A DNA stretch of 64,000 nucleotides, from the NCBI RefSeq assembly GCF_000331105.1, contig NC_020054.1:3718478-3782477 (forward strand), given 5' to 3'. Source of the stretch: Fibrella aestuarina BUZ 2. Its GTDB lineage: Bacteria; Bacteroidota; Bacteroidia; Cytophagales; Spirosomataceae. The stretch's first letter is position 1, and the number at the start of each line of letters is the position of its first letter. This document shows, one piece after another, positions 1-64,000 of this stretch. The position numbers and the translations under genes are program-made. The notes beneath the pieces are model-generated. The model made no database searches. It was not told where the DNA came from and worked only from the letters and a program-made list of their open reading frames with translations.

Positions 1-2262
1 CATTTTCAGCCGGATCAGCTCCTGATACACGCGCAGCAGCTTGGCCCGGTTAGCGTCGCGGAGGTATTCCCAACGAATGGGTTTGGCACCCGTGCGGCCG
101 TTTTCTTCGATGCTGACGTCATAACCCAGCTCGCCAAATTGCCAGATGAGTTTGGGGCCGGGCACGCTCAGGAACAGGGCGGCAGCAAGCTTGGCCCGCT
201 CAAGGGCCGTGGCCGGGTCTTTGGTGTTGTAGCTGCCGTTGGCGGAGCCGTTGCGCTGTACGTCGAACAGCAGCCGCTCTTCGTCGTGGCTTTCCATGTA
301 GCCCACAATGTTCGGGTTGTTCCAGCCGCGTAGCTTGTACGAAATCCAGTCGAAGTTATCGTCGCGGCCATTGACGACGCCCTTGGCGGCAAAGCGGTAA
401 TTGTAATTGTGGTTGCCCCAGAAGAGCATGCCGTAGTCGGCGAGTTCTTTCTCTTCGGTATTGTCGGCAAAGTGTTCGAGCAGCACGTAGGCGCTTTTAT
501 CATAGGCCCGAATTTCGTTGTAAATCCGTTTCCAGATGGCGACGCGGCTGGCGTCGTAGGCACTCCAGGCGTTGACGTCGCCGCCCGAATTTTTCTGCGT
601 AAAGCCTTTCGACAAATCGAACCGGAAGCCGTCGAATTTGTATTCCTGGAGCCAGTACTGATTCACGCGCTGCACGAAAGCCTGGGTGGCGGGGCTCTCG
701 TGGTTGAAGTCGAAAAAGACGCTGAACGGGTGCGTCGCCTGCTGATTGAAGAACGGACTATCGGCCGAGGGTTTGTCGCCGTTCCAATACATCTTCACAT
801 ACGGGAATTCGTAGTCGGCCTGGTTCAGCACCATGTCGAGGATCACGGCGATCCCGTTTTCGTGGCATTTATCGACAAAGGCTTTCAGGTCGTTCTTAGT
901 CCCGTAAGCCTTGTCGGGTGCGAAGTAATAAATAGGATTGTAGCCCCACGAATCGTTGCCTGAAAACTCCATGATCGGCATCAGTTCGATGGCATTGACG
1001 CCCAGCCGTTTCAGGTAAGGCAGTGAGTCGATGACCGTTTTATACTGGCGGGTGCTCACAAAATCGCGCACGAGCAGCTCATACACGACCATGTTTTTAG
1101 CGTCGGGCCGGGTAAACGACGCGACTTTCCAGGGATACGGTGTTTGGCCCGTTTGCAGCAACGATACGATCTGTCCGTTGGCTTTGGTCGGGAAGGGTTT
1201 CAGGCCTGAGTACGTGCTCGTCAGGAACGAATCGTTGTTGCGGTCGAGGATCTTGTCGCTGTAGGGATCGCCGGTAGCTACCTGCCCGTCGATCAGGTAC
1301 TGAAACGCGAGTTCCTGACCGGCCGTCAGCCCTTTAAGTTCGAGCCAATAGCGGCTGCCGTCGGGCGTGCGGTTCATAAGCGACGACGGTACGGGCGTCC
1401 AGTCGTTTTGTTCGCTGATCACGTTGACGTACTGCTTCAGCGGGGCAAACAGCACGAGCGTCGCACTCGTCGGGTCAGTGGGGCTGTAGTTGATGCCGTC
1501 GCGCAGGCCCGTCGGTACGTTGGCAACCAGCGGCGTGGGTTTCACATAGAGCAGAAACGAATCGCTGGCCACCTCAGAGGCGGTCTGTGCGGTCACGACC
1601 ACTTTACGCAGGGTGTTGGTGGCCGATCCCGTCGGTACGTTCGTGACCAGTGAGTCGGCGTTGGTCGCTGAGGCCGAGACGACTCCGTCGACGCGCAGGG
1701 TCAGGGTCGACTTGGCCGACACGTTGGCCCGTACCGGTACGTTGGTGTTGGTTTCGACGAACAGGAGTTTGGCCGTTGGTCGGGCCAGGCTGACCGTCAG
1801 TTTCGCGTCGTAAATCCGCACGAAAAAATCTTCGCTCTGCGCTTTGCCGTCGCCGCTTTTAACGACCAGCCCCAGCCGCCGGATGGGCGTGTTGGCCGGT
1901 ACCCGGTAATAGGTACGCGGCACGAGTTTAATCTGCCAGCGATCGTTGCCCAGGGCGGTCATTTTGCCGGGCTCAAACGGCGCGTTAAAATTGGTCTGGT
2001 TGGCGGGCGTAAACTCAAAGGCATTGCCTGTTTCGGTCTGGCCGGCGCCCGACCATAAATATACGTCGTCTTTTTTGCCCAGGAGGCCCGCCGCGCGGCC
2101 GTCCTTTGCCTGTTTTAAATCGACAACAATGGTAACCTCAGTATCAGCGGTTGGAAAAGCGGGGTCAGTCGTAACGAGTTGAGCAAAGGTGGCCGCCGTT
2201 GGGCTACCAACGAATCCAAACAGGAGTAGCCCACAAAGAAATCGGTAAACGTGATGCGTCAT
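1..2262 (-). CDS. Secreted alpha-amylase family (GH13) protein, C-terminus cut by window edge
   Basis: The first 754 codons are visible; the C-terminus lies outside the window. The protein starts at an ATG at 2262 with a hydrophobic signal peptide ending near ATFAQ. About 400 residues of beta-rich N-terminal modules follow, then a GH13 catalytic barrel. The four GH13 regions are recognisable: DMVLNQ (region I, about residue 476), GFRFDLSKG (nucleophile Asp about 549), VLLEHFAD (acid/base Glu about 596) and ESHDEE (Asp about 660). Region I normally ends in NH, but here it ends in NQ, so the usual substrate-binding His is Gln. The protein probably hydrolyses or rearranges alpha-glucans outside the cytoplasm. 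Bacteroidota relatives of this layout often end in a T9SS sorting domain, which cannot be checked here. The family call is firm; the substrate is inferred. Confidence 0.88.
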   Translation of the reverse strand, partial: MTHHVYRFLCGLLLFGFVGSPTAATFAQLVTTDPAFPTADTEVTIVVDLKQAKDGRAAGLLGKKDDVYLWSGAGQTETGNAFEFTPANQTNFNAPFEPGKMTALGNDRWQIKLVPRTYYRVPANTPIRRLGLVVKSGDGKAQSEDFFVRIYDAKLTVSLARPTAKLLFVETNTNVPVRANVSAKSTLTLRVDGVVSASATNADSLVTNVPTGSATNTLRKVVVTAQTASEVASDSFLLYVKPTPLVANVPTGLRDGINYSPTDPTSATLVLFAPLKQYVNVISEQNDWTPVPSSLMNRTPDGSRYWLELKGLTAGQELAFQYLIDGQVATGDPYSDKILDRNNDSFLTSTYSGLKPFPTKANGQIVSLLQTGQTPYPWKVASFTRPDAKNMVVYELLVRDFVSTRQYKTVIDSLPYLKRLGVNAIELMPIMEFSGNDSWGYNPIYYFAPDKAYGTKNDLKAFVDKCHENGIAVILDMVLNQADYEFPYVKMYWNGDKPSADSPFFNQQATHPFSVFFDFNHESPATQAFVQRVNQYWLQEYKFDGFRFDLSKGFTQKNSGGDVNAWSAYDASRVAIWKRIYNEIRAYDKSAYVLLEHFADNTEEKELADYGMLFWGNHNYNYRFAAKGVVNGRDDNFDWISYKLRGWNNPNIVGYMESHDEERLLFDVQRNGSANGSYNTKDPATALERAKLAAALFLSVPGPKLIWQFGELGYDVSIEENGRTGAKPIRWEYLRDANRAKLLRVYQELIRLKM

Positions 2263-2315
2263 GAAGTTGATTAGTTCAGCAACGTCAAAGATACATCTGA
2301 ATTCGGGCAATAGAA

Positions 2316-2391
2316 TAAGGCCCATAGTTTAACGGTACCGTATCGATGATGGTCAAATCAATAATACGGTACCGCTAAACTATGGGCCTTA
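2316..2391. repeat. Long inverted repeat (27-bp arms, one mismatch)
   Basis: The arms 2316-2342 and 2365-2391 are reverse complements with a single mismatch, separated by 22 nt. Each arm contains a GGTACC core. The repeat lies between the stop of the small basic protein gene (2410, minus) and the start of the amylase gene (2262, minus). It could end transcription of the former or fold in the leader of the latter. There is only a weak T-rich stretch beyond the stem on the minus strand, so it is not a textbook terminator. Confidence 0.8.
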
Positions 2392-2409
2392 CAGACAGAT
2401 AAAAAACGC

Positions 2410-2883
2410 TTAGGCTTCCTGGTTTTTGGGCTTGGGACCACGGCGTTTGCCCGTATAGGCAGGCTTGTCGGCGGGATCTTCAAACTTCAGTTCGTAACCG
2501 GTCACGTTTTCGTCAAACTCAAAGGGGGCAATCGTAAAGGTGTATTTTTTGTCGCTGAAGTCGATGCCATTTTTGGTCAGGATAATCGCCATCGCGATGG
2601 TATAGCTTTTCGCCGCTTTTGAGAAGGCAAATGTACCGGCCTCATCACCCGACACCGGAACCATGTATAATACTTTTACTTTCCGTTTACCTTGTTCGGC
2701 ACCAATTTTAAAGCGGGTCGACTCGGGGTCGAAACCAAGTTGCGAAACCGACTTTTGGGGCAAAACAATTTTTCCGCCCGATGAAATATAACCCGTTACT
2801 TTAACGGGCTTGCGAACGGTACGTTTGGCTCTGGGCTTCGTATTTTCTTCGGGCGCAAAAAAACGCAGATCTACTGATGGCAT
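2410..2883 (-). CDS. Small basic protein of unknown function with AT-hook-like tail
   Basis: A 157-residue soluble protein that I do not recognise. The N-terminal 30 residues are Lys/Arg-rich (KPRAKRTVRKPVK). The middle, about 30-140, is beta-rich and starts GYISSGGKIVLP. The last 15 residues carry KRRGPKPKN, which resembles an AT-hook or a basic nucleic-acid-binding tail. There is no signal peptide or membrane segment. The ATG at 2883 is preceded by an exact TAnnTTTG promoter element at 2912-2919. It stands alone, with a long inverted repeat just downstream. A DNA- or RNA-associated role is only inferred from charge distribution. Confidence 0.75.
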   Translation of the reverse strand: MPSVDLRFFAPEENTKPRAKRTVRKPVKVTGYISSGGKIVLPQKSVSQLGFDPESTRFKIGAEQGKRKVKVLYMVPVSGDEAGTFAFSKAAKSYTIAMAIILTKNGIDFSDKKYTFTIAPFEFDENVTGYELKFEDPADKPAYTGKRRGPKPKNQEA

Positions 2884-3284
2884 ATTCGTATAACGATTTG
2901 ATTAGCGATTGCAAACATAAAACATAACCAAATCGCTACCCTATATTTCTTGAAAATACTCTATACTTTTTATGAAGAAAATGAAAAAATAAAGAACCAC
3001 TATCGCTATTTGTAATAGGTATCGACAAAAACGTATGCACCAAAAAATGATAAATGATGCATTACTTACCAAAATGACTACTTCGTTTCTGTCGAACTGC
3101 GTCAACCTATTAAAATCCTGATTTCGAAAACGGGTATATTTTAAGTAGGTCAGCATCAGTTGATTTAGACTAGGGTTGGTTTACTTAAATACATTTTTTT
3201 CTGAAAATGCTAACATAACAGGGTTCGGTTTGGTTGTAGTTGATTGGTACTTGCCCGGCAAAATTTGTCTCTCAACCTTATTTT
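2884..3284. other. AT-rich intergenic region without a gene
   Basis: About 400 bases between the divergent starts of the small basic protein and the PAS kinase. The stretch is clearly richer in A and T than the flanking genes. Apart from the minus-strand -7 element at 2912-2919 I see no RNA gene or strong hairpin. A 71-codon open frame at 2941-3156 (minus) has the Phe/Ile-rich composition expected of translated AT-rich noncoding DNA and is not accepted as a gene. Confidence 0.6.
2912..2919 (-). promoter_or_regulatory. Putative -7 promoter element (TATGTTTG)
   Basis: On the minus strand the sequence reads TATGTTTG, an exact match to the Bacteroidota -7 consensus TAnnTTTG. It lies 28 bases upstream of the ATG at 2883. 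No convincing TTG -33 element sits at the usual spacing, so the assignment is tentative. Confidence 0.45.
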
Positions 3285-5627
3285 ATGCAGACCAACTCAA
3301 GTGGCAGTTCGTCTGTGACGAACCTGCTCGATGTACTACCCGATGGAGCGATATGGTTATTGCCTGCTACTGCTGAGGCCGAACGCTTACCCGTTTTTGA
3401 TGTCGCTTTTGCCAATAAACAGGTTCGCCACTTTATTGCTGAAACCGTATCCGTTGACGCTGCAACGGAACCAACTGCCGGAAAGACTGAGCTGGTAGCT
3501 GATTGGCTGACCAATCACACCAAGCAAATTCAGCAAACGTACCTGTCGGGCGAGCCAATGAGTTATGCGCTGTTTGACAGCACAAAACAACAGTGGTTAT
3601 CGGTTCACTTGTCCCGCTATCAGGAAGGCCTATTAGTGCTCATCCGTAACGCAACAAACGTAAAAATAACCCCTGGCTCCCCCAACGTAACTGACGATTT
3701 AGCCGATATAACTGAGCGTAAATTACAGGAGGTTCTGGATTTTTCGCAAACGGGCTTTTTTGTCTTTACACCTGTATATAATGATGAAGGCGAACACGTC
3801 GATTTTCGGTTTGCTACCATCAACCGAATGGTGGCCAGCTTGATTGGTCAGACCCCGGATGTATTGACTGGGGCAATCGCCTCCGATTGGTTTATCAGTT
3901 ATCACGAAACGGGGCTGTTTCATTACTACAAGCACACCTTTGATACTGGAAAAACTCAACGGTTTGATATTCACTATAATGTGGATGGGCTTGATCGTTG
4001 GTTCGATGTACAATGTTCAAAGTATAAAGAATCTGTTTTAGTAACGTTTACAGACTTTACGCTACTCAAGCAGGCGCAGCAAGCGCTTGAACAACAGGTT
4101 ATTGAAAACCAACAGCAGGCCGCTTTGCTCAATAGTATACTTGATAGTTCGGACAGTGGGATAATTGCGTTTGCCTCCATTCGTGAGCCGTCGCGAAATA
4201 ACGAGATCGTCGATTTTACGTTTGTCGTTGCCAATAAAGCCTGCGTGGGCCTGCTGCACAAAACGATGGACGAAATGATTGGCAAGACGTTGCTGACAAT
4301 TTTTCCGGGGAATGTAGAAACGGGTTTGTTTGATCTGTATAAACACACCGCCGAAACCGGCGAACCGGGCCGGACGGAAGTCTATTATAATCATGATGGA
4401 CTCGACTTCTGGCTGGCGATTTCGACGCACCAACTGGGCGATGGTTTTGTGGTTACATTTACCGATATATCGGCACATAAACAGGCGAATCAGGCCGCCG
4501 AAAAATATGCCGAAGAACTCGTTACAGCCTTCGATACCTCGCAGACCGGTATGTTTCTTTTTCTGCCCGTCTATAATGAGCAGGGTGAGTTAACGGATTT
4601 TCGATTCAAGGTGGCCAATCGCCAACTTGGTAGCTACGTGGGGCAGGAGCCAGCCCGATTAGCGGGCGAGCTGGGCAGCAAATGGTTTCCCGATTACCTC
4701 ACAAACGGGCTTTTCGACAGTTATCGAAAAGCCTATATAACCGGACGTACCCAGCGGTTCAATTTCCACTACGACGGCTCGGGTATCGACGCCTGGCTCG
4801 ACATCATGGCCAGCAAACTGGGTGATCAGGTGCTGGTGACGTTTACCGATTTTACGCACCTGAAACAGCTACAGGAACAATTGGAAAATTCGGTAGCCGA
4901 CCTGCGCCGGACCAACGCCAATCTGGAGCAGTTTGCGTATGTAGCCAGCCACGATTTGCAGGAGCCTCTTCGGAAAATTCAGTCGTTCGGCAACGTGCTG
5001 AAAGAAACGTATAGCGAGTCGCTGGGACTACAGGGCGCCGATCTGATCGCCCGGATGCAGCAATCGTCCGAGCGGATGTCGACGCTGATTCATGATTTGC
5101 TAGCCTATTCACGGCTCACAACCAAGCGCGATGGTAAACAACCCGTTGACCTGCAAACGCTGCTGAATCAGGTGCTTGATGATCTGATTGTGCCGCTGAC
5201 CGAGTCGGGCGCCGAGGTAGAGGTGGGGCCGCTGCCGATCGTCAGTGGACACCAGATGCAACTGCAGCAACTGTTGCAGAACCTGCTGACCAACGCCATT
5301 AAGTTTCGCCGCGACGGTGTGAAACCCGTTGTCCGGATCTCAGTAAAAAAAGTGCCTGCCACCGCCTTACCTGACTCGGCCCGCCCCGTCCGGCTCGCCA
5401 ACATGTACGTCTGTCTGCGGGTGCAGGACAACGGAATCGGTTTCGAAGAGAAGTATGCTGAGCGTATTTTTCAGGTCTTTCAGCGCCTCCATGGCCGTAG
5501 CCAGTATGCTGGTACGGGCATTGGGCTGGCCATTGTGCAGAAAGTCGTTGAAAACCACGGGGGCACTGTAATTGCCAGTAGCCAGCCGGGTGAAGGGGCT
5601 ACGTTTTCGGTCTACCTGCCCGCCTGA
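3285..5627 (+). CDS. Cytoplasmic multi-PAS sensor histidine kinase
   Basis: A 780-residue kinase without membrane segments. It contains a weak N-terminal PAS-like segment and three clearly related PAS repeats (roughly residues 140-260, 275-385 and 405-520). The repeats share the pattern [13 protein letters not shown]...DFRF...WFDVQ...VTFTDF. A short coiled coil leads to a HisKA domain with phospho-acceptor His about 556 in [11 protein letters not shown]. The HATPase has its N-box Asn about 670 (LLTNAIKF) and G boxes DNGIGF and GTGIGLAI. Known members phosphorylate a partner response regulator; none is adjacent, so this is an orphan. I chose the ATG at 3285; the frame could also open at a TTG at 3240. 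It lies about 100 bases upstream of dnaX. Confidence 0.92.
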
Positions 5628-5712
5628 CAACGGGTGGTAGTTGCCGGTGAACGGGCGGTTGGCCGGTACCGGCAACTGTCGACGACGGGTAGGTTTTCCG
5701 GGCCCGGTTGGC

Positions 5713-5720
5713 TACCTTTG
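5713..5720 (+). promoter_or_regulatory. Putative dnaX -7 promoter element directly before the start codon
   Basis: TACCTTTG is an exact match to TAnnTTTG and ends only three bases before the dnaX ATG at 5724. If used, transcription would begin at or next to the start codon, giving a leaderless mRNA. A TTG -33 element is not evident, only a T-rich GTTTTC about 20 bases upstream. The same arrangement is seen before exuT. Confidence 0.5.
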
Positions 5721-5723
5721 ACT

Positions 5724-7634
5724 ATGGACAATTTTGTCGTCTCGGCCCGGAAATATCGTCCAGCTACCTTCGACACGGTAGTGGGGCAGGGCCATATTAC
5801 CACTACGCTCAAGAACGCCATCAGGACCAATCAGTTAGCGTCGGCGTTCCTTTTTTGTGGCCCGCGTGGCGTTGGCAAAACGACCTGCGCCCGGATTCTG
5901 GCCAAAACCATCAACTGCCAAAACCTGACCCCCGAGGTAGAAGCCTGCGACCAGTGCGAGTCGTGCGTGAGCTTCAACCAAAGTGCGTCGTTCAATATTC
6001 ACGAGCTGGATGCCGCGTCGAACAACTCGGTCGACGATATCCGTAACCTGATCGATCAGGTACGTTACCCGCCGCAATCGGGCAACTACAAGATTTACAT
6101 TATCGATGAGGTGCACATGCTCTCGGCGGCGGCGTTCAATGCGTTTCTGAAAACGCTGGAAGAGCCGCCCAGTTACGCTATTTTCATTCTGGCGACGACC
6201 GAGAAACACAAGATTCTGCCCACGATTCTGTCGCGGTGCCAGATCTTCGACTTCAACCGGATTCAGCCCGCCGACATTGCGGGGCATCTGGCCAGTATTG
6301 CTCAGAAAGAGGGCGTAACGGCCGATGGCGATTCGCTGGAGTTGATTGCCCAGAAAGCCGATGGCGGCCTGCGCGATGCCCTGTCGATGTTCGACCTGAA
6401 CGTGACGTTTTCGCCCGACCGGACGTTGCGTTACCGCGAGGTGCTCGATAACCTGCACATCCTCGATTACGATTATTACTTCCAGCTGACTGACCTGCTG
6501 CTGACGGCCAACCTGCCCCAGACCCTGCTGGTGCTCGATGAAATTTTGCGGAAAGGCTTCGATACGCATCAGTTTGTGGTGGGACTGAATCGCCATTTTC
6601 GCGATTTGCTGGTGTGCAAGGATGCCGCCACGGTGCAGTTGCTTCAGGTAACCGAACGCGTACAGCGGCAGTACCTCGATCAGGCGGCGCGGGCTCCGTT
6701 GTCGTTCCTGCTCTCGGGCCTGAGCATCGGCGGGCAGTGCGACATGAATTTCAAGCAGGCTAAAGACCAGCGGCTGCACGTCGAACTGGCCCTGATGAAG
6801 CTGGCCAGCCTTCGAGACCTGCTCAACTGGGAGGCGCTGCCCGAGCCAGCGCCGTCGCGGGCGGCGGGTTCAGGTACAATGCCAAATGGGGTAGCGCTGG
6901 AAACGAACGGCGCTGCCGAAAAAAAAAACGGTGGACTACCCCCTGACGACTCCCTGACGGCCACCGTCACCGACGTACCCAGCCCATCGCCCAGCGTACC
7001 GCCGCATACGAGCGAGCCGGAGGGAGGTTATCAGGCAACGCCGCCCGTGTTGCCCCCGCCAACTACCCCCTCGCTGACACCGCCCGGTGCCGCCCGCTCA
7101 AACGGGGTGGCCAAACCGGCCATTCCGCCGTTGCCGCCCCGTACCACCGCCCCGGCCGCCGGGGCACCGTTGCCCGTGAGCACCAAACTCCGCTCGACGG
7201 TCGGAATCGGCGCCAAGCCGCAGGCCGTAGAAACGGAATCGGTGGTTGTGACGGGCGAACGGCCCAGTCAGCCCTTTACCTTCGACGAGCTATTGGCGAC
7301 CTGGCGCGCGTTCTCGGCCCTGCGTAAGCAGCAGACCGACATGGCGAGTGAGCAGGTTATCCTGAACCGGGACCTTACGCTGACGGGGACAACCGTTAGG
7401 ATCAAACTGGACAATCACGTGCAGGCCGATCTGTTTACGAGTATGCTGCCCGATCTGCTGATTTATCTGCGGCAGAACCTGCAAAACTGGCAGTTGCAGG
7501 TCGAGCATGTGGTGGAGTTGGTCGAGACGAAAAAGATGATTTACACGCCGCAGGACAAATACAATTACCTGGCCGAGAAAAACCCCGCGCTGCATAAACT
7601 TCGGCAGGCACTGGGGCTGGAAGTAGATTATTAA
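5724..7634 (+). CDS. dnaX: DNA polymerase III subunits gamma and tau
   Basis: Clamp-loader ATPase of the replicative polymerase, 636 residues as tau. Visible are Walker A GPRGVGKTTCAR (about 45-56), a zinc knuckle ending CDQCESC (about 75-81), Walker B IDEVHM and the sensor/arginine-finger motif SRC (about 170-172). The lid and collar domains run to about 390. A Pro/Ser/Thr-rich linker (about 400-540) leads to a tau-type C-terminal domain. At the start of the linker the codons GAA AAA AAA AAC form an A10 run (6919-6928). Both alternative frames stop within about 12 codons, so a truncated gamma form is plausible (separate entry). I chose the ATG at 5724, where the conserved N-terminus MDNFVVSARKYRP begins; the frame is open further upstream. 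Confidence 0.97.
   Translation: MDNFVVSARKYRPATFDTVVGQGHITTTLKNAIRTNQLASAFLFCGPRGVGKTTCARILAKTINCQNLTPEVEACDQCESCVSFNQSASFNIHELDAASNNSVDDIRNLIDQVRYPPQSGNYKIYIIDEVHMLSAAAFNAFLKTLEEPPSYAIFILATTEKHKILPTILSRCQIFDFNRIQPADIAGHLASIAQKEGVTADGDSLELIAQKADGGLRDALSMFDLNVTFSPDRTLRYREVLDNLHILDYDYYFQLTDLLLTANLPQTLLVLDEILRKGFDTHQFVVGLNRHFRDLLVCKDAATVQLLQVTERVQRQYLDQAARAPLSFLLSGLSIGGQCDMNFKQAKDQRLHVELALMKLASLRDLLNWEALPEPAPSRAAGSGTMPNGVALETNGAAEKKNGGLPPDDSLTATVTDVPSPSPSVPPHTSEPEGGYQATPPVLPPPTTPSLTPPGAARSNGVAKPAIPPLPPRTTAPAAGAPLPVSTKLRSTVGIGAKPQAVETESVVVTGERPSQPFTFDELLATWRAFSALRKQQTDMASEQVILNRDLTLTGTTVRIKLDNHVQADLFTSMLPDLLIYLRQNLQNWQLQVEHVVELVETKKMIYTPQDKYNYLAEKNPALHKLRQALGLEVDY
6919..6928 (+). promoter_or_regulatory. 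A10 slippage or frameshift site inside dnaX (possible gamma subunit)
   Basis: Ten consecutive A residues lie within codons 399-402 of dnaX (Glu-Lys-Lys-Asn), at the border between the ATPase/collar part and the Pro-rich tau linker. Adding one A gives K-K-K-R-W-T-T-P then TGA; losing one A gives K-K-T-V-D-Y-P-L-T-T-P then TGA. The run also contains the frameshift heptamer A AAA AAC in phase. A 7-bp stem, ACGGTGG with CCACCGT, begins at the end of the run and may stimulate slippage. Known parallels are transcriptional slippage in Thermus dnaX and -1 frameshifting in Escherichia coli dnaX. Function here is inferred. Confidence 0.6.
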
Positions 7635-7643
7635 GCCGTAGCT

Positions 7644-8045
7644 ATGACTAACCAACCGGTGCTGTTGTTCGATGGGGTCTGCAACCTGTGCAATGGGGCG
7701 GTGCAGTTCGTGATTCGGCACGACCAGGCGGGCTATTTCCGCTTTGCCTCGCTTCAGTCAGAGGCCGGGCAGGCGCTGTTGCAGCAGTTTAACCTGCCCA
7801 CCGACCAGTTCGACTCGTTTGTGTACGTGGCCGATGGTCGCTGCTACACCGAGTCGACGGCGGCGTTGCTGGTGGCGCGCCACCTGGGTGGGGCCTGGCC
7901 CTTGCTCTACGGATTACGGATCGTCCCGCGTGTTATCCGGGATGGGGTGTACCGGTGGGTAGCGCGGAACCGCTACCGGCTGTTTGGCAAACGGGAGGCC
8001 TGTATGCTCCCGTCGCCCGCTTTACAGCAACGATTTCTGGCTTAG
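7644..8045 (+). CDS. Thiol-disulfide oxidoreductase-like DCC family protein (DUF393)
   Basis: A 133-residue protein of the DCC/YuxK family. It has the hallmark N-terminal motif LLFDGVCNLCNGAV with a CxxC pair, and the family's conserved YVADG...STAAL segment. Family members have a thioredoxin-like fold; their substrates are largely unknown. It starts 9 bases after the dnaX stop and is probably co-transcribed with it. The stop TAG at 8043-8045 overlaps the stop of the convergent uxaB gene, leaving no room for a separate terminator. Confidence 0.9.
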   Translation: MTNQPVLLFDGVCNLCNGAVQFVIRHDQAGYFRFASLQSEAGQALLQQFNLPTDQFDSFVYVADGRCYTESTAALLVARHLGGAWPLLYGLRIVPRVIRDGVYRWVARNRYRLFGKREACMLPSPALQQRFLA

Positions 8046-9538
8046 AGTGCGGCGTCCACTTCCTTCGTTAGCATAGTGGTCAGGTACGTGGTCACCTGCT
8101 CAGTAAAGCCCGGCAGCGTGGTCAGGTCGGCCTGCCAAAGCGATTGGTCGGCCAATACGGTCTGCACGAACGTACTGATCGAGCCGGGTTGGTTTGAGTC
8201 GACAGCCTGCCATTTTTCGTAGAAATAGCCCGCTTTTTCGTCCCGGATTGGGTAAACGACGTCGCCATCCGGTACGGTCACTTCCCCCACAAACTCACCC
8301 GACTCCGTCTGGCGGGCGGCCCGCATGAAAAGCAGGTAAGCGGCAAAGCAAAGCGCCATCCGGTCGGGGACGGTACCCGACAGCGCCACCGCGCGCTGAA
8401 GCGTCGCCACGTTCCGCATCTGCATCTTGGCCGTTTGCTGCAGCGTGATATTCAGCAGGAAGTGCTCGTTGAACGGGTTACGAAACCGGTCAAGGACAGC
8501 ATTGGCGAAGTCAGCGAGGGCCGTGGGACCTTCGTCGCCAAGGGCATCGGCCGGGATGGTCGGGATGATGTCGTCGTGCATCAACTGCTCCACCAGCGGC
8601 CCCACTTTCGGGTGCTTCATGGCCTCTTCCACGGTCACGTTGCCAAGCAGGTAGCTCAGGGGCGTCATGAACGTGTGGGTGCCGTTGAGCAGGCGCAGTT
8701 TACGCTCCCGGTAAAAATTGATGTCCTCGTCGATCAGAACAGCGTCGGGGCTGGCCTGCGCAAACGAAAGCATCGTCTTCACGCGGTCGTCGCCTTCGAT
8801 GGCCCAAAGGTGGTAGGGCTCCGTCGCAATAAGCAGTTGGTCGTCGTAACCGGCCTTCTGGGCAAAAGCGGCGGCCGTTTCGCTATCAGGTCTGCCCGTT
8901 ACGATCCGATCGACCAGCGAGTTACAGAACCGAACGTGGAATTTCAGCCATTTCATGAACAGCTTGCCTAGTTCATTGTGCTTCGCGGTGCGCTCAACGG
9001 CTTCGCGCAGGCGCAGGCCGTTGTCGGGAATCAGCTCCGTAGGTACCACAACCAGGCCCATCTTCCGTGAGCCACCCGCGTTTTTGAAGCGTTCGTACAG
9101 GAAGGCCGTCAGCTTGGCCGGAAACGACTGCGGTACGTTTTCAAACAGGCTTTCCTCGACGTATTGCAACCCCACTTCGGTGGTGTTCGACACAATCACC
9201 TGAAGCGACGGCTTGCGGGCTAGGGCCAGAATATCGTCCCACTGGGTTTGCGCCGCCAACACCCGGCTAACGGCCGTTACGACCGTCGACTGATCAATGG
9301 GCTGACCGTTCTCAATGCCCCGCGTCCAGACGGTGTACCGGTTGTCCTGCTCGGCGAACTCACTGACGTCGTTACCCGTCGATTTAACGATGACGATCGA
9401 GCCGTTGAATACACCTTGCTTATTGGCCCGGTCGATGAGGTAGTCGACGAGGCCGCGCAGCAAAACGCCGGTACCAAATTGGAGAACACGTTCGGGAAGA
9501 GTGGGGGCGGGAGCCAGCGGTGCAGACAGTCGATTCAT
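8042..9538 (-). CDS. uxaB: Tagaturonate reductase (altronate oxidoreductase)
   Basis: A 498-residue polyol-dehydrogenase-fold enzyme of the UxaB/mannitol dehydrogenase family. It reduces D-tagaturonate to D-altronate with NADH in galacturonate breakdown. The N-terminal Rossmann segment (LPERVLQFGTGVLLRGLVDY) and IVSNTTEVGL match the tagaturonate reductase branch. The C-terminal half holds the long helical catalytic domain, including EDINFYRERKLRLLNGTHT with the family Lys/Asn/His. It is the last gene of a minus-strand run exuT-kdgK-eda-uxaB, 92 bases after eda. The altronate dehydratase and uronate isomerase of the same pathway are not in the window. Confidence 0.93.
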   Translation of the reverse strand: MNRLSAPLAPAPTLPERVLQFGTGVLLRGLVDYLIDRANKQGVFNGSIVIVKSTGNDVSEFAEQDNRYTVWTRGIENGQPIDQSTVVTAVSRVLAAQTQWDDILALARKPSLQVIVSNTTEVGLQYVEESLFENVPQSFPAKLTAFLYERFKNAGGSRKMGLVVVPTELIPDNGLRLREAVERTAKHNELGKLFMKWLKFHVRFCNSLVDRIVTGRPDSETAAAFAQKAGYDDQLLIATEPYHLWAIEGDDRVKTMLSFAQASPDAVLIDEDINFYRERKLRLLNGTHTFMTPLSYLLGNVTVEEAMKHPKVGPLVEQLMHDDIIPTIPADALGDEGPTALADFANAVLDRFRNPFNEHFLLNITLQQTAKMQMRNVATLQRAVALSGTVPDRMALCFAAYLLFMRAARQTESGEFVGEVTVPDGDVVYPIRDEKAGYFYEKWQAVDSNQPGSISTFVQTVLADQSLWQADLTTLPGFTEQVTTYLTTMLTKEVDAAL

Positions 9539-9630
9539 TCAGCAAACTACGTACCTAGGGGCCGACGACACGCGACAGCCCAGTAAAAAAATGTCGTAAA
9601 GGCAAAAATAGCGGGGAAGCGGTGAATTCG

Positions 9631-10296
9631 TTACGACTGGCGCAGCGTCTTCGTAAAATCGACCGTTTGGCGTATCTGCTCCTCAAGCTGAGCAAACGCC
9701 CCCGCCTGGATCAGTTCTTTGGCAAACAGTTGAGAACCAATGCCTACGGCCGAAACACCCGCGCTGAACCATTTGGTCAGGCTCTCAGGGGTGGGTTCAA
9801 CGCCGCCCGTGACCATCACCCGCGTTTGGGGCATAGGACCGTGCAGGGCTTTCACAAAACCCGGTCCGAGGCCATCGCCCGGGAATAGCTTTACGAATTC
9901 GACGCCCCATTCTTCGGCCCGGCTGATTTCGGTGAGTGTCGCGCAACCGGGCATGTAAGCTACCCGACGGCGATTGCAGAAGCGGGCTACCTCTTCGCTG
10001 AACGTCGGGGCAACGATGAAATTGGCGCCAAGCTGCACGTACAGCGCTGCCGTGGGTGCGTCGAGGATTGTGCCGGCACCCATCACCAGGCCGGGCATCT
10101 CGCGCCGGGCCAGTTTCACCAGTTCGCCAAACAGCTCGTGGGCAAAGTCGCCCCGGTTGGTGAATTCGAAAGCCCGGATGCCCGCCCGATACGCGGTTTG
10201 CAAAATAGACCGGCAGGTGTCGAGGTCGGCGTGGAAAAAGACCGGCACAACGGGTGTGTCGAGGATGGTCTGGTAAACTGTGAGGCGAGGCGTCAT
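9631..10296 (-). CDS. eda: KDPG/KHG aldolase (2-keto-3-deoxy-6-phosphogluconate aldolase)
   Basis: A 221-residue class I aldolase that splits 2-keto-3-deoxy-6-phosphogluconate into pyruvate and glyceraldehyde 3-phosphate. The Schiff-base Lys is about 136 in EFVKLFPG, and the catalytic Glu is about 44 in AFEFTNRG. The conserved MGAGTI and VTGGVEPT segments are present. The length is typical. The ATG at 10296 is preferred over an in-frame TTG at 10311, because family proteins begin close to this Met. It follows kdgK with a gap full of small palindromes and precedes uxaB, and it performs the final step of the same uronate pathway. Confidence 0.95.
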   Translation of the reverse strand: MTPRLTVYQTILDTPVVPVFFHADLDTCRSILQTAYRAGIRAFEFTNRGDFAHELFGELVKLARREMPGLVMGAGTILDAPTAALYVQLGANFIVAPTFSEEVARFCNRRRVAYMPGCATLTEISRAEEWGVEFVKLFPGDGLGPGFVKALHGPMPQTRVMVTGGVEPTPESLTKWFSAGVSAVGIGSQLFAKELIQAGAFAQLEEQIRQTVDFTKTLRQS

Positions 10297-10300
10297 CGTT

Positions 10301-10374
10301 CGTAGGGCCAAAGCTCCAGCTTCGGTAAGGGCCGGTTGGCCCGTTCATGAGAAAAACCGACGCTGGAGCGTCGG
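10301..10374. repeat. Cluster of small palindromes (REP-like) between kdgK and eda
   Basis: The 85-base gap holds three compact dyads. AAGCTCCAGCTT lies at 10311-10322, GGGCCGGTTGGCCC at about 10329-10342 and CCGACGCTGGAGCGTCGG at 10357-10374. The first and last share a CTCCAGC/GCTGGAGC core in opposite orientation, so they can also pair with each other. Such elements often act as mRNA stabilisers or attenuators inside operons. Whether this one is repeated elsewhere in the genome cannot be seen. Confidence 0.6.
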
Positions 10375-10381
10375 GGCTACG

Positions 10382-11392
10382 TTAGCGTTTGATCTTACCC
10401 GAGAGGTTACCGGCGGCGATGTCGTCGATCTCCGACGGGGTGGCCAGCAACACGTCGCCGGGGATGGTATGTTTCAGCACCGATGCTGCCACACCAAAAG
10501 TAAGGGCTTCGGTCAGGGATTGTTCGCCGTGCAACAGCCCGTAGATGAGGCCCGCCATGAAGGCGTCGCCGGTGCCGATCCGGTCAATGATGGGCTGCAC
10601 GTCGAAGAGGGGCGTCGATACCGTTTCAACACCATCATACAGCCAGGCCGACAGCCGGTTGTGCGAGGCACTCACCGACTCCCGAACGGTGTCGGTAACG
10701 TACCTGAGGCGCGGAAAACGGGTCATCATTTCCTGGGCAGCGGCTTCGTTGGTGGTGGCGTTGATGCCATACAGATATGAAAACAGACCGGCGTTCCCCA
10801 GCAGCAGCGTACAGCCGGCCGTCAGCTCGGGCAGTACGTCCTGCGGTGTCTGGCCATATTGCCAGAGATTGCTTCGGTATACCGGGTCGCCCGATACGGG
10901 CACACCCAGGCGGTTGGCGGTTTCGATGCCTTTCAGCAAACAGGCCGCCGTACCAGCCGAAATGGCGGGTGTGATGCCCGTCCAGTGAAACCAGTCGGCC
11001 ACAACGCCGTCGGCATCGACAAAGACGGTTTCCCAATCGACACTGTCGGCGGTTAAGCGGGAAAACGCCGAATCTGCTCGGTCGTACACCACCTGACTTG
11101 CCCGGCTCGCGGCGCCGTGTTCCAGAAAATAAAGGCCCATCCGCCCGGCCCCCCGCTGTACATAGCGCGTGTCGACGCCCGCCTTACGCAGGTGAGCTAC
11201 GGCGGCGTCGCCGAGGGCATTAGTTGGAAAACTGGTGATATGATGCACGTCGACGCCCCATTGGGCCAGCGCAACGGCTACGTTGGCTTCGGTACCTCCG
11301 AAGGCCATATCGAAGGTCGTGGCCTGACTAAAGCGATGCTGGCCCGGCGGACTGAGCCGCAACATGACCTCACCAAACGTAATTACTTTCAT
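10382..11392 (-). CDS. kdgK: 2-keto-3-deoxygluconate kinase (PfkB/ribokinase family)
   Basis: A 336-residue sugar kinase that phosphorylates 2-keto-3-deoxygluconate to KDPG. The PfkB signatures are clear: N-terminal FGEVMLRLSPPG, the GGTEANVAVALAQWG substrate motif and the C-terminal DRIGTGDAFMAG with the catalytic Asp. The N-terminal EVMLRLSPPGQHRF pattern and the operon place it as kdgK rather than ribokinase or fructokinase. It sits 43 bases downstream of exuT and upstream of eda, which uses its product. Confidence 0.92.
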   Translation of the reverse strand: MKVITFGEVMLRLSPPGQHRFSQATTFDMAFGGTEANVAVALAQWGVDVHHITSFPTNALGDAAVAHLRKAGVDTRYVQRGAGRMGLYFLEHGAASRASQVVYDRADSAFSRLTADSVDWETVFVDADGVVADWFHWTGITPAISAGTAACLLKGIETANRLGVPVSGDPVYRSNLWQYGQTPQDVLPELTAGCTLLLGNAGLFSYLYGINATTNEAAAQEMMTRFPRLRYVTDTVRESVSASHNRLSAWLYDGVETVSTPLFDVQPIIDRIGTGDAFMAGLIYGLLHGEQSLTEALTFGVAASVLKHTIPGDVLLATPSEIDDIAAGNLSGKIKR

Positions 11393-11435
11393 ACAGTGAG
11401 CTGCAGGCGAAACGAATACGGAAATCCGCCGTCGA

Positions 11436-12791
11436 CTACAGGTGTTTACCGGCCAGCGTCACCTGCGGGTCGAGTTCATCGGCCGTGACGGGTTCCAGTT
11501 TGGGTAGTACAAGGTGAATAAGCAAAAGAGCCAGCAGATAAGCACCGGCGGCGATAATGAAAAGCGGATAATAGCCGAGGTTGTTGATGATGTCGCCGGA
11601 GTACCGCGCCAGCAAAATACCGCCCAGCGCGCCAAACATACCACCAATACTGGTTACGGTAGCCGTCACGTTTTTCGGAAAGAGGTCGGAGGCAAACGTG
11701 TACATGTTGGCTGCCCAGCCCTGGTGCGCCGCCGCAGCCAGCGAAATCAGGGCGATGGCCACCATGAGGCTGTTTGTTTTGGCGGCATACATGATGGGCA
11801 TCACGCAGAGGGCGCAGATCAGCATAGTGGTTTTGCGGGCACGATTGGCCGACCAGCCCCGGTTCATAAACTGCGTGCTGAGCCAGCCGAAGAAGATGCT
11901 GCCGGCATCCGACACGACGTAGATAATCAGGAACGGAATGCCGAAAGACTTCAGGTCGAGCTTCTGGTCGAGGGCTTCGTTGGTGTTGAAGAAATCGGGT
12001 AGCCAGGCCATGTAAAACCACCAGATGGGATCGGCCAGAAACTTGCCAATGGCGTAGGCCCAGGTTTGTTTGTACGACAGCAGCCGCAGCCACGAAACGC
12101 GCAGGGGTGGTTCGGTGACGGCGTCGCTTCGGATATAGGCCAGTTCGGCGGCCGATACGTGAGGGTTACGCTGGGGTTTTGAATACGAAAACCACCAGAA
12201 GGCCAGCAGGACAAACCCCAGTACGCCCGTTGCCAGAAAGGAACTGCGCCAGCCGTAGTTGAGGATCAGGTAGGGGACGATCAGGGCGGTGAGGATGATG
12301 CCCACGTTGGTGCCGGCGTTGAAGAGCCCGTTGGCATATGATCGCTCGCGGCGCGGAAACCACTCCGACACCGTCTTGACTGCCGCCGGAAAGTTGGCCG
12401 ACTCGCCCAGCCCCAGGGCCACGCGGGCCAGTTTGAGCCCGCCCAGCGACTGCACAAACGACGTACCCACCGCGGCAATACTCCAGATGACGATCCCCAG
12501 CGAAAAGCCCCGTTTGGTGCCAATCCGGTCGATGAGCCAGCCCATGATCAGAAACCCGATAGCATAAGCAAACTTAAAAGCTGAATCCACCTTGCTGTAT
12601 TCGACCCGAAACTGATCGATGCGCTCCTGCGTCAGTACGTCGTTGACCGACAGGCCGAGCATCTCTTTCCGAAACAACTCGTCGGTCATGGTAAACGACA
12701 ACACCTGCCGGTCGATGTAGTTGATCGTGGTTGCCACAAACAGTAGGGCCACCATACGCCAGCGAAAACTGCCGGGAGAAGAGGGATTCAT
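11436..12791 (-). CDS. exuT: Hexuronate transporter, MFS family (ExuT-like)
   Basis: A 451-residue major facilitator superfamily permease with about twelve membrane helices. The N-terminal motif TTINYIDRQVLSF and the loop GWLIDRIGTKRGF are characteristic of the anion:cation symporter branch that includes ExuT and glucarate porters. LGLGESANFPAAVKTVSEWFP is the branch signature in helix 4. It probably imports galacturonate or glucuronate by proton symport. It is the first gene of the uronate operon. A TAnnTTTG element at 12797-12804 ends five bases before the ATG. The transport substrate is inferred from the neighbours kdgK, eda and uxaB. Confidence 0.92.
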   Translation of the reverse strand: MNPSSPGSFRWRMVALLFVATTINYIDRQVLSFTMTDELFRKEMLGLSVNDVLTQERIDQFRVEYSKVDSAFKFAYAIGFLIMGWLIDRIGTKRGFSLGIVIWSIAAVGTSFVQSLGGLKLARVALGLGESANFPAAVKTVSEWFPRRERSYANGLFNAGTNVGIILTALIVPYLILNYGWRSSFLATGVLGFVLLAFWWFSYSKPQRNPHVSAAELAYIRSDAVTEPPLRVSWLRLLSYKQTWAYAIGKFLADPIWWFYMAWLPDFFNTNEALDQKLDLKSFGIPFLIIYVVSDAGSIFFGWLSTQFMNRGWSANRARKTTMLICALCVMPIMYAAKTNSLMVAIALISLAAAAHQGWAANMYTFASDLFPKNVTATVTSIGGMFGALGGILLARYSGDIINNLGYYPLFIIAAGAYLLALLLIHLVLPKLEPVTADELDPQVTLAGKHL

Positions 12792-12796
12792 ACCGT

Positions 12797-12804
12797 CAAA
12801 AGTA
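12797..12804 (-). promoter_or_regulatory. Putative promoter -7 element of the uronate operon
   Basis: On the minus strand TACTTTTG, an exact TAnnTTTG, lies five bases before the exuT ATG at 12791. That would yield a leaderless or nearly leaderless operon transcript. No clear -33 TTG is present at 19-23 bases. Confidence 0.45.
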
Positions 12805-12896
12805 GCGTTTGCGTCGTTTTTACCGTCGGAAGAGCCAACAACTCGTCTGGTAAGTGGGAGAAAGCACGGCCGGGTAGAGCAACGTACCCACAGCGG

Positions 12897-14249
12897 CTAG
12901 GGCTCAGGTACGTACCAGAACGGAATGGCAGCAAGCTCATCGGGCCCCGACTGGCCGGGGCGCTGAATGCCCACCCGAAGCAGGTTTCGGCCCTTGACGA
13001 GGTTACCCGGCACCAGCACGGTTTGCCAGCCTCGCTGCTGCATCGGGCCGGCCTGCGCAAAGAGCAGGTCAGGCTGATGAATTGTCGAATCGTTGACCGT
13101 TAGCCGGACAAGCCGGTTGATCTGCTGGTTTATCCAGACGCCCTGCTGACGGCGGCGCTCCGTCCTCGACAGGGAGTCGGGCCAGCTGGGCTCCGGAGCG
13201 AGGCGCGTCAGCAACGTGTCGAGGGCTTTGGGGTAGGCAATAAACAGCCGTATATACGGTTCACGGATTACGTCGGCCTGGATAGACGCCACACCAACCA
13301 ACTCACCCTCGGGTCGCTGGTTATCGTAAGCACCCGGATCTAAAAATAGGCTATCTACGCGGGCAGAGTAGAGATGGCGGCTACTGAAGGCGGAGCTGCG
13401 CGGGTTGTTACGTGCCTGATCGATGGTGTATTCAACCAAGAATACCACCATAAACACGGTCATGAAAATCGCCGCCGTGCGGGTGAACCGCTGCTTGGGA
13501 ATGTGGCTGTAGAAGGTGTTGGTAATGTACGACGAGGGCCGGTACATACCCATAAGCATCAGTCGCGGCGCTTTCGTCAGCTGGTATTGCAACTTCATGC
13601 CCCTCGGGTGTTCCCGTACCTTCTTCAGACTCAGCACGATCAGAGCGATGTAAAAGCCCGCCACCAACAGGCCAATCCCAATCTTGACACCCAGCCAGAC
13701 CGCTGGCGATACGTTGGGTTGCACAACCAGGTAGATCACCAGACCGAAGACGTAGAGCATCCCGACTACGATCAGAAAAAAGACAAACTGAAAGGCCAAC
13801 GCAAAGACAATGTTGCAGCGCTTGTCGAGCCGGAGGATGTAACGGTCGAGGGGGCCGAGCTCGTCGGCCATCCGGCGCTGGGAATAAGGCGTCGAATAGG
13901 GAATGCGATCGTAATGAATACCCGACGGATACACGGCCAGTAATCCCACCAGCCCCACCCAGAAGGCCCGCATCACGAAGTTGGCCAGAAAGGCGGCAAA
14001 CAGCACGTAAAAGATGGCCCGGATCATGCTGTACGACAGCGATATGAGCAGGCGGGGCATCCCCTCGTCGTTGAGCAGGAAATTGTGTTGCAGGTAACTG
14101 AACGCCGATTCGAGCAGGTCGGGCAGTTGCAGAATGGCAAACATGGCGACGCCCGAAATGGCCAGCTCGAGGTTCCAGCTTTGGGTGGTCAGTTCGCGTA
14201 GTTTGTCCTGCTCGTCGGGCGACAACGAGGACGTGGAAGAGTCAGACAT
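12897..14249 (-). CDS. Integral membrane protein of unknown function
   Basis: A 450-residue protein that I do not recognise. The N-terminal 30 residues are soluble and acidic. There are about five hydrophobic helices: around residues 28-45, 75-105, 145-180, 190-210 and 263-280. The C-terminal 170 residues, after VVFLVEYTIDQARNNP, are soluble and probably periplasmic, and end in a beta-rich segment (GWQTVLVPGNLVKGRNLLRVGIQ). It begins seven bases after the amidohydrolase stop and is probably co-transcribed with it. That pairing hints at a linked role, but no function can be assigned. Confidence 0.8.
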   Translation of the reverse strand: MSDSSTSSLSPDEQDKLRELTTQSWNLELAISGVAMFAILQLPDLLESAFSYLQHNFLLNDEGMPRLLISLSYSMIRAIFYVLFAAFLANFVMRAFWVGLVGLLAVYPSGIHYDRIPYSTPYSQRRMADELGPLDRYILRLDKRCNIVFALAFQFVFFLIVVGMLYVFGLVIYLVVQPNVSPAVWLGVKIGIGLLVAGFYIALIVLSLKKVREHPRGMKLQYQLTKAPRLMLMGMYRPSSYITNTFYSHIPKQRFTRTAAIFMTVFMVVFLVEYTIDQARNNPRSSAFSSRHLYSARVDSLFLDPGAYDNQRPEGELVGVASIQADVIREPYIRLFIAYPKALDTLLTRLAPEPSWPDSLSRTERRRQQGVWINQQINRLVRLTVNDSTIHQPDLLFAQAGPMQQRGWQTVLVPGNLVKGRNLLRVGIQRPGQSGPDELAAIPFWYVPEP

Positions 14250-14256
14250 GGGCTAT

Positions 14257-15573
14257 TTATTTGTACTGCTTGCCGTCTTTCATCACGAACCGGACGCTTT
14301 GCAGGGTCCTGATGTTCTGGATGGGGTTTTCATCAACGGCAATGATATCGGCGAATTTGCCGGGTTCAATGGAGCCGATCTGCGTCTCCATACCCAGCAA
14401 CCTGGCGTTGGTCATCAGCGCCGCCCGGATGGCCTCGACGGGCGGCATGCCTGCTTCCACCATGTACTCAAACTCCTTGGCGTTGTAGCCGTGCACATAC
14501 ACGCCCGCGTCGGTGCCGAAGGCAATCTTGACGCCCGCTTTGTAGGCTTTGGCAAAGGTCGCCTGGATTTTCGGGCCAATGGCCAGCGCTTTGGGCACCA
14601 CCAGGGCGGGGTAATAGCCAAACATGCGGGCGGAGTCGGCGGCTGTTTTGCCCGCAATGATGGTGGGTACGTAGTAGGTGCCGTGTTTCTTGAACAGTTC
14701 GATGGCTTCGTCGTCCATCAGGGTGCCGTGCTCGATGGTTTGCACGCCCGCCCGGATGGCCCGTTTCATGCCCTCGGCGCCGTGGGCGTGGGCCGCAACG
14801 GGGAAGCCGTAGTCTTTGGCCGTTTCTACGATGGCTTTTAGCTCTTCCTCGTTGAACTGCGGCCCCTGCCCGTCTTTGGCGTTGCTCAATACGCCGCCCG
14901 TGGCTGTAATCTTGATCAGGTCGGCCCCTTCCTTGTAGCGCTGCCGCACGGCCTTGCGGGCTTCGTCGGGACCATTGATGACGCCTTCCATCGGGCCGGG
15001 GTCGCCCATCAGTTCGCGGCGGCTACCGTTGGTGGGGTCGGCGTGGCCGCCCGTGGTGGCAATGGATTTACCCACCGTGAGCACCCGTGGCCCGTCGGTC
15101 AGCCCGCGGTTGATGGCGTTACGCAGGGCGATATTGACGCCCGTGCCACCCAGATCGCGCACGGTGGTGAAGCCCGCCAGCAAGGTCGTTTTGGCGTATT
15201 TGGCGGCCTGGTAGGCCATGTCAGGTACGTTCTGCGTGTACTTGTCGATGGCGCCACCGCGCCGGGTTTCCATTTCCAGGTGCACGTGCATGTCGATCAG
15301 GCCCGGCAGCACGGTTTTGTTTTTAAGATCAATTACCCGATCCTGGGCCGTGGGGGCGGTGTAACCCCGTTGCACGGCGGCGATTTTGTTTCCCTCAACC
15401 ACGATGGTCATGTCGCGTTGCAGGTCGTTGGTGGTGCCGACAAACAGATTGCCGCAGTGCAGGAGCGTGCGGGTGGTCTGCGCCAGCAGGGGTGATGCCA
15501 GCAGGCAAAGGCCCAGCAGGCAGGCCGTTGTTCTGATTCGTGCGGTGAGGTTGGGTACGTAGTGTTTTATCAT
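14257..15573 (-). CDS. Exported metal-dependent amidohydrolase (imidazolonepropionase/prolidase-like)
   Basis: A 438-residue TIM-barrel amidohydrolase with a signal peptide ending near LLAQT. Metal-ligand motifs are in order: LPGLIDMHVHLE (HxH), a strand-4 Lys in DLIKITATGG, PVAAHAHG, TIEHGTL and FGTDAGV with the catalytic Asp. The layout matches the periplasmic group that cleaves Xaa-Pro dipeptides or related amides; the exact substrate is unknown. The ATG at 15573 is preferred over a TTG at 15603, because the signal peptide begins here and the longer form would run into the upstream terminator. It is followed seven bases later by the unknown membrane protein. Confidence 0.9.
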   Translation of the reverse strand: MIKHYVPNLTARIRTTACLLGLCLLASPLLAQTTRTLLHCGNLFVGTTNDLQRDMTIVVEGNKIAAVQRGYTAPTAQDRVIDLKNKTVLPGLIDMHVHLEMETRRGGAIDKYTQNVPDMAYQAAKYAKTTLLAGFTTVRDLGGTGVNIALRNAINRGLTDGPRVLTVGKSIATTGGHADPTNGSRRELMGDPGPMEGVINGPDEARKAVRQRYKEGADLIKITATGGVLSNAKDGQGPQFNEEELKAIVETAKDYGFPVAAHAHGAEGMKRAIRAGVQTIEHGTLMDDEAIELFKKHGTYYVPTIIAGKTAADSARMFGYYPALVVPKALAIGPKIQATFAKAYKAGVKIAFGTDAGVYVHGYNAKEFEYMVEAGMPPVEAIRAALMTNARLLGMETQIGSIEPGKFADIIAVDENPIQNIRTLQSVRFVMKDGKQYK

Positions 15574-15591
15574 AGCCGTTCGGACAACATG

Positions 15592-15620
15592 AAAAAGCCG
15601 CAACCCGAGCGGGCTGCGGC
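15592..15620 (-). terminator. Intrinsic terminator of the 15650-16084 lipoprotein gene
   Basis: On the minus strand the stem GCCGCAGCCC, loop GCTC and arm GGGTTGCGGC are followed by TTTTT. It lies 30 bases beyond the stop at 15650 and just upstream of the amidohydrolase start. Confidence 0.85.
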
Positions 15621-15649
15621 CATGAAGATAACAAAAAGCGGTTTGCTGC

Positions 15650-16084
15650 CTATCGGGCCGCTACTTCCACCAGCGCCTGCTTAGGCTCTGTAGACCCCGA
15701 TCCGGGAAAGGGCGTCACGTCGCGCAGTACCACTTTGTAGGTGGTGCCCCCCAGCACAACGCCCGTCGAATCAGGGCGTTTGTTGGTGGGATTGGCCGGA
15801 TCGGGACCGAGAGTCAGGCGCACCGATTTTGTGTCGGTATCTTTCGTAAGCACAGCGCGTAGGACAACATTACCACCCCAGATACAGATGGCATTGATTG
15901 GGCAGCGGCTGTCAGACAGGGAGTCGACCTTGACGGTCACGCCCGACGACAGGCGGCCCGATTGATTCTGCCCCAGTTTGATCTGGTTCGCCGGGGAAGG
16001 GGTTGAGGATGAGTGGGTACAGGCGAGGAAGAGGGTAGCCGAAGCAAACAGCGATGCCGCGGCTACGTTTACGAAACGGTTCAT
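15650..16084 (-). CDS. Small lipoprotein of unknown function
   Basis: A 144-residue protein with a lipoprotein signal (lipobox FLAC, Cys about 22), so it is anchored in the envelope. After a Ser/Pro-rich linker the body is beta-rich. It includes DSRCPINAICIWGG with two Cys that could form a disulfide; this Cys-Pro...Cys-Ile-Trp-Gly pattern recurs in uncharacterised Bacteroidota lipoproteins. No enzymatic motif is visible. Intrinsic terminators flank it on both sides, so it is probably transcribed alone. Confidence 0.82.
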   Translation of the reverse strand: MNRFVNVAAASLFASATLFLACTHSSSTPSPANQIKLGQNQSGRLSSGVTVKVDSLSDSRCPINAICIWGGNVVLRAVLTKDTDTKSVRLTLGPDPANPTNKRPDSTGVVLGGTTYKVVLRDVTPFPGSGSTEPKQALVEVAAR

Positions 16085-16107
16085 GTCGTATTTGTGAATT
16101 GATGCGA

Positions 16108-16146
16108 TAAAAAAAACGAGGCGGCGCTGTGTGCCGACTCGTTTTC
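16108..16146 (-). terminator. Intrinsic terminator downstream of the DUF4920 gene
   Basis: On the minus strand the arms AAAACGAG-T-CGGC and GCCG-C-CTCGTTTT enclose a 7-base loop and run into a long T tract. It is about 100 bases beyond the stop at 16241. Confidence 0.8.
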
Positions 16147-16240
16147 AAGACTCACCTCGTTGGGGCGGGGTTGTAATAAACCGTTGCTTTTTTTTAAGCG
16201 GCTAGTGGTAACATGGCGTGACCCGTGCGGTACCCGCCTG

Positions 16241-16690
16241 CTAGTTCTTCACAATCACGCCGTCGGCCACGAAGGTGATGGCTTTTTCGGGCTCGGTGAT
16301 TTTGGCGATTTCTTCTTTGCTTTTGCCCGCATCTTCGGCGTAGTGGCGCAGTTCAGAAACGGGCGTAGTCGTCTGTTTGGCTACGCCTTCCACCACGACG
16401 GTTTTGCCCGAGATATCTTTCGGTACGAAAAAGCCGTAGTCTTTGAACGTTACGCGCATGGTTTGCCCGTCGGCGGTTTTAAGCTTCATCCAGCAGCCTT
16501 TCATCTGGCAAACCGACTCGACGGTACCTTCTACTTTGGTTTTGGCTTCGGCTTTATTGCCCAGGTTACTGGCGAGTTGCGCCGCCGGAATAGCGCCTTT
16601 CTCACTGATTTTCTTTCCGTGGTACGAATCCTGGGCAGTTGCTCCGTAGGTAAGGCCCAGCGATAGGGCGACAATAGCGATGAATTTCAT
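16241..16690 (-). CDS. Exported DUF4920 domain protein
   Basis: A 149-residue protein with a signal peptide ending near GATAQ. The body matches the DUF4920 family: an OB-fold-like segment VEGTVESVCQMKGCWMKL, then MRVTFKDYGFFVPKDISGKTVVVEG. The CxxxxCWM pair is a likely metal or disulfide site. Family function is unknown. It is separated by a terminator from the lipoprotein downstream. Confidence 0.88.
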   Translation of the reverse strand: MKFIAIVALSLGLTYGATAQDSYHGKKISEKGAIPAAQLASNLGNKAEAKTKVEGTVESVCQMKGCWMKLKTADGQTMRVTFKDYGFFVPKDISGKTVVVEGVAKQTTTPVSELRHYAEDAGKSKEEIAKITEPEKAITFVADGVIVKN

Positions 16691-16747
16691 AAAGTGGTTG
16701 TCAATGGATTAGCAAACGTCAGTTAGCAAACAGTAAACGCCAAATCT

Positions 16748-19700
16748 TCATTCCAGAACCTGTATCCAGCCTTTGCATTGGCTGCCACCAGGTGTGGTTA
16801 GCAGATAAAAATACGTGCCGTGCGGGGTTTTGTTGCCCCAGTTGTTCTGATAATTATCCGCCGCGAAGAGCAGGCGCCCCCAGCGGTTATAGATTTCCAG
16901 CTTGGCACCCGTCAGGCGCGTGTCGAAGACGTCGTTCTTGCCGTCGTCGTTAGCCGTGACCATATTCGGCAGCGGGCCGAAATTTTCGTAGGTGACCGGC
17001 ACCCGTTGCGTGAGGGCGCAATCCTGCTTGTAGGCCGTGACCACCACCTCGTATTGCCCCGTTCTGGGGTATTGGTAATTGATGGGCAGCACCGTACGTA
17101 GCGTATCGCCGTTGCCCATCGACCACACAAAGCGATCGGCCCCGACGGTAGTGTTCTGAAAGGTCAAGACCGTTGGCGTTACGCAGTCCGACTTGGCTGA
17201 GAGCGCGATTCTGGGCGCAAAGGCATTGTCGGCCCGCACCGTGACGGTGCGGGTAGTCGAACAGCCCGCCTCGTTGGTGATCGACACGCTGTAGGTGGCT
17301 GAGGGCTGGGCCACGACCACGATACTGGCGGCGGTGGGAGTGGCGATGGCCGAGCCTGAGGCGCCGCTGCTTGTCCACAGGTACGTTATGCCGCCCTGCG
17401 CCGTGAGCGAAACGGGCTTACCCGCGCAGAGGACGGTGTCTTTACTGACCCGGAAATCGGCCGGCGACACCTTGATCAGCCGGGTGGTTGAATCAACGAG
17501 CTTGCAGTTGAGCGGGTTGTAGGCCCGAATGATGACCGGGTACGTGCCCGCTTTGTCGAAGGTGTAGGTAGCGCGGTTGGGGTCGGTCGAAACCACCTTG
17601 CCGTTGATCACCCATTCATAGCGTTTACCACCCACACTGGTGTTTTGCAGGCTGAGCGTCAGGGGTGTACAGCCCGCTACGATGTTTTTGCGCGTGCCTT
17701 CGTAGGTGTCGAATCCGGCCTGTAGTCGGTCGGTGTCGAATTTGAAGGCAATGTTGTTGCAGTTGGCATTGCCCCGCGTTTTGGACCAGGCCGTTGCCGA
17801 GGCCGGGAAGTGATTGGACCGGCAGCTACAGGCGGCGTGGTAGATGGTGCCATAGGGGTCGAAACGGCAGGTCCCCCCGTCGACATGGTCACCGTCGCGG
17901 ACCGAGTCGGCCGGGGTGGTGTCGCCCATGAACGTACCATACAGAAACGACTTGGCTCCCTGCTCGAAGATCCCGAGCCAGAAATTGCTGCCATTGGTGG
18001 TGCGCTTGTAGGCATCGGCGGTAACGGGGAGGCCGTTGGTGCTGCTGCTTGGGTTAAAATTTCGGCTGGTATTGACCAGCCCGCCCCAGCCCGCCACGTA
18101 GATATTGCCGCAGGTGTTCACCAGAAAGGCCGTCGGTGAAATGTCGGGACCGGCGCGCCCTGAGCCAAACACAGTCGAGAAAACGGTTTTGGTAAGGTCG
18201 GCGTTGAGCGCGTGAATAAACTGACCGCTGCCGGCGTTACTGTAAACGCCGGCCGTAACGGGGTACCGGCCTTTGGAGAGCCCATACACGTGCGGCTGTT
18301 CGTTAGGTCCGATATCGATCAGGCTGGCGACATCTGAGCTACCCGTGCCCAGGTACGTGAATGCCGTAAGCTTGCCGTCGGTGCTACCGAGCCGGGCCAC
18401 GTAGCCATCGTTCAGGCCCGCCAACTGGGGTTGCAGCGCCCCCAACGTACCCAGCCCGGTGCTGTAGGTGGTGCCGCAGACGTATAGCGCGCCCGACTTG
18501 GCCAGCCGCAGGCCAAACGCCATGTCGAGCTGCGAACCACCGATGCGGGTGGCCCAGTCAAGTTTAGAGAGATCGGCCGAGAGCCGGAACACGATGCCAT
18601 CGGTGGGTCCTTTCTGGGCGGAGCCATCCGTAACCGGGAAGTCGGTCGATTGGGTGGTACTGGCTACGTACAGTTCGTCGGTGGGGCCTACGATGAGCTC
18701 GCCCCGAAACTCATCGGAATAGTTCTGTACCGCGCCCGTCAGCCCATACAGGTTCAGGCCATCGTGGTTGCTACCGCCCACAAAGGTGCTGCCGACCAGC
18801 GACGTACCCGCAGCGTTTAACCGGGTCAGAAACAGATCGCTACCGGCGCTGTAGCCAAGATAGCCGCTGTACACACTCGCCGTAACCCCAGCCTGCGTGA
18901 TCAGTCGCGACCTGTAGGCGTTGGTGGTGACGGGGAAATCGCCCGAGGCCGTGCTACCCATCACGATCAGTTCGCCTTTGCTGTTGACCACGATGCTGTG
19001 CGGAAGGTCGGCTTCGGTGCCGCCCAACTGCGTGGCATAGAGCAATTGTGAGCCATCCGCCGAGAATTTCATGACGCCCACGTCGGTCATTCCGGCATAG
19101 CTGACCTGGAAGGCGCCCCGGGTGGTTGGGAAGCCCGTGCCCCAGACCGAGCCGGCTACGTAGGTGTTGCCTTCAGCGTCGTAGGTGGCGGCATGGCCGA
19201 AATTATCGGCGCGCGACCCTGAAAACGTGACGAACAGGAGCTCGGGATCGATGGTGAGCGGCTGGGTGTTGTCGTACCCGTTCGGGAACACGAACCGCGC
19301 TGTCTGGCCATCCAGCGCCCAGCGGGTGGGTACTTCGGTGGCCCGCTCGCCGCGTGTGACAAAGCTGTAGGGCGCGTTTTCCCGAAATGCAGTCACCGAC
19401 GTCCGCACCGTCAGCCGATTGTTGGTCAGTTCGAGCCCATCGGCACCGTCGTAGGCGAGCCGAATTTGGTTGGGGTCGGTGCCCGGCTGCACAATGAATT
19501 CGTATTTGAGGGTTTCGTAGTAGGCGTAGACGCGCAGATCGATGCCGGGGTACAGGTTGTGGTAACGTACCTCGGCAAACCCCCGCGCCCTACCAGCCCA
19601 CCGGCCCGGATCGGTACCCGAAAAATAGCTGAATACCGTTTCGACAGGTTTCGACCCCTCAATCTGGGCGGCACCGGTGCTGCCAACGGGCGTGACCAGT

Positions 19701-19960
19701 ACGCCGTGCGCCCGGATGCTGGGCGATACGGGCTCGTTGGAAGGCGCGGTGGCGTGGCGGCGGGCGGTTTCGCGGGTATCGTAGAAAGCGTAGTGGAGGC
19801 CGTTGGTTTTCAGGTACAGGAACCCGCCGGGCAGGTCGGCCCGGAAACGCACGTCGGCAGGCCATTGGCCGTTGTTTTCGATGAAAACCAGCCCTCGGGG
19901 CGCGGCCTCAAGGGAAAGCCAGCTGAGTAGAAAAAAGAGGGTTAGTCGCGTTGCACGCAT
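16748..19960 (-). CDS. Giant SBBP-repeat protein with T9SS type B sorting domain
   Basis: A 1070-residue exported protein. After a signal peptide the N-terminal domain begins FIENNGQWPADVRFRAD, typical of DUF7948. About 450 residues of SBBP-type beta-propeller repeats follow, with recurring patterns such as GSTASGDFPVTTNAY. Two PKD-like Ig domains come next (roughly 720-960). The last 85 residues (FGPLPNMVTANDDGKNDVF...EIYNRWGRLLF) form a gliding-motility-associated C-terminal domain, the type B T9SS signal. It is therefore probably secreted and displayed on the surface as an adhesin-like protein. The ATG at 19960 starts the signal peptide; the TTG at 19984 is rejected. No partner genes are adjacent. 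Confidence 0.92.
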   Translation of the reverse strand: MRATRLTLFFLLSWLSLEAAPRGLVFIENNGQWPADVRFRADLPGGFLYLKTNGLHYAFYDTRETARRHATAPSNEPVSPSIRAHGVLVTPVGSTGAAQIEGSKPVETVFSYFSGTDPGRWAGRARGFAEVRYHNLYPGIDLRVYAYYETLKYEFIVQPGTDPNQIRLAYDGADGLELTNNRLTVRTSVTAFRENAPYSFVTRGERATEVPTRWALDGQTARFVFPNGYDNTQPLTIDPELLFVTFSGSRADNFGHAATYDAEGNTYVAGSVWGTGFPTTRGAFQVSYAGMTDVGVMKFSADGSQLLYATQLGGTEADLPHSIVVNSKGELIVMGSTASGDFPVTTNAYRSRLITQAGVTASVYSGYLGYSAGSDLFLTRLNAAGTSLVGSTFVGGSNHDGLNLYGLTGAVQNYSDEFRGELIVGPTDELYVASTTQSTDFPVTDGSAQKGPTDGIVFRLSADLSKLDWATRIGGSQLDMAFGLRLAKSGALYVCGTTYSTGLGTLGALQPQLAGLNDGYVARLGSTDGKLTAFTYLGTGSSDVASLIDIGPNEQPHVYGLSKGRYPVTAGVYSNAGSGQFIHALNADLTKTVFSTVFGSGRAGPDISPTAFLVNTCGNIYVAGWGGLVNTSRNFNPSSSTNGLPVTADAYKRTTNGSNFWLGIFEQGAKSFLYGTFMGDTTPADSVRDGDHVDGGTCRFDPYGTIYHAACSCRSNHFPASATAWSKTRGNANCNNIAFKFDTDRLQAGFDTYEGTRKNIVAGCTPLTLSLQNTSVGGKRYEWVINGKVVSTDPNRATYTFDKAGTYPVIIRAYNPLNCKLVDSTTRLIKVSPADFRVSKDTVLCAGKPVSLTAQGGITYLWTSSGASGSAIATPTAASIVVVAQPSATYSVSITNEAGCSTTRTVTVRADNAFAPRIALSAKSDCVTPTVLTFQNTTVGADRFVWSMGNGDTLRTVLPINYQYPRTGQYEVVVTAYKQDCALTQRVPVTYENFGPLPNMVTANDDGKNDVFDTRLTGAKLEIYNRWGRLLFAADNYQNNWGNKTPHGTYFYLLTTPGGSQCKGWIQVLE

Positions 19961-20197
19961 AAGGTCGGCACCTGTAAAAATCAACTGCCTAAGCTACAAA
20001 AAATGCGCCGGAACCGCGTTAAAAGTCAACAGCGCGTCTCCGACCGGTGGCGTAACGCGGCAGATATGGCCCTGTCGCTAGCTTTTCGGGGGTAGCGCAT
20101 CGATTGTGGCCGTCGGGCAAGTATGTTTGAATCGGCCAACAAACCAATTGGTGAATGGCCGAGTTATTAATCTGTTTTTAACAAATAGCCCCTGCGG

Positions 20198-20854
20198 ATG
20201 GAATTATATCAGCGCGTATTCGAGAACAACAAAAAGTACGTTGAACAACGCCTTCAGGAAGACCCGGAGTATTTCAAGGAAATGTCGTTGCAACAGTCGC
20301 CCGACTTTCTTTACATCGGCTGTTCAGACAGCCGGGTGCAGCCAGAAACATTTCTGGGTGTTCGGCCGGGTGAAGTCTTTGTTCACCGGAACATCGCCAA
20401 TCTCATCCCCAACAACGACGTCAACTCGATGGCTGTCGTGCAATACGCGGTAGAAAACCTGAAGGTAAAGAACATCATTATTTGTGGTCACTACGGCTGC
20501 GGCGGCGTCGAGGCAGCCATGACCCGAAACAAATTCAATACGCTTGGGGTGTGGCTGCGGAACATCAAAGACGTACGGCGGATACATAGCGAAGAACTGA
20601 CAGCCATTGAAGACGAAACCGAACGCTTCAAACGGTTGGTCGAGTTGAACGTGCGCGAGCAGTGCCTGAACGTGATGAAATTCTCGTTCGTGCAGCGGGC
20701 GCAGGCCGAAACGGGGTACCCGCGCGTTCACGGCTGGGTGTATGACCTGGAACGGGGCACCATCAAAGACATGGGCATTACCCCTGAGAGCCTTAAAGAA
20801 GACCTCGATCCGTACGTGTATAACCTGGACGGTGAACCCGAGCGAATCGTATAA
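20198..20854 (+). CDS. can: Beta-class carbonic anhydrase
   Basis: A 218-residue zinc enzyme interconverting carbon dioxide and bicarbonate in the cytoplasm. The zinc ligands Cys42, His98 and Cys101 lie in IGCSDSRVQPE and ICGHYGCGGV, and the catalytic dyad is Asp44 and Arg46. The length is typical of the family. It is a single-gene unit that ends in a strong bidirectional terminator shared with prfC. Confidence 0.96.
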   Translation: MELYQRVFENNKKYVEQRLQEDPEYFKEMSLQQSPDFLYIGCSDSRVQPETFLGVRPGEVFVHRNIANLIPNNDVNSMAVVQYAVENLKVKNIIICGHYGCGGVEAAMTRNKFNTLGVWLRNIKDVRRIHSEELTAIEDETERFKRLVELNVREQCLNVMKFSFVQRAQAETGYPRVHGWVYDLERGTIKDMGITPESLKEDLDPYVYNLDGEPERIV

Positions 20855-20895
20855 CACAAAAAAAGGCAGCGTCTGAAACGCTGCCTTTTTTGTGT
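20854..20895. terminator. Bidirectional terminator between carbonic anhydrase and prfC
   Basis: AGGCAGCGT, a 5-base loop CTGAA and ACGCTGCCT are flanked by an A tract on the left and a T tract on the right. The hairpin therefore can stop transcription from both convergent genes. Confidence 0.92.
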
Positions 20896-20909
20896 GGGAC
20901 CAATCTCGG

Positions 20910-22502
20910 TTAAACCATCTCCGTCTTAAACTCCGACGTTTGGTGGAACGTGATCTCGGGGTTGTTTTCCTGATTCATCCGCAGCATCCAGTCCGATTCG
21001 GCCAGGAAGACCGGGTTCTGATCTTTGTCGTAGCCGATCTGATTGCCTTTGAGGCGGATAAACTCATTCAACTTCACCTTGTCGTCCGACGTGATCCAAC
21101 AGGCGCGGCTTGTGTTCATGGGCACCCAGCGGCACTTGGCGCCGTATTCGTGCTCAAGCCGGTACTGGATGACCTCAAATTGCAGTTCGCCGACTGTTCC
21201 CACGATTTTGCGGTTGCCGAGGGCCAGCGTAAATAACTGCGCCACGCCTTCGTCAGTCAGCTGCTGAATGCCCTTGTCCAGTTGCTTGGATTTCATCGGG
21301 TCGAGGTTGATCAACTCCTTGAACAACTCGGGCGAAAAGCTTGGAATACCCGCAAATTGCAGGTCTTCGCCTTCGGTCAGCGTATCACCGATTTTGAACG
21401 TACCTGTATCATACAAACCGATCACGTCGCCGGGGAACCCTTCTTCGACCACCGCTTTGGCATCGGCCATAAAGCTGAACGGCGAGGCAAACCGCACGTC
21501 CTTGTCAAGGCGGGTATGGTGGTAGAATTTTCCGCGTTCGAACAGGCCCGAGCAAACGCGCAGAAAGGCGATCCGGTCGCGGTGGCGCGGGTCAAGGTTG
21601 GCGTGGATCTTGAACACGAAGCCGCTGAACTTCTTCTCCTCGGGTTCCACAACGCGCTTGTCGGTGGGGCGGGCAATGGGTTCCGGCGAAATCTGGCAGA
21701 AACCGTCGAGCAATTCCTTTACCCCGAAATTGTTGACGGCCGAACCGAAGAAAACCGGTGCCAGCTTACCGGCCCGATAGGCTTCGATGTCGAACGTGTC
21801 ATACACGCCCTCGATCAGTTCCACGTCTTCGCGCAGCTGAGCGGCGTCGCGGGTACCTACTTTTTCGTCGAGCAGGGGTGTGTCGATGTCGATCGGCAGC
21901 ACGTCGTCTTCCACCTTCGTTTTGTTGACGCGGAAGAAATATAATTTTTTTTCGTTGAGGCTATACACCCCCTTAAAGTCGGACCCCATGTTGACGGGCC
22001 ACGTGAGGGGACGTACCCGGATGTTCAGTTTCTCTTCCAGCTCATCGAGCAGGTCAAACGGATTGCGGCCTTCCCGGTCGAGTTTGTTCACGAAGATGAT
22101 CACCGGCGTGTCGCGCATGCGGCACACCTCCATGAGCCGTTCGGTCTGCTCTTCGACGCCTTTCACGCAGTCGATAACCAGAATAACGGAGTCGACGGCG
22201 GTGAGGGTGCGGTACGTATCCTCGGCAAAATCTTTGTGGCCGGGCGTATCGAGAATGTTTATCTTCTTACCCTCGTAGTCAAAGGTCATCACCGAGGTCG
22301 CCACGGAGATACCCCGTTGCTTCTCGATCTCCATGAAATCGGACGTTGCCGACTTCTTGATTTTATTGGATTTTACGGCCCCGGCGGTCTGGATCGCTCC
22401 GCCAAAGAGCAGCAATTTTTCGGTCAGTGTGGTTTTGCCGGCGTCGGGGTGGCTAATGATGGCGAACGTGCGCCGACGGGCAATTTCCTGCTCGCGGTTC
22501 AT
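20910..22502 (-). CDS. prfC: Peptide chain release factor 3
   Basis: A 530-residue translational GTPase that removes RF1/RF2 from the ribosome after termination. G motifs are in order: [13 protein letters not shown] (G1), RGISVATS (G2), DTPGHKDF (G3) and [10 protein letters not shown] (G4). Domains II and III are of standard length. A TAnnTTTG element at 22529-22536 lies upstream. The gene is monocistronic and convergent with carbonic anhydrase across a shared terminator. Confidence 0.97.
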
Positions 22503-22528
22503 TTAGTATTTTTCTAAGAATCAGGCCA

Positions 22529-22536
22529 CAAAGATA
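22529..22536 (-). promoter_or_regulatory. Putative prfC -7 promoter element (TATCTTTG)
   Basis: An exact TAnnTTTG on the minus strand lies 26 bases before the prfC ATG. No clear -33 element is seen. Confidence 0.5.
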
Positions 22537-22683
22537 CGAAAAAAGAGCGGATGCCTTTCACCACAAAGCCCCGTACACCGAAGCGGCCGTGTGGCGCGTC
22601 TGGTGAGCGTGTGGCTCGGCGGCAACTGGGTTTCCCCAACTTTCTTGGGCCTGGCCGGTTTTAGTACCTAAACACAAAACGTT

Positions 22684-23175
22684 ATGAAAACGAACATGTA
22701 TGCGGCCACCGCGCTGGCCCTGATGCTGGGTACGTTCCAGCTGAGTTGCGAATCGAAGACCGAAAACAAAGCGGAAGACGTCGCCGAAGCCAAACAGGAG
22801 GTGATCAACACGCAGGAGGAGGGAGGTACCAAAGAAGAGGTCATGGACAAACAGGCTGACCTCGACTCGGCCCGTTCTGACTTCAAGAAAACCTGGGATG
22901 CCGACCGCGACGACATGCGCAAAGAGCTAAACGCTGAAGTGGAAGACATCGACGAAAAGACCGCCAAGTATGAGCGCGACATGAAAGATGGCAAAGGCGA
23001 CCGCGCTAAACTCACGACGGGCCTAAGCACGTTGAAAAAAGAACGCGCAACCATGGTTGGCCTGCTGAAAGAACTGGATCAGGTAACGGCCGCAAGCTGG
23101 CCCAAAACCAAGAAAGCCATTGAAGAAGTGAAAGATGGTGTTGACGACCGGGTCGATGCCCTCGACGCCAACTAG
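22684..23175 (+). CDS. Coiled-coil lipoprotein of unknown function
   Basis: A 163-residue protein with a lipoprotein signal (lipobox LSC, Cys about 22). The rest is almost entirely charged helix (Asp, Glu and Lys-rich), with long coiled-coil character around 60-125. It resembles small helical envelope lipoproteins found next to stress genes, but I cannot name a family. It heads a run of small stress-type genes. A terminator lies about 100 bases downstream. Confidence 0.82.
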   Translation: MKTNMYAATALALMLGTFQLSCESKTENKAEDVAEAKQEVINTQEEGGTKEEVMDKQADLDSARSDFKKTWDADRDDMRKELNAEVEDIDEKTAKYERDMKDGKGDRAKLTTGLSTLKKERATMVGLLKELDQVTAASWPKTKKAIEEVKDGVDDRVDALDAN

Positions 23176-23508
23176 CACAAAAAGTTTGGGCCATGCATGA
23201 CTTTCCTATGGGCATCTCGTCTGATGCATAGCGAACGTCAGCGAAGCCGTTTTGCCACCAACTTATTAAGGCATATACATTCCCCGACCTTCCACAGTCG
23301 GGGAATTTTATGTTGGGTAATGTGTGAAGAAAATTCTACACTCTTGACGCCCCTCAACAGTTGCCTGGAATGAAAAATAGTTTGGATGGGAGAGTAAGTA
23401 GCTGACAGTGAGCAAACCAACCCCACCCTAACGCTAATTGGCCGCATCGGCTCTGTATTTGGCACAATATTTCTACGCCAGTATAGCAGACAAGACAACG
23501 ATACGCCA
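23176..23508. other. Intergenic region without a protein gene
   Basis: About 330 bases between the coiled-coil lipoprotein and the next small gene. The only clear structure is the terminator at 23279-23310. The last 200 bases presumably hold the promoter for the 23509 and 23755 genes, but no exact TAnnTTTG was found; a near match TGTATTTG lies at 23454-23461. Confidence 0.5.
23279..23310 (+). terminator. Intrinsic terminator
   Basis: ATTCCCCGAC, an 8-base loop and GTCGGGGAAT are followed by TTTTA. It ends the coiled-coil lipoprotein transcript. Confidence 0.8.
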
Positions 23509-23739
23509 ATGAGACTCATGAACTGGACACCTACCCACTTCCCTGCTCCCATGCGCTCGCTGAGTCCGAGCACACGAGCTAAAGCCATCGAGATTGCCAA
23601 CGCACTCATGGCCCGCGAGAATATGGACCGGCAGGAGGCTATCCAGCTTAGTATCATTGAAGCGCGGCGGCAGGCCAAAGCCCAGCTCGCTCCCGAGGTA
23701 TCGATGTTGTCGTCTACTTTTTCACTCCAACAGGCGTAA
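23509..23739 (+). CDS. Small helical protein of unknown function
   Basis: A 76-residue soluble protein. Its core, MRSLSPSTRAKAIEIANAL followed by MARENMDRQEAIQLSIIEARRQAK, forms two predicted helices. It resembles a widespread small-protein pattern (met-lys-leu-pro...ar-ak-AIEIANALL...a.ai.iAi..a) often found near stress genes; function is unknown. The ATG at 23509 is used, and MNWTP at codon 4 is an alternative. It lies 15 bases upstream of the DUF326 gene, so the two are probably co-transcribed. Confidence 0.7.
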   Translation: MRLMNWTPTHFPAPMRSLSPSTRAKAIEIANALMARENMDRQEAIQLSIIEARRQAKAQLAPEVSMLSSTFSLQQA

Positions 23740-23754
23740 ACCCAAAACCTCAAC

Positions 23755-24168
23755 ATGATCTGGAATAAAGCCATCTACGATACGCTGACCGGCTGCGCAG
23801 CACTTTGCGACGAAACCGCTACGGAATCATCACGGTCGAATGATATTGAAAACTGGTACCGCTTCATTTTCCTAAATCTCGACTGTGCCGATTTGTGCCG
23901 TCAGGTGGCTATGCTCTATGTACGGGGCTCAGAAAACACCCGGTTGCTGGCGCAAGCCTGCATCGATGTGTGCGAAAAGTGCGCTGGTGAGGCGCAACAG
24001 TTCAGTTCGGAGCGGGCGCAGCAGGTATATGCCATGTGCCAGCAAACGATCCTGAGCTGCTCGAAAATCCTGTCGATGTCTACGGGCGACGAGCCATCAG
24101 CGCCTACTCAGGCAACCCCAGCGTCGCTGTTCTACGGCATTGACCTGCGCGACGCGCTGTATAACTAA
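23755..24168 (+). CDS. Four-helix-bundle Cys-rich protein (DUF326, copper-storage-like)
   Basis: A 137-residue helical protein with nine regularly spaced Cys: 14, 18, 44, 48, 69, 73, 76, 95 and 102. The spacing fits the CxxxC pattern of DUF326/Csp copper-binding four-helix bundles. In that family the Cys line the bundle core and hold Cu(I). There is no signal peptide, so it would act in the cytosol. It follows the small helical protein gene and is followed by a long inverted repeat with a T tract. The metal is inferred from the family. Confidence 0.85.
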   Translation: MIWNKAIYDTLTGCAALCDETATESSRSNDIENWYRFIFLNLDCADLCRQVAMLYVRGSENTRLLAQACIDVCEKCAGEAQQFSSERAQQVYAMCQQTILSCSKILSMSTGDEPSAPTQATPASLFYGIDLRDALYN

Positions 24169-24179
24169 GCAAATCATTT

Positions 24180-24269
24180 GTTTGACGTTTAGTGTTTACG
24201 ATGTATCGGTTTGTCGACCTCGCTGAGAGGAGTCAAACAACGATGACTCGTAAACACCAAGCGTCAAAC
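24180..24269. repeat. Long inverted repeat with T tract (22-bp arms, two mismatches)
   Basis: The arms 24180-24201 and 24248-24269 pair with two mismatches around a 46-nt spacer. The right arm runs straight into TTTTTTTA. It therefore resembles an oversized intrinsic terminator for the DUF326 gene, placed 12 bases after its stop. It is also 18 bases before the ATG of the PPOX gene, so it may fold in that leader. Confidence 0.8.
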
Positions 24270-24287
24270 TTTTTTTATCCCAACGTT

Positions 24288-24791
24288 ATGGAAACCCAAA
24301 CACAACACAACCCCCAACTGGAGAAAGTAAAAGAGATGGTCGACGATATCCGCATCGCCATGATGACGACCGTCGATGAACAGGGTAATCTGGTAAGCCG
24401 CCCGATGGCCTGCATGCAGGTGGACGCCGACGGAACGCTCTGGTTTTTTACCCAGAAATCGTCACCCAAGGTCGACCAGATCCAGCATAATGAAAACAAG
24501 GTAAACCTGAGCTTTGCCAATGTTTCCGATGCGGACTACGTCTCGATCTCAGGTACGTCGCAGGAAGTCGATAACCGCGCCAAGATCGACGAACTCTGGT
24601 CCGACATGGCGAAACCCTGGTTCCCCAAAGGCAAGGATGATCCCGAACTGACGCTGCTGAAAGTGCAACCCGAACTGGCTGAGTATTGGGATTCGAACGA
24701 CAGCCGCATCGTACGGCTGTTCGAGATGGCCCGCGCTGCCGTCACGGGCGACACCTACAAGGAAGGCGAAAACGTAAAAGTGAGCCTCTAA
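24288..24791 (+). CDS. Pyridoxamine 5'-phosphate oxidase-fold general stress protein
   Basis: A 167-residue split-barrel flavin-binding protein of the general-stress-protein-26 type. Conserved segments are IAMMTTVDEQGNLVSRPM, LWFFTQKSSPKV and NLSFANVSDADYVSISG. The C-terminus carries WFPKGKDDPELTLLKVQ. It probably binds FMN or F420; no substrate is known. The ATG at 24288 is chosen because conservation starts there and the longer frame would cross the inverted repeat at 24180-24269. Long inverted repeats flank the gene on both sides. Confidence 0.9.
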   Translation: METQTQHNPQLEKVKEMVDDIRIAMMTTVDEQGNLVSRPMACMQVDADGTLWFFTQKSSPKVDQIQHNENKVNLSFANVSDADYVSISGTSQEVDNRAKIDELWSDMAKPWFPKGKDDPELTLLKVQPELAEYWDSNDSRIVRLFEMARAAVTGDTYKEGENVKVSL

Positions 24792-24808
24792 TGTAAAGAA
24801 GAGCAAAG

Positions 24809-24897
24809 GAAAGGGAGTAGGGCGAAAAGGAGGGAGTGAACGGGTGTTTCCAGAACACGACCAGCCATATCCCTGCCTTTTCGCCCTACTCCCTTTC
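24809..24897. repeat. Long inverted repeat (22-bp perfect arms)
   Basis: The arms 24809-24830 and 24876-24897 are perfect reverse complements around a 45-nt spacer. The spacer carries its own small dyad, GTGTT with AACAC. The repeat begins 17 bases after the stop of the PPOX gene and ends 19 bases before the ATG of the DUF3891 gene. Confidence 0.85.
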
Positions 24898-24916
24898 TGG
24901 CTTCTTCGCGTTCCCC

Positions 24917-25642
24917 ATGATCACCCGACTGATTGATGCGGGCTGGGAGGTTATCCACCAGCCCGCTCATGCGTTATTGGCCTTCCAGCTAGCGCTCCAC
25001 TGGCAGCCCGCCAAACGCCCCGAGCGTTGGGCCGAAACCCTCATCGCACTTACCGAACACGACGACGGGCAGGACCCCTATGAAGGCCGCAACCACCTGA
25101 CCGAAGCCGGTGCGCCCCGGCACTTTCAGGTACTCGATTTCTCGGTTGGGCAGATGCAGAATATGATCAGCATCGCCCTTCAGAAAAGCCGGTGGAACGC
25201 CCTGATGGAGTCGATGCACATTACATTTCTGTACGAAGAAAAGCGCGGCCAAAGCGCTGACCTGGACAACTGCCTAGATCAGCAGCGGAAGAACCAGCAG
25301 TCATGGCGAAAACAGTACGGTGTCTCTGAAGCGACAGCCCGCTACGCCTATGATTTTGTGCAATGGTGCGATGCGTTTTCGCTCATTCTGTGCCAGAATC
25401 AGGTGCCCCCCGAAGGGCGTCGTCTGGAAATCAGCGTCGGGCCTGATGGCGAACACTACTACGTTTTTCAGCGGCCCAATGGTACCCTGGGTGTTGATCC
25501 GTGGCCCTATGAACCGGATACCTTCACGGTACATATCGAGTACGTTACGCTTGATCAGCTCACGTTCCGCGACGACAAAACACTCTACAACGCCCTTCAG
25601 AAAGCCCCCATTCAGGTACAGGAGTGGACGTTGGCGAAATAG
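24917..25642 (+). CDS. DUF3891 family protein
   Basis: A 241-residue soluble protein matching the DUF3891 family. It starts ITRLIDAGWEVIHQPAHALLAFQLALHW and contains LTEHDDGQDPY with conserved His/Asp residues that suggest a metal site of the HD type. It continues with FLYEEKRG and a C-terminal beta segment (YYVFQRPNGTLGVDPWPYE). The function is not known. The ATG at 24917 matches the conserved N-terminus; the longer frame would overlap the inverted repeat. A 46-bp inverted repeat follows the stop within three bases. Confidence 0.85.
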   Translation: MITRLIDAGWEVIHQPAHALLAFQLALHWQPAKRPERWAETLIALTEHDDGQDPYEGRNHLTEAGAPRHFQVLDFSVGQMQNMISIALQKSRWNALMESMHITFLYEEKRGQSADLDNCLDQQRKNQQSWRKQYGVSEATARYAYDFVQWCDAFSLILCQNQVPPEGRRLEISVGPDGEHYYVFQRPNGTLGVDPWPYEPDTFTVHIEYVTLDQLTFRDDKTLYNALQKAPIQVQEWTLAK

Positions 25643-25644
25643 TG

Positions 25645-25747
25645 AAAGGAGCGAACGTGTGCAAGCGATAAAGCGTGAATGGGCTGACGCTAAATAATGG
25701 ATGCGTCAGCCCGTTCACGCTTCATCGCTTGCACACGTTCGCTCTTT
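25645..25747. repeat. Very long inverted repeat between convergent genes (about 45-bp arms)
   Basis: The arms 25645-25690 and 25703-25747 pair over about 45 bp with one bulge and two mismatches, with a 12-nt loop. It fills the entire gap between the DUF3891 stop (25642) and the glgX stop (25751). The loop-proximal sequence ATGGGCTGACGC is nearly the same as the apex of the unrelated hairpin at 44450-44549. It probably ends transcription of both genes or stabilises their 3' ends. Confidence 0.88.
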
Positions 25748-25750
25748 GAA

Positions 25751-27856
25751 CTACACCATTCGCAGGAGGATCGATGACCGCTCGGGTACCATGAAAGGCG
25801 TTTTTACATCCACACGCTCACCGCTTTCGACGGTGCCCTGGTAGGTGTCAACGATCACTTCGTAGTGGGTGCGCGCCTTGTGCGGAGCGGGCAGCGTAAA
25901 CGGAATCGGCTCCCAGTAGCTGTTCAGAATCCAGAGCAGTTTGGAGCTACCCTCTTTGGTTTCGTTGATCAACGTACCTGATTCGTCCTGCTCGTCGACC
26001 CGGGCTCCGTCGATCCACAGGGCGAGGCAACGGGTATCGCCGTTGGCGTAGTCCTGCTCGGTGAATACTTCGCCGTCGGGTCGCAGCCAGTCAATCTGCT
26101 CCGTGTCGTAGAACTTGCGACGACTCAACAACGGGTATTTCAAACGTACCTGCGCCAGCTGACTCACGTAGTCGAACAGTTGCTGATTCTTTTCCTCCCA
26201 ATTCCAGTTGAACCAGCTGATGTCGCTGTCCTGGTTGTAGCCGTTGTTGTTACCATGCTGGGTACGTCCGTATTCGTCGCCCATCATAAACATCGGAGCC
26301 CCTTGGCTCAGCAACAGCGTCGTCATGAAATTACGCTTCTGGCGTTCGCGGGCGGCGTTGATGTCGGCGTCATCGGTTGGGCCTTCCACGCCCATGTTCC
26401 AGCTTTCGTTGTTGCTCTCGCCGTCGTTGTTGTTTTCGCCGTTGGCCTCGTTGTGCTTTTCGTTGTAGCTAACCAGGTCATTCAGCGTAAAGCCGTCGTG
26501 CGCAATGATGAAGTTCACGCTGTTGCCGGGGCCACGTCCGTCGGCGTAGAGGTCGGGGCTACCCAGCAACCGTAACGTCATTTCGTGCGCCTGCCCTTCG
26601 TCGCCTTTCCAGAACTTCCGTACGCAATCGCGGTATTTGCCGTTCCACTCCGACCAACGTACCGGGAACTGCCCGACGTGGTATGACCCGATATCCCAGG
26701 GCTCGGCGATGAGCTTAACCTGGCTCAGCGTGGGGTCCTGATTGACCGTGTCGAGGAACGACGAAACGTTGTCGCCCAATTCGCGAATCAGCGCCGAAGC
26801 CAGATCGAACCGGAAGCCATCTACGTGCATTTCCTGCACCCAATAGCGCAGGCTGTCCATCACCACCCGCAGCGTTTGGGGATGCGTGAGGTTGAAGGTG
26901 TTGCCCGTACCGGTGTGGTTCATGTAAAACTGAGGCTGCTCGGGCACGGTATGGTAATATACCCGGTTGTCGATGCCTTTGAACGACAGGGTGGGGCCCA
27001 TCTCATTGCCTTCGGCAGTGTGGTTGTAGACCACGTCGAGAATCACCTCGATGCCAGCCGCGTGCAGGTTTTTAACCATCTGCTTGAACTCATGCACCAC
27101 GTTGTCGCTGGAGGCGTAGCCGTTGTGCGGCGCAAAAAAGCCAATGCTGTTGTAGCCCCAGTAACTTTCGTTGGTGAACTGGTGCACGGGTAGTAACTCG
27201 ACCGCCGTAACACCCAGCTTTTGCAGATACTCGATCGCCTCCGGCGTGCCCAACGCGGCATACGAACCCCGGATGCCACCGTCGATGGTCGGGTGCTGGT
27301 AGGTGAAGCCTTTCACGTGCATCTCATACACCATCGACTTGTGCATGGGCGTACGGGGTGCCTGATCGTCGCCCCAGTCGAAGGCGGCCGAGTCGATCAC
27401 TACACTTTTTGGCGCCACTTTACCGCTGTCAACCTCGCTCATTTCGCGATAACGGTCTTCAGCTTCGCTTTCGTGGTTGTAGCCGAGCGTATCGACTTCA
27501 CCGCCTACGGTGCCGTGGATTTCGCGGGCGTAGGGGTCGAGCAGTAGTTTGTTGGCGTTGAAATAATGCCCCTCTTCGGGTGCATAGGGGCCATCGACCC
27601 GGTAGCCATACAACTGGCCGGGACGAACGCCTTCAAGGTAAATGTGCCAGACATTCTCGGTCTTTTCGGTTAGTTCGATGCGATGCGTTTCGTGTTCGCC
27701 CCGTTTTGAGCTGAACAGACAAAGGGATACGCTGGTCGCGTGTTCGCTGTAAATAGAGAAATTAACGCCCTGTTCGTCGACAGTGGCACCCAGCGGATAG
27801 GGCTGGCCGGGCCGCGACGGAATGGTAGGCGCCGAAGCCATTTTATGTGTAATCAT
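25751..27856 (-). CDS. glgX: Glycogen debranching enzyme GlgX (isoamylase type)
   Basis: A 701-residue GH13 enzyme that removes alpha-1,6 branches from phosphorylase-trimmed glycogen. An N-terminal CBM48 domain (PLGATVDEQGVNFSIYSEHA) is followed by GYRVDGPYAPEEGHYFN. The catalytic barrel shows ILDVVYNHTAEG (region I), DGFRFDLAS (nucleophile Asp), LIAEPWDIG (acid/base Glu) and IIAHDGFTLND. The ATG at 27856 is chosen; the longer open frame upstream lacks family similarity. There is no signal peptide, so it is cytoplasmic. It stands alone, with no other glycogen gene adjacent. Confidence 0.95.
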   Translation of the reverse strand: MITHKMASAPTIPSRPGQPYPLGATVDEQGVNFSIYSEHATSVSLCLFSSKRGEHETHRIELTEKTENVWHIYLEGVRPGQLYGYRVDGPYAPEEGHYFNANKLLLDPYAREIHGTVGGEVDTLGYNHESEAEDRYREMSEVDSGKVAPKSVVIDSAAFDWGDDQAPRTPMHKSMVYEMHVKGFTYQHPTIDGGIRGSYAALGTPEAIEYLQKLGVTAVELLPVHQFTNESYWGYNSIGFFAPHNGYASSDNVVHEFKQMVKNLHAAGIEVILDVVYNHTAEGNEMGPTLSFKGIDNRVYYHTVPEQPQFYMNHTGTGNTFNLTHPQTLRVVMDSLRYWVQEMHVDGFRFDLASALIRELGDNVSSFLDTVNQDPTLSQVKLIAEPWDIGSYHVGQFPVRWSEWNGKYRDCVRKFWKGDEGQAHEMTLRLLGSPDLYADGRGPGNSVNFIIAHDGFTLNDLVSYNEKHNEANGENNNDGESNNESWNMGVEGPTDDADINAARERQKRNFMTTLLLSQGAPMFMMGDEYGRTQHGNNNGYNQDSDISWFNWNWEEKNQQLFDYVSQLAQVRLKYPLLSRRKFYDTEQIDWLRPDGEVFTEQDYANGDTRCLALWIDGARVDEQDESGTLINETKEGSSKLLWILNSYWEPIPFTLPAPHKARTHYEVIVDTYQGTVESGERVDVKTPFMVPERSSILLRMV

Positions 27857-28002
27857 AACGGTTGAAGACTTGGTAGAAATTACCAATAAATAAACCGCCC
27901 GGCCGGGCCCATTGTTTGGGAATTGACGCGCCTTTTCGGCTTTTTCAGGGAAACACAAACCGGCAATTGGACTAACCTCAACTAGAGGTCAGAAACCCCT
28001 AA

Positions 28003-28036
28003 AACAAAAAAGCCTGCACTCACAGAGTGCAGGCTT
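28003..28036 (-). terminator. Intrinsic terminator downstream of the DUF2383 gene
   Basis: On the minus strand AAAGCCTGCACTC, a 3-base loop and GAGTGCAGGCTTT are followed by TTTGTTTT. It begins 17 bases beyond the stop at 28054. Confidence 0.9.
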
Positions 28037-28053
28037 TCCGATCCCACCATTCA

Positions 28054-28509
28054 CTACACTACCAAAGCCAAGCGTCCCATTGTTGCATGGGCCGACTCGA
28101 CTTTACTCTTCTGGCGAAGCAGCAACTCACGGGTACTAGCCGCGATGTCGGTCTGCTCAAGCACATCTCTATATTCGTCGAGGGCTTCGGCATCGCCGCG
28201 CTGACATTCTTCAGCAACGGCTTTGTCGGTACTGCCCGATACGGCACTTTTGATATTGATCCAGGCGCGGTGCAGATCAGAAGCCAGGCTGGTGCCGCCT
28301 TCCGGATCGCCGCCCAGCGCGCGGATCTCCCGATCAAGTTCCTGACCGAATTCGGCGCGTTCCCGCGACTGAGCCAGAAACAGGCTCTTCAATTCGGCAT
28401 CTTTAACGTTTTCTGCGGCCTCCTGATAGCCTTTCTCGGCATCATGGGCGCTTGTCAGCAACTTGTTCAGTTGGTCGAGGACTTCGCCCCGGGTTTCTTT
28501 AACATTCAT
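28054..28509 (-). CDS. DUF2383 (PA2169-type) four-helix-bundle protein
   Basis: A 151-residue all-helical protein of the ferritin-like PA2169 family. Conserved blocks are LLTSAHDAEKGYQEAAENV, LKSLFLAQSRERAEFGQEL and LGGDPEGGTSLASDLHRAW. Members are commonly linked to stress and general-stress regulons, with no known reaction. The ATG at 28509 is preferred over a GTG at 28530. Its own terminator follows. Confidence 0.9.
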   Translation of the reverse strand: MNVKETRGEVLDQLNKLLTSAHDAEKGYQEAAENVKDAELKSLFLAQSRERAEFGQELDREIRALGGDPEGGTSLASDLHRAWINIKSAVSGSTDKAVAEECQRGDAEALDEYRDVLEQTDIAASTRELLLRQKSKVESAHATMGRLALVV

Positions 28510-28650
28510 AGCGTTGATTATTGATTGCACAATGTAGACTGAAAAATGGATACTCTATAGGAAAACTGCCAACGAAGCTATTAAAAGCTAAAAATCGAGC
28601 AACTGGCATTTCTTACTGTCCATTCTCTCGCTTACACCTTGCGGTTACTA

Positions 28651-28998
28651 TCATTTCTGGGGATCGTGCCCCCAGTTTTTCAGGGAAAAAAGCCAGTTAC
28701 TACCTGCTACCTCCTGCGGCTTTTGGGCCGAGTGGCGGCGCACGTAACTGATTACCTTGCGCATGTGGGCGTAGTCGTCGTTGGTCAGATCGGCCTTTTT
28801 CGTATTCAGAATCCGGATGATCTTTTTTCCTGACTGATGCCCAACCGATTCGGCGGCGTCATCGTCTTTCTGGCCAACCTTCTTCGAGTCATCGGTATCC
28901 AGCCACTTCTCCAGCGCAGCAGCTGTCATATTAACAACTTCGTTGAATTCGTCGTATACCTCTTTCTTTTCCTGATCGTCGAGTGTTGCCGTTGCCAT
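28651..28998 (-). CDS. DUF3140 domain protein
   Basis: A 115-residue soluble protein matching DUF3140. The N-terminal helix EVYDEFNEVVNMTAAALEKWL is followed by ESVGHQSGKKIIRIL and KKADLTNDDYAHMRKVISYV. Family members are small, mostly helical and sometimes called DNA-binding, without proof. It lies in the stress-type cluster between the DUF2383 and OmpA-like genes, with a separate transcription start likely. Confidence 0.88.
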   Translation of the reverse strand: MATATLDDQEKKEVYDEFNEVVNMTAAALEKWLDTDDSKKVGQKDDDAAESVGHQSGKKIIRILNTKKADLTNDDYAHMRKVISYVRRHSAQKPQEVAGSNWLFSLKNWGHDPQK

Positions 28999-29025
28999 GA
29001 CTTAGCCTGTTCTAGTTAACGTTGC

Positions 29026-29095
29026 CTACTTACCGTTCATTGTTTCCTCTGTTCGATATTGTTTCGACTTAAACGAAACAATGAACGATAAGTAG
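29026..29095. repeat. Long inverted repeat (21-bp arms, one mismatch)
   Basis: The arms 29026-29046 and 29075-29095 pair with one mismatch around 28 nt. The repeat lies between the stop of the OmpA-like gene (29108, minus) and the start of the DUF3140 gene (28998, minus). It is probably the 3'-end structure of the former. Confidence 0.8.
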
Positions 29096-29107
29096 TAAAC
29101 TTCTTGG

Positions 29108-29815
29108 TTATTCGATTTTGCCGTCTTTGGCATCGCGCTTCATCTTGTCATTAGCAAATACGGCGATATCGACCCGGCGGTTTTTTGAGCGGCCTGCCTC
29201 CGTGCTGTTATCAGCAACCGGCTGCGATTCGCCATAACCTTTCTCGTCAAGCCGGGCTCCTTTTACACCCACGCTTTTCAGGTAACTGGCTACAGCGTCG
29301 GCCCGCTCTTTAGAGAGTTTCAGGTTGTAATCGTCTGGGCCGGAGGCGTCGGCGTGCCCCTCGATCAGCACGTCGGTGTCGGGGTATTTTTCCAGCGTCT
29401 GGGCAAACTCAGCCAACTGACGCTTAGTGGCCTCTTTCAGGTCTGATTTGTTTACATCAAACAGAATATCTGAGCCAAAGGTGATTTTGATACCTTCACC
29501 GACCCGCTCGACAGTCGCGCCGGGTAGATCGCGCTTGAGTTCCTCGGCTTGCTTATCCATGCGGCGACCAATCACGGCACCGGCGGCACCGCCAACCGTA
29601 GCTCCGATAATGGCCCCTAATACTGTGTTTCCTGATTTACGGCCAATAACACCACCAGCTACCGCGCCCGCACCGACCCCAATGGCCGCACCGCGCTGCG
29701 TTTTGTTGGTGTTCTGCTTAACCGACTTACAACTCATCATAACATCGCTGGTGGTCAGGCTGGAAGCGAGCAACAGCGCTACCATACCTTTGCGATTGAC
29801 GTTCAACTTGTTCAT
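29108..29815 (-). CDS. OmpA family lipoprotein with glycine zipper
   Basis: A 235-residue outer-membrane-associated protein. The signal region ends with MMSCKS, a probable lipobox (Cys about 29). Next comes a glycine-zipper helix pair (GAAIGVGAGAVAGGVIG and GAIIGATVGGAAGAVIG), about 42-84. The C-terminal OmpA/MotB domain binds peptidoglycan and shows ILFDVNKSDLKE, EGHADASGPDDYN, LSKERADAV and SKNRRVDI. The layout is that of the YiaD group. It anchors the envelope to the cell wall. Confidence 0.93.
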   Translation of the reverse strand: MNKLNVNRKGMVALLLASSLTTSDVMMSCKSVKQNTNKTQRGAAIGVGAGAVAGGVIGRKSGNTVLGAIIGATVGGAAGAVIGRRMDKQAEELKRDLPGATVERVGEGIKITFGSDILFDVNKSDLKEATKRQLAEFAQTLEKYPDTDVLIEGHADASGPDDYNLKLSKERADAVASYLKSVGVKGARLDEKGYGESQPVADNSTEAGRSKNRRVDIAVFANDKMKRDAKDGKIE

Positions 29816-30035
29816 AACGTGATAGTGAATTTGATTTAGCCATATATAGCCAAATCATGTACCACATCTGGTCGAAGACGAAAAAAAGCCGTAAGTAACT
29901 CGCTACCAATCTAACAATGAGTTGGTTAGAGTATCGCTGGAAGGCGGTCGCAACGGACTCGGGTAGCGACCTGACTATACCATAAGATCGCCAATTTGTG
30001 GAAAATATTCTACAAGAATTGTAGACTAGTACGCA
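29816..30035. other. Intergenic region with small dyads
   Basis: About 220 bases between the LytTR gene stop and the OmpA-like start. It includes the dyad TCTACAAGAATTGTAGA at 30009-30025, just downstream of the LytTR stop, and a 6-bp stem GGTCGC/GCGACC at 29946-29971. Neither is followed by a clear T tract. No gene is seen. Confidence 0.5.
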
Positions 30036-30788
30036 TCAACCGTGCAGGCGGCTCAGGAACTGTTCTTTGAAGTGACGCCCCAGCGGAATCGTCCGTTCAC
30101 CAACGCGGATTTCGTTGTCATCGAACGTGTCAACCCGCTCTGTATTAACGGCATAGGAGCGGTGTACCCGAACCAGCGACGAATATTCGATCTTGTCCAG
30201 CACCGCCGAGAGGGACAGCCGCAGCGAGTATTTCTTGGTGTCGGTCAGGAAGGTCGTGTAGATATCGTCGGCTTCCAGGATCTGAATGTCCTTGAGGAAA
30301 ATTTTGATGAACTGATAGCCCTGTTTGATGAAAATGTGCTGCCCCATTTTCAGGATCAATTCGCGGTTAGTCGATTCGCCGCTGCTGGCAGTCGTCGGGC
30401 TCGCGGCCGGCGTCTTGTCGGTTCGGCTTAGGTTATTGATCGCGATGTCGATCGCCAACCGGAGGTTCATGAGGTTGTAGGGTTTGGTCAGGTAGGCGAC
30501 CGGGAAGGTTTGTTTGGCGCGCGCCACTGTTTCGGCATCGGAATAGGCCGTGAGGTAAATAACCGGTACCGGGCGGATGTCATTGATGCGGCGGGCGGTT
30601 TCGATGCCGTCAAATTCGCCTTTAATCGTAATGTCGCACAGAATGAGGTCGACATCGTTGTTCCGAAACAGGTCGATGGCTTTGAGGCCGTTGTTGGCAA
30701 TGCCCACGACGGTATAGCCTTCTGATTCCAGGTGATCGCAGAGCGTCATGGCCAGAATGGCCTCATCTTCAACGATTAAGAGATTCAT
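30036..30788 (-). CDS. LytTR-type response regulator
   Basis: A 250-residue regulator. The receiver domain (1-120) has acidic residues Glu7 and Asp8, phospho-acceptor Asp52 in LILCDIT and Lys in AYLTKPYN. A Ser/Thr-rich linker of about 25 residues follows. The LytTR DNA-binding domain (about 150-250) shows IFLKDIQILEADDIYTTFL, LVRVHRSYAVN and IPLGRHFKEQF. The ATG at 30788 starts the receiver; a longer frame from 30830 is possible. It lies downstream of two HisKA_2-type kinases on the same strand, so the three genes probably form one signalling unit. The target genes are unknown. Confidence 0.94.
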   Translation of the reverse strand: MNLLIVEDEAILAMTLCDHLESEGYTVVGIANNGLKAIDLFRNNDVDLILCDITIKGEFDGIETARRINDIRPVPVIYLTAYSDAETVARAKQTFPVAYLTKPYNLMNLRLAIDIAINNLSRTDKTPAASPTTASSGESTNRELILKMGQHIFIKQGYQFIKIFLKDIQILEADDIYTTFLTDTKKYSLRLSLSAVLDKIEYSSLVRVHRSYAVNTERVDTFDDNEIRVGERTIPLGRHFKEQFLSRLHG

Positions 30789-30875
30789 ACAAAGAGGAAG
30801 TCGCTTTTCATTCATCGAAACTAACGCCATCTGCTTGCCTCAGGCGCGTTAGTCTCCATTCAATCCGGCGCCAAG

Positions 30876-31676
30876 TTACTGTTGGATATGTAAACGAAAA
30901 TGGAGTCCCTGCCCGGGCAGCATAACGCAGTTGCCGCCAATCTGTTGCGACAGGCCCTCGATGAGCCGTTTCGGGAGTGGTACGCCCGCCCGTGACCATC
31001 GGGTAGGGTGGGTGTCGAGCCCGGGCCCCTGATCCAGCAACTCGAGGAGCCAGCCATTTTGCTGTTTCAGACTAATGGTGACAGCGGGGGGCTTGGGGGC
31101 GGCATGGTGCGTGGCGTCGGTGAGTAACTCGTGCAGAATTAGTCCCACCGGCAGGGCCAGGTCGGCGTTCAGTTCATCCGTATCGAGTTGTAGCGCCAAC
31201 TGAGGGCATACCGGCTGTTGCGTCAGCGACTGATACAGGCTACAGACATATTGCCGAAGGTTAATGTCGGTGGGTTGCCCGCCCAAATAGAGTCGTTCCT
31301 GCAAGAGTGCTACCGACCGGGTTCGGCTGATACTCTGTTGCAGCGACCAACGAGCCGCCGGTTCGTGGGTTTGACCCAACTGCAGTTCGAGCAGCCCGAT
31401 GGTGATGGCCAGGTTGGTGTTGACCCGGTGGCTAAGTTCGCGCTGCAGAATTGCCAGATGAGCCGATTGCTGCCCTAGCTGGTAACGTACCTGGCGGAGC
31501 TGATAACCAAGCGCCAGGCAGATCATCGCCAGCACCCCACCAGATAACAGCCAGTAATGCCAGTATGTGGGCGGAAGCAGCGTCATGGCAAAGAAGAGGT
31601 TGTGTTCGGCTACCAACCGTACAAAAACTAGGTAGCCGTGGACAATAAGCACAAAAGAAGCGACTCCTGCCGCCAC
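30876..31676 (-). CDS. Degenerate HisKA_2-type histidine kinase (probable pseudokinase)
   Basis: A 266-residue protein with two N-terminal membrane helices (about 3-25 and 40-62), a dimerisation/phospho-acceptor segment LSHRVNTNLAITIG (His about 83) and a C-terminal ATPase-like domain. Compared with its neighbour (31727-33703), the N-box NELLTN has become HELLTD, losing both Asn that hold magnesium-ATP. The H-box HRVKNN has become HRVNTN. The DxGPG motif is kept (DQGPG). It may therefore act as a regulatory partner rather than an active kinase. The first start codon in frame is a GTG at 31676; the frame extends upstream without ATG, so the start is uncertain. Confidence 0.8.
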   Translation of the reverse strand: MAAGVASFVLIVHGYLVFVRLVAEHNLFFAMTLLPPTYWHYWLLSGGVLAMICLALGYQLRQVRYQLGQQSAHLAILQRELSHRVNTNLAITIGLLELQLGQTHEPAARWSLQQSISRTRSVALLQERLYLGGQPTDINLRQYVCSLYQSLTQQPVCPQLALQLDTDELNADLALPVGLILHELLTDATHHAAPKPPAVTISLKQQNGWLLELLDQGPGLDTHPTRWSRAGVPLPKRLIEGLSQQIGGNCVMLPGQGLHFRLHIQQ

Positions 31677-31726
31677 AATGTGGGTGAACAGCAGCTTCGT
31701 GAGTGTCAGAGACCAACGTTTGTTGG

Positions 31727-33703
31727 TCAGGCCATTTGCAGGGTATGCGCGGGAATCGTCAGCCGGACTTGCGTACCCGCCGACGTATCGATGGACAGGC
31801 GGGCGCCCAGCTGATCGCTGAGGCTGTAGATAAGACGGCGACCAAATGACGTTTTGCCCGCGTTATTCCAGGTCGCCGTGTTGAAGCCCGGTCCGTTATC
31901 CGCCAGTAGCAGGCAGAGATGAACGTCGTCGCGCCAGAGTTGCAGCGTCAGGTTAGGGCGCGTGGCCTGTGGGAAACCATATTTAAACGCGTTGGTCAGT
32001 AACTCGTTCATAATGAGGCCTAACGGAATCGCCACGTCGACGTCGACTTCGTCGATGTCGAGCCGGAGTGAGCGGGTCAACTCGGCGTCGGAATAGCCAT
32101 AGGCGTCGCTCAGGAATCCGATCAGGTCAAGCGAAAACTCCCGCAGATTGATGCGCGTGGTGGCGTCTGACTGATAGAGGCGCTGATGGATCAACGACAT
32201 TGCCTGCACTCGCTGCTGACTTTCGACGAACGCCTGCCGAACCGGTATGTCGCTGATGCGATTGGCCTGTAACTCGAGCAGACCGGACACCACGGCGAGG
32301 TTGTTTTTGACCCGGTGGTGCAGCTCGCGCATCAGAAGTTTGAGCTGCTCTGACTGCCGCTGCACTTCCGCCCGGCTGTTTCTGACGCGCTGATACAGCA
32401 GTAGAAGCAGGCCCGACAGCAACAGAAATACCCCTGCACCCACGCTGAGCCACACTATCTGCTGGGCGCGGCGCTCGTTTTCGTCGTTCAGGGTTTTGAT
32501 GATGTGGTGGTTTGTCTCGGTGTCGTAACGGGTTTGCAATTCGGCCCGGGCAAAATCGGCTTTGGCCCGGAGGCGGGACAGATCGCGGGCTTTGTCGGCT
32601 TCGATACGGGCCAGTTCGCCTTCGTGCTCGAGCTGAAGGCGCGTGCGGGTCTCGGCAAGTAAGCGATCCTTCTGCGCCGAAATTTCGGCCAGTTGGCGCG
32701 CCCGATCAGTGTCGAAACGGGCTTGCATGATCGTAATCTGGCGACTTTTGTCGGCCCGGAGGAGTGAGTCTTCAATTAGCTTCTGCTCTTCCAGCATCGC
32801 CAGCGCCTGTTGGTAGTTGCCCGCACCCCGATACGCTTTGTAGCTGATCATCAGTGTGTTAAACAGCCGGTGGGGGTCCTTAATGGCCCGGGAAAGCGTT
32901 ATGGCCCGGTCGGCATAGTCAACGGCTTTGGGGTAGTCGCGCAGGCGCTGGTAGGCGTTGCTCAGGTTCCGGTTGTTGTGCTCGAGGGCTGTTTTTTCGC
33001 CCAGCTTCGTGTTCAGCGCCAGCGCTTTAGTCAGGTGCTCAAGCGCCAGCTCGGGTTTGCCAATGTCGCAGAAGTATTGCCCCAGGTTCCCGTAAAGTAA
33101 AGCCAGCGTCGACAGGTCGCGGGGTATTAGCGTAGCCTGAATGGGTTCGAGCAGGGCAATAGCCCGCTGATAGGCTTTGTAAGCCGCGGGCAGGTTTTTA
33201 AGATCACGCTCAATAATGGCGATGGTATTCAGTGCATTGGCAATCTGAGCCGGTCGGGCATTAGTCGCTACAAACGCCGCGTGAGCCTGGTTGGCATAGG
33301 CCAGTGCCCGGCGGGTCAGTTCGGCCACGTGCTGGGAGTCGCCCATGCGTTTGTAGGTAAGCGCCAGCGTCTGGTACACAGTAGCGACGCCCACTTGATC
33401 CCGGAGCTGCTCGCGATACGATAACGCCTGCTGAAAATGACTGAGCGCCTCGGCATAATTGCCGCGATCGCGCTCTTCGAGGCCCAGGGTCAGATAGCCC
33501 TGAGCCATATCGGTGGGCTTGCCGGTTTGCCGACTCAGCGAAAACAACTGTTTGGCGTACCAGTACGACGAGTCGGGCCGCACAAACCGATGCGCTTGCC
33601 AGCGGGCGTAAATACCTGCAACCTGTGCTGAATCGGGCGGTGGAACGGTGGGATTCACCAACGTACCCAGCCCAATCAACAAACTACCGTAAAGTTGACT
33701 CAT
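31727..33703 (-). CDS. TPR-containing HisKA_2 sensor histidine kinase
   Basis: A 658-residue membrane kinase. An N-terminal hydrophobic segment is followed by about six TPR repeats (roughly 60-320), which would be periplasmic. A charged coiled coil (about 325-410) and a membrane helix at about 418-441 come next. The cytoplasmic part has HisKA_2 with LHHRVKNNLAVVSGLLELQ (about 460) and a HATPase with an intact N-box MNELLTNAFKYG and ADNGPGF. It probably phosphorylates the LytTR regulator two genes downstream. The second, degenerate kinase lies between them, with about 50 bases from this stop to its predicted start. Confidence 0.93.
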   Translation of the reverse strand: MSQLYGSLLIGLGTLVNPTVPPPDSAQVAGIYARWQAHRFVRPDSSYWYAKQLFSLSRQTGKPTDMAQGYLTLGLEERDRGNYAEALSHFQQALSYREQLRDQVGVATVYQTLALTYKRMGDSQHVAELTRRALAYANQAHAAFVATNARPAQIANALNTIAIIERDLKNLPAAYKAYQRAIALLEPIQATLIPRDLSTLALLYGNLGQYFCDIGKPELALEHLTKALALNTKLGEKTALEHNNRNLSNAYQRLRDYPKAVDYADRAITLSRAIKDPHRLFNTLMISYKAYRGAGNYQQALAMLEEQKLIEDSLLRADKSRQITIMQARFDTDRARQLAEISAQKDRLLAETRTRLQLEHEGELARIEADKARDLSRLRAKADFARAELQTRYDTETNHHIIKTLNDENERRAQQIVWLSVGAGVFLLLSGLLLLLYQRVRNSRAEVQRQSEQLKLLMRELHHRVKNNLAVVSGLLELQANRISDIPVRQAFVESQQRVQAMSLIHQRLYQSDATTRINLREFSLDLIGFLSDAYGYSDAELTRSLRLDIDEVDVDVAIPLGLIMNELLTNAFKYGFPQATRPNLTLQLWRDDVHLCLLLADNGPGFNTATWNNAGKTSFGRRLIYSLSDQLGARLSIDTSAGTQVRLTIPAHTLQMA

Positions 33704-33843
33704 CCAGAAAATGGTTAAGGTGTAGGTACGGTGAGGACTGCATGCGCGACTGGCCGCGAGTGTTCAATACACGAAGCTACGCAACTTCTAGTTAATAGCT
33801 TTGCCCGCTCTTACGAAGTAGTAAGGTACAATACAACAGGCTT

Positions 33844-34593
33844 TTATAACAATACCGTCAGGCCCGCTTGCTGATAAGCGGTCACTAACGCCGGATCGGC
33901 CCCGGCATCGGTGATGAGCACTTGCGCCAGCGTAAGCGGGGCAAACTGAAAATAGCTGGTTCGTTCGAGTTTAGAGGAATCGCAGAGCAGGTACGTATGC
34001 TCGGCCTGCGCCGCCATCTGCAGGGCTGTACTGGCTTCTTTCTCGCTGTTAGCACTGAGCCCGTGCTGACTCGATAGCCCGTCGACGCCGATGAAGGCCC
34101 GCTTGGCTCGATATTGCTGCATGTGTTGAGCGGCCATCAACCCATGAACCGCCTGCCGGTCGGCATCGACCTCGCCGCCGACCAGATTGATCGTGACGGA
34201 GGAGCCAAGCAACTCGCTCACAATGGGTAACGAATTGGTGATGATCTGGATGCGTTTGTGGCGGATGAACGGGCAGAGTTGAAAAACAGTACTGCCGCAG
34301 TCCAGAAAAACCGTGTCGCCTTCCTCGATCTGCTGGGCGGCCAACTGCGCGATGTGTACTTTCTGCTCGTATCGTTGGGCCGCCTTGTGTTCAAATCGGA
34401 AGGGCTGCGCCATATCCACCCGCATGGCCCCACCCCGCGTGCGGATGAGCAGACCCTGATCGGCCAATTGCACAAGGTCGCGCCGGATGGTCATCTCCGA
34501 GGCTTGTAACAGAGTAGCTAAGGTATGCACGTCGATCGAGCCGTGTTCCTCAAGGGCGGCCAGAATGCCTCGCGTCCGGTTTTGAAAATTCAT
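33844..34593 (-). CDS. DeoR family transcriptional regulator
   Basis: A 249-residue repressor. The N-terminal winged helix-turn-helix has LATLLQASEMTIRRDLVQL. The sugar-phosphate-sensing C-terminal domain shows FLDCGSTV, ITNSLPIV, NLVGGEVD, FIGVDGLSS and LLCDSSKL. It usually represses a nearby sugar gene and responds to a phosphorylated sugar; no sugar operon is adjacent. It is divergent from nudK across a 54-base gap rich in AACAAAA words, which may hold its own operator. Confidence 0.92.
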   Translation of the reverse strand: MNFQNRTRGILAALEEHGSIDVHTLATLLQASEMTIRRDLVQLADQGLLIRTRGGAMRVDMAQPFRFEHKAAQRYEQKVHIAQLAAQQIEEGDTVFLDCGSTVFQLCPFIRHKRIQIITNSLPIVSELLGSSVTINLVGGEVDADRQAVHGLMAAQHMQQYRAKRAFIGVDGLSSQHGLSANSEKEASTALQMAAQAEHTYLLCDSSKLERTSYFQFAPLTLAQVLITDAGADPALVTAYQQAGLTVLL

Positions 34594-34647
34594 GAATTAA
34601 GTCGTTGTTTGCACATAGTTGAACAAAATAAAACAAAAACGAACAAT

Positions 34648-35235
34648 ATGGCTGCTGATTACGTGCGAATAACCGACGAAAAATTGCTTTCCGACAACTG
34701 GTATGTTTTGAAACGCTACACGTTCGACTACCGCCAACGCAACGGTGAGTGGACCACGCAAACGCGCGAAGCCTACGACCGCGGCAATGGCGCGACGATT
34801 TTGCTGCATAACCCAACCACCGATACCGTGATTCTGACGCGTCAGTTTCGCCTCCCTACCTACGTGAATGGAAACCCCACGGGCATGCTAATCGAAACCT
34901 GCGCCGGCTTGCTCGATAACGATCAGCCCGACGATGCCATACGCCGCGAAACGGAAGAAGAGACGGGCTTTCGGCTGTCGAACGTGGAGAAGGTGATGGA
35001 GGCCTACATGAGTCCGGGGTCGGTGACCGAACGGCTCTTCTTTTACCTCGCCGACTACAATGCCGATACGGAGCGGCGCGCGGGTGGGGGCGTCGATGAG
35101 GAGGAGATCGACGTGCTCGAAGTGCCACTTTCCGACGCGCTTCGTATGATCGAAATCGGCGAGATTATGGACGGGAAGACAATCATGTTACTATATCACC
35201 TAAAACTAAGGCAATTCGCTGCTGCTACCTTATGA
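34648..35235 (+). CDS. nudK: GDP-mannose pyrophosphatase NudK-like Nudix hydrolase
   Basis: A 195-residue Nudix enzyme close to NudK throughout. Visible are REAYDRGNGATILLHN, TVILTRQFRLPTYVNGNP, the Nudix box GLLDNDQPDDAIRRETEEE, EAYMSPGSVTE, GGGVDEEEIDVLEV and DGKTIMLLYHLK. The enzyme hydrolyses GDP-mannose or related nucleotide sugars to GMP plus sugar phosphate. The ATG at 34648 matches the family N-terminus. Its stop overlaps the next start as ATGA, so the two are translationally coupled. Confidence 0.93.
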   Translation: MAADYVRITDEKLLSDNWYVLKRYTFDYRQRNGEWTTQTREAYDRGNGATILLHNPTTDTVILTRQFRLPTYVNGNPTGMLIETCAGLLDNDQPDDAIRRETEEETGFRLSNVEKVMEAYMSPGSVTERLFFYLADYNADTERRAGGGVDEEEIDVLEVPLSDALRMIEIGEIMDGKTIMLLYHLKLRQFAAATL

Positions 35236-35606
35236 TGATTCTTATCGCCGGCCCCTATCGGGGCGGCACCAACGACGACCCGGCCCTGATGGCCCGCAAC
35301 TTAGCTACACTGGAATCGGTCGCTCTGCCGCTGTTTCGTGCCGGGCACCTGCCTATGATCGGTGAATGGGTAGCGTTGCCGCTCATCCGCCTAGCTGGCT
35401 CGAACCGCCCCGGCGACGAGGCCTGGAATGCCATTCAGTACCCGGTGGCCCATCAGCTCCTTGACCGGTGCGACGCCATACTGCGTCTTGAAGGTGCCTC
35501 AGCTGGTGCTGACAACGACGTTCGTATTGCCCGCGAACGAGGCCTGCCGGTATACAGTAGGGTAGAAGACGTGCCTGGGGTGAGTGCCGCCCAAACCAAA
35601 CCATAA
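35232..35606 (+). CDS. DUF4406 (nucleoside deoxyribosyltransferase-like) protein
   Basis: A 124-residue protein with the N-terminal MILIAGPYRGGTNDDP and a later LLDRCDAILRLEGASAGADNDV. This pattern fits the DUF4406/nucleoside 2-deoxyribosyltransferase-like fold. It may bind a nucleotide or nucleoside, consistent with overlap (4 bases) with nudK. The last codons and stop lie inside the left arm of a long inverted repeat. The reaction is unknown. Confidence 0.85.
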   Translation: MMILIAGPYRGGTNDDPALMARNLATLESVALPLFRAGHLPMIGEWVALPLIRLAGSNRPGDEAWNAIQYPVAHQLLDRCDAILRLEGASAGADNDVRIARERGLPVYSRVEDVPGVSAAQTKP

Positions 35607-35654
35607 GGCTGTTGCTTGTAGACACGACGCCTACAAGCAACAGCCTTATGGTTT
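35598..35654. repeat. Perfect 24-bp inverted repeat overlapping a stop codon
   Basis: The arms 35598-35621 and 35631-35654 are perfectly complementary, with a 9-nt loop. The left arm contains the TAA stop of the DUF4406 gene, and the right arm ends eight bases before the stop of the convergent SDR gene. A short TTTT overlaps and follows the stem on the plus strand. It is a probable shared terminator. Confidence 0.88.
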
Positions 35655-35661
35655 TCAAGCA

Positions 35662-36567
35662 CTAAATGGTTGGCGAGCCGCCGGTAATCTGCACGGTGCT
35701 GCCGGTGGCGTAGCTTGAGTCTTCGGAAGCCAGGAAGACGTAGGCGGGCGCCAGTTCAGCCGGTTGACCTGCGCGTTTCAGGGGTACGTCCTGCCCGAAG
35801 GTGCTGGTTTTGTCGGGTGGCATCGTGGCGGGGATTAGCGGTGTCCAGACGGGGCCGGGCGCGACGCAGTTGACACGAATGCCTTTTTCGGCCCACACCT
35901 GCGCCAGATTGGCGGTAAAGTTCTGGATGGCCCCTTTGGTAGCAGCGTAGGCCAACAGTTGCGCATTGGGCTTGTAGGCGTTCACCGAGGTCGTGTTGAT
36001 GACGGTGCTGCCCGGTTTGAGGTGTTCCTCCGCCGCTTTGCAGATGTGAAACATAGCGAAGATGTTCACCCGAAAGGTATGGTCAAGTTCCTCGGCGGTG
36101 ATGTCCTGGAGCGACTCGTGCGCCATTTGGTAAGCCGCGTTATTGACTAGAATGTCCAGGCCCCCCAACTCGTCGACGGCCCGCTGAACGAGCTGTCGGC
36201 AATGGGCTTCTTCGCCAATATCGCCGGGTACCAACACGGCTTTGCGGCCCGCTTCCTCCACGTACCGGGCGGTCTCGCGGGCATCGTCGTCTTCATTCAG
36301 GTAGGCGATGAGCACGTCGGCTCCTTCGCGGGCAAAGGCAATCGCCACCGCCCGGCCGATGCCCGAGTCGCCGCCGGTAATCAGCGCTTTGCGGCCCACG
36401 AGTTTGCCCGATCCTTTATACGACGTTTCGCCGTGGTCGGCTTTGGGGGTCAGCTGCGCATCGGAGCCGGGTGTATCTTGTTCCTGCTCACCGTAGGGTG
36501 GCTGCGGGTATTTGGTCAGCGGATTCTGCAAAACAGCCGTAGTGGCCTGGGTTGTTGACGGGGTCAT
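35662..36567 (-). CDS. Short-chain dehydrogenase/reductase with N-terminal extension
   Basis: A 301-residue NAD(P)-dependent oxidoreductase. The cofactor motif GGDSGIGRAVA lies after a 50-residue polar extension (TPKADHGETSYKGSGKLVGR) typical of the YghA group. NNAAYQM, the catalytic Ser in NTTSVNAY and YAATKG (Tyr and Lys) complete the active site. The substrate is unknown; relatives are often stress-inducible. The ATG at 36567 is chosen. A promoter -7 element lies at 36658-36665. Confidence 0.93.
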   Translation of the reverse strand: MTPSTTQATTAVLQNPLTKYPQPPYGEQEQDTPGSDAQLTPKADHGETSYKGSGKLVGRKALITGGDSGIGRAVAIAFAREGADVLIAYLNEDDDARETARYVEEAGRKAVLVPGDIGEEAHCRQLVQRAVDELGGLDILVNNAAYQMAHESLQDITAEELDHTFRVNIFAMFHICKAAEEHLKPGSTVINTTSVNAYKPNAQLLAYAATKGAIQNFTANLAQVWAEKGIRVNCVAPGPVWTPLIPATMPPDKTSTFGQDVPLKRAGQPAELAPAYVFLASEDSSYATGSTVQITGGSPTI

Positions 36568-36657
36568 TGTGTCTGGGAGATTGGTTATCCTGTATAAACC
36601 ATACCCGCGTCGGCCCGAATTGTTGGTAATAAGGTCTATCTGTGAGTTAATGGTCTG

Positions 36658-36665
36658 CAAAGATA
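36658..36665 (-). promoter_or_regulatory. Putative -7 promoter element of the SDR gene (TATCTTTG)
   Basis: An exact TAnnTTTG on the minus strand, about 90 bases before the SDR ATG. A TTC rather than TTG lies at the -33 spacing. Confidence 0.45.
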
Positions 36666-36728
36666 ATAGACTTTATATAGAATGAACCGGGGACCGTCCA
36701 GGGGTGTTTTTTAGATATACACTCCTTC

Positions 36729-37940
36729 ATGCTATCAACTATTTTCATGCTGAAAACCGCGCTGTTGACCACCGCATTGCTGGGGCTGACAGCGCTGGCC
36801 CCGACTGCCTGTCGCCAGGCTGCCCCCGCCGACGTAACGGCCCCCAAGCCCCGCACCATCGTCGACGCCACCCTGCTGGGTACGTATACGCCTGATCAAC
36901 TGCGGAGTCGCTATACGGGGGTGTCGTCGGCATTGCGGCTGCTCACGCGCTACGGCATTCAGGTGTATAAACTCACCTACCGGACCACCAATACTGACGG
37001 AACAGCCATCGTGGCGTCGGGGGCGGTGCTGGTACCCGATACCGATGGGCCGGTTTCCTTACTCAGTATGCAGCACGGCACGCTGGGGGGCGACGACCAG
37101 GCCCCGTCGTATTACCGGAGCAGCAGCGAAGTGTATTCGTTTGGGTCGGTATTTGCCTCGACGGGCTACATCGTAGCGGCTCCTGATTACATCGGCTACG
37201 GGGCGTCCAACAAGGTGCCGCATCCCTATCAGCATAACCAGTCACTGGCGTCGGCATCGCTCGATATGTTGCGGGCGACCAAGGAGTTTCTGGCCGATAA
37301 GCAGGTCAACTGGAATAAGCAGCTGTATATCGCGGGCTATTCGGAAGGTGGATACGCCACTATTGCCCTGCAAAAAAAGATCGAGGAAGCGGCTGCCGAC
37401 GAGTTCACGCTTACGGCGTCGAGCGCGGGGGCCGGTGCCTACGATGAACCGGCTTTTATGCGGCATATCGTGAACACGAAAACGCATGGCAATACCGACT
37501 TCAACCGGCTGTATCTGTGGGTGTTGCTGACGTATGATCGGATCTACGGCCTGAATCGACCGGCGTCGTACTACTTCAAGGAGCCTTACGCCAGCCGGGT
37601 GAAAGCCGACGGTCGTTATGCGCAGTTAAACGCTAGCTTCAACGAAACGCTGACCGATACCTTCCGCAAGGCCGTAGCCGATGGCACCGATGCGGCGTTT
37701 GTGAAGGCCGTGCAGGACAACGCCATTTACGACTGGAAGCCCGTGACGCCCACGCGCCTGTATCACGGCGACGCCGACAACACGGTGTTCTACTTCAATA
37801 CGCAAAATGCCTACGAGGCCATGCAACGGCGCGGGGCAACCAACGTAGCGCTCTATCGCCTGAAAGGTCGTAATCACTATACCGGCATCCTCGATTTCGT
37901 GCTGGGTACGTTCGAATTCTTCGGCGCGAAGCAGGTGTAG
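36729..37940 (+). CDS. Exported alpha/beta-hydrolase (secretory-lipase-like)
   Basis: A 403-residue alpha/beta-hydrolase with an N-terminal export signal; Cys about 28 in APTACRQ may be a lipidation site. The catalytic triad is visible: nucleophile Ser about 205 in GYSEGGYA, Asp about 348 or 350 in HGDADNTV, and His about 383 in GRNHY. SMQHGTLGG forms the oxyanion region. The overall plan resembles secreted lipases/esterases that act on ester or peptide bonds outside the cell. The exact substrate is unknown. An 11-bp convergent hairpin follows. Confidence 0.88.
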   Translation: MLSTIFMLKTALLTTALLGLTALAPTACRQAAPADVTAPKPRTIVDATLLGTYTPDQLRSRYTGVSSALRLLTRYGIQVYKLTYRTTNTDGTAIVASGAVLVPDTDGPVSLLSMQHGTLGGDDQAPSYYRSSSEVYSFGSVFASTGYIVAAPDYIGYGASNKVPHPYQHNQSLASASLDMLRATKEFLADKQVNWNKQLYIAGYSEGGYATIALQKKIEEAAADEFTLTASSAGAGAYDEPAFMRHIVNTKTHGNTDFNRLYLWVLLTYDRIYGLNRPASYYFKEPYASRVKADGRYAQLNASFNETLTDTFRKAVADGTDAAFVKAVQDNAIYDWKPVTPTRLYHGDADNTVFYFNTQNAYEAMQRRGATNVALYRLKGRNHYTGILDFVLGTFEFFGAKQV

Positions 37941-37946
37941 GGTATT

Positions 37947-37992
37947 TAAGGGTTGGCACATACCGTTTCCGGTTAACTCAGGCCAACCCTTA
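37947..37992. terminator. Hairpin between convergent genes (11-bp perfect stem)
   Basis: TAAGGGTTGGC at 37947-37957 pairs with GCCAACCCTTA at 37982-37992, with a 24-nt loop. It lies between the lipase stop and the PD40 protein stop. Confidence 0.65.
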
Positions 37993-37995
37993 CAC

Positions 37996-38913
37996 TCAGT
38001 TCTCCGGATAACTCACAAAGGCAAACCGGCGGCTGTCGGGCGACCAACTGGGTACGTTGAGGGTACCCTGCCCGCCCCGAAACCGGGCGAGTTCGCGGAG
38101 CTTGCCCGTCTTCAGGTCCATGAGGCGTAGCATGACAGCTTTGTCGGCCGGGTGGTTGCTGCCCTGATCGACCAGGTAACTGATGAAGACGAGCCAGCGC
38201 CCATCGGGTGACGGGTGTGGAAACCAGTTTGAAAACGCGTCGTTGGTGAGTTGTCGGGCGTTCTGTCCGTTGGGATTCATCTGCCAGATGTCCATCTTTC
38301 CCGACCGCATTGAATTGAAGTAGATCGTTTGCCCATCGGGGGCATAGTCGGGTCCGTCATCGAGGCCTTTGGCGGTTGTCAGCCGCGTTTCGGGGCCGCC
38401 ATTTACCGGAATCGTATAAATGTCGAAGTCGAAGCTGCCATCGCCCTGGGCACGTTGCGCCACGTAGGCGAGCGTGCGGCCATCCGGCGACCAACCATGC
38501 CAGTAGGAGGGGGCCTGCTCGGTGACAAGGCGCGGCGTGCCACCACCAATGGGAACTACGTACACCCGCGACGACCGGCTGTTACTGCCCGGCAGGAGGT
38601 CGTTGTTGCTGATGGCCAGCAGCTTGCCGTCGGGCGAGAGGCCGTGGTCATTGTTGCTGTTCGTAATGTTGCCGGTAGGAATGCGGGTTTTCTGCCCACC
38701 CCGAACGGCCACCCGATACAGGCCCCCTTGTTCGTTGATAATCAGCGAAGTGCCGTCTTTCGTCCAGTTGGGCGCTTCGAATCGGCCTGTGTCGCGCCGA
38801 ATCACTGTCCGCTGGTTGGTGGCCAGATCAAATGTTTCTAACTGACTGATGACGGGTTGTGGCGCCGACGACGCCCAGGGCATGAGCGCAAACAGGCAGT
38901 ACAGGTGTCGCAT
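37996..38913 (-). CDS. Exported TolB-like PD40 beta-propeller protein
   Basis: A 305-residue protein with a short signal peptide and about five WD40-like PD40 repeats. Examples are NWTKDGTSLIIN, GLSPDGKLLAIS, GWSPDGRTLAYV, YAPDGQTIYFNS and SWSPDSRRFAFVS. It resembles the C-terminal propeller of TolB and periplasmic biopolymer-transport-associated sensors. A binding or scaffold role is inferred. No enzyme domain is present. Confidence 0.88.
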   Translation of the reverse strand: MRHLYCLFALMPWASSAPQPVISQLETFDLATNQRTVIRRDTGRFEAPNWTKDGTSLIINEQGGLYRVAVRGGQKTRIPTGNITNSNNDHGLSPDGKLLAISNNDLLPGSNSRSSRVYVVPIGGGTPRLVTEQAPSYWHGWSPDGRTLAYVAQRAQGDGSFDFDIYTIPVNGGPETRLTTAKGLDDGPDYAPDGQTIYFNSMRSGKMDIWQMNPNGQNARQLTNDAFSNWFPHPSPDGRWLVFISYLVDQGSNHPADKAVMLRLMDLKTGKLRELARFRGGQGTLNVPSWSPDSRRFAFVSYPEN

Positions 38914-38953
38914 GTGAACAAAAAAGAGTCTGGTTTAGGAAGGGCAATACTAG

Positions 38954-38988
38954 CGAAAAGCCCCGGCTCAATTAAGAACCGGGGCTTC
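38954..38988 (-). terminator. Intrinsic terminator of the first YtxH gene
   Basis: On the minus strand AGCCCCGG...CCGGGGCT with an A/T-rich loop is followed by TTTT. It lies about 40 bases beyond the stop at 39030. Confidence 0.8.
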
Positions 38989-39029
38989 TCTATCATAGAT
39001 CGTTGAGTAAATCAGGTACGCGTACTTGA

Positions 39030-39431
39030 TTAGTCGATTTTGAACGACTCCTTAGCGGAGTTCACGCCCGACTTAACGTCGTCGGCGAGTTCATCAACTT
39101 TGTTATTGTAGTCAGACTTGGCCTGTTGCTTGTTGTATTCTGATTCAACCTGGTCTTTTGCCTGATTGAACTGTCCTTTGGCTTGATCTTTCACCTGGTT
39201 GAACTGGTCTTTCGCCTGATCAACGTATTGGTTGGCTTGTTGCTTCACCTTCTCGAACTGGTCCTTCGCCTGGTCTTTCACCTGATTGAACTGGTCTTTC
39301 AGGCCTTCTGAGCGTTTGTTTGCTTCATCAACCAGTTTCTCACGAGTTTCTTTGCCGCTGCGGGGGGCTGTGAGGATACCAATGGCTACGCCAGTTAAAA
39401 GGCCGGTCAAAAAATCACGTGTACTGCGCAT
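39030..39431 (-). CDS. YtxH-family protein with LEA-like 11-residue repeats
   Basis: A 133-residue protein. The N-terminal helix FLTGLLTGVAIGILTAPRSG is the YtxH signature (membrane-associated glycine-rich helix). From about residue 46 to 105 it is built from 11-residue units of the type DQFNQVKDQAK, giving a charged amphipathic helix like group 3 LEA proteins. Such proteins are linked to desiccation or general stress. It forms a pair with the YtxH gene upstream at 39545-39796. Confidence 0.9.
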   Translation of the reverse strand: MRSTRDFLTGLLTGVAIGILTAPRSGKETREKLVDEANKRSEGLKDQFNQVKDQAKDQFEKVKQQANQYVDQAKDQFNQVKDQAKGQFNQAKDQVESEYNKQQAKSDYNNKVDELADDVKSGVNSAKESFKID

Positions 39432-39544
39432 GATAATGTTCGTTTTGGAAGTTTGAAAAATGGGTTATTCGGGCAATTGCGACTCGTTTCGGGTACTGGC
39501 CTGTGAATGGAAAGGCCAACGAAATGGAGTCGGTGAGCCTTTTA

Positions 39545-39796
39545 CTAGAACCGTGCCCGGCGTTTTACATCGCCAGCAGCACCTTTGGCTGTTTCAGCCG
39601 CTTGATCAACGTAGTCGTTATACTGGTTGCGGATGGCATCGAGACCGTCCTGCAGTTGACCCTGAAGATCTTTAAAGAAGCTATCGGCGTCAGAAGAGAG
39701 TTTATTCCGGGTTTTGCGGCCGCTTTCGGGGGCCAGCAATACACCAGCTACTACGCCAACGGCAATGCCTATTAAGATACCTGGTAGTGACTTCAT
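39545..39796 (-). CDS. YtxH-family small protein
   Basis: An 83-residue protein beginning with the YtxH helix ILIGIAVGVVAGVLLAPESG. A short amphipathic helix follows (LSSDADSFFKDLQGQLQDG) and a basic tail RRARF. It is a shorter paralogue of the neighbouring 39030-39431 protein, which lies 113 bases downstream on the same strand. A stress-related membrane-associated role is inferred from the family. Confidence 0.88.
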   Translation of the reverse strand: MKSLPGILIGIAVGVVAGVLLAPESGRKTRNKLSSDADSFFKDLQGQLQDGLDAIRNQYNDYVDQAAETAKGAAGDVKRRARF

Positions 39797-40020
39797 GTGT
39801 TGGTTGTGTTATGGTTTATTGGTCATAACGACACGCATCATAGGGAAAAAAGCGTACCAGTTTGTGCAAGGAAAGATAAGTATTATGTATAAGTTATTGT
39901 AGGTCAAGTGATTGGGTTTTAGGGAACGGCAAAGTGAACCGAATCGATTATTTTGCTGCCGGGGAAAAAGGTCTACAGTTTGGCGACCACAACCCCCAAT
40001 ACCCTCTACGTTCTACAACG

Positions 40021-40518
40021 ATGCGATTCAACTATTTCCTGTCAGCAGGCCTTCTGTGCCTCCTGGCGAGCTGCGCTCCGCAGTCAACTATTTACATAGT
40101 GCGCCATGCCGAGCGCGCCAACGACTCCGATACGACCAGCCTATCGGCGGCGGGGCTGCAACGGGCCGAGCGCCTGAGTCAGCGACTGGCCGGTTTACCC
40201 CTCGACAGCATCTTTGTAACCCCCTATACCCGCACCCGGCAAACCGCTGCGCCCACCGCTCGTTCAAAGGGTTTGCCGTTGACTCAATATGCCGTGAAGC
40301 CCGTCACCGAAATCGCTGAGCGGGTGCGTAGATTTCGGGGTAAGTCGGCCCTGATCGTCGGTCATAGCAACACGGTGCTGGAGATTGCCCGTGCGCTGGG
40401 TACGTCGCCAAGCATCCGCGAAATCCGTCACACCGATTATCAGTACCTGCTTATTCTGCGTTTCCGGCAGCCGTCATCGGGTCAGCCACGGGTTACCCTT
40501 CGCGAAGACACCTACTGA
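40021..40518 (+). CDS. Lipoprotein histidine phosphatase (SixA/phosphoglycerate-mutase-like)
   Basis: A 165-residue protein with a lipoprotein signal (LLASC, Cys about 18). The histidine phosphatase core shows IYIVRHAERA with catalytic His about 29, LSQRLAGLPLDSIFVTPYTRTRQTA and LIVGHSNTVLEIA with the second His. It would remove phosphate from small molecules or peptides in the periplasm or outer leaflet. The ATG at 40021 matches the signal peptide. It precedes a small secreted protein gene. Confidence 0.9.
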   Translation: MRFNYFLSAGLLCLLASCAPQSTIYIVRHAERANDSDTTSLSAAGLQRAERLSQRLAGLPLDSIFVTPYTRTRQTAAPTARSKGLPLTQYAVKPVTEIAERVRRFRGKSALIVGHSNTVLEIARALGTSPSIREIRHTDYQYLLILRFRQPSSGQPRVTLREDTY

Positions 40519-40563
40519 CCGGCGCATCTGGAGCCAATCGTTCATTCTTTCAGTGACCACCGT

Positions 40564-41082
40564 ATGCCTACATTCACTCCTACACTTTTTCTGAGTCTGT
40601 TTTCGGCTACCCTGACCCTGGCTCAGGCTCCTCAGGCGGCGTCATCCACGTCGCTCGCGACCAAACAAACAAGAGCACAGGTCAACGCCAACGGCAAGCA
40701 TGTCCGGGTTGTCCGCGAAATCCCCGATACCTACAAAGGCCGTGTCATTGTGGTAGGGTCGGGAGGCGGGGTTGTGGGCCAGGAAACGACCTACTCCCTG
40801 CTCGATGATGGCCGTCTGTTCAGCAAAAAGACGGGCGACAAGACCTACACGTATATCGGAAAGCAAACGGCCGCCAACACCAAAAAAGTATTCTGGTCGG
40901 TGGAAGACCGCTGCGCCATTAAAAAGACGACGTATCAGAAACCCGGCAACCTGTATCGGTTTGTGGGCTGGCGCAAGGGGCGTGAGGCATACAAAGTAAC
41001 CTGGGCACCGGGCGACAAAGCGGTGCCGGCCAATTATGAGCAGGTGTATAAGGGCTTCACCGGCATGCTGCCCAAATCATAA
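40564..41082 (+). CDS. Exported protein of unknown function
   Basis: A 172-residue protein with a signal peptide ending near TLAQA. The mature part has a polar N-terminal stretch, then VIVVGSGGGVVGQETTYSLL and a basic C-terminal domain with VFWSVEDRCAIKKT and GNLYRFVGWRKGREAYKVTW. The GxGGG-like segment is not a reliable nucleotide-binding fold in this context. I do not recognise the family. It lies between the histidine phosphatase and the M4 protease on the same strand. Confidence 0.75.
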   Translation: MPTFTPTLFLSLFSATLTLAQAPQAASSTSLATKQTRAQVNANGKHVRVVREIPDTYKGRVIVVGSGGGVVGQETTYSLLDDGRLFSKKTGDKTYTYIGKQTAANTKKVFWSVEDRCAIKKTTYQKPGNLYRFVGWRKGREAYKVTWAPGDKAVPANYEQVYKGFTGMLPKS

Positions 41083-41140
41083 GCCTGGCCCCGACAACGG
41101 ACCCAGCAACTCATCCACCACCTAACGCGATGCCTCCTCT

Positions 41141-44100
41141 ATGCCTACACGACTACGTTCTCTTCTCATTGTCGCCGCCTGCGTTCCCATAGCGGTACTG
41201 GCGCAACAGCCCGCCCTGCCACAACGGGGCTTTTCGGTTAAACAAAAAAGCGGACCGGCCGATGTGGAGTTGCCCCGGCGACTGAAGGCCGATGAGACGC
41301 CCCTGCCAACCAACCGGCGGCAGGCACCCACGCTGACCGCTACCGGCGCGCCCACGCTGACGATGCCACCCCTGCGGCTGCGGGTAGTGCGCGATGCGCA
41401 GTCGGGTGCCCCCATCTACATCGAAAATCAGTCACCCACGCCCAGCGCCGGCAATCGGCAGGGGCGGCAGTCGGCTGCGGCGGCTACGTTCTCGTTTTTG
41501 CGCCAGGTACGTAACCTGATGGCCATCAACGACCCGGATCAGTCGTTTACCATCCGCCAGACCCTAACCGACGAACTGGGGCAGACACACCACCGGCTCA
41601 CCCAAACGCACCGGGGCCTGCCCGTCTACGGCGCCGAACTGACCGTGCACCTGACCAACGGCGAGGTGACGCACGTGATGGGCCGTTACCGCAACGTACC
41701 CAGCACGCTGGCCATTTTGCCGACGTTATCGCTGAGTGACGCCGGTAAGGTGGCCATGAACGACGTTGGCCGCAAAACCATCGTGCAGATGTTCGGGCAA
41801 AATCTCCTCAAGATGGAGCCCGTCAAAGGCGAGTTGTGTGTCTATACGGGGCTGGACGGTAGCAACGTACCCGCCCGGCTGGCCTACGACCTCACCATCC
41901 GCCCCAACCTGATGGAACGCTGGCAGTACCTTGTCGACGCCGAAACCGGGGCGGTGCTGCATAAATTTAATAACACCTGCGGGGTCGATGGGCCCGTCAA
42001 CGCCACTGCCCGTGACCTTAACGGCGTGTCGCGCACGTTCAAAACGTACCTGAGCGGGACCAGCTATTACCTGCTCGACGCCTCGAGGGCCATGTTCAGC
42101 GCACCGAAGTCGAAAATGCCCGACTCGCCGGTTGGCGCGATCTGGACCATCGACGCCAAAAACACGTATGGCGACAACCTGAAGGTGAGCCAGGTTACGT
42201 CGGCCAACAACACCAACTGGACGCCCACGGCCGTATCGGCCCAGTACAATGGGGGCGTGGCTTACGACTACTTTCTGAAAACGTATGGGCGGAATGCGAT
42301 CAACGGCAACGGGGGTACCATCGTCTCGATCATCAACGTCAACGACGAAGAAACTGGTAAAGGCATGGATAACGCCTATTGGAATGGCGAATACATGTTC
42401 TATGGCAACGGCGACGTGGGGTTCAAGCCGCTCGCGGGGGCGCTCGACGTGGCAGGCCACGAAATGAGCCACGGCGTGATTCAGAACACAGCCAATCTGA
42501 ATTACCAGGGACAATCGGGCGCGATCAACGAATCCTATGCCGACGTTTTCGGGGTGTTGATCGACCGCGACGACTGGACGGTTGGCGAAGATGTGGTGCA
42601 AAGCCGGATCTTTCCGTCGGGGGCTTTGCGGAGCATGCAGAACCCAAACCAGGGCGGGGCCAAGGGAGATCCCAACGGGTATCAGCCCAAAACGATGGCG
42701 CAATATGTGAGTACGACCGAAGACAACGGCGGGGTGCATATCAACAGCGGCATCCCCAACTACGCCTTCTACCAGATCGCGACGGCCATTGGCAAAGACA
42801 AAGCCGAACAGATTTATTACCGGGCCCTGACTACGTACCTGACCCGCTCGTCGCAATTTATTGACCTGCGGCTCGCGCTGGTGAAAGCCGCCACCGACCG
42901 CCACGGCGCCAGCAGTGCCGAAGTAACGGCAATAAAAACGGCCTTCGATAACGTGGGCATCACCGAAACCAGCAGCACACCCAAACAGGATACCCCGACT
43001 ATCCCGACAGCCAACGGGCAGGATCTGGTCGCCGTGATCAGCACCGGCGATGGCAAACTGTACAGCACGCCCTATCCCAATACGGCCTTCACGGTCCGTA
43101 GCACCTCGCAGCCACAACGCCGCCCCAGCCTCACCGACGATGGGAAGTACGCCGTTTTCGTAGGAGCCGATAAACGCATCCGGGCCGTAGACATGACGCG
43201 CCCCGCTTCGGAAACCGTGATTTCGACCGAGACGATCTGGGCCAACGCGGCCATTTCAAAAGACGGCACCAAACTGGCGGCGCTCACGACCAACGAGGAC
43301 GGCAAGATGTATATCTACAGCTTCGATCTGGCCAAGTGGCAAACCTTCACGCTCTACAACCCCACGTCGGCCAGCGGCGTGAAAACGGGGGAAGTCGCCT
43401 ATGCCGATTCGTTCGAGTGGGATTATTCGGGCGATTACGTGATTTACGACGCGTTCAACAAACTGAACAATGCCACAGGCAGCCCTGTCAACTTCTGGGA
43501 TGTAGGCATGATCCACGTGTGGGACGGGGCGAAAAAGAATTTCGCCGATGGTCGAATTGATAAGCTGTTTACCGACCTCGACGAAGGCGTTAGCATCGGG
43601 AATCCGTCGTTTTCAAAGACCTCGCCTGACATTATCACGTTCGATTATTTCGACGAAACGAGCGATACCTATTATGTCATTTCGGCCAACGTTGAGAAAG
43701 GCGATGTCAAGCTGACCTACGAAAACAACACACTCGGCTTCCCCAGCTATTCGCGCACCGATAATGCCATGGTGTTTACGGCGGAGGTCAACAGTAAGGA
43801 AGTCGTGGGGATCATTTCGCTCGAAGCGGATAAGATCACGCCCAAGGCTGGTACGGAAAAAATACTCTACAACAGCGCCAAATGGCCAGTCTGGTACACA
43901 AACGCGGCGCGGGCCATCCCGACCAAAACCAACCAGACGATTACGTTCAATGCTATTGCCGACCGCTTGATCTCGGCGGGCAACCTGACGCTGTCGGCCA
44001 CGTCATCGGCCAATTTGCCGGTTGGGTTTACCGTAAAATCGGGGCCAGCCGAACTGGTGGGTAGTAGTCAGCTGAAATTCACCGGCACGGGTACCGTTAC

Positions 44101-44443
44101 GGTGCGGGCCTTCCAGGAAGGAAACAGCACCACCTACGCCGCCACGCCTGTCGACCGGACGTTTGAAGTGCAGGCCTTGCTCGCTACCGAACCCGATTGG
44201 AGCGGCCAGGTACGTGTGTTTCCGAATCCGACCCGCTCGCGCGTCGCGGTCGAACTCCCGGCGGGCATCGTCTGGACGGCAGCCAGTTTGGTCAGCAGCA
44301 ACGGGGCCGCGGTGCAGCAGCACCAGACCGCGCTGCCCGCCCCCACGCTCCACCTCGATCTGGGTACGTTACCCACTGGCCTCTACCTGCTCAACATAGA
44401 CACCAACGAAGGCCAGGTACGTCGGAAGATCGTGCGGGAGTAA
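41141..44443 (+). CDS. T9SS-exported M4 (thermolysin-like) metallopeptidase with PD40 insert
   Basis: An 1100-residue secreted protease. Signal peptide, then an FTP-type propeptide (about 100-280). The catalytic M4 domain (about 290-615) has zinc motif HEMSH (His440, Glu441, His444) and GAINESYADVFG with the third ligand Glu464. Residues about 620-930 form PD40/WD40-like repeats (GDGKLYSTPYPNTAF, DGKYAVFVGADKRIRAVD). The last 80 residues (VRVFPNPTRSRVAVELP...GLYLLNI) are a type A T9SS sorting domain. It would degrade proteins outside the cell or on its surface. A 45-bp perfect inverted repeat follows the stop. Confidence 0.95.
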   Translation: MPTRLRSLLIVAACVPIAVLAQQPALPQRGFSVKQKSGPADVELPRRLKADETPLPTNRRQAPTLTATGAPTLTMPPLRLRVVRDAQSGAPIYIENQSPTPSAGNRQGRQSAAAATFSFLRQVRNLMAINDPDQSFTIRQTLTDELGQTHHRLTQTHRGLPVYGAELTVHLTNGEVTHVMGRYRNVPSTLAILPTLSLSDAGKVAMNDVGRKTIVQMFGQNLLKMEPVKGELCVYTGLDGSNVPARLAYDLTIRPNLMERWQYLVDAETGAVLHKFNNTCGVDGPVNATARDLNGVSRTFKTYLSGTSYYLLDASRAMFSAPKSKMPDSPVGAIWTIDAKNTYGDNLKVSQVTSANNTNWTPTAVSAQYNGGVAYDYFLKTYGRNAINGNGGTIVSIINVNDEETGKGMDNAYWNGEYMFYGNGDVGFKPLAGALDVAGHEMSHGVIQNTANLNYQGQSGAINESYADVFGVLIDRDDWTVGEDVVQSRIFPSGALRSMQNPNQGGAKGDPNGYQPKTMAQYVSTTEDNGGVHINSGIPNYAFYQIATAIGKDKAEQIYYRALTTYLTRSSQFIDLRLALVKAATDRHGASSAEVTAIKTAFDNVGITETSSTPKQDTPTIPTANGQDLVAVISTGDGKLYSTPYPNTAFTVRSTSQPQRRPSLTDDGKYAVFVGADKRIRAVDMTRPASETVISTETIWANAAISKDGTKLAALTTNEDGKMYIYSFDLAKWQTFTLYNPTSASGVKTGEVAYADSFEWDYSGDYVIYDAFNKLNNATGSPVNFWDVGMIHVWDGAKKNFADGRIDKLFTDLDEGVSIGNPSFSKTSPDIITFDYFDETSDTYYVISANVEKGDVKLTYENNTLGFPSYSRTDNAMVFTAEVNSKEVVGIISLEADKITPKAGTEKILYNSAKWPVWYTNAARAIPTKTNQTITFNAIADRLISAGNLTLSATSSANLPVGFTVKSGPAELVGSSQLKFTGTGTVTVRAFQEGNSTTYAATPVDRTFEVQALLATEPDWSGQVRVFPNPTRSRVAVELPAGIVWTAASLVSSNGAAVQQHQTALPAPTLHLDLGTLPTGLYLLNIDTNEGQVRRKIVRE

Positions 44444-44449
44444 GGAGTG

Positions 44450-44549
44450 AATAATGAATAATGGAGACTGAATAATGTATAATGGGCTGGCGCATTAACA
44501 ACTCTGCGCCAGCCCATTATACATTATTCAGTCTCCATTATTCATTATT
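44450..44549. repeat. Perfect 45-bp inverted repeat between convergent genes
   Basis: The arms 44450-44494 and 44505-44549 are perfectly complementary over 45 bp with a 10-nt loop. The arms contain several near copies of the word GAATAATG. The loop-proximal part ATGGGCTGGCGCA matches the apex of the hairpin at 25645-25747 apart from one base. It fills the gap between the M4 protease stop (44443) and the DoxX gene and includes the DoxX stop codon. It is a likely double terminator. Perfect arms of this length are unusually long for a terminator. Confidence 0.93.
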
Positions 44550-44931
44550 TCTCGGTGCTTTTCAGGGCCCAGTAGACCAGGACGGGCTGGAAGAAGAGGC
44601 GGGTCAGGCGCTTGCGGTCGGTGTCCAGACCGAAGGCACTGCGTTTGTTGACGTATTGGGAAATGTTGCCGGGGAAAACTGCCGTGAAAAAACCCGCCGC
44701 GATTTTCCCGACCGTTTCCTGCTGGTTAGGGCCGGCGAACACTAGGCTGCTGCCCAGCGCAATTTCGGCGATCCCCGAATAGACCACTGTATCATCGACG
44801 GGCAGGGGCACCCAATCGGGCACCTGGGCCCGGAAGGCCTTGCGGGCAAACGACAGGTGGCTTACGCCAGCCACAATCAGGTTGGCCCCCAACAGCAGGC
44901 GGGCCACTTTCTTAACCGTTTTCTCGTCCAT
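44545..44931 (-). CDS. DoxX-like membrane protein
   Basis: A 128-residue protein with about four hydrophobic helices (around 8-25, 48-65, 74-90 and 108-124). It carries the DoxX-type pattern LLLGANLIVAGVSHLSFARKAF...PDWVPLP and SGIAEIALGSSLVF. The function in this branch is unknown. The ATG at 44931 is preferred, because the longer open frame upstream shows no family character. Its stop lies in the arm of the long inverted repeat. Confidence 0.85.
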   Translation of the reverse strand: MDEKTVKKVARLLLGANLIVAGVSHLSFARKAFRAQVPDWVPLPVDDTVVYSGIAEIALGSSLVFAGPNQQETVGKIAAGFFTAVFPGNISQYVNKRSAFGLDTDRKRLTRLFFQPVLVYWALKSTEK

Positions 44932-45080
44932 CGTAGTGTATTGATTGGTGCGCGTTTGACCCTGTTCGTGGGAGACTGCGCGGCGTGATTTGCCCATTCT
45001 TAACCCCGCCTGGCCGGCAGTTGTTGGGCGAGAACTCACTTTTACGTAAACGAAAGCCCCAACGGCGCGGTTAGCTAAGC

Positions 45081-46127
45081 ATGGCAAAGGTGTCGCTGGG
45101 AACGTTACTGGCCCGCGTTGGGCTCGACTGGTTTATTCTCGCCCTGTTGGGTATGATTGGGTTGGCCCGCCTCTGGCCGGAGCCTGGCCTCGGCGACGGG
45201 CCACTGTCGCTGTCGGCGCTGACCAACTACGGCGTTTCGCTCATTTTCTTTTTCTACGGCCTTCGGCTCAACGTCGAACAACTCAAGGCGGGGTTGCGCA
45301 ATTATCGGCTACACCTGCTCATTCACCTCACCACGTTTGTGCTGTTTCCGGCGCTGGTACTCGGAGCGCGGGCCCTGTTGGTCTCGCCTGAAACGATGCT
45401 GCTCTGGACGGGTATTTTCTACGTAGCGGCCCTGCCGTCAACGGTTTCGTCGTCGGTGGTGATGGTCTCCATTGCCGAGGGCAACATACCGGCGGCTATT
45501 TTCAACGCCAGCATTTCCAGTCTCATTGGCGTTTTCATTACGCCCATCTGGATGAGTGCCCTGCTGAGCGCCAGCAACGGGCAGTTTGATTTGCAGGGCG
45601 TTATCCTGAAGCTGTCAGTGCAGGTAATCGTGCCGGTGGTGCTGGGCCTGCTACTCAACAAACGCTTAGGCTGGTTTTCTGAACGTTACAAAACGGCCCT
45701 GCGCTACTTCGATCAGCTGACGATTTTGCTCATTGTCTATACCGCGTTCTGCGAGTCGTTCACGCTGAATCTGTTTCGCGGCTACTCGGCACTTGATCTG
45801 CTGGCGCTGGCAGGCGGCATGTTGTTGCTCTTCTTTGTTGTCTTTTTCGTGGTGATGCTGGTGAGTCGACTACTACACTTCAGCCGCGAAGACCGAATTA
45901 CGGCCCTGTTCTGCGGGTCCAAAAAATCGCTGGTGCAGGGGAGTGTCATGGCCAAAGTGCTGTTTCCGCCCACGGCAGCGGGCGTAGTGCTGCTGCCGAT
46001 TATGATGTACCACGCCCTGCAACTCATCGTGGCCAGCATCCTCGCCAAAGCCATGATCAACTGGCATCCGAAGTCACCGCCGAACCGGGCAAACGCCCCT
46101 CAGGTAGTGACCGATTCAGAGATGTAA
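45081..46127 (+). CDS. Bile acid:sodium symporter family transporter (SLC10A7/YfeH type)
   Basis: A 348-residue membrane protein with about ten helices. Motifs of the SLC10A7/YfeH branch are present: GVSLIFFFYGLRLNVEQLKAG, AALPSTVSSSVVMVSIAEGN and ALFCGSKKSLVQGSVMAKVLF. It probably carries an organic anion with sodium; the substrate is unknown. It is divergent from the DoxX gene. A bidirectional terminator separates it from the next gene. Confidence 0.92.
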   Translation: MAKVSLGTLLARVGLDWFILALLGMIGLARLWPEPGLGDGPLSLSALTNYGVSLIFFFYGLRLNVEQLKAGLRNYRLHLLIHLTTFVLFPALVLGARALLVSPETMLLWTGIFYVAALPSTVSSSVVMVSIAEGNIPAAIFNASISSLIGVFITPIWMSALLSASNGQFDLQGVILKLSVQVIVPVVLGLLLNKRLGWFSERYKTALRYFDQLTILLIVYTAFCESFTLNLFRGYSALDLLALAGGMLLLFFVVFFVVMLVSRLLHFSREDRITALFCGSKKSLVQGSVMAKVLFPPTAAGVVLLPIMMYHALQLIVASILAKAMINWHPKSPPNRANAPQVVTDSEM

Positions 46128-46144
46128 TACCGGCTAGTCTATAA

Positions 46145-46180
46145 CAAAAAAGCCCATTCCGCACGGAATGGGCTTTTTTT
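46145..46180. terminator. Bidirectional terminator
   Basis: AAGCCCATTCCG, loop CAC and GGAATGGGCTT are flanked by A and T tracts. It serves the symporter gene (plus) and the plug-like protein gene (minus). Confidence 0.92.
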
Positions 46181-46198
46181 GTGCTCGAAACGAAGCGG

Positions 46199-46651
46199 TT
46201 ATTTCAGCGTGACGAAAATCAGTCCGTTAGACGCATTGGGTCCGTAAAGCCGCGTAGCCTGTGCTCGTTCAGAAGCCGCTTTGGGTCGTTCGATCCGCAA
46301 GCTGGCTATTCTGTCGACGGGTAACTTACGCATCGCTGAGTCAGTAGTTACGGTTCCATCCACCACGTAAACAGGCTGCTGATGAGCCGGGATAGGGCGA
46401 CTTGGCGTGCAGATACGAATCGCGGATGCTGAGATTTGTTTGCCCGCCTGAGGTGTCGAAGACAACACCGGAGCCGATAGAGGGAGCACCAATGAACGAA
46501 CTTTCACCTCGGATGGCGCGAGAATACCCTTTGGCATCAACGCCGACTGCCCATAGCTTGCCGAGCCGAGCAGGCAGCTTATCCCCATGATACCAACCAG
46601 TTGCCCTATTCGGTGCTTTCGTTCCGTTTGCATACCCTTGCTTGTTTTCAT
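46199..46651 (-). CDS. Small exported plug-like protein
   Basis: A 150-residue protein with a signal peptide ending near SYGQS. The last 55 residues resemble a TonB-receptor plug fragment: PVYVVDGTVTTDSAMRKLP, then IASLRI and YGPNASNGLIFVTLK. The same kind of segment ends the BlaR1-type protein encoded just upstream (YVINGEEITKAEMDAIDP...YGLVEITLKAK). It may interact with that protein or with an outer-membrane receptor; this is inference. It is the last gene of the minus-strand blaI-blaR1 run, 42 bases after it. Confidence 0.78.
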   Translation of the reverse strand: MKTSKGMQTERKHRIGQLVGIMGISCLLGSASYGQSALMPKGILAPSEVKVRSLVLPLSAPVLSSTPQAGKQISASAIRICTPSRPIPAHQQPVYVVDGTVTTDSAMRKLPVDRIASLRIERPKAASERAQATRLYGPNASNGLIFVTLK

Positions 46652-46693
46652 CTGGCTAACGTACCCACAAAGAAACGAAATTGCAAAACTGAT

Positions 46694-48841
46694 TTATTTA
46701 GCCTTCAGCGTGATCTCGACCAGTCCATACTGCGCTTTGCTGCCGTAAGCATCGAGTCTAGGGCCACTCTTCCAGACGCTGATCGACTCGATGGAGGCGG
46801 GGTCAATAGCGTCCATCTCGGCTTTGGTGATCTCTTCGCCATTGATCACATAGAGCGGTTCCTGACCCATAAGGGGGCGCAAAAGCGGTTTGACGGTCAT
46901 TGTAGGCTTACCGGAAGTACTGGCGGTTGCTGTAGATTGGCTCTGGTCGTCGGGGTTTGCGGAGGTGCCTGTCTGATTAAACCCCGTCGCTTTTGCCGGC
47001 TTTTTGTCGAGTTGAAAATGGATAGGCAGGTTGTATTTCACCGCCACGACCCGTCCGTTTTGTTTGCCCGGAATCCAGTTGGGCATGAGCGACACCACCC
47101 GAACGGCTTCTTCATCGCAGCCTGCACCGATGCCCTTCAAGACGCGTATCTGATCGAGACGACCATCGGCATTCACTACAAACGAGATAAAGACTTTACC
47201 CGATACGTTCTTTTTTACAGCCTCGGCTGGGTAACGAAGGGTCTGGCCCAAAAAGCGATACAGCTTCGCCTGGCCACCCGGAAACGTGGGTACCTGCTGA
47301 ACAACCGTGAAGACTTCGCTTTGCTGTGAGGGCGTAATGCGATACGGTTCAACAACGGGTTTGGGTACGTTGGTGGTTGCCGATGCCGGGTCGAGCACAA
47401 CGTTGACGTTCAGTATACTGATATTCGTAGCAACGGGGATCGTTTGTGGCTTGAAGCCAACAAAGCGGGTAATCAGCGTACTGCCAGCGGGCGCGTCGAG
47501 TTGAAAATGACCTTGCACATCCGTGGTGGTGCCACGCTGGCCATTTTTGACTTCGATGGTGGCACCCGGCAACGGGCTGTTATCACTGGCCCGAACAACG
47601 CCGCTTACCCGCACCGAAGCGCTTGCGGCGCTAACTGTTTCCGGTGCATGAGCGGTTTTTGGGGTTAAACGCAGATCACCGAATACCACAAGATCACCAT
47701 CTTCAGGGTTAATCGTCAACTCCATATCCTGGTAGCCCCTGGCGTTGACTGTCAGAACTGTACTGGTAGGAACCGTCAGCTGAAAATGGCCTTTTAAATC
47801 AGTTGTTGCTCCCGAACTGGCTCCTTTAACCGAGACAAAAGCGCCCGGCAGCGGGGTACTCCCCTTGCCAGAAATGACGCCTTCGACGTAAACCTGCGCC
47901 GTTGCTCCGGGCGTCGCTAGCGCACCAGTTGAAGTATCAGATGTAGGTTCGGGGGCAGTTGTCAGCGCGAGCAGAGCCGTGGTAACCGGCAAAATGAGCG
48001 CGTATTTCCAGAGGGCGCGCCGTTGGGTGTGCTGTTTATAGATCATTTGTATGCGTTGTTTAAGGGATGGAAAATTGGTCTGATTGGTACTGAAAGGGTG
48101 CGTAAGGGCATCGGTCGGTAAATCGAAGGCGTAACTCACCAGAAAACGGGCGTAGTCGTCTCGCTGCGTGGTGGCCTGCTCGGTGGCGAAGCGATCGGCC
48201 AGAAATTCGTGGGTCTCGCGGATGGCCCGGCCGTAGCCCCAAAGCGCGGGATTGGGCCAGCAGAGGGCCTGCGCCAGTTCGATCAGCAGCACGTCGACGC
48301 TATGCCACTGCCGGATGTGCCCCAACTCGTGCTGCCGAACCGTCTCCGACTGGGTATCGGCGGGGTTCAGCACCAGATAGCGGAAGAAGGAGAATGTGGG
48401 TGTCTGACTATCGGGTGGGTATACCAGCGTGTGGTCAGGTTGGGAAGCCGTCGGCCATTGGTGGATGCGCCACAACACCCGCCCAACGCGCCAGCCCGCC
48501 CGTACTGACAGGACGACAGCGCCAGCCAGAACTGCCCAGTACAGTAACTTGGGCCAGTCGGGGAGAATCGGTGCTGAATCGGTCAGCTCTGTCGCGGAGA
48601 CTACGTACCCGGCCTCCGCCGTGACCGTAGCCGTGACCGGTGCTTCGTCGGCCCATAGCCAGCCCAGGCTCAGGCCGGGAACCTGCACCAGGGGAAGCAG
48701 AAAGGAAGCCAGCAACGTACCCAGCAGGTAAACCCGATTGAGGCGTAGAAACGTGTGGTTGCGCAAAAGCAGCCAGTAAGACCCATAGAACAGACACAAA
48801 AACAGATTGGCTTTGAGCCAATAGAGCAGGAGGGGCGTCAT
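46694..48841 (-). CDS. BlaR1/M56 family metallopeptidase fused to TonB and plug-like domains
   Basis: A 715-residue membrane protease-receptor. Helices at about 5-25 and 35-55 and near 100-120 precede the M56 domain with zinc motif HELGH (His171, Glu172, His175) and RETHEFLADRFA as third-ligand region. A further helix (about 275-300) leads to a periplasmic tail. The tail has two carboxypeptidase-regulatory-like domains (about 325-415 and 425-500), a TonB C-terminal domain (about 525-615) and a plug-like end (about 660-715). BlaR1 relatives sense a signal outside and cleave BlaI. Its start overlaps the blaI stop as ATGA. The tail architecture links it to SusC-type transport; the signal is unknown. 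Confidence 0.93.
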   Translation of the reverse strand: MTPLLLYWLKANLFLCLFYGSYWLLLRNHTFLRLNRVYLLGTLLASFLLPLVQVPGLSLGWLWADEAPVTATVTAEAGYVVSATELTDSAPILPDWPKLLYWAVLAGAVVLSVRAGWRVGRVLWRIHQWPTASQPDHTLVYPPDSQTPTFSFFRYLVLNPADTQSETVRQHELGHIRQWHSVDVLLIELAQALCWPNPALWGYGRAIRETHEFLADRFATEQATTQRDDYARFLVSYAFDLPTDALTHPFSTNQTNFPSLKQRIQMIYKQHTQRRALWKYALILPVTTALLALTTAPEPTSDTSTGALATPGATAQVYVEGVISGKGSTPLPGAFVSVKGASSGATTDLKGHFQLTVPTSTVLTVNARGYQDMELTINPEDGDLVVFGDLRLTPKTAHAPETVSAASASVRVSGVVRASDNSPLPGATIEVKNGQRGTTTDVQGHFQLDAPAGSTLITRFVGFKPQTIPVATNISILNVNVVLDPASATTNVPKPVVEPYRITPSQQSEVFTVVQQVPTFPGGQAKLYRFLGQTLRYPAEAVKKNVSGKVFISFVVNADGRLDQIRVLKGIGAGCDEEAVRVVSLMPNWIPGKQNGRVVAVKYNLPIHFQLDKKPAKATGFNQTGTSANPDDQSQSTATASTSGKPTMTVKPLLRPLMGQEPLYVINGEEITKAEMDAIDPASIESISVWKSGPRLDAYGSKAQYGLVEITLKAK

Positions 48842-49215
48842 GGTTTCCGGCGGTTTAACAGGTCGATGATCTCATCGGCTTCGTTCAGGCTCAGGTTGCG
48901 ATCTTTCACGAAAAAGGAGACCAGCTGCTTCAACGACCCGCCGAAGTAGTTGGTCATCAGTTGCTCAGTTTGAAAACGGCGGTACTCGTCTTCTTGAATC
49001 AGCGGGTAGTACTCGTGCGTTTTGCCGTAGGCGGTGTAGCCAACCACCCCCTTTTTCTCCAGAATTCGGATAATGGTCGATACTGTATTATAGGCCGGTT
49101 TCTGGCCTGTCGAGTCGAGAGCAGGTAGCTCTGTCAGAATGTCTTTGACAAACGCTTTTTTCAGCCGCCACAACACCCGCATGATGTCTTCTTCGGCATT
49201 GGTCAGTTCGCGCAT
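48838..49215 (-). CDS. blaI: BlaI/MecI/CopY family transcriptional repressor
   Basis: A 125-residue winged-helix repressor. It begins LTNAEEDIMRVLWRLKKAFVKDILTEL, has the recognition region PAYNTVSTIIRILEKKGVVGY and ends with a helical dimerisation domain (LKQLVSFFVKDRNLSLNEAD). It overlaps the downstream M56 protease gene by four bases. Two ACTA-N6-TAGT dyads cover its own promoter, as expected for autorepression. A role in beta-lactam response is not implied; no beta-lactamase is present. Confidence 0.93.
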   Translation of the reverse strand: MRELTNAEEDIMRVLWRLKKAFVKDILTELPALDSTGQKPAYNTVSTIIRILEKKGVVGYTAYGKTHEYYPLIQEDEYRRFQTEQLMTNYFGGSLKQLVSFFVKDRNLSLNEADEIIDLLNRRKP

Positions 49216-49243
49216 AGAGGATCGTTGGATTAATAGTATAAGC

Positions 49244-49276
49244 CAAAACTAATGAATTAGTTTGAAAACTAAACAA
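49244..49276 (-). promoter_or_regulatory. blaI promoter (TTG-N22-TAGTTTTG)
   Basis: On the minus strand TAGTTTTG (49251-49244) is an exact TAnnTTTG -7 element, with a TTG (49276-49274) 22 bases upstream as -33 element. It lies 28 bases before the blaI ATG. Both elements are overlapped by operator dyads. Confidence 0.72.
49248..49261. promoter_or_regulatory. BlaI operator dyad 1 (ACTA-N6-TAGT)
   Basis: An inverted repeat within the 18-bp perfect dyad AAACTAATGAATTAGTTT (49246-49263). It overlaps the -7 element of the blaI promoter, so binding would block initiation. BlaI-type repressors commonly bind such short dyads next to their own genes. Confidence 0.72.
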
Positions 49277-49281
49277 CTAGT
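49268..49281. promoter_or_regulatory. BlaI operator dyad 2 (ACTA-N6-TAGT)
   Basis: A second copy of ACTA-N6-TAGT, exactly 20 bp from the first, so both lie on the same helix face. It covers the -33 region of the blaI promoter. Confidence 0.7.
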
Positions 49282-49523
49282 TGGTGTTAAGATCAGATTA
49301 AATAAGCGATGACTGACATGAGGACCTAACCAACCCCATCGAGTGACGGATAATTATGAGATTTTATACTTACTAATATAAAATACAATTTTTTATAAAT
49401 AAACCTACAAGTAGCTGTATACTTAACTTATTAATAGATATGGTATTTGGTGTGTATGGCCTAATTATATTCTGATTCAATAGAATTATTTAAAATAAAA
49501 TAAGGCTTCAGATTCTATGGTGA

Positions 49524-49554
49524 TTGGATTGTTTGCATCCGTTAAATAGATTTG
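49524..49554 (+). promoter_or_regulatory. susC promoter (TTG-N20-TAGATTTG)
   Basis: TAGATTTG at 49547-49554 is an exact TAnnTTTG. TTG at 49524-49526 lies 20 bases upstream as the -33 element. The leader to the ATG at 49597 would be about 35 bases. Confidence 0.65.
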
Positions 49555-49596
49555 CTAAGTAGATTGCGTAGTTACACTTAAACAAAAACACTTCAG

Positions 49597-52500
49597 ATGA
49601 GAAGATTGCTACTGCTGAGCATCTTATTGGTGTGTGCAACTTGGTCTGCTGGCTGGGCTCAGGAGCGAAAAATTACGGGACGAGTTACCGCGGACGGCGA
49701 TGGAGGTGCCATACCGGGCGCGTCTATTGTCTTAAAAGGAACCACACGGGGGGCCAACACCGATGCCGAAGGGAACTTCAGCATGATGGTTCCCGAAAAA
49801 GGAGGGAAGCTGATTGTCAGCTTTGTCGGCACCGTTACCCAGGAAATTGAAGTGGGCAACCAGTCGGTCGTCAACGTTCGTCTGGTTACGGATGCCCGTC
49901 AGTTGAGTGAAGTAGTGGTGACTGGTGTGGGTGTTGCTACCAGCAAGACCAAGCTGGGCATCGCGGTCGAGTCGGTGTCGGCTAAAGACCTGCCGCCTGC
50001 ACCCACGGCTTCTATCGATCAGGCCTTGGTCGGTAAGATCGCCGGCGCCCAGATCGTATCAGCCAATGGGACGCCGGGAGCACGGGCCAACATTCTGCTG
50101 CGCGGCATTAATACCGTAAACCGGGGAACGGCCCCCATCGTCCTGCTCGACGGAATTCAGGTAGGTGCGACCGATCTGAATACGCTGGACCTAAGCAGCA
50201 TCGACCGCGTGGAAGTGGTGCAGGGGGCAGCGGCATCAACGCTCTATGGGGCGCAGGGCGCCAACGGCGTTATTCAACTCTTCTCGAAGAAAGGGCAGGA
50301 AGGGCCGGTGCGAATCAGCTTCAACAACAGTTACGCGAGCAACGAGTACCTGAACATCGGTAACGTGCGCAAAGCCGATATGCACGCGTTTGTAACCGAC
50401 GCCAGTAATAACGTCATCGGGTCGTCGGGCAAACCCATCACGCTGGATCCCGCCACAACGACCTGGACGGAAAACGTGCAGTACAATGCCCTCGACGTCA
50501 ACAGTAACGCCAACAAGCCGTACAATCAGAACCTGAAGTACTATGACCACTATGCCATGTTCTTCCGGCCGTCGCAGACTGTCAACAACTCGGTCAACGT
50601 GTCGGGGGGCGGGGCTAATTCGGACTTTAGCGTCACGCTGTCCAACAACTACCAGACGAGCAACATCAAGAATAACGGGGACTTTAACCGGACCAACCTG
50701 GTGAGCAACGTCGGGGTAACGCTGGCAAAGAACCTGAAACTACGGGCGATTACGCAGCTGGCTTACACGCGCAACACGCTGAAAGTGAGTGACCGGACGC
50801 TCATCTATTCACTGAACAACACCCGGCCTTTCGCGGATTACGACTATGTAGACCCCGATGGAAACTACGCGCCCTATTTCGGCAGCGCGTCGGGCGTAAA
50901 CGGCTACAATCCGAACTACTACCTGCAGACACGTACCCACGCCGACAACAAGATCGACCTGCTGCAAAGCATGAACCTGACCTATCAGCCGATCAAGTTT
51001 TTGGATCTGAACGCTCGCTACGGGATCAACTACCAAACAGAAGACGACCGCTACATCTTCCCCAACCAGACGCAGAACCGCAACATCGTTGTGAACCCGA
51101 CGTACTACGACGGCCTCAACGCACCGGACGCCAAAGGGGAAATCAGCGATTATAATTACAAAACCATCTTCCAGAATGCCTTTGCCAGCGCAACATTCAA
51201 GACGGATTTTCAGGAAGATTTCAAGCTGAGCGTGCCCATTCGGACGTCGACTTTGGTGGGTGTTGATTATCGCAAGAACGTGTATAAAGAGTTTTTTACG
51301 TACGGGACCGGTTTGCCACTCTATTCGCCCTTCACTATGGCGCAGGCAGGTACGTTCCGGACGACTGCCGACCGCACTACGCCGTTCGTTACGTACGGTG
51401 TCTTGGCGAGTCAGCAAATCGAGTATGGTGAATACGGAGGAATCACCGGTACGATTCGTAGCGATTATTCGTCGGCATTCGGTCGGGGGTCAACGCCCTT
51501 CACCTTCCCGGCGGGGAGTGTATACATCCGGCCTTCGTCGTTTAATTTCTGGCAAAACAGCGGGCTGGGACAGGTGCTGCCGGAGTTCAAAATTCGGGCG
51601 GCCTACGGTGAGGCTGGTATCCAGCCCCGCCCCTTCGACCGCTACGTAACCTTGGCCACCCGTACGCTGGGTACCAATAACGTGTTTTACTACAGCCCGG
51701 CGCAAAATAACCCCGACCTGAGCGTGGAAGTATCGCGTGAAACCGAATTTGGTACTGACTTCGCGCTCAAAGGAGGCAATGGCGCTTGGTTGCGGAAACT
51801 GAACTTCTCGTTCAGCTACTGGAAACGAAACACGGATAATGCCATCTACAACGTAGATACGGCCCCTTCGTCGGGCATTGGCACGCTGAAAGACAACGCG
51901 TTCTCGCTTGCTTCGCACGGTCTGCAATTCTCACTAAACACGACGGTCTACAAGAGCCAGGATTTCAACTGGAACCTGCTGGTCAACTTCGGACGGCAGA
52001 CGTCGGAAATCACGGCGGTGAAAGGCAACGGCGAAATTGTGGTGACATCGGCGGCCGGTAGCACCAACTACGTGTTGCGCGCTGGCGAAAAAATTGGTCA
52101 ATTGTTCGGGTTCGTGGCCATCCGCGACTTGAATCAGATCCTGCCCGACGGAAGCCCCGCTATCTCGGAAGCTAACAAAGGGTTGTATGAAGTGGCTAGT
52201 AACGGCTTCGTCGTGAACAAGAATACGAAACAGCCGCTTTTCAGCTCAAAGCAGTACAGCCTCGGTGACCCCAACCCGACGTTCACCTCGTCGTTCATCA
52301 ACGATTTCTCCTTCCGCGACATCGTGACCCTGAACGTGCAATTCGACTGGACGCACGGCAGCCATATCTACAACCAGACCAAGTCATGGATGTACCGCGA
52401 TGGGATTCACTCGGATTATGCCAACCCGATCACCATCAATGGGCAAACAGGGGCCTGGACGGCCTTCTACCGCGGCGTGTATCAGGCGGGTGCTAACAAC

Positions 52501-52785
52501 GGGACGAAAGATTACTTCTACGAAGATGCCTCCTTTGTGCGCTTGCGGAACGTAGCACTGAGCCTGAACGTGAGCAAACTGCTGCCCCGCATTCCGTTCC
52601 GCAACCTGCAACTGCAACTGAGCGGCCGCAACCTGCTGACCTGGACCAAGTACACTGGCATGGACCCCGAAGTAAGCTCAGGGCAGACGACGGGCAACGA
52701 GAACTCAGCCTGGGACCGCGGAACCGACCACAACACCATGCCTAACCTGCGTTCGTACCAGGTTGGCCTCAATTTCGGCTTTTAA
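49597..52785 (+). CDS. SusC/RagA family TonB-linked outer-membrane transporter
   Basis: A 1062-residue outer-membrane protein. Signal peptide (ending near GWAQE), an N-terminal carboxypeptidase-regulatory-like domain (ITGRVTADGDGGAIPGAS, about 25-100) and a TonB-box-like SEVVVTG. The plug domain (about 115-230) has GARANILLRGINTVNRG...PIVLLDGIQVG and VEVVQGAAASTLYGAQGANG. The remainder is a 22-strand barrel ending in the aromatic LRSYQVGLNFGF. It imports a large nutrient together with SusD. It is the first gene of a two-gene operon with susD; no glycoside hydrolase is adjacent, so the substrate is unknown. Confidence 0.96.
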   Translation: MRRLLLLSILLVCATWSAGWAQERKITGRVTADGDGGAIPGASIVLKGTTRGANTDAEGNFSMMVPEKGGKLIVSFVGTVTQEIEVGNQSVVNVRLVTDARQLSEVVVTGVGVATSKTKLGIAVESVSAKDLPPAPTASIDQALVGKIAGAQIVSANGTPGARANILLRGINTVNRGTAPIVLLDGIQVGATDLNTLDLSSIDRVEVVQGAAASTLYGAQGANGVIQLFSKKGQEGPVRISFNNSYASNEYLNIGNVRKADMHAFVTDASNNVIGSSGKPITLDPATTTWTENVQYNALDVNSNANKPYNQNLKYYDHYAMFFRPSQTVNNSVNVSGGGANSDFSVTLSNNYQTSNIKNNGDFNRTNLVSNVGVTLAKNLKLRAITQLAYTRNTLKVSDRTLIYSLNNTRPFADYDYVDPDGNYAPYFGSASGVNGYNPNYYLQTRTHADNKIDLLQSMNLTYQPIKFLDLNARYGINYQTEDDRYIFPNQTQNRNIVVNPTYYDGLNAPDAKGEISDYNYKTIFQNAFASATFKTDFQEDFKLSVPIRTSTLVGVDYRKNVYKEFFTYGTGLPLYSPFTMAQAGTFRTTADRTTPFVTYGVLASQQIEYGEYGGITGTIRSDYSSAFGRGSTPFTFPAGSVYIRPSSFNFWQNSGLGQVLPEFKIRAAYGEAGIQPRPFDRYVTLATRTLGTNNVFYYSPAQNNPDLSVEVSRETEFGTDFALKGGNGAWLRKLNFSFSYWKRNTDNAIYNVDTAPSSGIGTLKDNAFSLASHGLQFSLNTTVYKSQDFNWNLLVNFGRQTSEITAVKGNGEIVVTSAAGSTNYVLRAGEKIGQLFGFVAIRDLNQILPDGSPAISEANKGLYEVASNGFVVNKNTKQPLFSSKQYSLGDPNPTFTSSFINDFSFRDIVTLNVQFDWTHGSHIYNQTKSWMYRDGIHSDYANPITINGQTGAWTAFYRGVYQAGANNGTKDYFYEDASFVRLRNVALSLNVSKLLPRIPFRNLQLQLSGRNLLTWTKYTGMDPEVSSGQTTGNENSAWDRGTDHNTMPNLRSYQVGLNFGF

Positions 52786-52805
52786 TCATCTACCGTACAG
52801 CATCG

Positions 52806-54449
52806 ATGAAATCAACACTAAAAAAGACCGCCTTCGCGCTGGCCGTGATCGGTACGATGGGGGCCTGCAAAGAGCAGCTTGACGTCAAAAACCCTAACCA
52901 GCCAACGCCCGGCAGCGCCGCCAGCGAAATCGGGGTTATTTCGCTGGGCCAGGGAACGGTTTACGTAAACGGCATGGGTACCAGCGCTGGTATCAAATAT
53001 TATGATGGCGTACCCGGCGGATTCTGGACAGGCGCCATGGGTTTCCACGAACTGATGGGCGATGTGGTTGGCGAAGAAGCCGCTAATCAGTACGGCAACC
53101 AGATCGGGATGCCGGACCTGGTGACACTCGATGATGGGACGAAAGTGGCTAACCCCAGCTCGATCCCAACGCAGATTGCGTTGATCCGCACCATCAATGT
53201 GAATGCCAACGCCGGGGCCAACCCGCTGTTCTACGAATGGGCCTACATGTACAACCTGAATAATGGTATGAACAGCGTACTCGACATTGCGTCGAAAACA
53301 ACGTTCAGCGGTGATGCGGCCGCGCAGGCCACGAAGCTGAACACGCTGAAAGCCTGGGCGTATTGGTGGAAGGGCTATGCCTACTCGCGCATCGGGTCAA
53401 TCTACTACGCGGGTATCATCAACGACAAAGTGGGTGTGACCAACGGCAACTACGTATCGAAAGAGAAAATCATCGAGGAGGCTACGAAAAACTTTGATCT
53501 GGCCGTGACGGCGCTAAACGTCCTGGGTAGCGGCGACACCAACTACCGGACCGTTCTGGAGGGACTGATTCCGGCATTTAACCGGGTTGGTAAAGGAGTG
53601 GTGCCTACACCGGCCATGTGGATTCGGAACATCAACACCATGAAAGCCCGCAATATCCTGGTCAATACACCGGCCAAGTCAATGACGGCTGCGCAGTGGG
53701 GACAGATTCTGACGCTGACGAACGCGGGAATGACCGCTTCGGACAATACGTTTACGGGGCGCTCTAATGATAATGCCGACTTCATCAATTCCCTGAACGG
53801 TACCATCGCGTTAAAATCGACGGGCGTACCGACCTCAACGACCTACAAGATCAGCGAGCGACTGATTCAGGACTTTCCGGCGGGCGACAAGCGGCTGAGC
53901 AACAACTTCACGCAACTGGCGGCACCGGCGCTGTTCAATACCGACCGGGGTAACTCGTTCAACACGCGCTGGCAACTGGTCAACAAAGGCAAAGGACAGG
54001 CGGGCGTTGTCGTGCTGAGCAACCAGGACGTGGGCGGTTACGAACTGTATCTGGCGGGTACGTACGAAGAAAACGAACTGATGAAGGCCGAGGCCAAACT
54101 GTACACCAACGACATCGCCGGTGGGCTTAGCTCGATCGACGCCGTTCGGACGTATCAGGGCGCGGGGCTGGCCACGCTGTCGGGCCTGACGCAGGCGCAG
54201 GCACTGGAAGAACTGCGGAAAGAACGCCGGGTGGCCCTTGCGTTCCGGTCGCTGTCGTTCTACGATGCCCGCCGCTGGGGCGTGATTACCGATGGCCGGA
54301 AGGGTGCGGTGGTGATCGACAAAGCGGGTAAGCTGAACACCAACGCGACGATCAACTACAACTTCCTTGACTACTGGGACGTACCTGACAACGAACTAGC
54401 TTACAACCCGGCCGCGGCCAATAGCGCCCCGACCAAAAATCCGAAGTAA
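52806..54449 (+). CDS. SusD/RagB family nutrient-binding lipoprotein
   Basis: A 547-residue outer-membrane lipoprotein (lipobox GTMGAC, Cys about 21). It starts CKEQLDVKNPNQPTPGS, shows TPR-like helices and ends in the RagB/SusD C-terminal region: ALEELRKERRVALAFRSLSFYDARRWGV. It forms a lid over the SusC pore and binds the substrate outside the cell. It starts 20 bases after susC. A strong terminator follows. Confidence 0.95.
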   Translation: MKSTLKKTAFALAVIGTMGACKEQLDVKNPNQPTPGSAASEIGVISLGQGTVYVNGMGTSAGIKYYDGVPGGFWTGAMGFHELMGDVVGEEAANQYGNQIGMPDLVTLDDGTKVANPSSIPTQIALIRTINVNANAGANPLFYEWAYMYNLNNGMNSVLDIASKTTFSGDAAAQATKLNTLKAWAYWWKGYAYSRIGSIYYAGIINDKVGVTNGNYVSKEKIIEEATKNFDLAVTALNVLGSGDTNYRTVLEGLIPAFNRVGKGVVPTPAMWIRNINTMKARNILVNTPAKSMTAAQWGQILTLTNAGMTASDNTFTGRSNDNADFINSLNGTIALKSTGVPTSTTYKISERLIQDFPAGDKRLSNNFTQLAAPALFNTDRGNSFNTRWQLVNKGKGQAGVVVLSNQDVGGYELYLAGTYEENELMKAEAKLYTNDIAGGLSSIDAVRTYQGAGLATLSGLTQAQALEELRKERRVALAFRSLSFYDARRWGVITDGRKGAVVIDKAGKLNTNATINYNFLDYWDVPDNELAYNPAAANSAPTKNPK

Positions 54450-54479
54450 ACCCGCGTTTGCTGGTTGACACGTATCTGA

Positions 54480-54516
54480 CGAAAGCCCGATCTCTGGATC
54501 GGGCTTTCGCCTTTTA
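54480..54516 (+). terminator. Intrinsic terminator of the susCD operon
   Basis: GAAAGCCCGATC, loop TCTG and GATCGGGCTTTC are followed by GCCTTTTA. It lies about 30 bases beyond the susD stop. Confidence 0.85.
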
Positions 54517-54647
54517 TAGGCTGGTCAACGTGCATCACGCCCTGCCTGAACTGAAAAAATGGGCCTTTGTACCGCAGAAACCCGGTTTTCAAGTCAAAAA
54601 TGGCGTTGCGGCTGTATCTTGCCTAATCCGTTGCCAACCTCTCTACT

Positions 54648-56006
54648 ATGCGTCGATTCGTTACTCTGCTTTTGCTGCTTCTTGTCGCGCAGCAGTCGCT
54701 TGCCCAGTCTGAGCTAACCCCCACCAGCATCCTGTCGGAGCGTGAACGCGCCAAGTTTGTCGATGAGGTGCTGGAAGATCGCTTCGCCAACCTGCTGCCC
54801 ACGCTGATGCGCCGCGAAGGCATCGACATGTGGATCATCATTTCCCGCGAATACAACGAAGATCCGGTCCTGAAAACCATGCTGCCCAGCACCTGGCTAT
54901 CGGCGCGGCGACGCACCATCATGGTGTTCTTCGACCGGGGAGCGAAAGAGGGGGTTGAGCGGCTGGCCATTGCCCGCTACGACGTGGGTAACCTGCTCAA
55001 AGGCGCCTGGGACATCGACGTACGGCCTAATCAGTGGGAAGCCCTAGCCGCCATTATTCAGGAGCGGAAGCCAAAGAAGATTGGCCTGAACCGCTCGGCC
55101 AATTATGCCCATGCCGACGGCCTGACGGCGACCGAGCAAACGGAATTTCTGGAAAAACTGCCCGCCGAGTACCAGAAACGCATTGTGTCGGCCGAAAAAC
55201 TGGCCGTCGGCTGGCTCGAAACACGTACCCCGAAGGAGATGGCCGTGTACCCGCTCATCTGCCGGTTGTCGCACCAAATCATTCAGGAGGGCCTGTCGGA
55301 GCAGGTGATTCAGCCGGGCGTGACCACCACCGACGACGTGGTCTGGTGGTTCCGGCAGCGCATCACCAACCTCGGCCTCGACACCTGGTTTCACCCGACG
55401 GTCGACGTGCAGCGGGCCGACAATCAGGAGTTTGAGCACCTGCGCACATTCTCGAAACGCCCCGACAAGCAGGTGATTATGCCCGGCGATTTGCTCCACG
55501 TTGATTTCGGTATCACGTACCTGCGCCTCAACACCGACCAACAACAGCATGCCTACGTACTCCGCCCCGGCGAAACGGCCGTACCTGAGGCCATTCGGAA
55601 GGCGTTTCAGCAGGGTAATCGCTTGCAGGACATTCTGACTGAGCAGTTTGTGGCGGGAAAATCGGGTAACCAACTACTGCTGGGCGCGCTGGCGCAGGCG
55701 GAGAAAGAGGGCATCCGGGGCACGATCTATTCGCACCCGATCGGGGTGCATGGTCACGCGGCAGGCCCCACCATCGGGCTGTGGGATCAGCAGAAAGGCG
55801 TGGCCGGCTCGGGCGATTACCCGTTGCAGGCCAACACGGCCTATTCGATCGAGCTAAACGCAGCCGTGGAAATTCCCGAATGGAAAAAGATGGTCCGGAT
55901 TATGCTCGAAGAAGACGGCTTCTTCGATGGGAAGTCGTTCCGTTACATCGACGGCCGCCAAACCGAGATCTACACCATCCCCCGCACACTCGGGTACGTT
56001 CGGTAA
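54648..56006 (+). CDS. Exported M24 family metallopeptidase (Xaa-Pro peptidase-like)
   Basis: A 452-residue protein with a signal peptide ending near QSLAQ. The N-terminal creatinase-like domain (about 35-190) is followed by a pita-bread M24 domain. Likely metal ligands are in LLHVDFGITYL and DQQQ, HPIGVHGHAAGPTIG (His), YSIELNAAVE (Glu) and LEEDGFF (Glu). It probably cleaves Xaa-Pro or related bonds in the periplasm. An imperfect inverted repeat lies between its stop and the permease gene. Confidence 0.9.
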   Translation: MRRFVTLLLLLLVAQQSLAQSELTPTSILSERERAKFVDEVLEDRFANLLPTLMRREGIDMWIIISREYNEDPVLKTMLPSTWLSARRRTIMVFFDRGAKEGVERLAIARYDVGNLLKGAWDIDVRPNQWEALAAIIQERKPKKIGLNRSANYAHADGLTATEQTEFLEKLPAEYQKRIVSAEKLAVGWLETRTPKEMAVYPLICRLSHQIIQEGLSEQVIQPGVTTTDDVVWWFRQRITNLGLDTWFHPTVDVQRADNQEFEHLRTFSKRPDKQVIMPGDLLHVDFGITYLRLNTDQQQHAYVLRPGETAVPEAIRKAFQQGNRLQDILTEQFVAGKSGNQLLLGALAQAEKEGIRGTIYSHPIGVHGHAAGPTIGLWDQQKGVAGSGDYPLQANTAYSIELNAAVEIPEWKKMVRIMLEEDGFFDGKSFRYIDGRQTEIYTIPRTLGYVR

Positions 56007-56075
56007 AAAAGCATGGGGCGTGGGGCCGGGGCATGAGGTTTATTGGCGCCTTACCCCACGCCCCCGGTCCCACGT
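56003..56075. repeat. Imperfect GC-rich inverted repeat
   Basis: Left-arm sequence CGTGGGGCCGGGG pairs with right-arm CCCCCGGTCCCACG, with extension on both sides but several mismatches and one bulge. It fills the 77-base gap between the M24 peptidase stop and the NCS2 permease ATG, a position like that of the other long hairpins here. Confidence 0.55.
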
Positions 56076-56083
56076 CCTACGCT

Positions 56084-57355
56084 ATGACAAACAAACGAAC
56101 TGAGATACTCGCCGGGGTGTCGACTTTTTTGGCTACGATGTACATCATCGTGGTGAATCCGGCTATTCTGAGCCAGGCGGGGCTGCCGTTTTCGGGGGTG
56201 CTCACCGCCACGGTGCTGCTGTCGTTTCTGAGCAGCCTGATGATGGGTCTGTACGCCCGTAACCCACTCGTGGTGGCCCCTGGTATGGGCCTCAACGCCT
56301 TTTTTACGTTTACTGCTGTCAAGGGCATGGGCATTTCGCCTGAGGTGGCGTTGGGGGCGGTGTTCTGGGCGGGTGTGCTGTTTCTGGTGCTGTCGCTGCT
56401 GAACGTGCGGTCGGCGTTGGTACGGCTCATCCCCAAACCCCTGCGCTACGCCATCTCGGCGGGTATTGGCCTGTTTATCTCGCTGATCGGGTTTGAAAAT
56501 GCCCATTTTATCGTGGCAAACCCGGTTACGCTCGTGAGTGCAGCCCACCTGACCGACCCCGCCGTACTAACGTTTGTGCTGGGGCTGCTGCTGACGGCGG
56601 TGCTGCTCATCAGGAACGTACCTGGCGCCATTGTCTTGGGCATTGTGGTGACCACGCTGGCTGCGCTGCCCATTGGCCGCTGGTGGGGTGGCGAGGTGCC
56701 GCTGGTGCAGTGGCAGGGCCTGATCGCCGCCCCCGATTTTTCGCTGCTGGGTCGGCTCGATCTGGTAGGGGCGCTGCGCTGGACGCTCTGGCCCGTCATT
56801 TTCGCCTTCGTTTTCACCGATCTGTTCGACAGCATCAGCACGTTTGTGGGCGTGGCCGAAGCCGCCAACCTCACCGACGAGCAGGGCGAGCCTCTCCGCC
56901 TGAACCGCTCGCTGCTCACCGACGCCGTGGCCACCACGCTGGCCGGTCTGCTGGGTACAAGCCCTGGCACGGCTTATATCGAATCGGCGGTGGGCATTGC
57001 ACAGGGGGGGCGGACCGGCCTGACGGCCATTGTGGCGGGGTCGCTGTTTCTGCCCTTCCTGTTTCTGTCGCCGCTATTGTCGGTGATTCCGGGCATCGCG
57101 ACCGCCCCGGCGCTGGTGCTGGTGGGGGCGTTTATGATGAAACCCATTCTCAAAATTGACTGGGACCGGCTCGACGAGGCGCTGCCTGCGTTTCTGGCGC
57201 TGGTCCTGATTCCATTCAGTTACAGCATCACCACCGGCATTGTGTGGGGCTTTTTGTCGTGGACCATCGTGCGGCTGTTTACGGGGCGGGTTCGTGAGAT
57301 TCCCGCCGGGCTATGGCTGGTCGATGCGCTCTGCGTCTTGTCGCTGCTGAGTTAA
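56084..57355 (+). CDS. NCS2 family purine permease (AzgA-like)
   Basis: A 423-residue permease with 12-14 membrane helices. The AzgA-group signature NPLVVAPGMGLNAFFTF is present, as are FTDLFDSISTFVGVAEAANL and GTSPGTAYIESAVGIAQGGRTG. It imports adenine, guanine or hypoxanthine. The ATG at 56084 opens the conserved MTNKRTEILAGVSTFLATMY; the frame is open further upstream inside the M24 gene but is not used. It lies 19 bases upstream of the exported nucleosidase gene. Confidence 0.93.
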   Translation: MTNKRTEILAGVSTFLATMYIIVVNPAILSQAGLPFSGVLTATVLLSFLSSLMMGLYARNPLVVAPGMGLNAFFTFTAVKGMGISPEVALGAVFWAGVLFLVLSLLNVRSALVRLIPKPLRYAISAGIGLFISLIGFENAHFIVANPVTLVSAAHLTDPAVLTFVLGLLLTAVLLIRNVPGAIVLGIVVTTLAALPIGRWWGGEVPLVQWQGLIAAPDFSLLGRLDLVGALRWTLWPVIFAFVFTDLFDSISTFVGVAEAANLTDEQGEPLRLNRSLLTDAVATTLAGLLGTSPGTAYIESAVGIAQGGRTGLTAIVAGSLFLPFLFLSPLLSVIPGIATAPALVLVGAFMMKPILKIDWDRLDEALPAFLALVLIPFSYSITTGIVWGFLSWTIVRLFTGRVREIPAGLWLVDALCVLSLLS

Positions 57356-57374
57356 CACATACAACCTATATACC

Positions 57375-58205
57375 ATGAATCGAGTACTCATTCGGGTGTT
57401 TGCCCTTTGGCTTTGTCTTGCCCTGACGCATTTGGTGCAGGCTCAACTGTATAAACCCCGGCCCGTCACGGCCTTGCTGGGGGCGTTCGAGCCGGAATTA
57501 CGCCTCGTCAGGCAATCGCTCAGGCACCCGAAAACGCAGGTGATCAATGGCATTACGTTCACGACCGGGCGGTTGGGGCGGCAGCGCGTAGTGGTGGCCG
57601 AAACGGGCATCGGCAAAGTCAATGCCGCTGCCGCGACCGCCTTTGTGCTTGCCTATTTCCGGCCCAGCCGGGTCTTGTTCACGGGTATTGCGGGCGGCGT
57701 AAACCCCGACCTGCAACCGGGTGATATTGTCGTCGGTCGGCAGGTAGCTCACCACGATTATGGCTGGGTGACCATGAGCGTGCCCCCGCGCCCGGTCCGG
57801 CAAACGCGCAACGGTATCACCAAACAGGACAACCCGCTTTATTTCCGGGCCGACTCGATGTTGCTGCAACGTACCCAGGCCGCGGCCCGAACCATCACCT
57901 TTGAGCCCATTCCCGTCACCAACCGCCCGCCGACGCTCGTGGTCGGGACCATCGTGACGGGCGATGTATTCGTATCGTCGGAGGAAAAGGTAGCGGAGCT
58001 CCGGCGCGATTTTGGGGCCGACGCTACCGAGATGGAAGGGGCGGCGGTGGCGCAGATCTGCTTTCAGGAGCAGGTGCCCTGCCTGGTCATTCGCAGCCTA
58101 AGCGACAAAGCCAACAGCAACGCCCGCACCGATATGCAGCGGTTTCTCGACATTGCCGCCCGCAATTCGGCTAAGCTGGTCATGACCCTGGTCGAGGGCT
58201 TATAA
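57375..58205 (+). CDS. Exported 5'-methylthioadenosine/S-adenosylhomocysteine nucleosidase
   Basis: A 276-residue phosphorylase-fold nucleosidase. Family motifs are TGIGKVNAAAATAF, TGIAGGVNPDLQPGDIV, ATEMEGAAVAQ (purine/ribose-binding Glu) and VIRSLSDKAN (catalytic Asp). Unlike the usual cytoplasmic enzyme it begins with a signal peptide (ALWLCLALTHLVQAQ), so it should act in the periplasm. It would release adenine from methylthioadenosine or related nucleosides. The NCS2 purine permease immediately upstream could import the base. Confidence 0.9.
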   Translation: MNRVLIRVFALWLCLALTHLVQAQLYKPRPVTALLGAFEPELRLVRQSLRHPKTQVINGITFTTGRLGRQRVVVAETGIGKVNAAAATAFVLAYFRPSRVLFTGIAGGVNPDLQPGDIVVGRQVAHHDYGWVTMSVPPRPVRQTRNGITKQDNPLYFRADSMLLQRTQAAARTITFEPIPVTNRPPTLVVGTIVTGDVFVSSEEKVAELRRDFGADATEMEGAAVAQICFQEQVPCLVIRSLSDKANSNARTDMQRFLDIAARNSAKLVMTLVEGL

Positions 58206-58323
58206 AGACGGTTTGGGTGGCTGTTACACCACCTGTTCACTAGACAGAATAAAACAGATCGACTATTTTGTTAGATTAAAGGATGATCTTGCTTCTAGGT
58301 AGTAACGAGTAAGCAAGACGTTA

Positions 58324-61300
58324 ATGAAAAGCAGGAGACGGGGTGTCGGGTTGGTAGGAGGTATGCTGTTGCTCCTGTTGAGGCAGCAGGCGACCGCACA
58401 GACGGACGTAAAGCATTTCAGCAACCTCAGCATCGAAGAAGGCCTGTCGCAAAGCAGCGTGTATACCATCACGCAGGACAACAAGGGGTTCATGTGGTTT
58501 GGTACCCGCAATGGCCTGAACCGCTACGACTCCCGGCACGTGGTGGTGTATCAGCCGCGCAATGGTGTGCCCAACAGCGTGCCTTCCAACATCATCAACA
58601 GCCTCTTGCTCGACAAACGGGGCCAACTCTGGGTGGGTAGCTCAAAAGGCGTTGCCCGCTACCGGCCACAGCAGGATGATTTCGAACGGGTGACGCCACG
58701 GATTGTCGCCACCGGCACGCTGGCCGATTCGACCGTCAATACTCTGTTTCAGGATCGTCAGCAGCGTATTTGGGTGGGCACCCCACGTGGCCTCTTTCGG
58801 CTACAGACCACCGACCCTACTCGCTGCGACCGCCTGGCCGACCTGACTCAGCGACACCGCGACCTGAATCACCAAAACATCCGCACGCTGTTTCAGGACC
58901 GGCAACAGACCATCTGGGTAGGTACGTCGGCGGGGCTGACCCGGCTTGTTCCCACGCCGTCGGGCCGGTTTGATTTGACCAATTTTTTTCTGAACCCCGC
59001 CGATTCCATCTACCACAACACCTCCAACGGCATCAACGCCATTGCTGAAGACCGGTTTGGACGGCTCTGGATTGGCACCGAGCGAAATGGCATTGCGCTG
59101 TTCGATAAAACGCGGGGTAAAGTGATCTCGTGGAACCCTGCGGCTGGGCTGGACCTGAGCACGCAGACTGTACGGACGATGTTGCCCGACGGCCAGGGGA
59201 ATTTCTGGATAGGCACCATGACGGGCCTCCACATCATTGCGCAGGATGGCAGCCGGTTTTCGACGCACCAGAACCAGCCCATCGATCCCAGCTCGCTAAG
59301 CGACAATTCGGTGCGGTCGTTGTTTCGGGATCGCGACGGGTCGTTCTGGGTGGGTACGTACTACGGTGGCGTGGGCATGTATAGCCCGTTGGCCCGGCAG
59401 TTTGGTGCCTACCGGCCCGTCGATGGACAGGGACGAACGCCGTTTAAAATTTCGGGGCCGATGCTGGCCGCCAGCAAGCCGAATCAGCGTTGGCTTGGTA
59501 CCGAAGACAAAGGCCTTTTTTTGCTGAACGCCGACAAAACCATCGCCCACCATTACCGGCACGATCCGAAGGTAAGCCAGTCGCTGACCAACGATAAAGT
59601 GAAATGCCTGCTCGCCGATGGCCCCAATGGCCTGTGGGTGGGTACGTTGAAAGGTCTGAACTACATTGACCTGCGCCGCCAGACCGTCACGCGTTACCTG
59701 CACGAACCGCACAACCCCCGCTCGCTGCCCGACGACCATATCTACGACCTGAAACGCGATGCCCAGGGGAACCTCTGGATCGCCACTTATTTTGCCGGGC
59801 TCTGCCAGTTTGACGAACGAACCAGAACCTTTATCTCGCTAAAAAATGAGCCCAACCGGCTTACTTCGCTCAGTTCTGACAATACCACCAACCTGTTGAT
59901 CGACAGCCGTCAGCAGCTCTGGGTCTGCACCATTCACGGCCTGAACCGGAAGCTGACCGGCCAGAACGCTTTCGTCCGTTACAACCAGCGAAACGACGAT
60001 AGCACGTCGCTGAGCAGCAACCACGTGATCTGCCTGCTGGAAGACCGGCAACACCGGATGTGGGTCGGCACGCGGGGTGGGGGATTGAACCTGCTGCTCC
60101 CCGATCAACGCTCGTTCCGGCGGTTTACCACGGCGCAGGGGCTACCCAGCAACACCGTCTTTGGTATCGAAGAAGACAACCGGGGTCGCCTCTGGATCAG
60201 CACCGACAAAGGGCTGGCCCAGTTTGACCCTCACAAAGGCCGGTTCATTGCCTATGACCGCCACGATGGTCTGATCTGCAAGGAGTTTACGCCCAACTCG
60301 ACCTATCGGGACGAGCGCGGTAACCTGTATTTTGGCGGCTATAACGGCATCGTCACGTTTCACCCCGACAGCATCCGGCGTAACACAAAAGCTCCTAGAC
60401 TGGCGTTTACGCAGTTGCGGTTGTTCAATCAGCCCGTCACGGGCCAGCCATCGGGCGTAACCGACGACCTGAATCTGGAGTCGGATAAGGGCTTGACGTT
60501 TACGTACCAGCAGAATGTGTTCTCGCTGGATTTTGCCGCGTTCAACTACATCAATTCACCCAAAAACCGGTACGCCTATCAACTGGTGGGTTTCGACAAA
60601 GGCTGGAACTACGTCAGCGAACCGCAGGCGATGTACATGAATCTACCGGCGGGCGACTACGTGCTGCGGGTGAAAGGCACCAACAACGACGACGTATGGA
60701 CAGGCAAACCGCTGGAAATGGCCATCGCGGTGCTGCCACCGCCCTGGAAAACGGGTTGGGCGTACGCGTTTTACGTGTTGACGTTTCTGGGGCTGCTGAA
60801 ACTCTGGTCGGGGTTTAACCGGAATCGCCTGCAACTGGCCCACGACCTGCAAGCCGAGCATGACGAGAAGACGCGGCAGCAGGAACTGCACCAGATCAAG
60901 CTGAATTTCTTTACCGAAATCGCCCACGAGATCCGGACGCCCCTTACGCTGGTGATGGCCCCAATCGAGGTGCTGGCCGCTCAATACGCCACGGATACCG
61001 TCGCTCAGAAGCAGTTGTCAATCATGCGAAACAGCACCGACCGGCTGCTGCGGCTGCTCAATCAACTGCTTGATTTTCGGAAGCACGAGACCGGCAACAT
61101 CGCCCTGCGACCGCAACGCGTCGATCTGGTTCAGTTTCTGCGCACCATCACCGATTCGTTTGTCGAACATGCCCGCACGCACCGCATCACGCTACTGAAC
61201 GAAGCCGAAGTGGCCGTTCTGCCCGCCTGGGTCGATGGAGGCGAATTGGAAAAGGTCGTCTATAACCTCTTGGTGAATGCCTTCAAATTTACCCCAACGG

Positions 61301-62475
61301 GCGGAACGGTGTCGGTGCGGTTACAGCAGGACTTTACGCTGCCCAACGGAGCGGAAAACGCGATTATCCTTATCGAAGACACCGGACAGGGTATTTCGGC
61401 GGGCGATATCGACCACGTATTCAACCAGTTCTACCAGGTCAACCAGCCCAAAACGCGCGATTCTGGCTTTGGGCTGGGGCTGGCGTTAAGCAAGCACATC
61501 GTGGAGCAGCACGGCGGAACGATCAACGTGGAGAGCCGCCAGGCAACGCCTCAACAGCCGGGCTTTACGCGCTTTACCATTGCCCTGCCGCTCCACGTAC
61601 CCCGGCACGTACCCGAGTCGGTGCCGCCCGCGCCGGTTTTTGAGCCCGCCCCCGTGATGATCCCCGCGCCGATGCCGCAGCCGGTCGTCGTCAGCAGCGA
61701 TCGACCCATGTTGTTGCTCGTGGAGGATCAGGACGATATTCGGGTGTACATGCGGCATTTGTTCAGTGAGCAGTATCAGGTGATCGAAGCCACCAATGGG
61801 GCCGAGGGTTTGGAAAAAGCGGCGCGGTTGCTGCCCGACCTCGTCATTGCCGACGTGGCCATGCCGATCATGGACGGCTTCGCCCTGACGCACCGCCTTA
61901 AATCGGATCCGCGCACGAGCCACATTCCGGTGATTATCCTGACCGCCAAAGACACCGTCGATAACCAGCTGACGGGCCTGGAAACCGGCGCCGACGACTA
62001 CCTCACCAAGCCCTTTCACCCGCTGCTGCTACAGGCTCGGGTGAGCAACCTGCTGTCGCTTCGGGAGCAACTGAAAACAAAATACAACCGGCTGGTAACG
62101 CTGCAACCGCAGGCGCAGGAACTCGACCACCCCGACGCTAAATTCCTGAATCAGCTGATGCTGGTGCTGGACCGCCACCTCGCCGACCCCGATTTTAACG
62201 TAACGAGGCTGGTGAGCGAAATCGGGATGAGCCGCCCGGTGCTGTTCCGCAAGGTGAAAATGCTGACGGGCCTGTCGGTGATCGATCTGCTACGGACCAC
62301 CCGCTTGAAAAAGGCCGAACTGCTGCTGAAACAGCGGAAAGCGTCGGTGTCGGAAGTGGCCTTTGCCGTGGGGTTCAGCGACCCCAAATACTTCAGCCGG
62401 GCCTTCCGGGCGCAGTTCGGGATGACGCCCACCGAGTACGGCACCCAACCCGCCGAGGCGCTAGTCGACACGTAA
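58324..62475 (+). CDS. Hybrid two-component system regulator (HTCS)
   Basis: A 1383-residue one-protein sensor-regulator. Signal peptide; about fourteen two-component-propeller repeats (patterns like GLSQSSVYTITQDNKGFMWFG) forming two periplasmic propellers (about 30-690). A Y_Y_Y domain (about 715-800) and a membrane helix (about 808-828) follow. HisKA has IAHEIRTPLTLVMAPIE (His about 866), and HATPase an N-box NLLVNAFKF (about 980) with DSGFGLGLAL. The receiver (about 1127-1245) has Asp1177 in VIADVAMP and Lys in LTKPF. An AraC-type helix-turn-helix ends the protein (SVSEVAFAVGFSDPKYFSRAF). HTCS proteins sense oligosaccharides and activate polysaccharide-utilisation genes. The convergent neighbour is GH88. 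Confidence 0.97.
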   Translation: MKSRRRGVGLVGGMLLLLLRQQATAQTDVKHFSNLSIEEGLSQSSVYTITQDNKGFMWFGTRNGLNRYDSRHVVVYQPRNGVPNSVPSNIINSLLLDKRGQLWVGSSKGVARYRPQQDDFERVTPRIVATGTLADSTVNTLFQDRQQRIWVGTPRGLFRLQTTDPTRCDRLADLTQRHRDLNHQNIRTLFQDRQQTIWVGTSAGLTRLVPTPSGRFDLTNFFLNPADSIYHNTSNGINAIAEDRFGRLWIGTERNGIALFDKTRGKVISWNPAAGLDLSTQTVRTMLPDGQGNFWIGTMTGLHIIAQDGSRFSTHQNQPIDPSSLSDNSVRSLFRDRDGSFWVGTYYGGVGMYSPLARQFGAYRPVDGQGRTPFKISGPMLAASKPNQRWLGTEDKGLFLLNADKTIAHHYRHDPKVSQSLTNDKVKCLLADGPNGLWVGTLKGLNYIDLRRQTVTRYLHEPHNPRSLPDDHIYDLKRDAQGNLWIATYFAGLCQFDERTRTFISLKNEPNRLTSLSSDNTTNLLIDSRQQLWVCTIHGLNRKLTGQNAFVRYNQRNDDSTSLSSNHVICLLEDRQHRMWVGTRGGGLNLLLPDQRSFRRFTTAQGLPSNTVFGIEEDNRGRLWISTDKGLAQFDPHKGRFIAYDRHDGLICKEFTPNSTYRDERGNLYFGGYNGIVTFHPDSIRRNTKAPRLAFTQLRLFNQPVTGQPSGVTDDLNLESDKGLTFTYQQNVFSLDFAAFNYINSPKNRYAYQLVGFDKGWNYVSEPQAMYMNLPAGDYVLRVKGTNNDDVWTGKPLEMAIAVLPPPWKTGWAYAFYVLTFLGLLKLWSGFNRNRLQLAHDLQAEHDEKTRQQELHQIKLNFFTEIAHEIRTPLTLVMAPIEVLAAQYATDTVAQKQLSIMRNSTDRLLRLLNQLLDFRKHETGNIALRPQRVDLVQFLRTITDSFVEHARTHRITLLNEAEVAVLPAWVDGGELEKVVYNLLVNAFKFTPTGGTVSVRLQQDFTLPNGAENAIILIEDTGQGISAGDIDHVFNQFYQVNQPKTRDSGFGLGLALSKHIVEQHGGTINVESRQATPQQPGFTRFTIALPLHVPRHVPESVPPAPVFEPAPVMIPAPMPQPVVVSSDRPMLLLVEDQDDIRVYMRHLFSEQYQVIEATNGAEGLEKAARLLPDLVIADVAMPIMDGFALTHRLKSDPRTSHIPVIILTAKDTVDNQLTGLETGADDYLTKPFHPLLLQARVSNLLSLREQLKTKYNRLVTLQPQAQELDHPDAKFLNQLMLVLDRHLADPDFNVTRLVSEIGMSRPVLFRKVKMLTGLSVIDLLRTTRLKKAELLLKQRKASVSEVAFAVGFSDPKYFSRAFRAQFGMTPTEYGTQPAEALVDT

Positions 62476-62551
62476 TAAGAGAGGGTAGCGCTAAGACCGA
62501 TTTAGAAAATGGTCACGTCGGGGTACTAAAGACCGGTCAAAATTCGCTTCG

Positions 62552-62587
62552 CGGCGTACCCCCCGCCCTAAAGGGGGGTGTACGCCG
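62552..62587. terminator. Convergent hairpin between HTCS and GH88 genes
   Basis: CGGCGTA-CCCCCC pairs with GGGGGG-TG-TACGCCG around a short loop GCCCTAAA. The CCCGCCCTAAAGGGGGG core is of a type commonly seen in intergenic repeats. No long T tract follows on either strand. Confidence 0.6.
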
Positions 62588-62615
62588 AGCGTCAGCAACG
62601 TACCTGGAACACCAC

Positions 62616-63815
62616 TTAAAACAGCGCTTTCTTCTCGCCTAATTTTTTGGCCCGCAACAGGGCTTCGAGGTAATAATAATCCGCATAAATGAGGGGTACG
62701 TCACGCTCGAAGGTTTTGGCGCCTGTGCTGTGGAGCAGCAGAAAACCGTGGTTCTGACGAATAGGGGAGGCGTAGGTTTTCGCCAGATTCGTGATAACCT
62801 GATCGGCTTTGGTGCGGTAGGCTGAGCCAGGTACGTAGGTGCTCAGTTCGTAGAAGGCCGACGCCATAATAGCCGCCGCCGATACGTCCCGGGGTTCATT
62901 GGGGATACCCGGCGCGTCGAAATCATAATACGGAACCAGGTCGGCGGGCATCCGGGGGTGGTCGAGCATGTAGCGGGCGATGGCCTGGGCCTGTTTCAGA
63001 AAGGCTGGATCTTTGGTTTCGCGGTAACAGAGCGTAAAGCCGTACAGCCCCCAGGCCTGCCCGCGCGCCCAGGCCGACTCGTCGTTGAAACCCTGATGCG
63101 TGTTTTTCTTCAGCACCTGACCGGTCAGCGTGTCGTAGTCGACGACGTGGTACGAGCTGTTGTCGGGCCGGTAGTGGTTTTTCAGCGTCATCTGGGCGTG
63201 GCTGACGGCCATCTTGTAAAATGACGAATCGCCCGTGAGGCGGGTGGCGGCGAAAAGCAGTTCCAGGTTCATCATGTTGTCGATAATGACGGGGCACTGC
63301 CACTGTTCTTTATGGTGGTCCCACGACCGGATGATGCCCGCCGTCGGCTTGAACCGCTTCGCCAGCGTGCGGGCCGCCTCGACAAGAACCGTCTTGTAGG
63401 CCGGGTCGCGCGTGAGCCGGTATCCGTTGCCATAGCTGCAATACAGCTTGAAGCCCATGTCGTGCGTGCCGGCGTTGGTTTTTTCGCTTTCGAGCCGGGC
63501 CGTGAACTGCCGTGCCTGATCGGCCCACTCGGCTTTCCCCGTGTATTCATAGAGGTACCACAATTCGCCGGGGAAGAAGCCGCTTGTCCAGTCGCGGGCG
63601 GGTACGGCCTGTAGCGAACCGTCGGCGGTGAGGGTGCGGGGCGACACCAGCGCGGGCTTACCGGCTGGTTGGGTGACGGTTCCTACCTCGCGGAGCATGA
63701 GCCGGGTTTGCTGCTCGGCCTGCTCAAACAGGGATTTCAGAAGCCGGGTGGGCAGGAAGGCCGACGTCAGCAGGATCGTCAGCAGAAAAGCAGTGGTGCG
63801 CAGGAGGGTTGTCAT
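62616..63815 (-). CDS. Unsaturated glucuronyl hydrolase, GH88
   Basis: A 399-residue (alpha/alpha)6-barrel enzyme with a signal peptide. GH88 enzymes hydrolyse the unsaturated uronate made by polysaccharide lyases, through hydration of its double bond. The two active-site Asp are visible: Asp119 in THDMGFKLYCSYGNG and Asp179 in CPVIIDNMMNLELLF. DWTSGFFPGELWYLYEYTG, WARGQAWGLYGF and SAAAIMASAFYEL are family blocks. The substrate could come from pectin, heparin, chondroitin or ulvan. The convergent HTCS may control it; the link to the exuT operon elsewhere is inferred. Confidence 0.93.
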   Translation of the reverse strand: MTTLLRTTAFLLTILLTSAFLPTRLLKSLFEQAEQQTRLMLREVGTVTQPAGKPALVSPRTLTADGSLQAVPARDWTSGFFPGELWYLYEYTGKAEWADQARQFTARLESEKTNAGTHDMGFKLYCSYGNGYRLTRDPAYKTVLVEAARTLAKRFKPTAGIIRSWDHHKEQWQCPVIIDNMMNLELLFAATRLTGDSSFYKMAVSHAQMTLKNHYRPDNSSYHVVDYDTLTGQVLKKNTHQGFNDESAWARGQAWGLYGFTLCYRETKDPAFLKQAQAIARYMLDHPRMPADLVPYYDFDAPGIPNEPRDVSAAAIMASAFYELSTYVPGSAYRTKADQVITNLAKTYASPIRQNHGFLLLHSTGAKTFERDVPLIYADYYYLEALLRAKKLGEKKALF

Positions 63816-63836
63816 GGGGCGGGAGGGGGATACACG

Positions 63837-63932
63837 TCAGAGCAGAATGGACAGCATATAGACCAGTAAACAGACGATTAATACCAGGGACCCGACTTCG
63901 GCCAGGGTCAGCGTGCTTCGATCTTTTCTCAC
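63837..63932 (-). CDS. Possible 31-residue single-membrane-helix peptide
   Basis: A GTG at 63932 opens a 31-residue frame: basic MRKDRS, then a polar turn and one hydrophobic helix (SLVLIVCLLVYMLSILL). It ends 21 bases upstream of the GH88 ATG, on the same strand. The composition is that of a real small membrane peptide, but the frame is very short and open upstream to a TTG, so a chance open frame is possible. No family is recognised. Confidence 0.3.
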   Translation of the reverse strand: MRKDRSTLTLAEVGSLVLIVCLLVYMLSILL

Positions 63933-64000
63933 GTTCGGAACGGCTACGAGTTGATGATGCAAGTTTAGCGCCCGCCAGATTGGGGCTGGGTACGTCGACA
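63933..64000. other. Window edge, no gene resolved
   Basis: The last 68 bases lie upstream of the small membrane peptide on the minus strand. A TAAACTTG, one base off TAnnTTTG, lies near 63958-63965 and could be a promoter element. Nothing else is seen. Confidence 0.35.

Follow-up and report, generated by a model that had tools for sequence, protein, structure and literature searches.

A conserved ten-adenine run in Fibrella dnaX as a probable slippage site, and an apparent switch of recoding mechanism within one family

Introduction

The dnaX gene of Fibrella aestuarina BUZ 2 carries ten consecutive adenines between its clamp-loader core and its tau part, which raises the question of whether the run serves to make a second, gamma-like product and, if so, at which step of gene expression. 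Three routes to gamma have been described: transcriptional slippage at A9 in Thermus thermophilus (PMC1088944 and PMC5009743, in their accessible text), −1 ribosomal frameshifting in Escherichia coli, the layout of which is outlined in the accessible text of PMC5009743, and proteolysis of tau in Caulobacter (same text). The role of gamma itself was long disputed, even in E. coli, according to the same source. Here we examine the gene in the 64,000-nt stretch of the F. aestuarina genome that we analysed (the window; contig NC_020054.1, positions 3,718,478 to 3,782,477) and compare it with dnaX genes across the phylum.

Results

The A10 run of the window

The product of the window gene matches the NCBIfam model NF011531 over residues 1–635 with 865 bits (cut-off 685), and the match to TIGR02397 is also above cut-off. 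Domain III, with which the clamp-loader core ends, is matched slightly below its cut-off (23.3 bits against 24.4; E 5.8e-05). The C-terminal part of tau, in which no Pfam domain was found, follows downstream of the run in the same frame as the core (Table 1). The original prediction had located the ten A's in Glu-Lys-Lys-Asn codons exactly where the core ends. The codons are precisely as claimed (GAA AAA AAA AAC, E399 K400 K401 N402) and the run does lie in the linker, but "exactly" is too strong, as the PF12169 match stops about 30 residues earlier.

Table 1. Features of dnaX in the window
Feature	Position	Strand	Remarks
dnaX (DNA polymerase III subunit gamma/tau)	5724..7634	+	636 aa, tau in a single open frame, ATG at 5724
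Domain III, end of clamp-loader core	6459..6827	+	PF12169, residues 246–368
Candidate A10 slippage site	6919..6928	+	codons gAA AAA AAA AAc; kept in relatives
TGA closing the +1A (or ribosomal −1) product	6944..6946	+	gamma-like, 407 aa
TGA closing the −1A (+1 frame) product	6955..6957	+	gamma-like, 410 aa
Conserved C-terminal segment of tau	7269..7631	+	from QPFTFDEL; tblastn matches in relatives

Both alternative frames end soon after the run, 15 nt downstream in the −1 frame and 26 nt downstream in the +1 frame. An mRNA with eleven A's would yield a protein ending in EKKKRWTTP, of the length originally predicted, while an mRNA with nine A's would yield one ending in EKKTVDYPLTTP, which computes to one residue less than the 411 first given. 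The gene therefore has the layout of a Thermus-type site, with at least nine A's between the core and the tau part, tau in one frame, and nearby stops in both others.

The same gamma could be made by ribosomal −1 frameshifting, or by sliding on poly-A, at a run that stays A10 in the mRNA. An in-frame slippery heptamer, A_AAA_AAC, sits within the run, and E. coli dnaX employs A_AAA_AAG (PMC5009743, accessible text); the heptamer is only weakly informative, however, because every A10 includes one. Inspection of the sequence immediately upstream of the run revealed no GGAGG of the kind that marks an E. coli-type site, and folding of three overlapping stretches gave no clearly well-placed hairpin after it. 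Specifically, a 6-bp hairpin begins about 26 nt past the run, and the fold z-scores are −0.41, −0.25 and −2.26.

A run of ten occurs only once in the whole 6,937,263-base genome, counting A10 and T10 on both strands, and that one occurrence is the dnaX site; the A8 pattern has 87 and 99 matches on the two strands. This uniqueness is particular to the F. aestuarina genome and is not shared by its relatives, 60 of 61 scanned family genomes containing A10 somewhere, with 0 to 56 matches per strand.

The run is conserved at the DNA level

Of 150 family genomes searched, 144 had a dnaX match, and these gave 145 loci (one genome gave two); the loci are not independent, owing to kinship, and the A-type loci with tau in frame span 22 genera. 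The frame of tau was located by tblastn with the C-terminal segment of the window gene. All five genomes sampled from the genus have A10 in dnaX, and nine to eleven A's are present in 110 of the 145 family loci (100 A10, eight A9 and two A11). Among the 142 family linkers with a detected tau part, run lengths are bimodal, with none of eight (six A's, 44 linkers; seven, 6; eight, 0; nine, 8; ten, 98; eleven, 2).

Farther afield, a named set of 80 Bacteroidota loci, which overlaps the family set at least once (L014 and L165, on contigs of equal length), has A9–A13 in 68 (53 A10, ten A9, three A11, one A12 and one A13), and in 15 of these 68 the tau part was undetected. Of the 31 loci sampled from the same order or class, all of which were included, 30 have A9–A11, and A9 or A10 is found in 33 of 58 loci from other classes of the phylum, picked among 94 genomes with a match to cover families. 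Loci without a run thus number 35 in the family, 12 in the named set, one in the class and 25 in the other classes; in draft and metagenome assemblies, a difference of one A may sometimes be due to a sequencing error. The expectation that an A8–A11 run would recur at this place in relatives is strongly borne out by the family and class counts. The accompanying suggestion of an independent solution in this lineage does not hold, since the run occurs across the phylum and two-ORF dnaX genes with ten A's are already published (PMC3711429, accessible text).

What is kept is the DNA and not the peptide, as the run begins at all three codon positions among relatives and the base 3′ of it in family loci is C, G or T. 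The peptides encoded include EKKN, EKKK, AKKK, VKKK and KKKT among the matches listed. These data bear on the simplest alternative, that the run merely encodes a lysine-rich linker with no programmed event. Lysine is indeed frequent in linkers, and AAA is commoner than AAG both in the window gene (18 against 9 lysine codons) and outside the run in family loci (1212 against 649), yet a taste for lysine accounts neither for a length peak at ten with zero runs of eight in family linkers nor for peptides that vary, and it leaves the stop closure and the split genes described below unexplained. The lysine-linker reading is already contradicted, and we consider it very improbable.

Both alternative frames are closed early

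Transcriptional slippage alters the number of A's both ways, so both other frames are expected to be closed. We counted a stop if it lay within 30 nt, ignored stops overlapping the last codon of the run, dropped linkers shorter than 60 nt (which reduced the named set from 42 to 41), and compared the counts with codon-shuffled controls (200 per locus). Among 95 family A-run loci that have tau in frame 0, 80 contain a −1 stop (null 0.44) and 72 contain a +1 stop (null 0.37). For the corresponding loci of the named set, the figures are 32 of 41 for the −1 frame (null 0.60) and 38 of 41 for the +1 frame (null 0.46), the −1 excess of this set being modest (0.78 against 0.60). Nearby out-of-frame stops are therefore conserved beyond the controls in both frames, as anticipated at the outset. 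Early closure of the +1 frame is not what a purely −1 ribosomal shift at the run would call for, and such a shift needs only seven bases, yet ten are kept.

In split genes tau lies out of frame

In some relatives an early stop in frame 0 follows the run and tau is found in another frame, so that these genes require slippage to make tau. Specifically, tau lies at −1 in all 13 split A-run loci of the family and in nine of ten of the named set, the tenth (L089) having it at +1. In the class and phylum samples, frame 0 meets a stop no more than 150 nt from the core end in 27 of 89 loci; every one of these carries A9–A11, and beyond the run a long open frame continues at −1 in 26 of them and at +1 in the other (L257). 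L044 was excluded from the named −1 count, its frame break being far downstream; it has A10, with tau at −1 after this second break, which reflects either an assembly error or a second shift. In L133, which comes from a draft genome (G068) that is 71% complete, the A10 run is directly abutted by an in-frame TAA (GCT TAA AAA AAA AAC), owing to an error or to a gamma-only gene.

The frame of tau changes readily between close relatives. Within a single genus, tau is in frame in L105, which has A10, and at −1 in L128, which has A9; in genus g22, tau is in frame where the run is A9 (L211, L219) and at −1 where it is A10. A tree of the 145 DnaX cores requires at least eight changes of tau frame. Tau at +1 is rare, being seen in two genes, L089 and L257, both with A10; in genus g45, L257 contrasts with L255, which has A11 and tau in frame. 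A10 combined with tau at +1 is the least frequent arrangement and would best test slippage in which an A is lost.

The bias of split genes toward −1 speaks for ribosomal frameshifting at the run, which on the other hand does not provide for the two genes that need +1. Cleavage of tau by a protease as the source of any gamma, with the run incidental, has precedent only (Caulobacter; PMC5009743, accessible text) and leaves the run, its stops, and the genes whose tau needs a shift all unexplained; we regard it as the least credible reading, with next to no chance of being right.

Nearly all run-less family loci carry a ribosomal-type signal

Our search of the run-less family loci was confined to two heptamer patterns and to a region reaching from 30 nt upstream to 150 nt downstream of the core end; one of the patterns stood at the matching place in 34 of 35 (18 A_AAA_AAG and 16 G_GGA_AAG). 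In all 34, GGAGG starts exactly 15 nt before the heptamer. The sole locus of the 145 in which neither type of signal was found is L196 (genus g7). The Shine-Dalgarno (SD)-like duplex has an energy of about −10 kcal/mol in the ribosomal-type loci, whereas the median for A-type loci is −3.3, and the −1 frame ends one codon past the shift in 22 of the 25 ribosomal-type loci that have tau in frame 0, as it does in E. coli dnaX. Furthermore, these 25 loci all have an early −1 stop (null 0.62) and only ten have a +1 stop (null 0.50), closure of the −1 frame alone being the prediction of a −1 ribosomal shift. In genus g36, a TAG directly follows the heptamer and tau lies at −1 in seven loci; the eighth, L142, has an identical TAG, and its contig stops early.

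Downstream structure is less uniform. Fold z-scores under −1.5 are obtained in 0.44 of 16 and 0.39 of 18 ribosomal-type loci, against 0.15 of 110 A-types; clear hairpins are present in L145–L147, L184, L227, L232 and L233 and absent in others. An Rfam scan of 15 loci (E up to 1) detected no frameshift element, returning one chance microRNA match. Taken together, these 34 family loci look like carriers of a putative SD-stimulated −1 frameshift site that would give the same product pair.

The comparison also informs the reading of the A-run loci, which as a group are mostly without a conserved SD-like stimulator. In 15% of the 110 A-type loci the SD-like duplex does reach −6 kcal/mol, and this share, like the equal share of low z-scores, weighs against a purely transcriptional slip; but no conserved hairpin was found after the run in these 110 loci as a group, folding being near chance (mean z −0.28), and close relatives with a −1 ribosomal-type signal look very different. 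Frameshifting by the ribosome as the main source of gamma at the run is accordingly unlikely, although it deserves far more weight than the linker or protease readings.

History of the apparent switch

The ribosomal-type loci fall into two supported groups, one of genera g12 and g30 and the other of g36, g2, g6, g9 and g28, and the DnaX core tree requires at least two changes between the A-run and ribosomal kinds; A10 is present in all six outgroup rows. In a 46-row tree that included 13 of the 34 ribosomal-type loci, a single clade of such loci is not rejected (p-AU 0.155), so the change from A10 may have taken place once or twice. A single switch would be attractive because the spacing of GGAGG and the flanking words are common to both groups.

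Within this one family, the recoding mechanism of dnaX thus appears to have changed. We think it likely that ancestral transcriptional slippage at A10 was exchanged, once or twice, for SD-stimulated −1 frameshifting at A_AAA_AAG or G_GGA_AAG with the bS21 tyrosine kept, that small frame changes repeatedly swapped the standard and shifted roles, and that selection acts on the two-product output and not on the mechanism.

The SD-type sites raise a second question, as the anti-SD is reportedly hidden in the ribosomes of Bacteroidia, and bS21 Tyr54 has been linked to this hiding (PMC9976891, accessible text). We considered whether it is relaxed in the ribosomal-type genera and found no support: in an alignment judged by eye, Tyr54 is present in 30 of 30 genomes, of both types. 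The 16S tail pattern was matched in 0 of 11 genomes, Fibrella included, a result that is uninformative as the rRNA may be masked. Frameshift sites with SD-like sequences are common in prfB of Bacteroidia (PMC8710568, accessible text).

Other run-less dnaX genes

Outside the family, two Bacteroidales metagenome-assembled genomes have a dnaX that lacks an A run and whose core is separated from tau by an in-frame TAG (P*IARSPQA; L053, around 4096–4110, and L057, around 2785–2800), past which tau resumes in the same frame. Stop-codon readthrough as a further route to gamma and tau, or a changed code, could account for this arrangement. Six other loci, from Bacteroidales and near relatives (L033, L039, L079, L092, L355 and L356), were seen by eye to have neither an A run nor the family's two kinds of −1 heptamer; here gamma may have been given up or be made otherwise. 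A slip on a G run in Bacteroidales (GGGGCGTAGC in L033, L039 and L092) was considered and dropped, as the relatives L355 and L356 keep a protein motif without the G4/TAG context.

Discussion

The conservation of the run at the DNA level, the closure of both alternative frames, the split genes and the lack of a conserved SD element point to transcriptional slippage, as in T. thermophilus. In the mechanism that we propose, RNA polymerase would slip while transcribing the A10 of dnaX; mRNAs with ten A's, or with ten plus or minus three, would be read through to give tau, and those with any other number would reach a stop a few codons further on, whichever of the two other frames is entered, and give gamma. 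In some related genera, an SD-stimulated −1 ribosomal site would replace the run and yield the same product pair. That the run serves the making of two products is very likely on the comparative evidence, and that it is a programmed slippage site acting mainly at transcription is probable. Programmed slippage making gamma, as originally predicted, is thus the best reading of the run and of the out-of-frame stops in relatives, while the mainly transcriptional nature of the slip, its rate and the use of gamma in the clamp loader are what we infer.

That a slip site has held its length throughout much of a phylum is strong evolutionary evidence of selection for both products. Natural pairs within the family, which contrast the run with the ribosomal-type site or an in-frame with an out-of-frame tau, also make it possible to measure how far one kind of recoding can stand in for the other. 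A practical consequence concerns annotation, as split dnaX genes could be mistaken for pseudogenes though tau can be made from them.

Among known systems, T. thermophilus dnaX is the closest in design, sharing the long A run, tau in the template frame and close stops in both other frames (PMC1088944, PMC5009743, accessible text). It differs in its run of nine and in belonging to another phylum, ten A's being the mode here; mRNA heterogeneity and product ratio are reported for Thermus in those texts.

The split relatives share the two-ORF layout described by Antonov et al. in 2013 (PMC3711429, accessible text). Their 17 genes of this form, drawn from 12 genera and with ten A's in nine cases, need a shift for tau and were inferred to use the same transcriptional slippage mechanism; some of the relatives studied here may already be in that species list. 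The dnaX of the window, in contrast, is a single ORF, and that screen picked frame transitions (same text). Within the literature that our search covered, we found no account of widespread A10 in single-ORF Bacteroidota dnaX and none of a dnaX mechanism switch within a family. The apparent within-family switch is the fresher part of these results, and the slip site of the window is itself of a known kind.

Unlike E. coli dnaX, the window gene has neither a GGAGG just upstream of its run nor a clearly well-placed hairpin. The run-less loci of its family, on the other hand, resemble the E. coli gene, having an upstream SD-like site, A_AAA_AAG (or G_GGA_AAG), an early −1 stop and, in some, a hairpin, in the same gene and with the same products.
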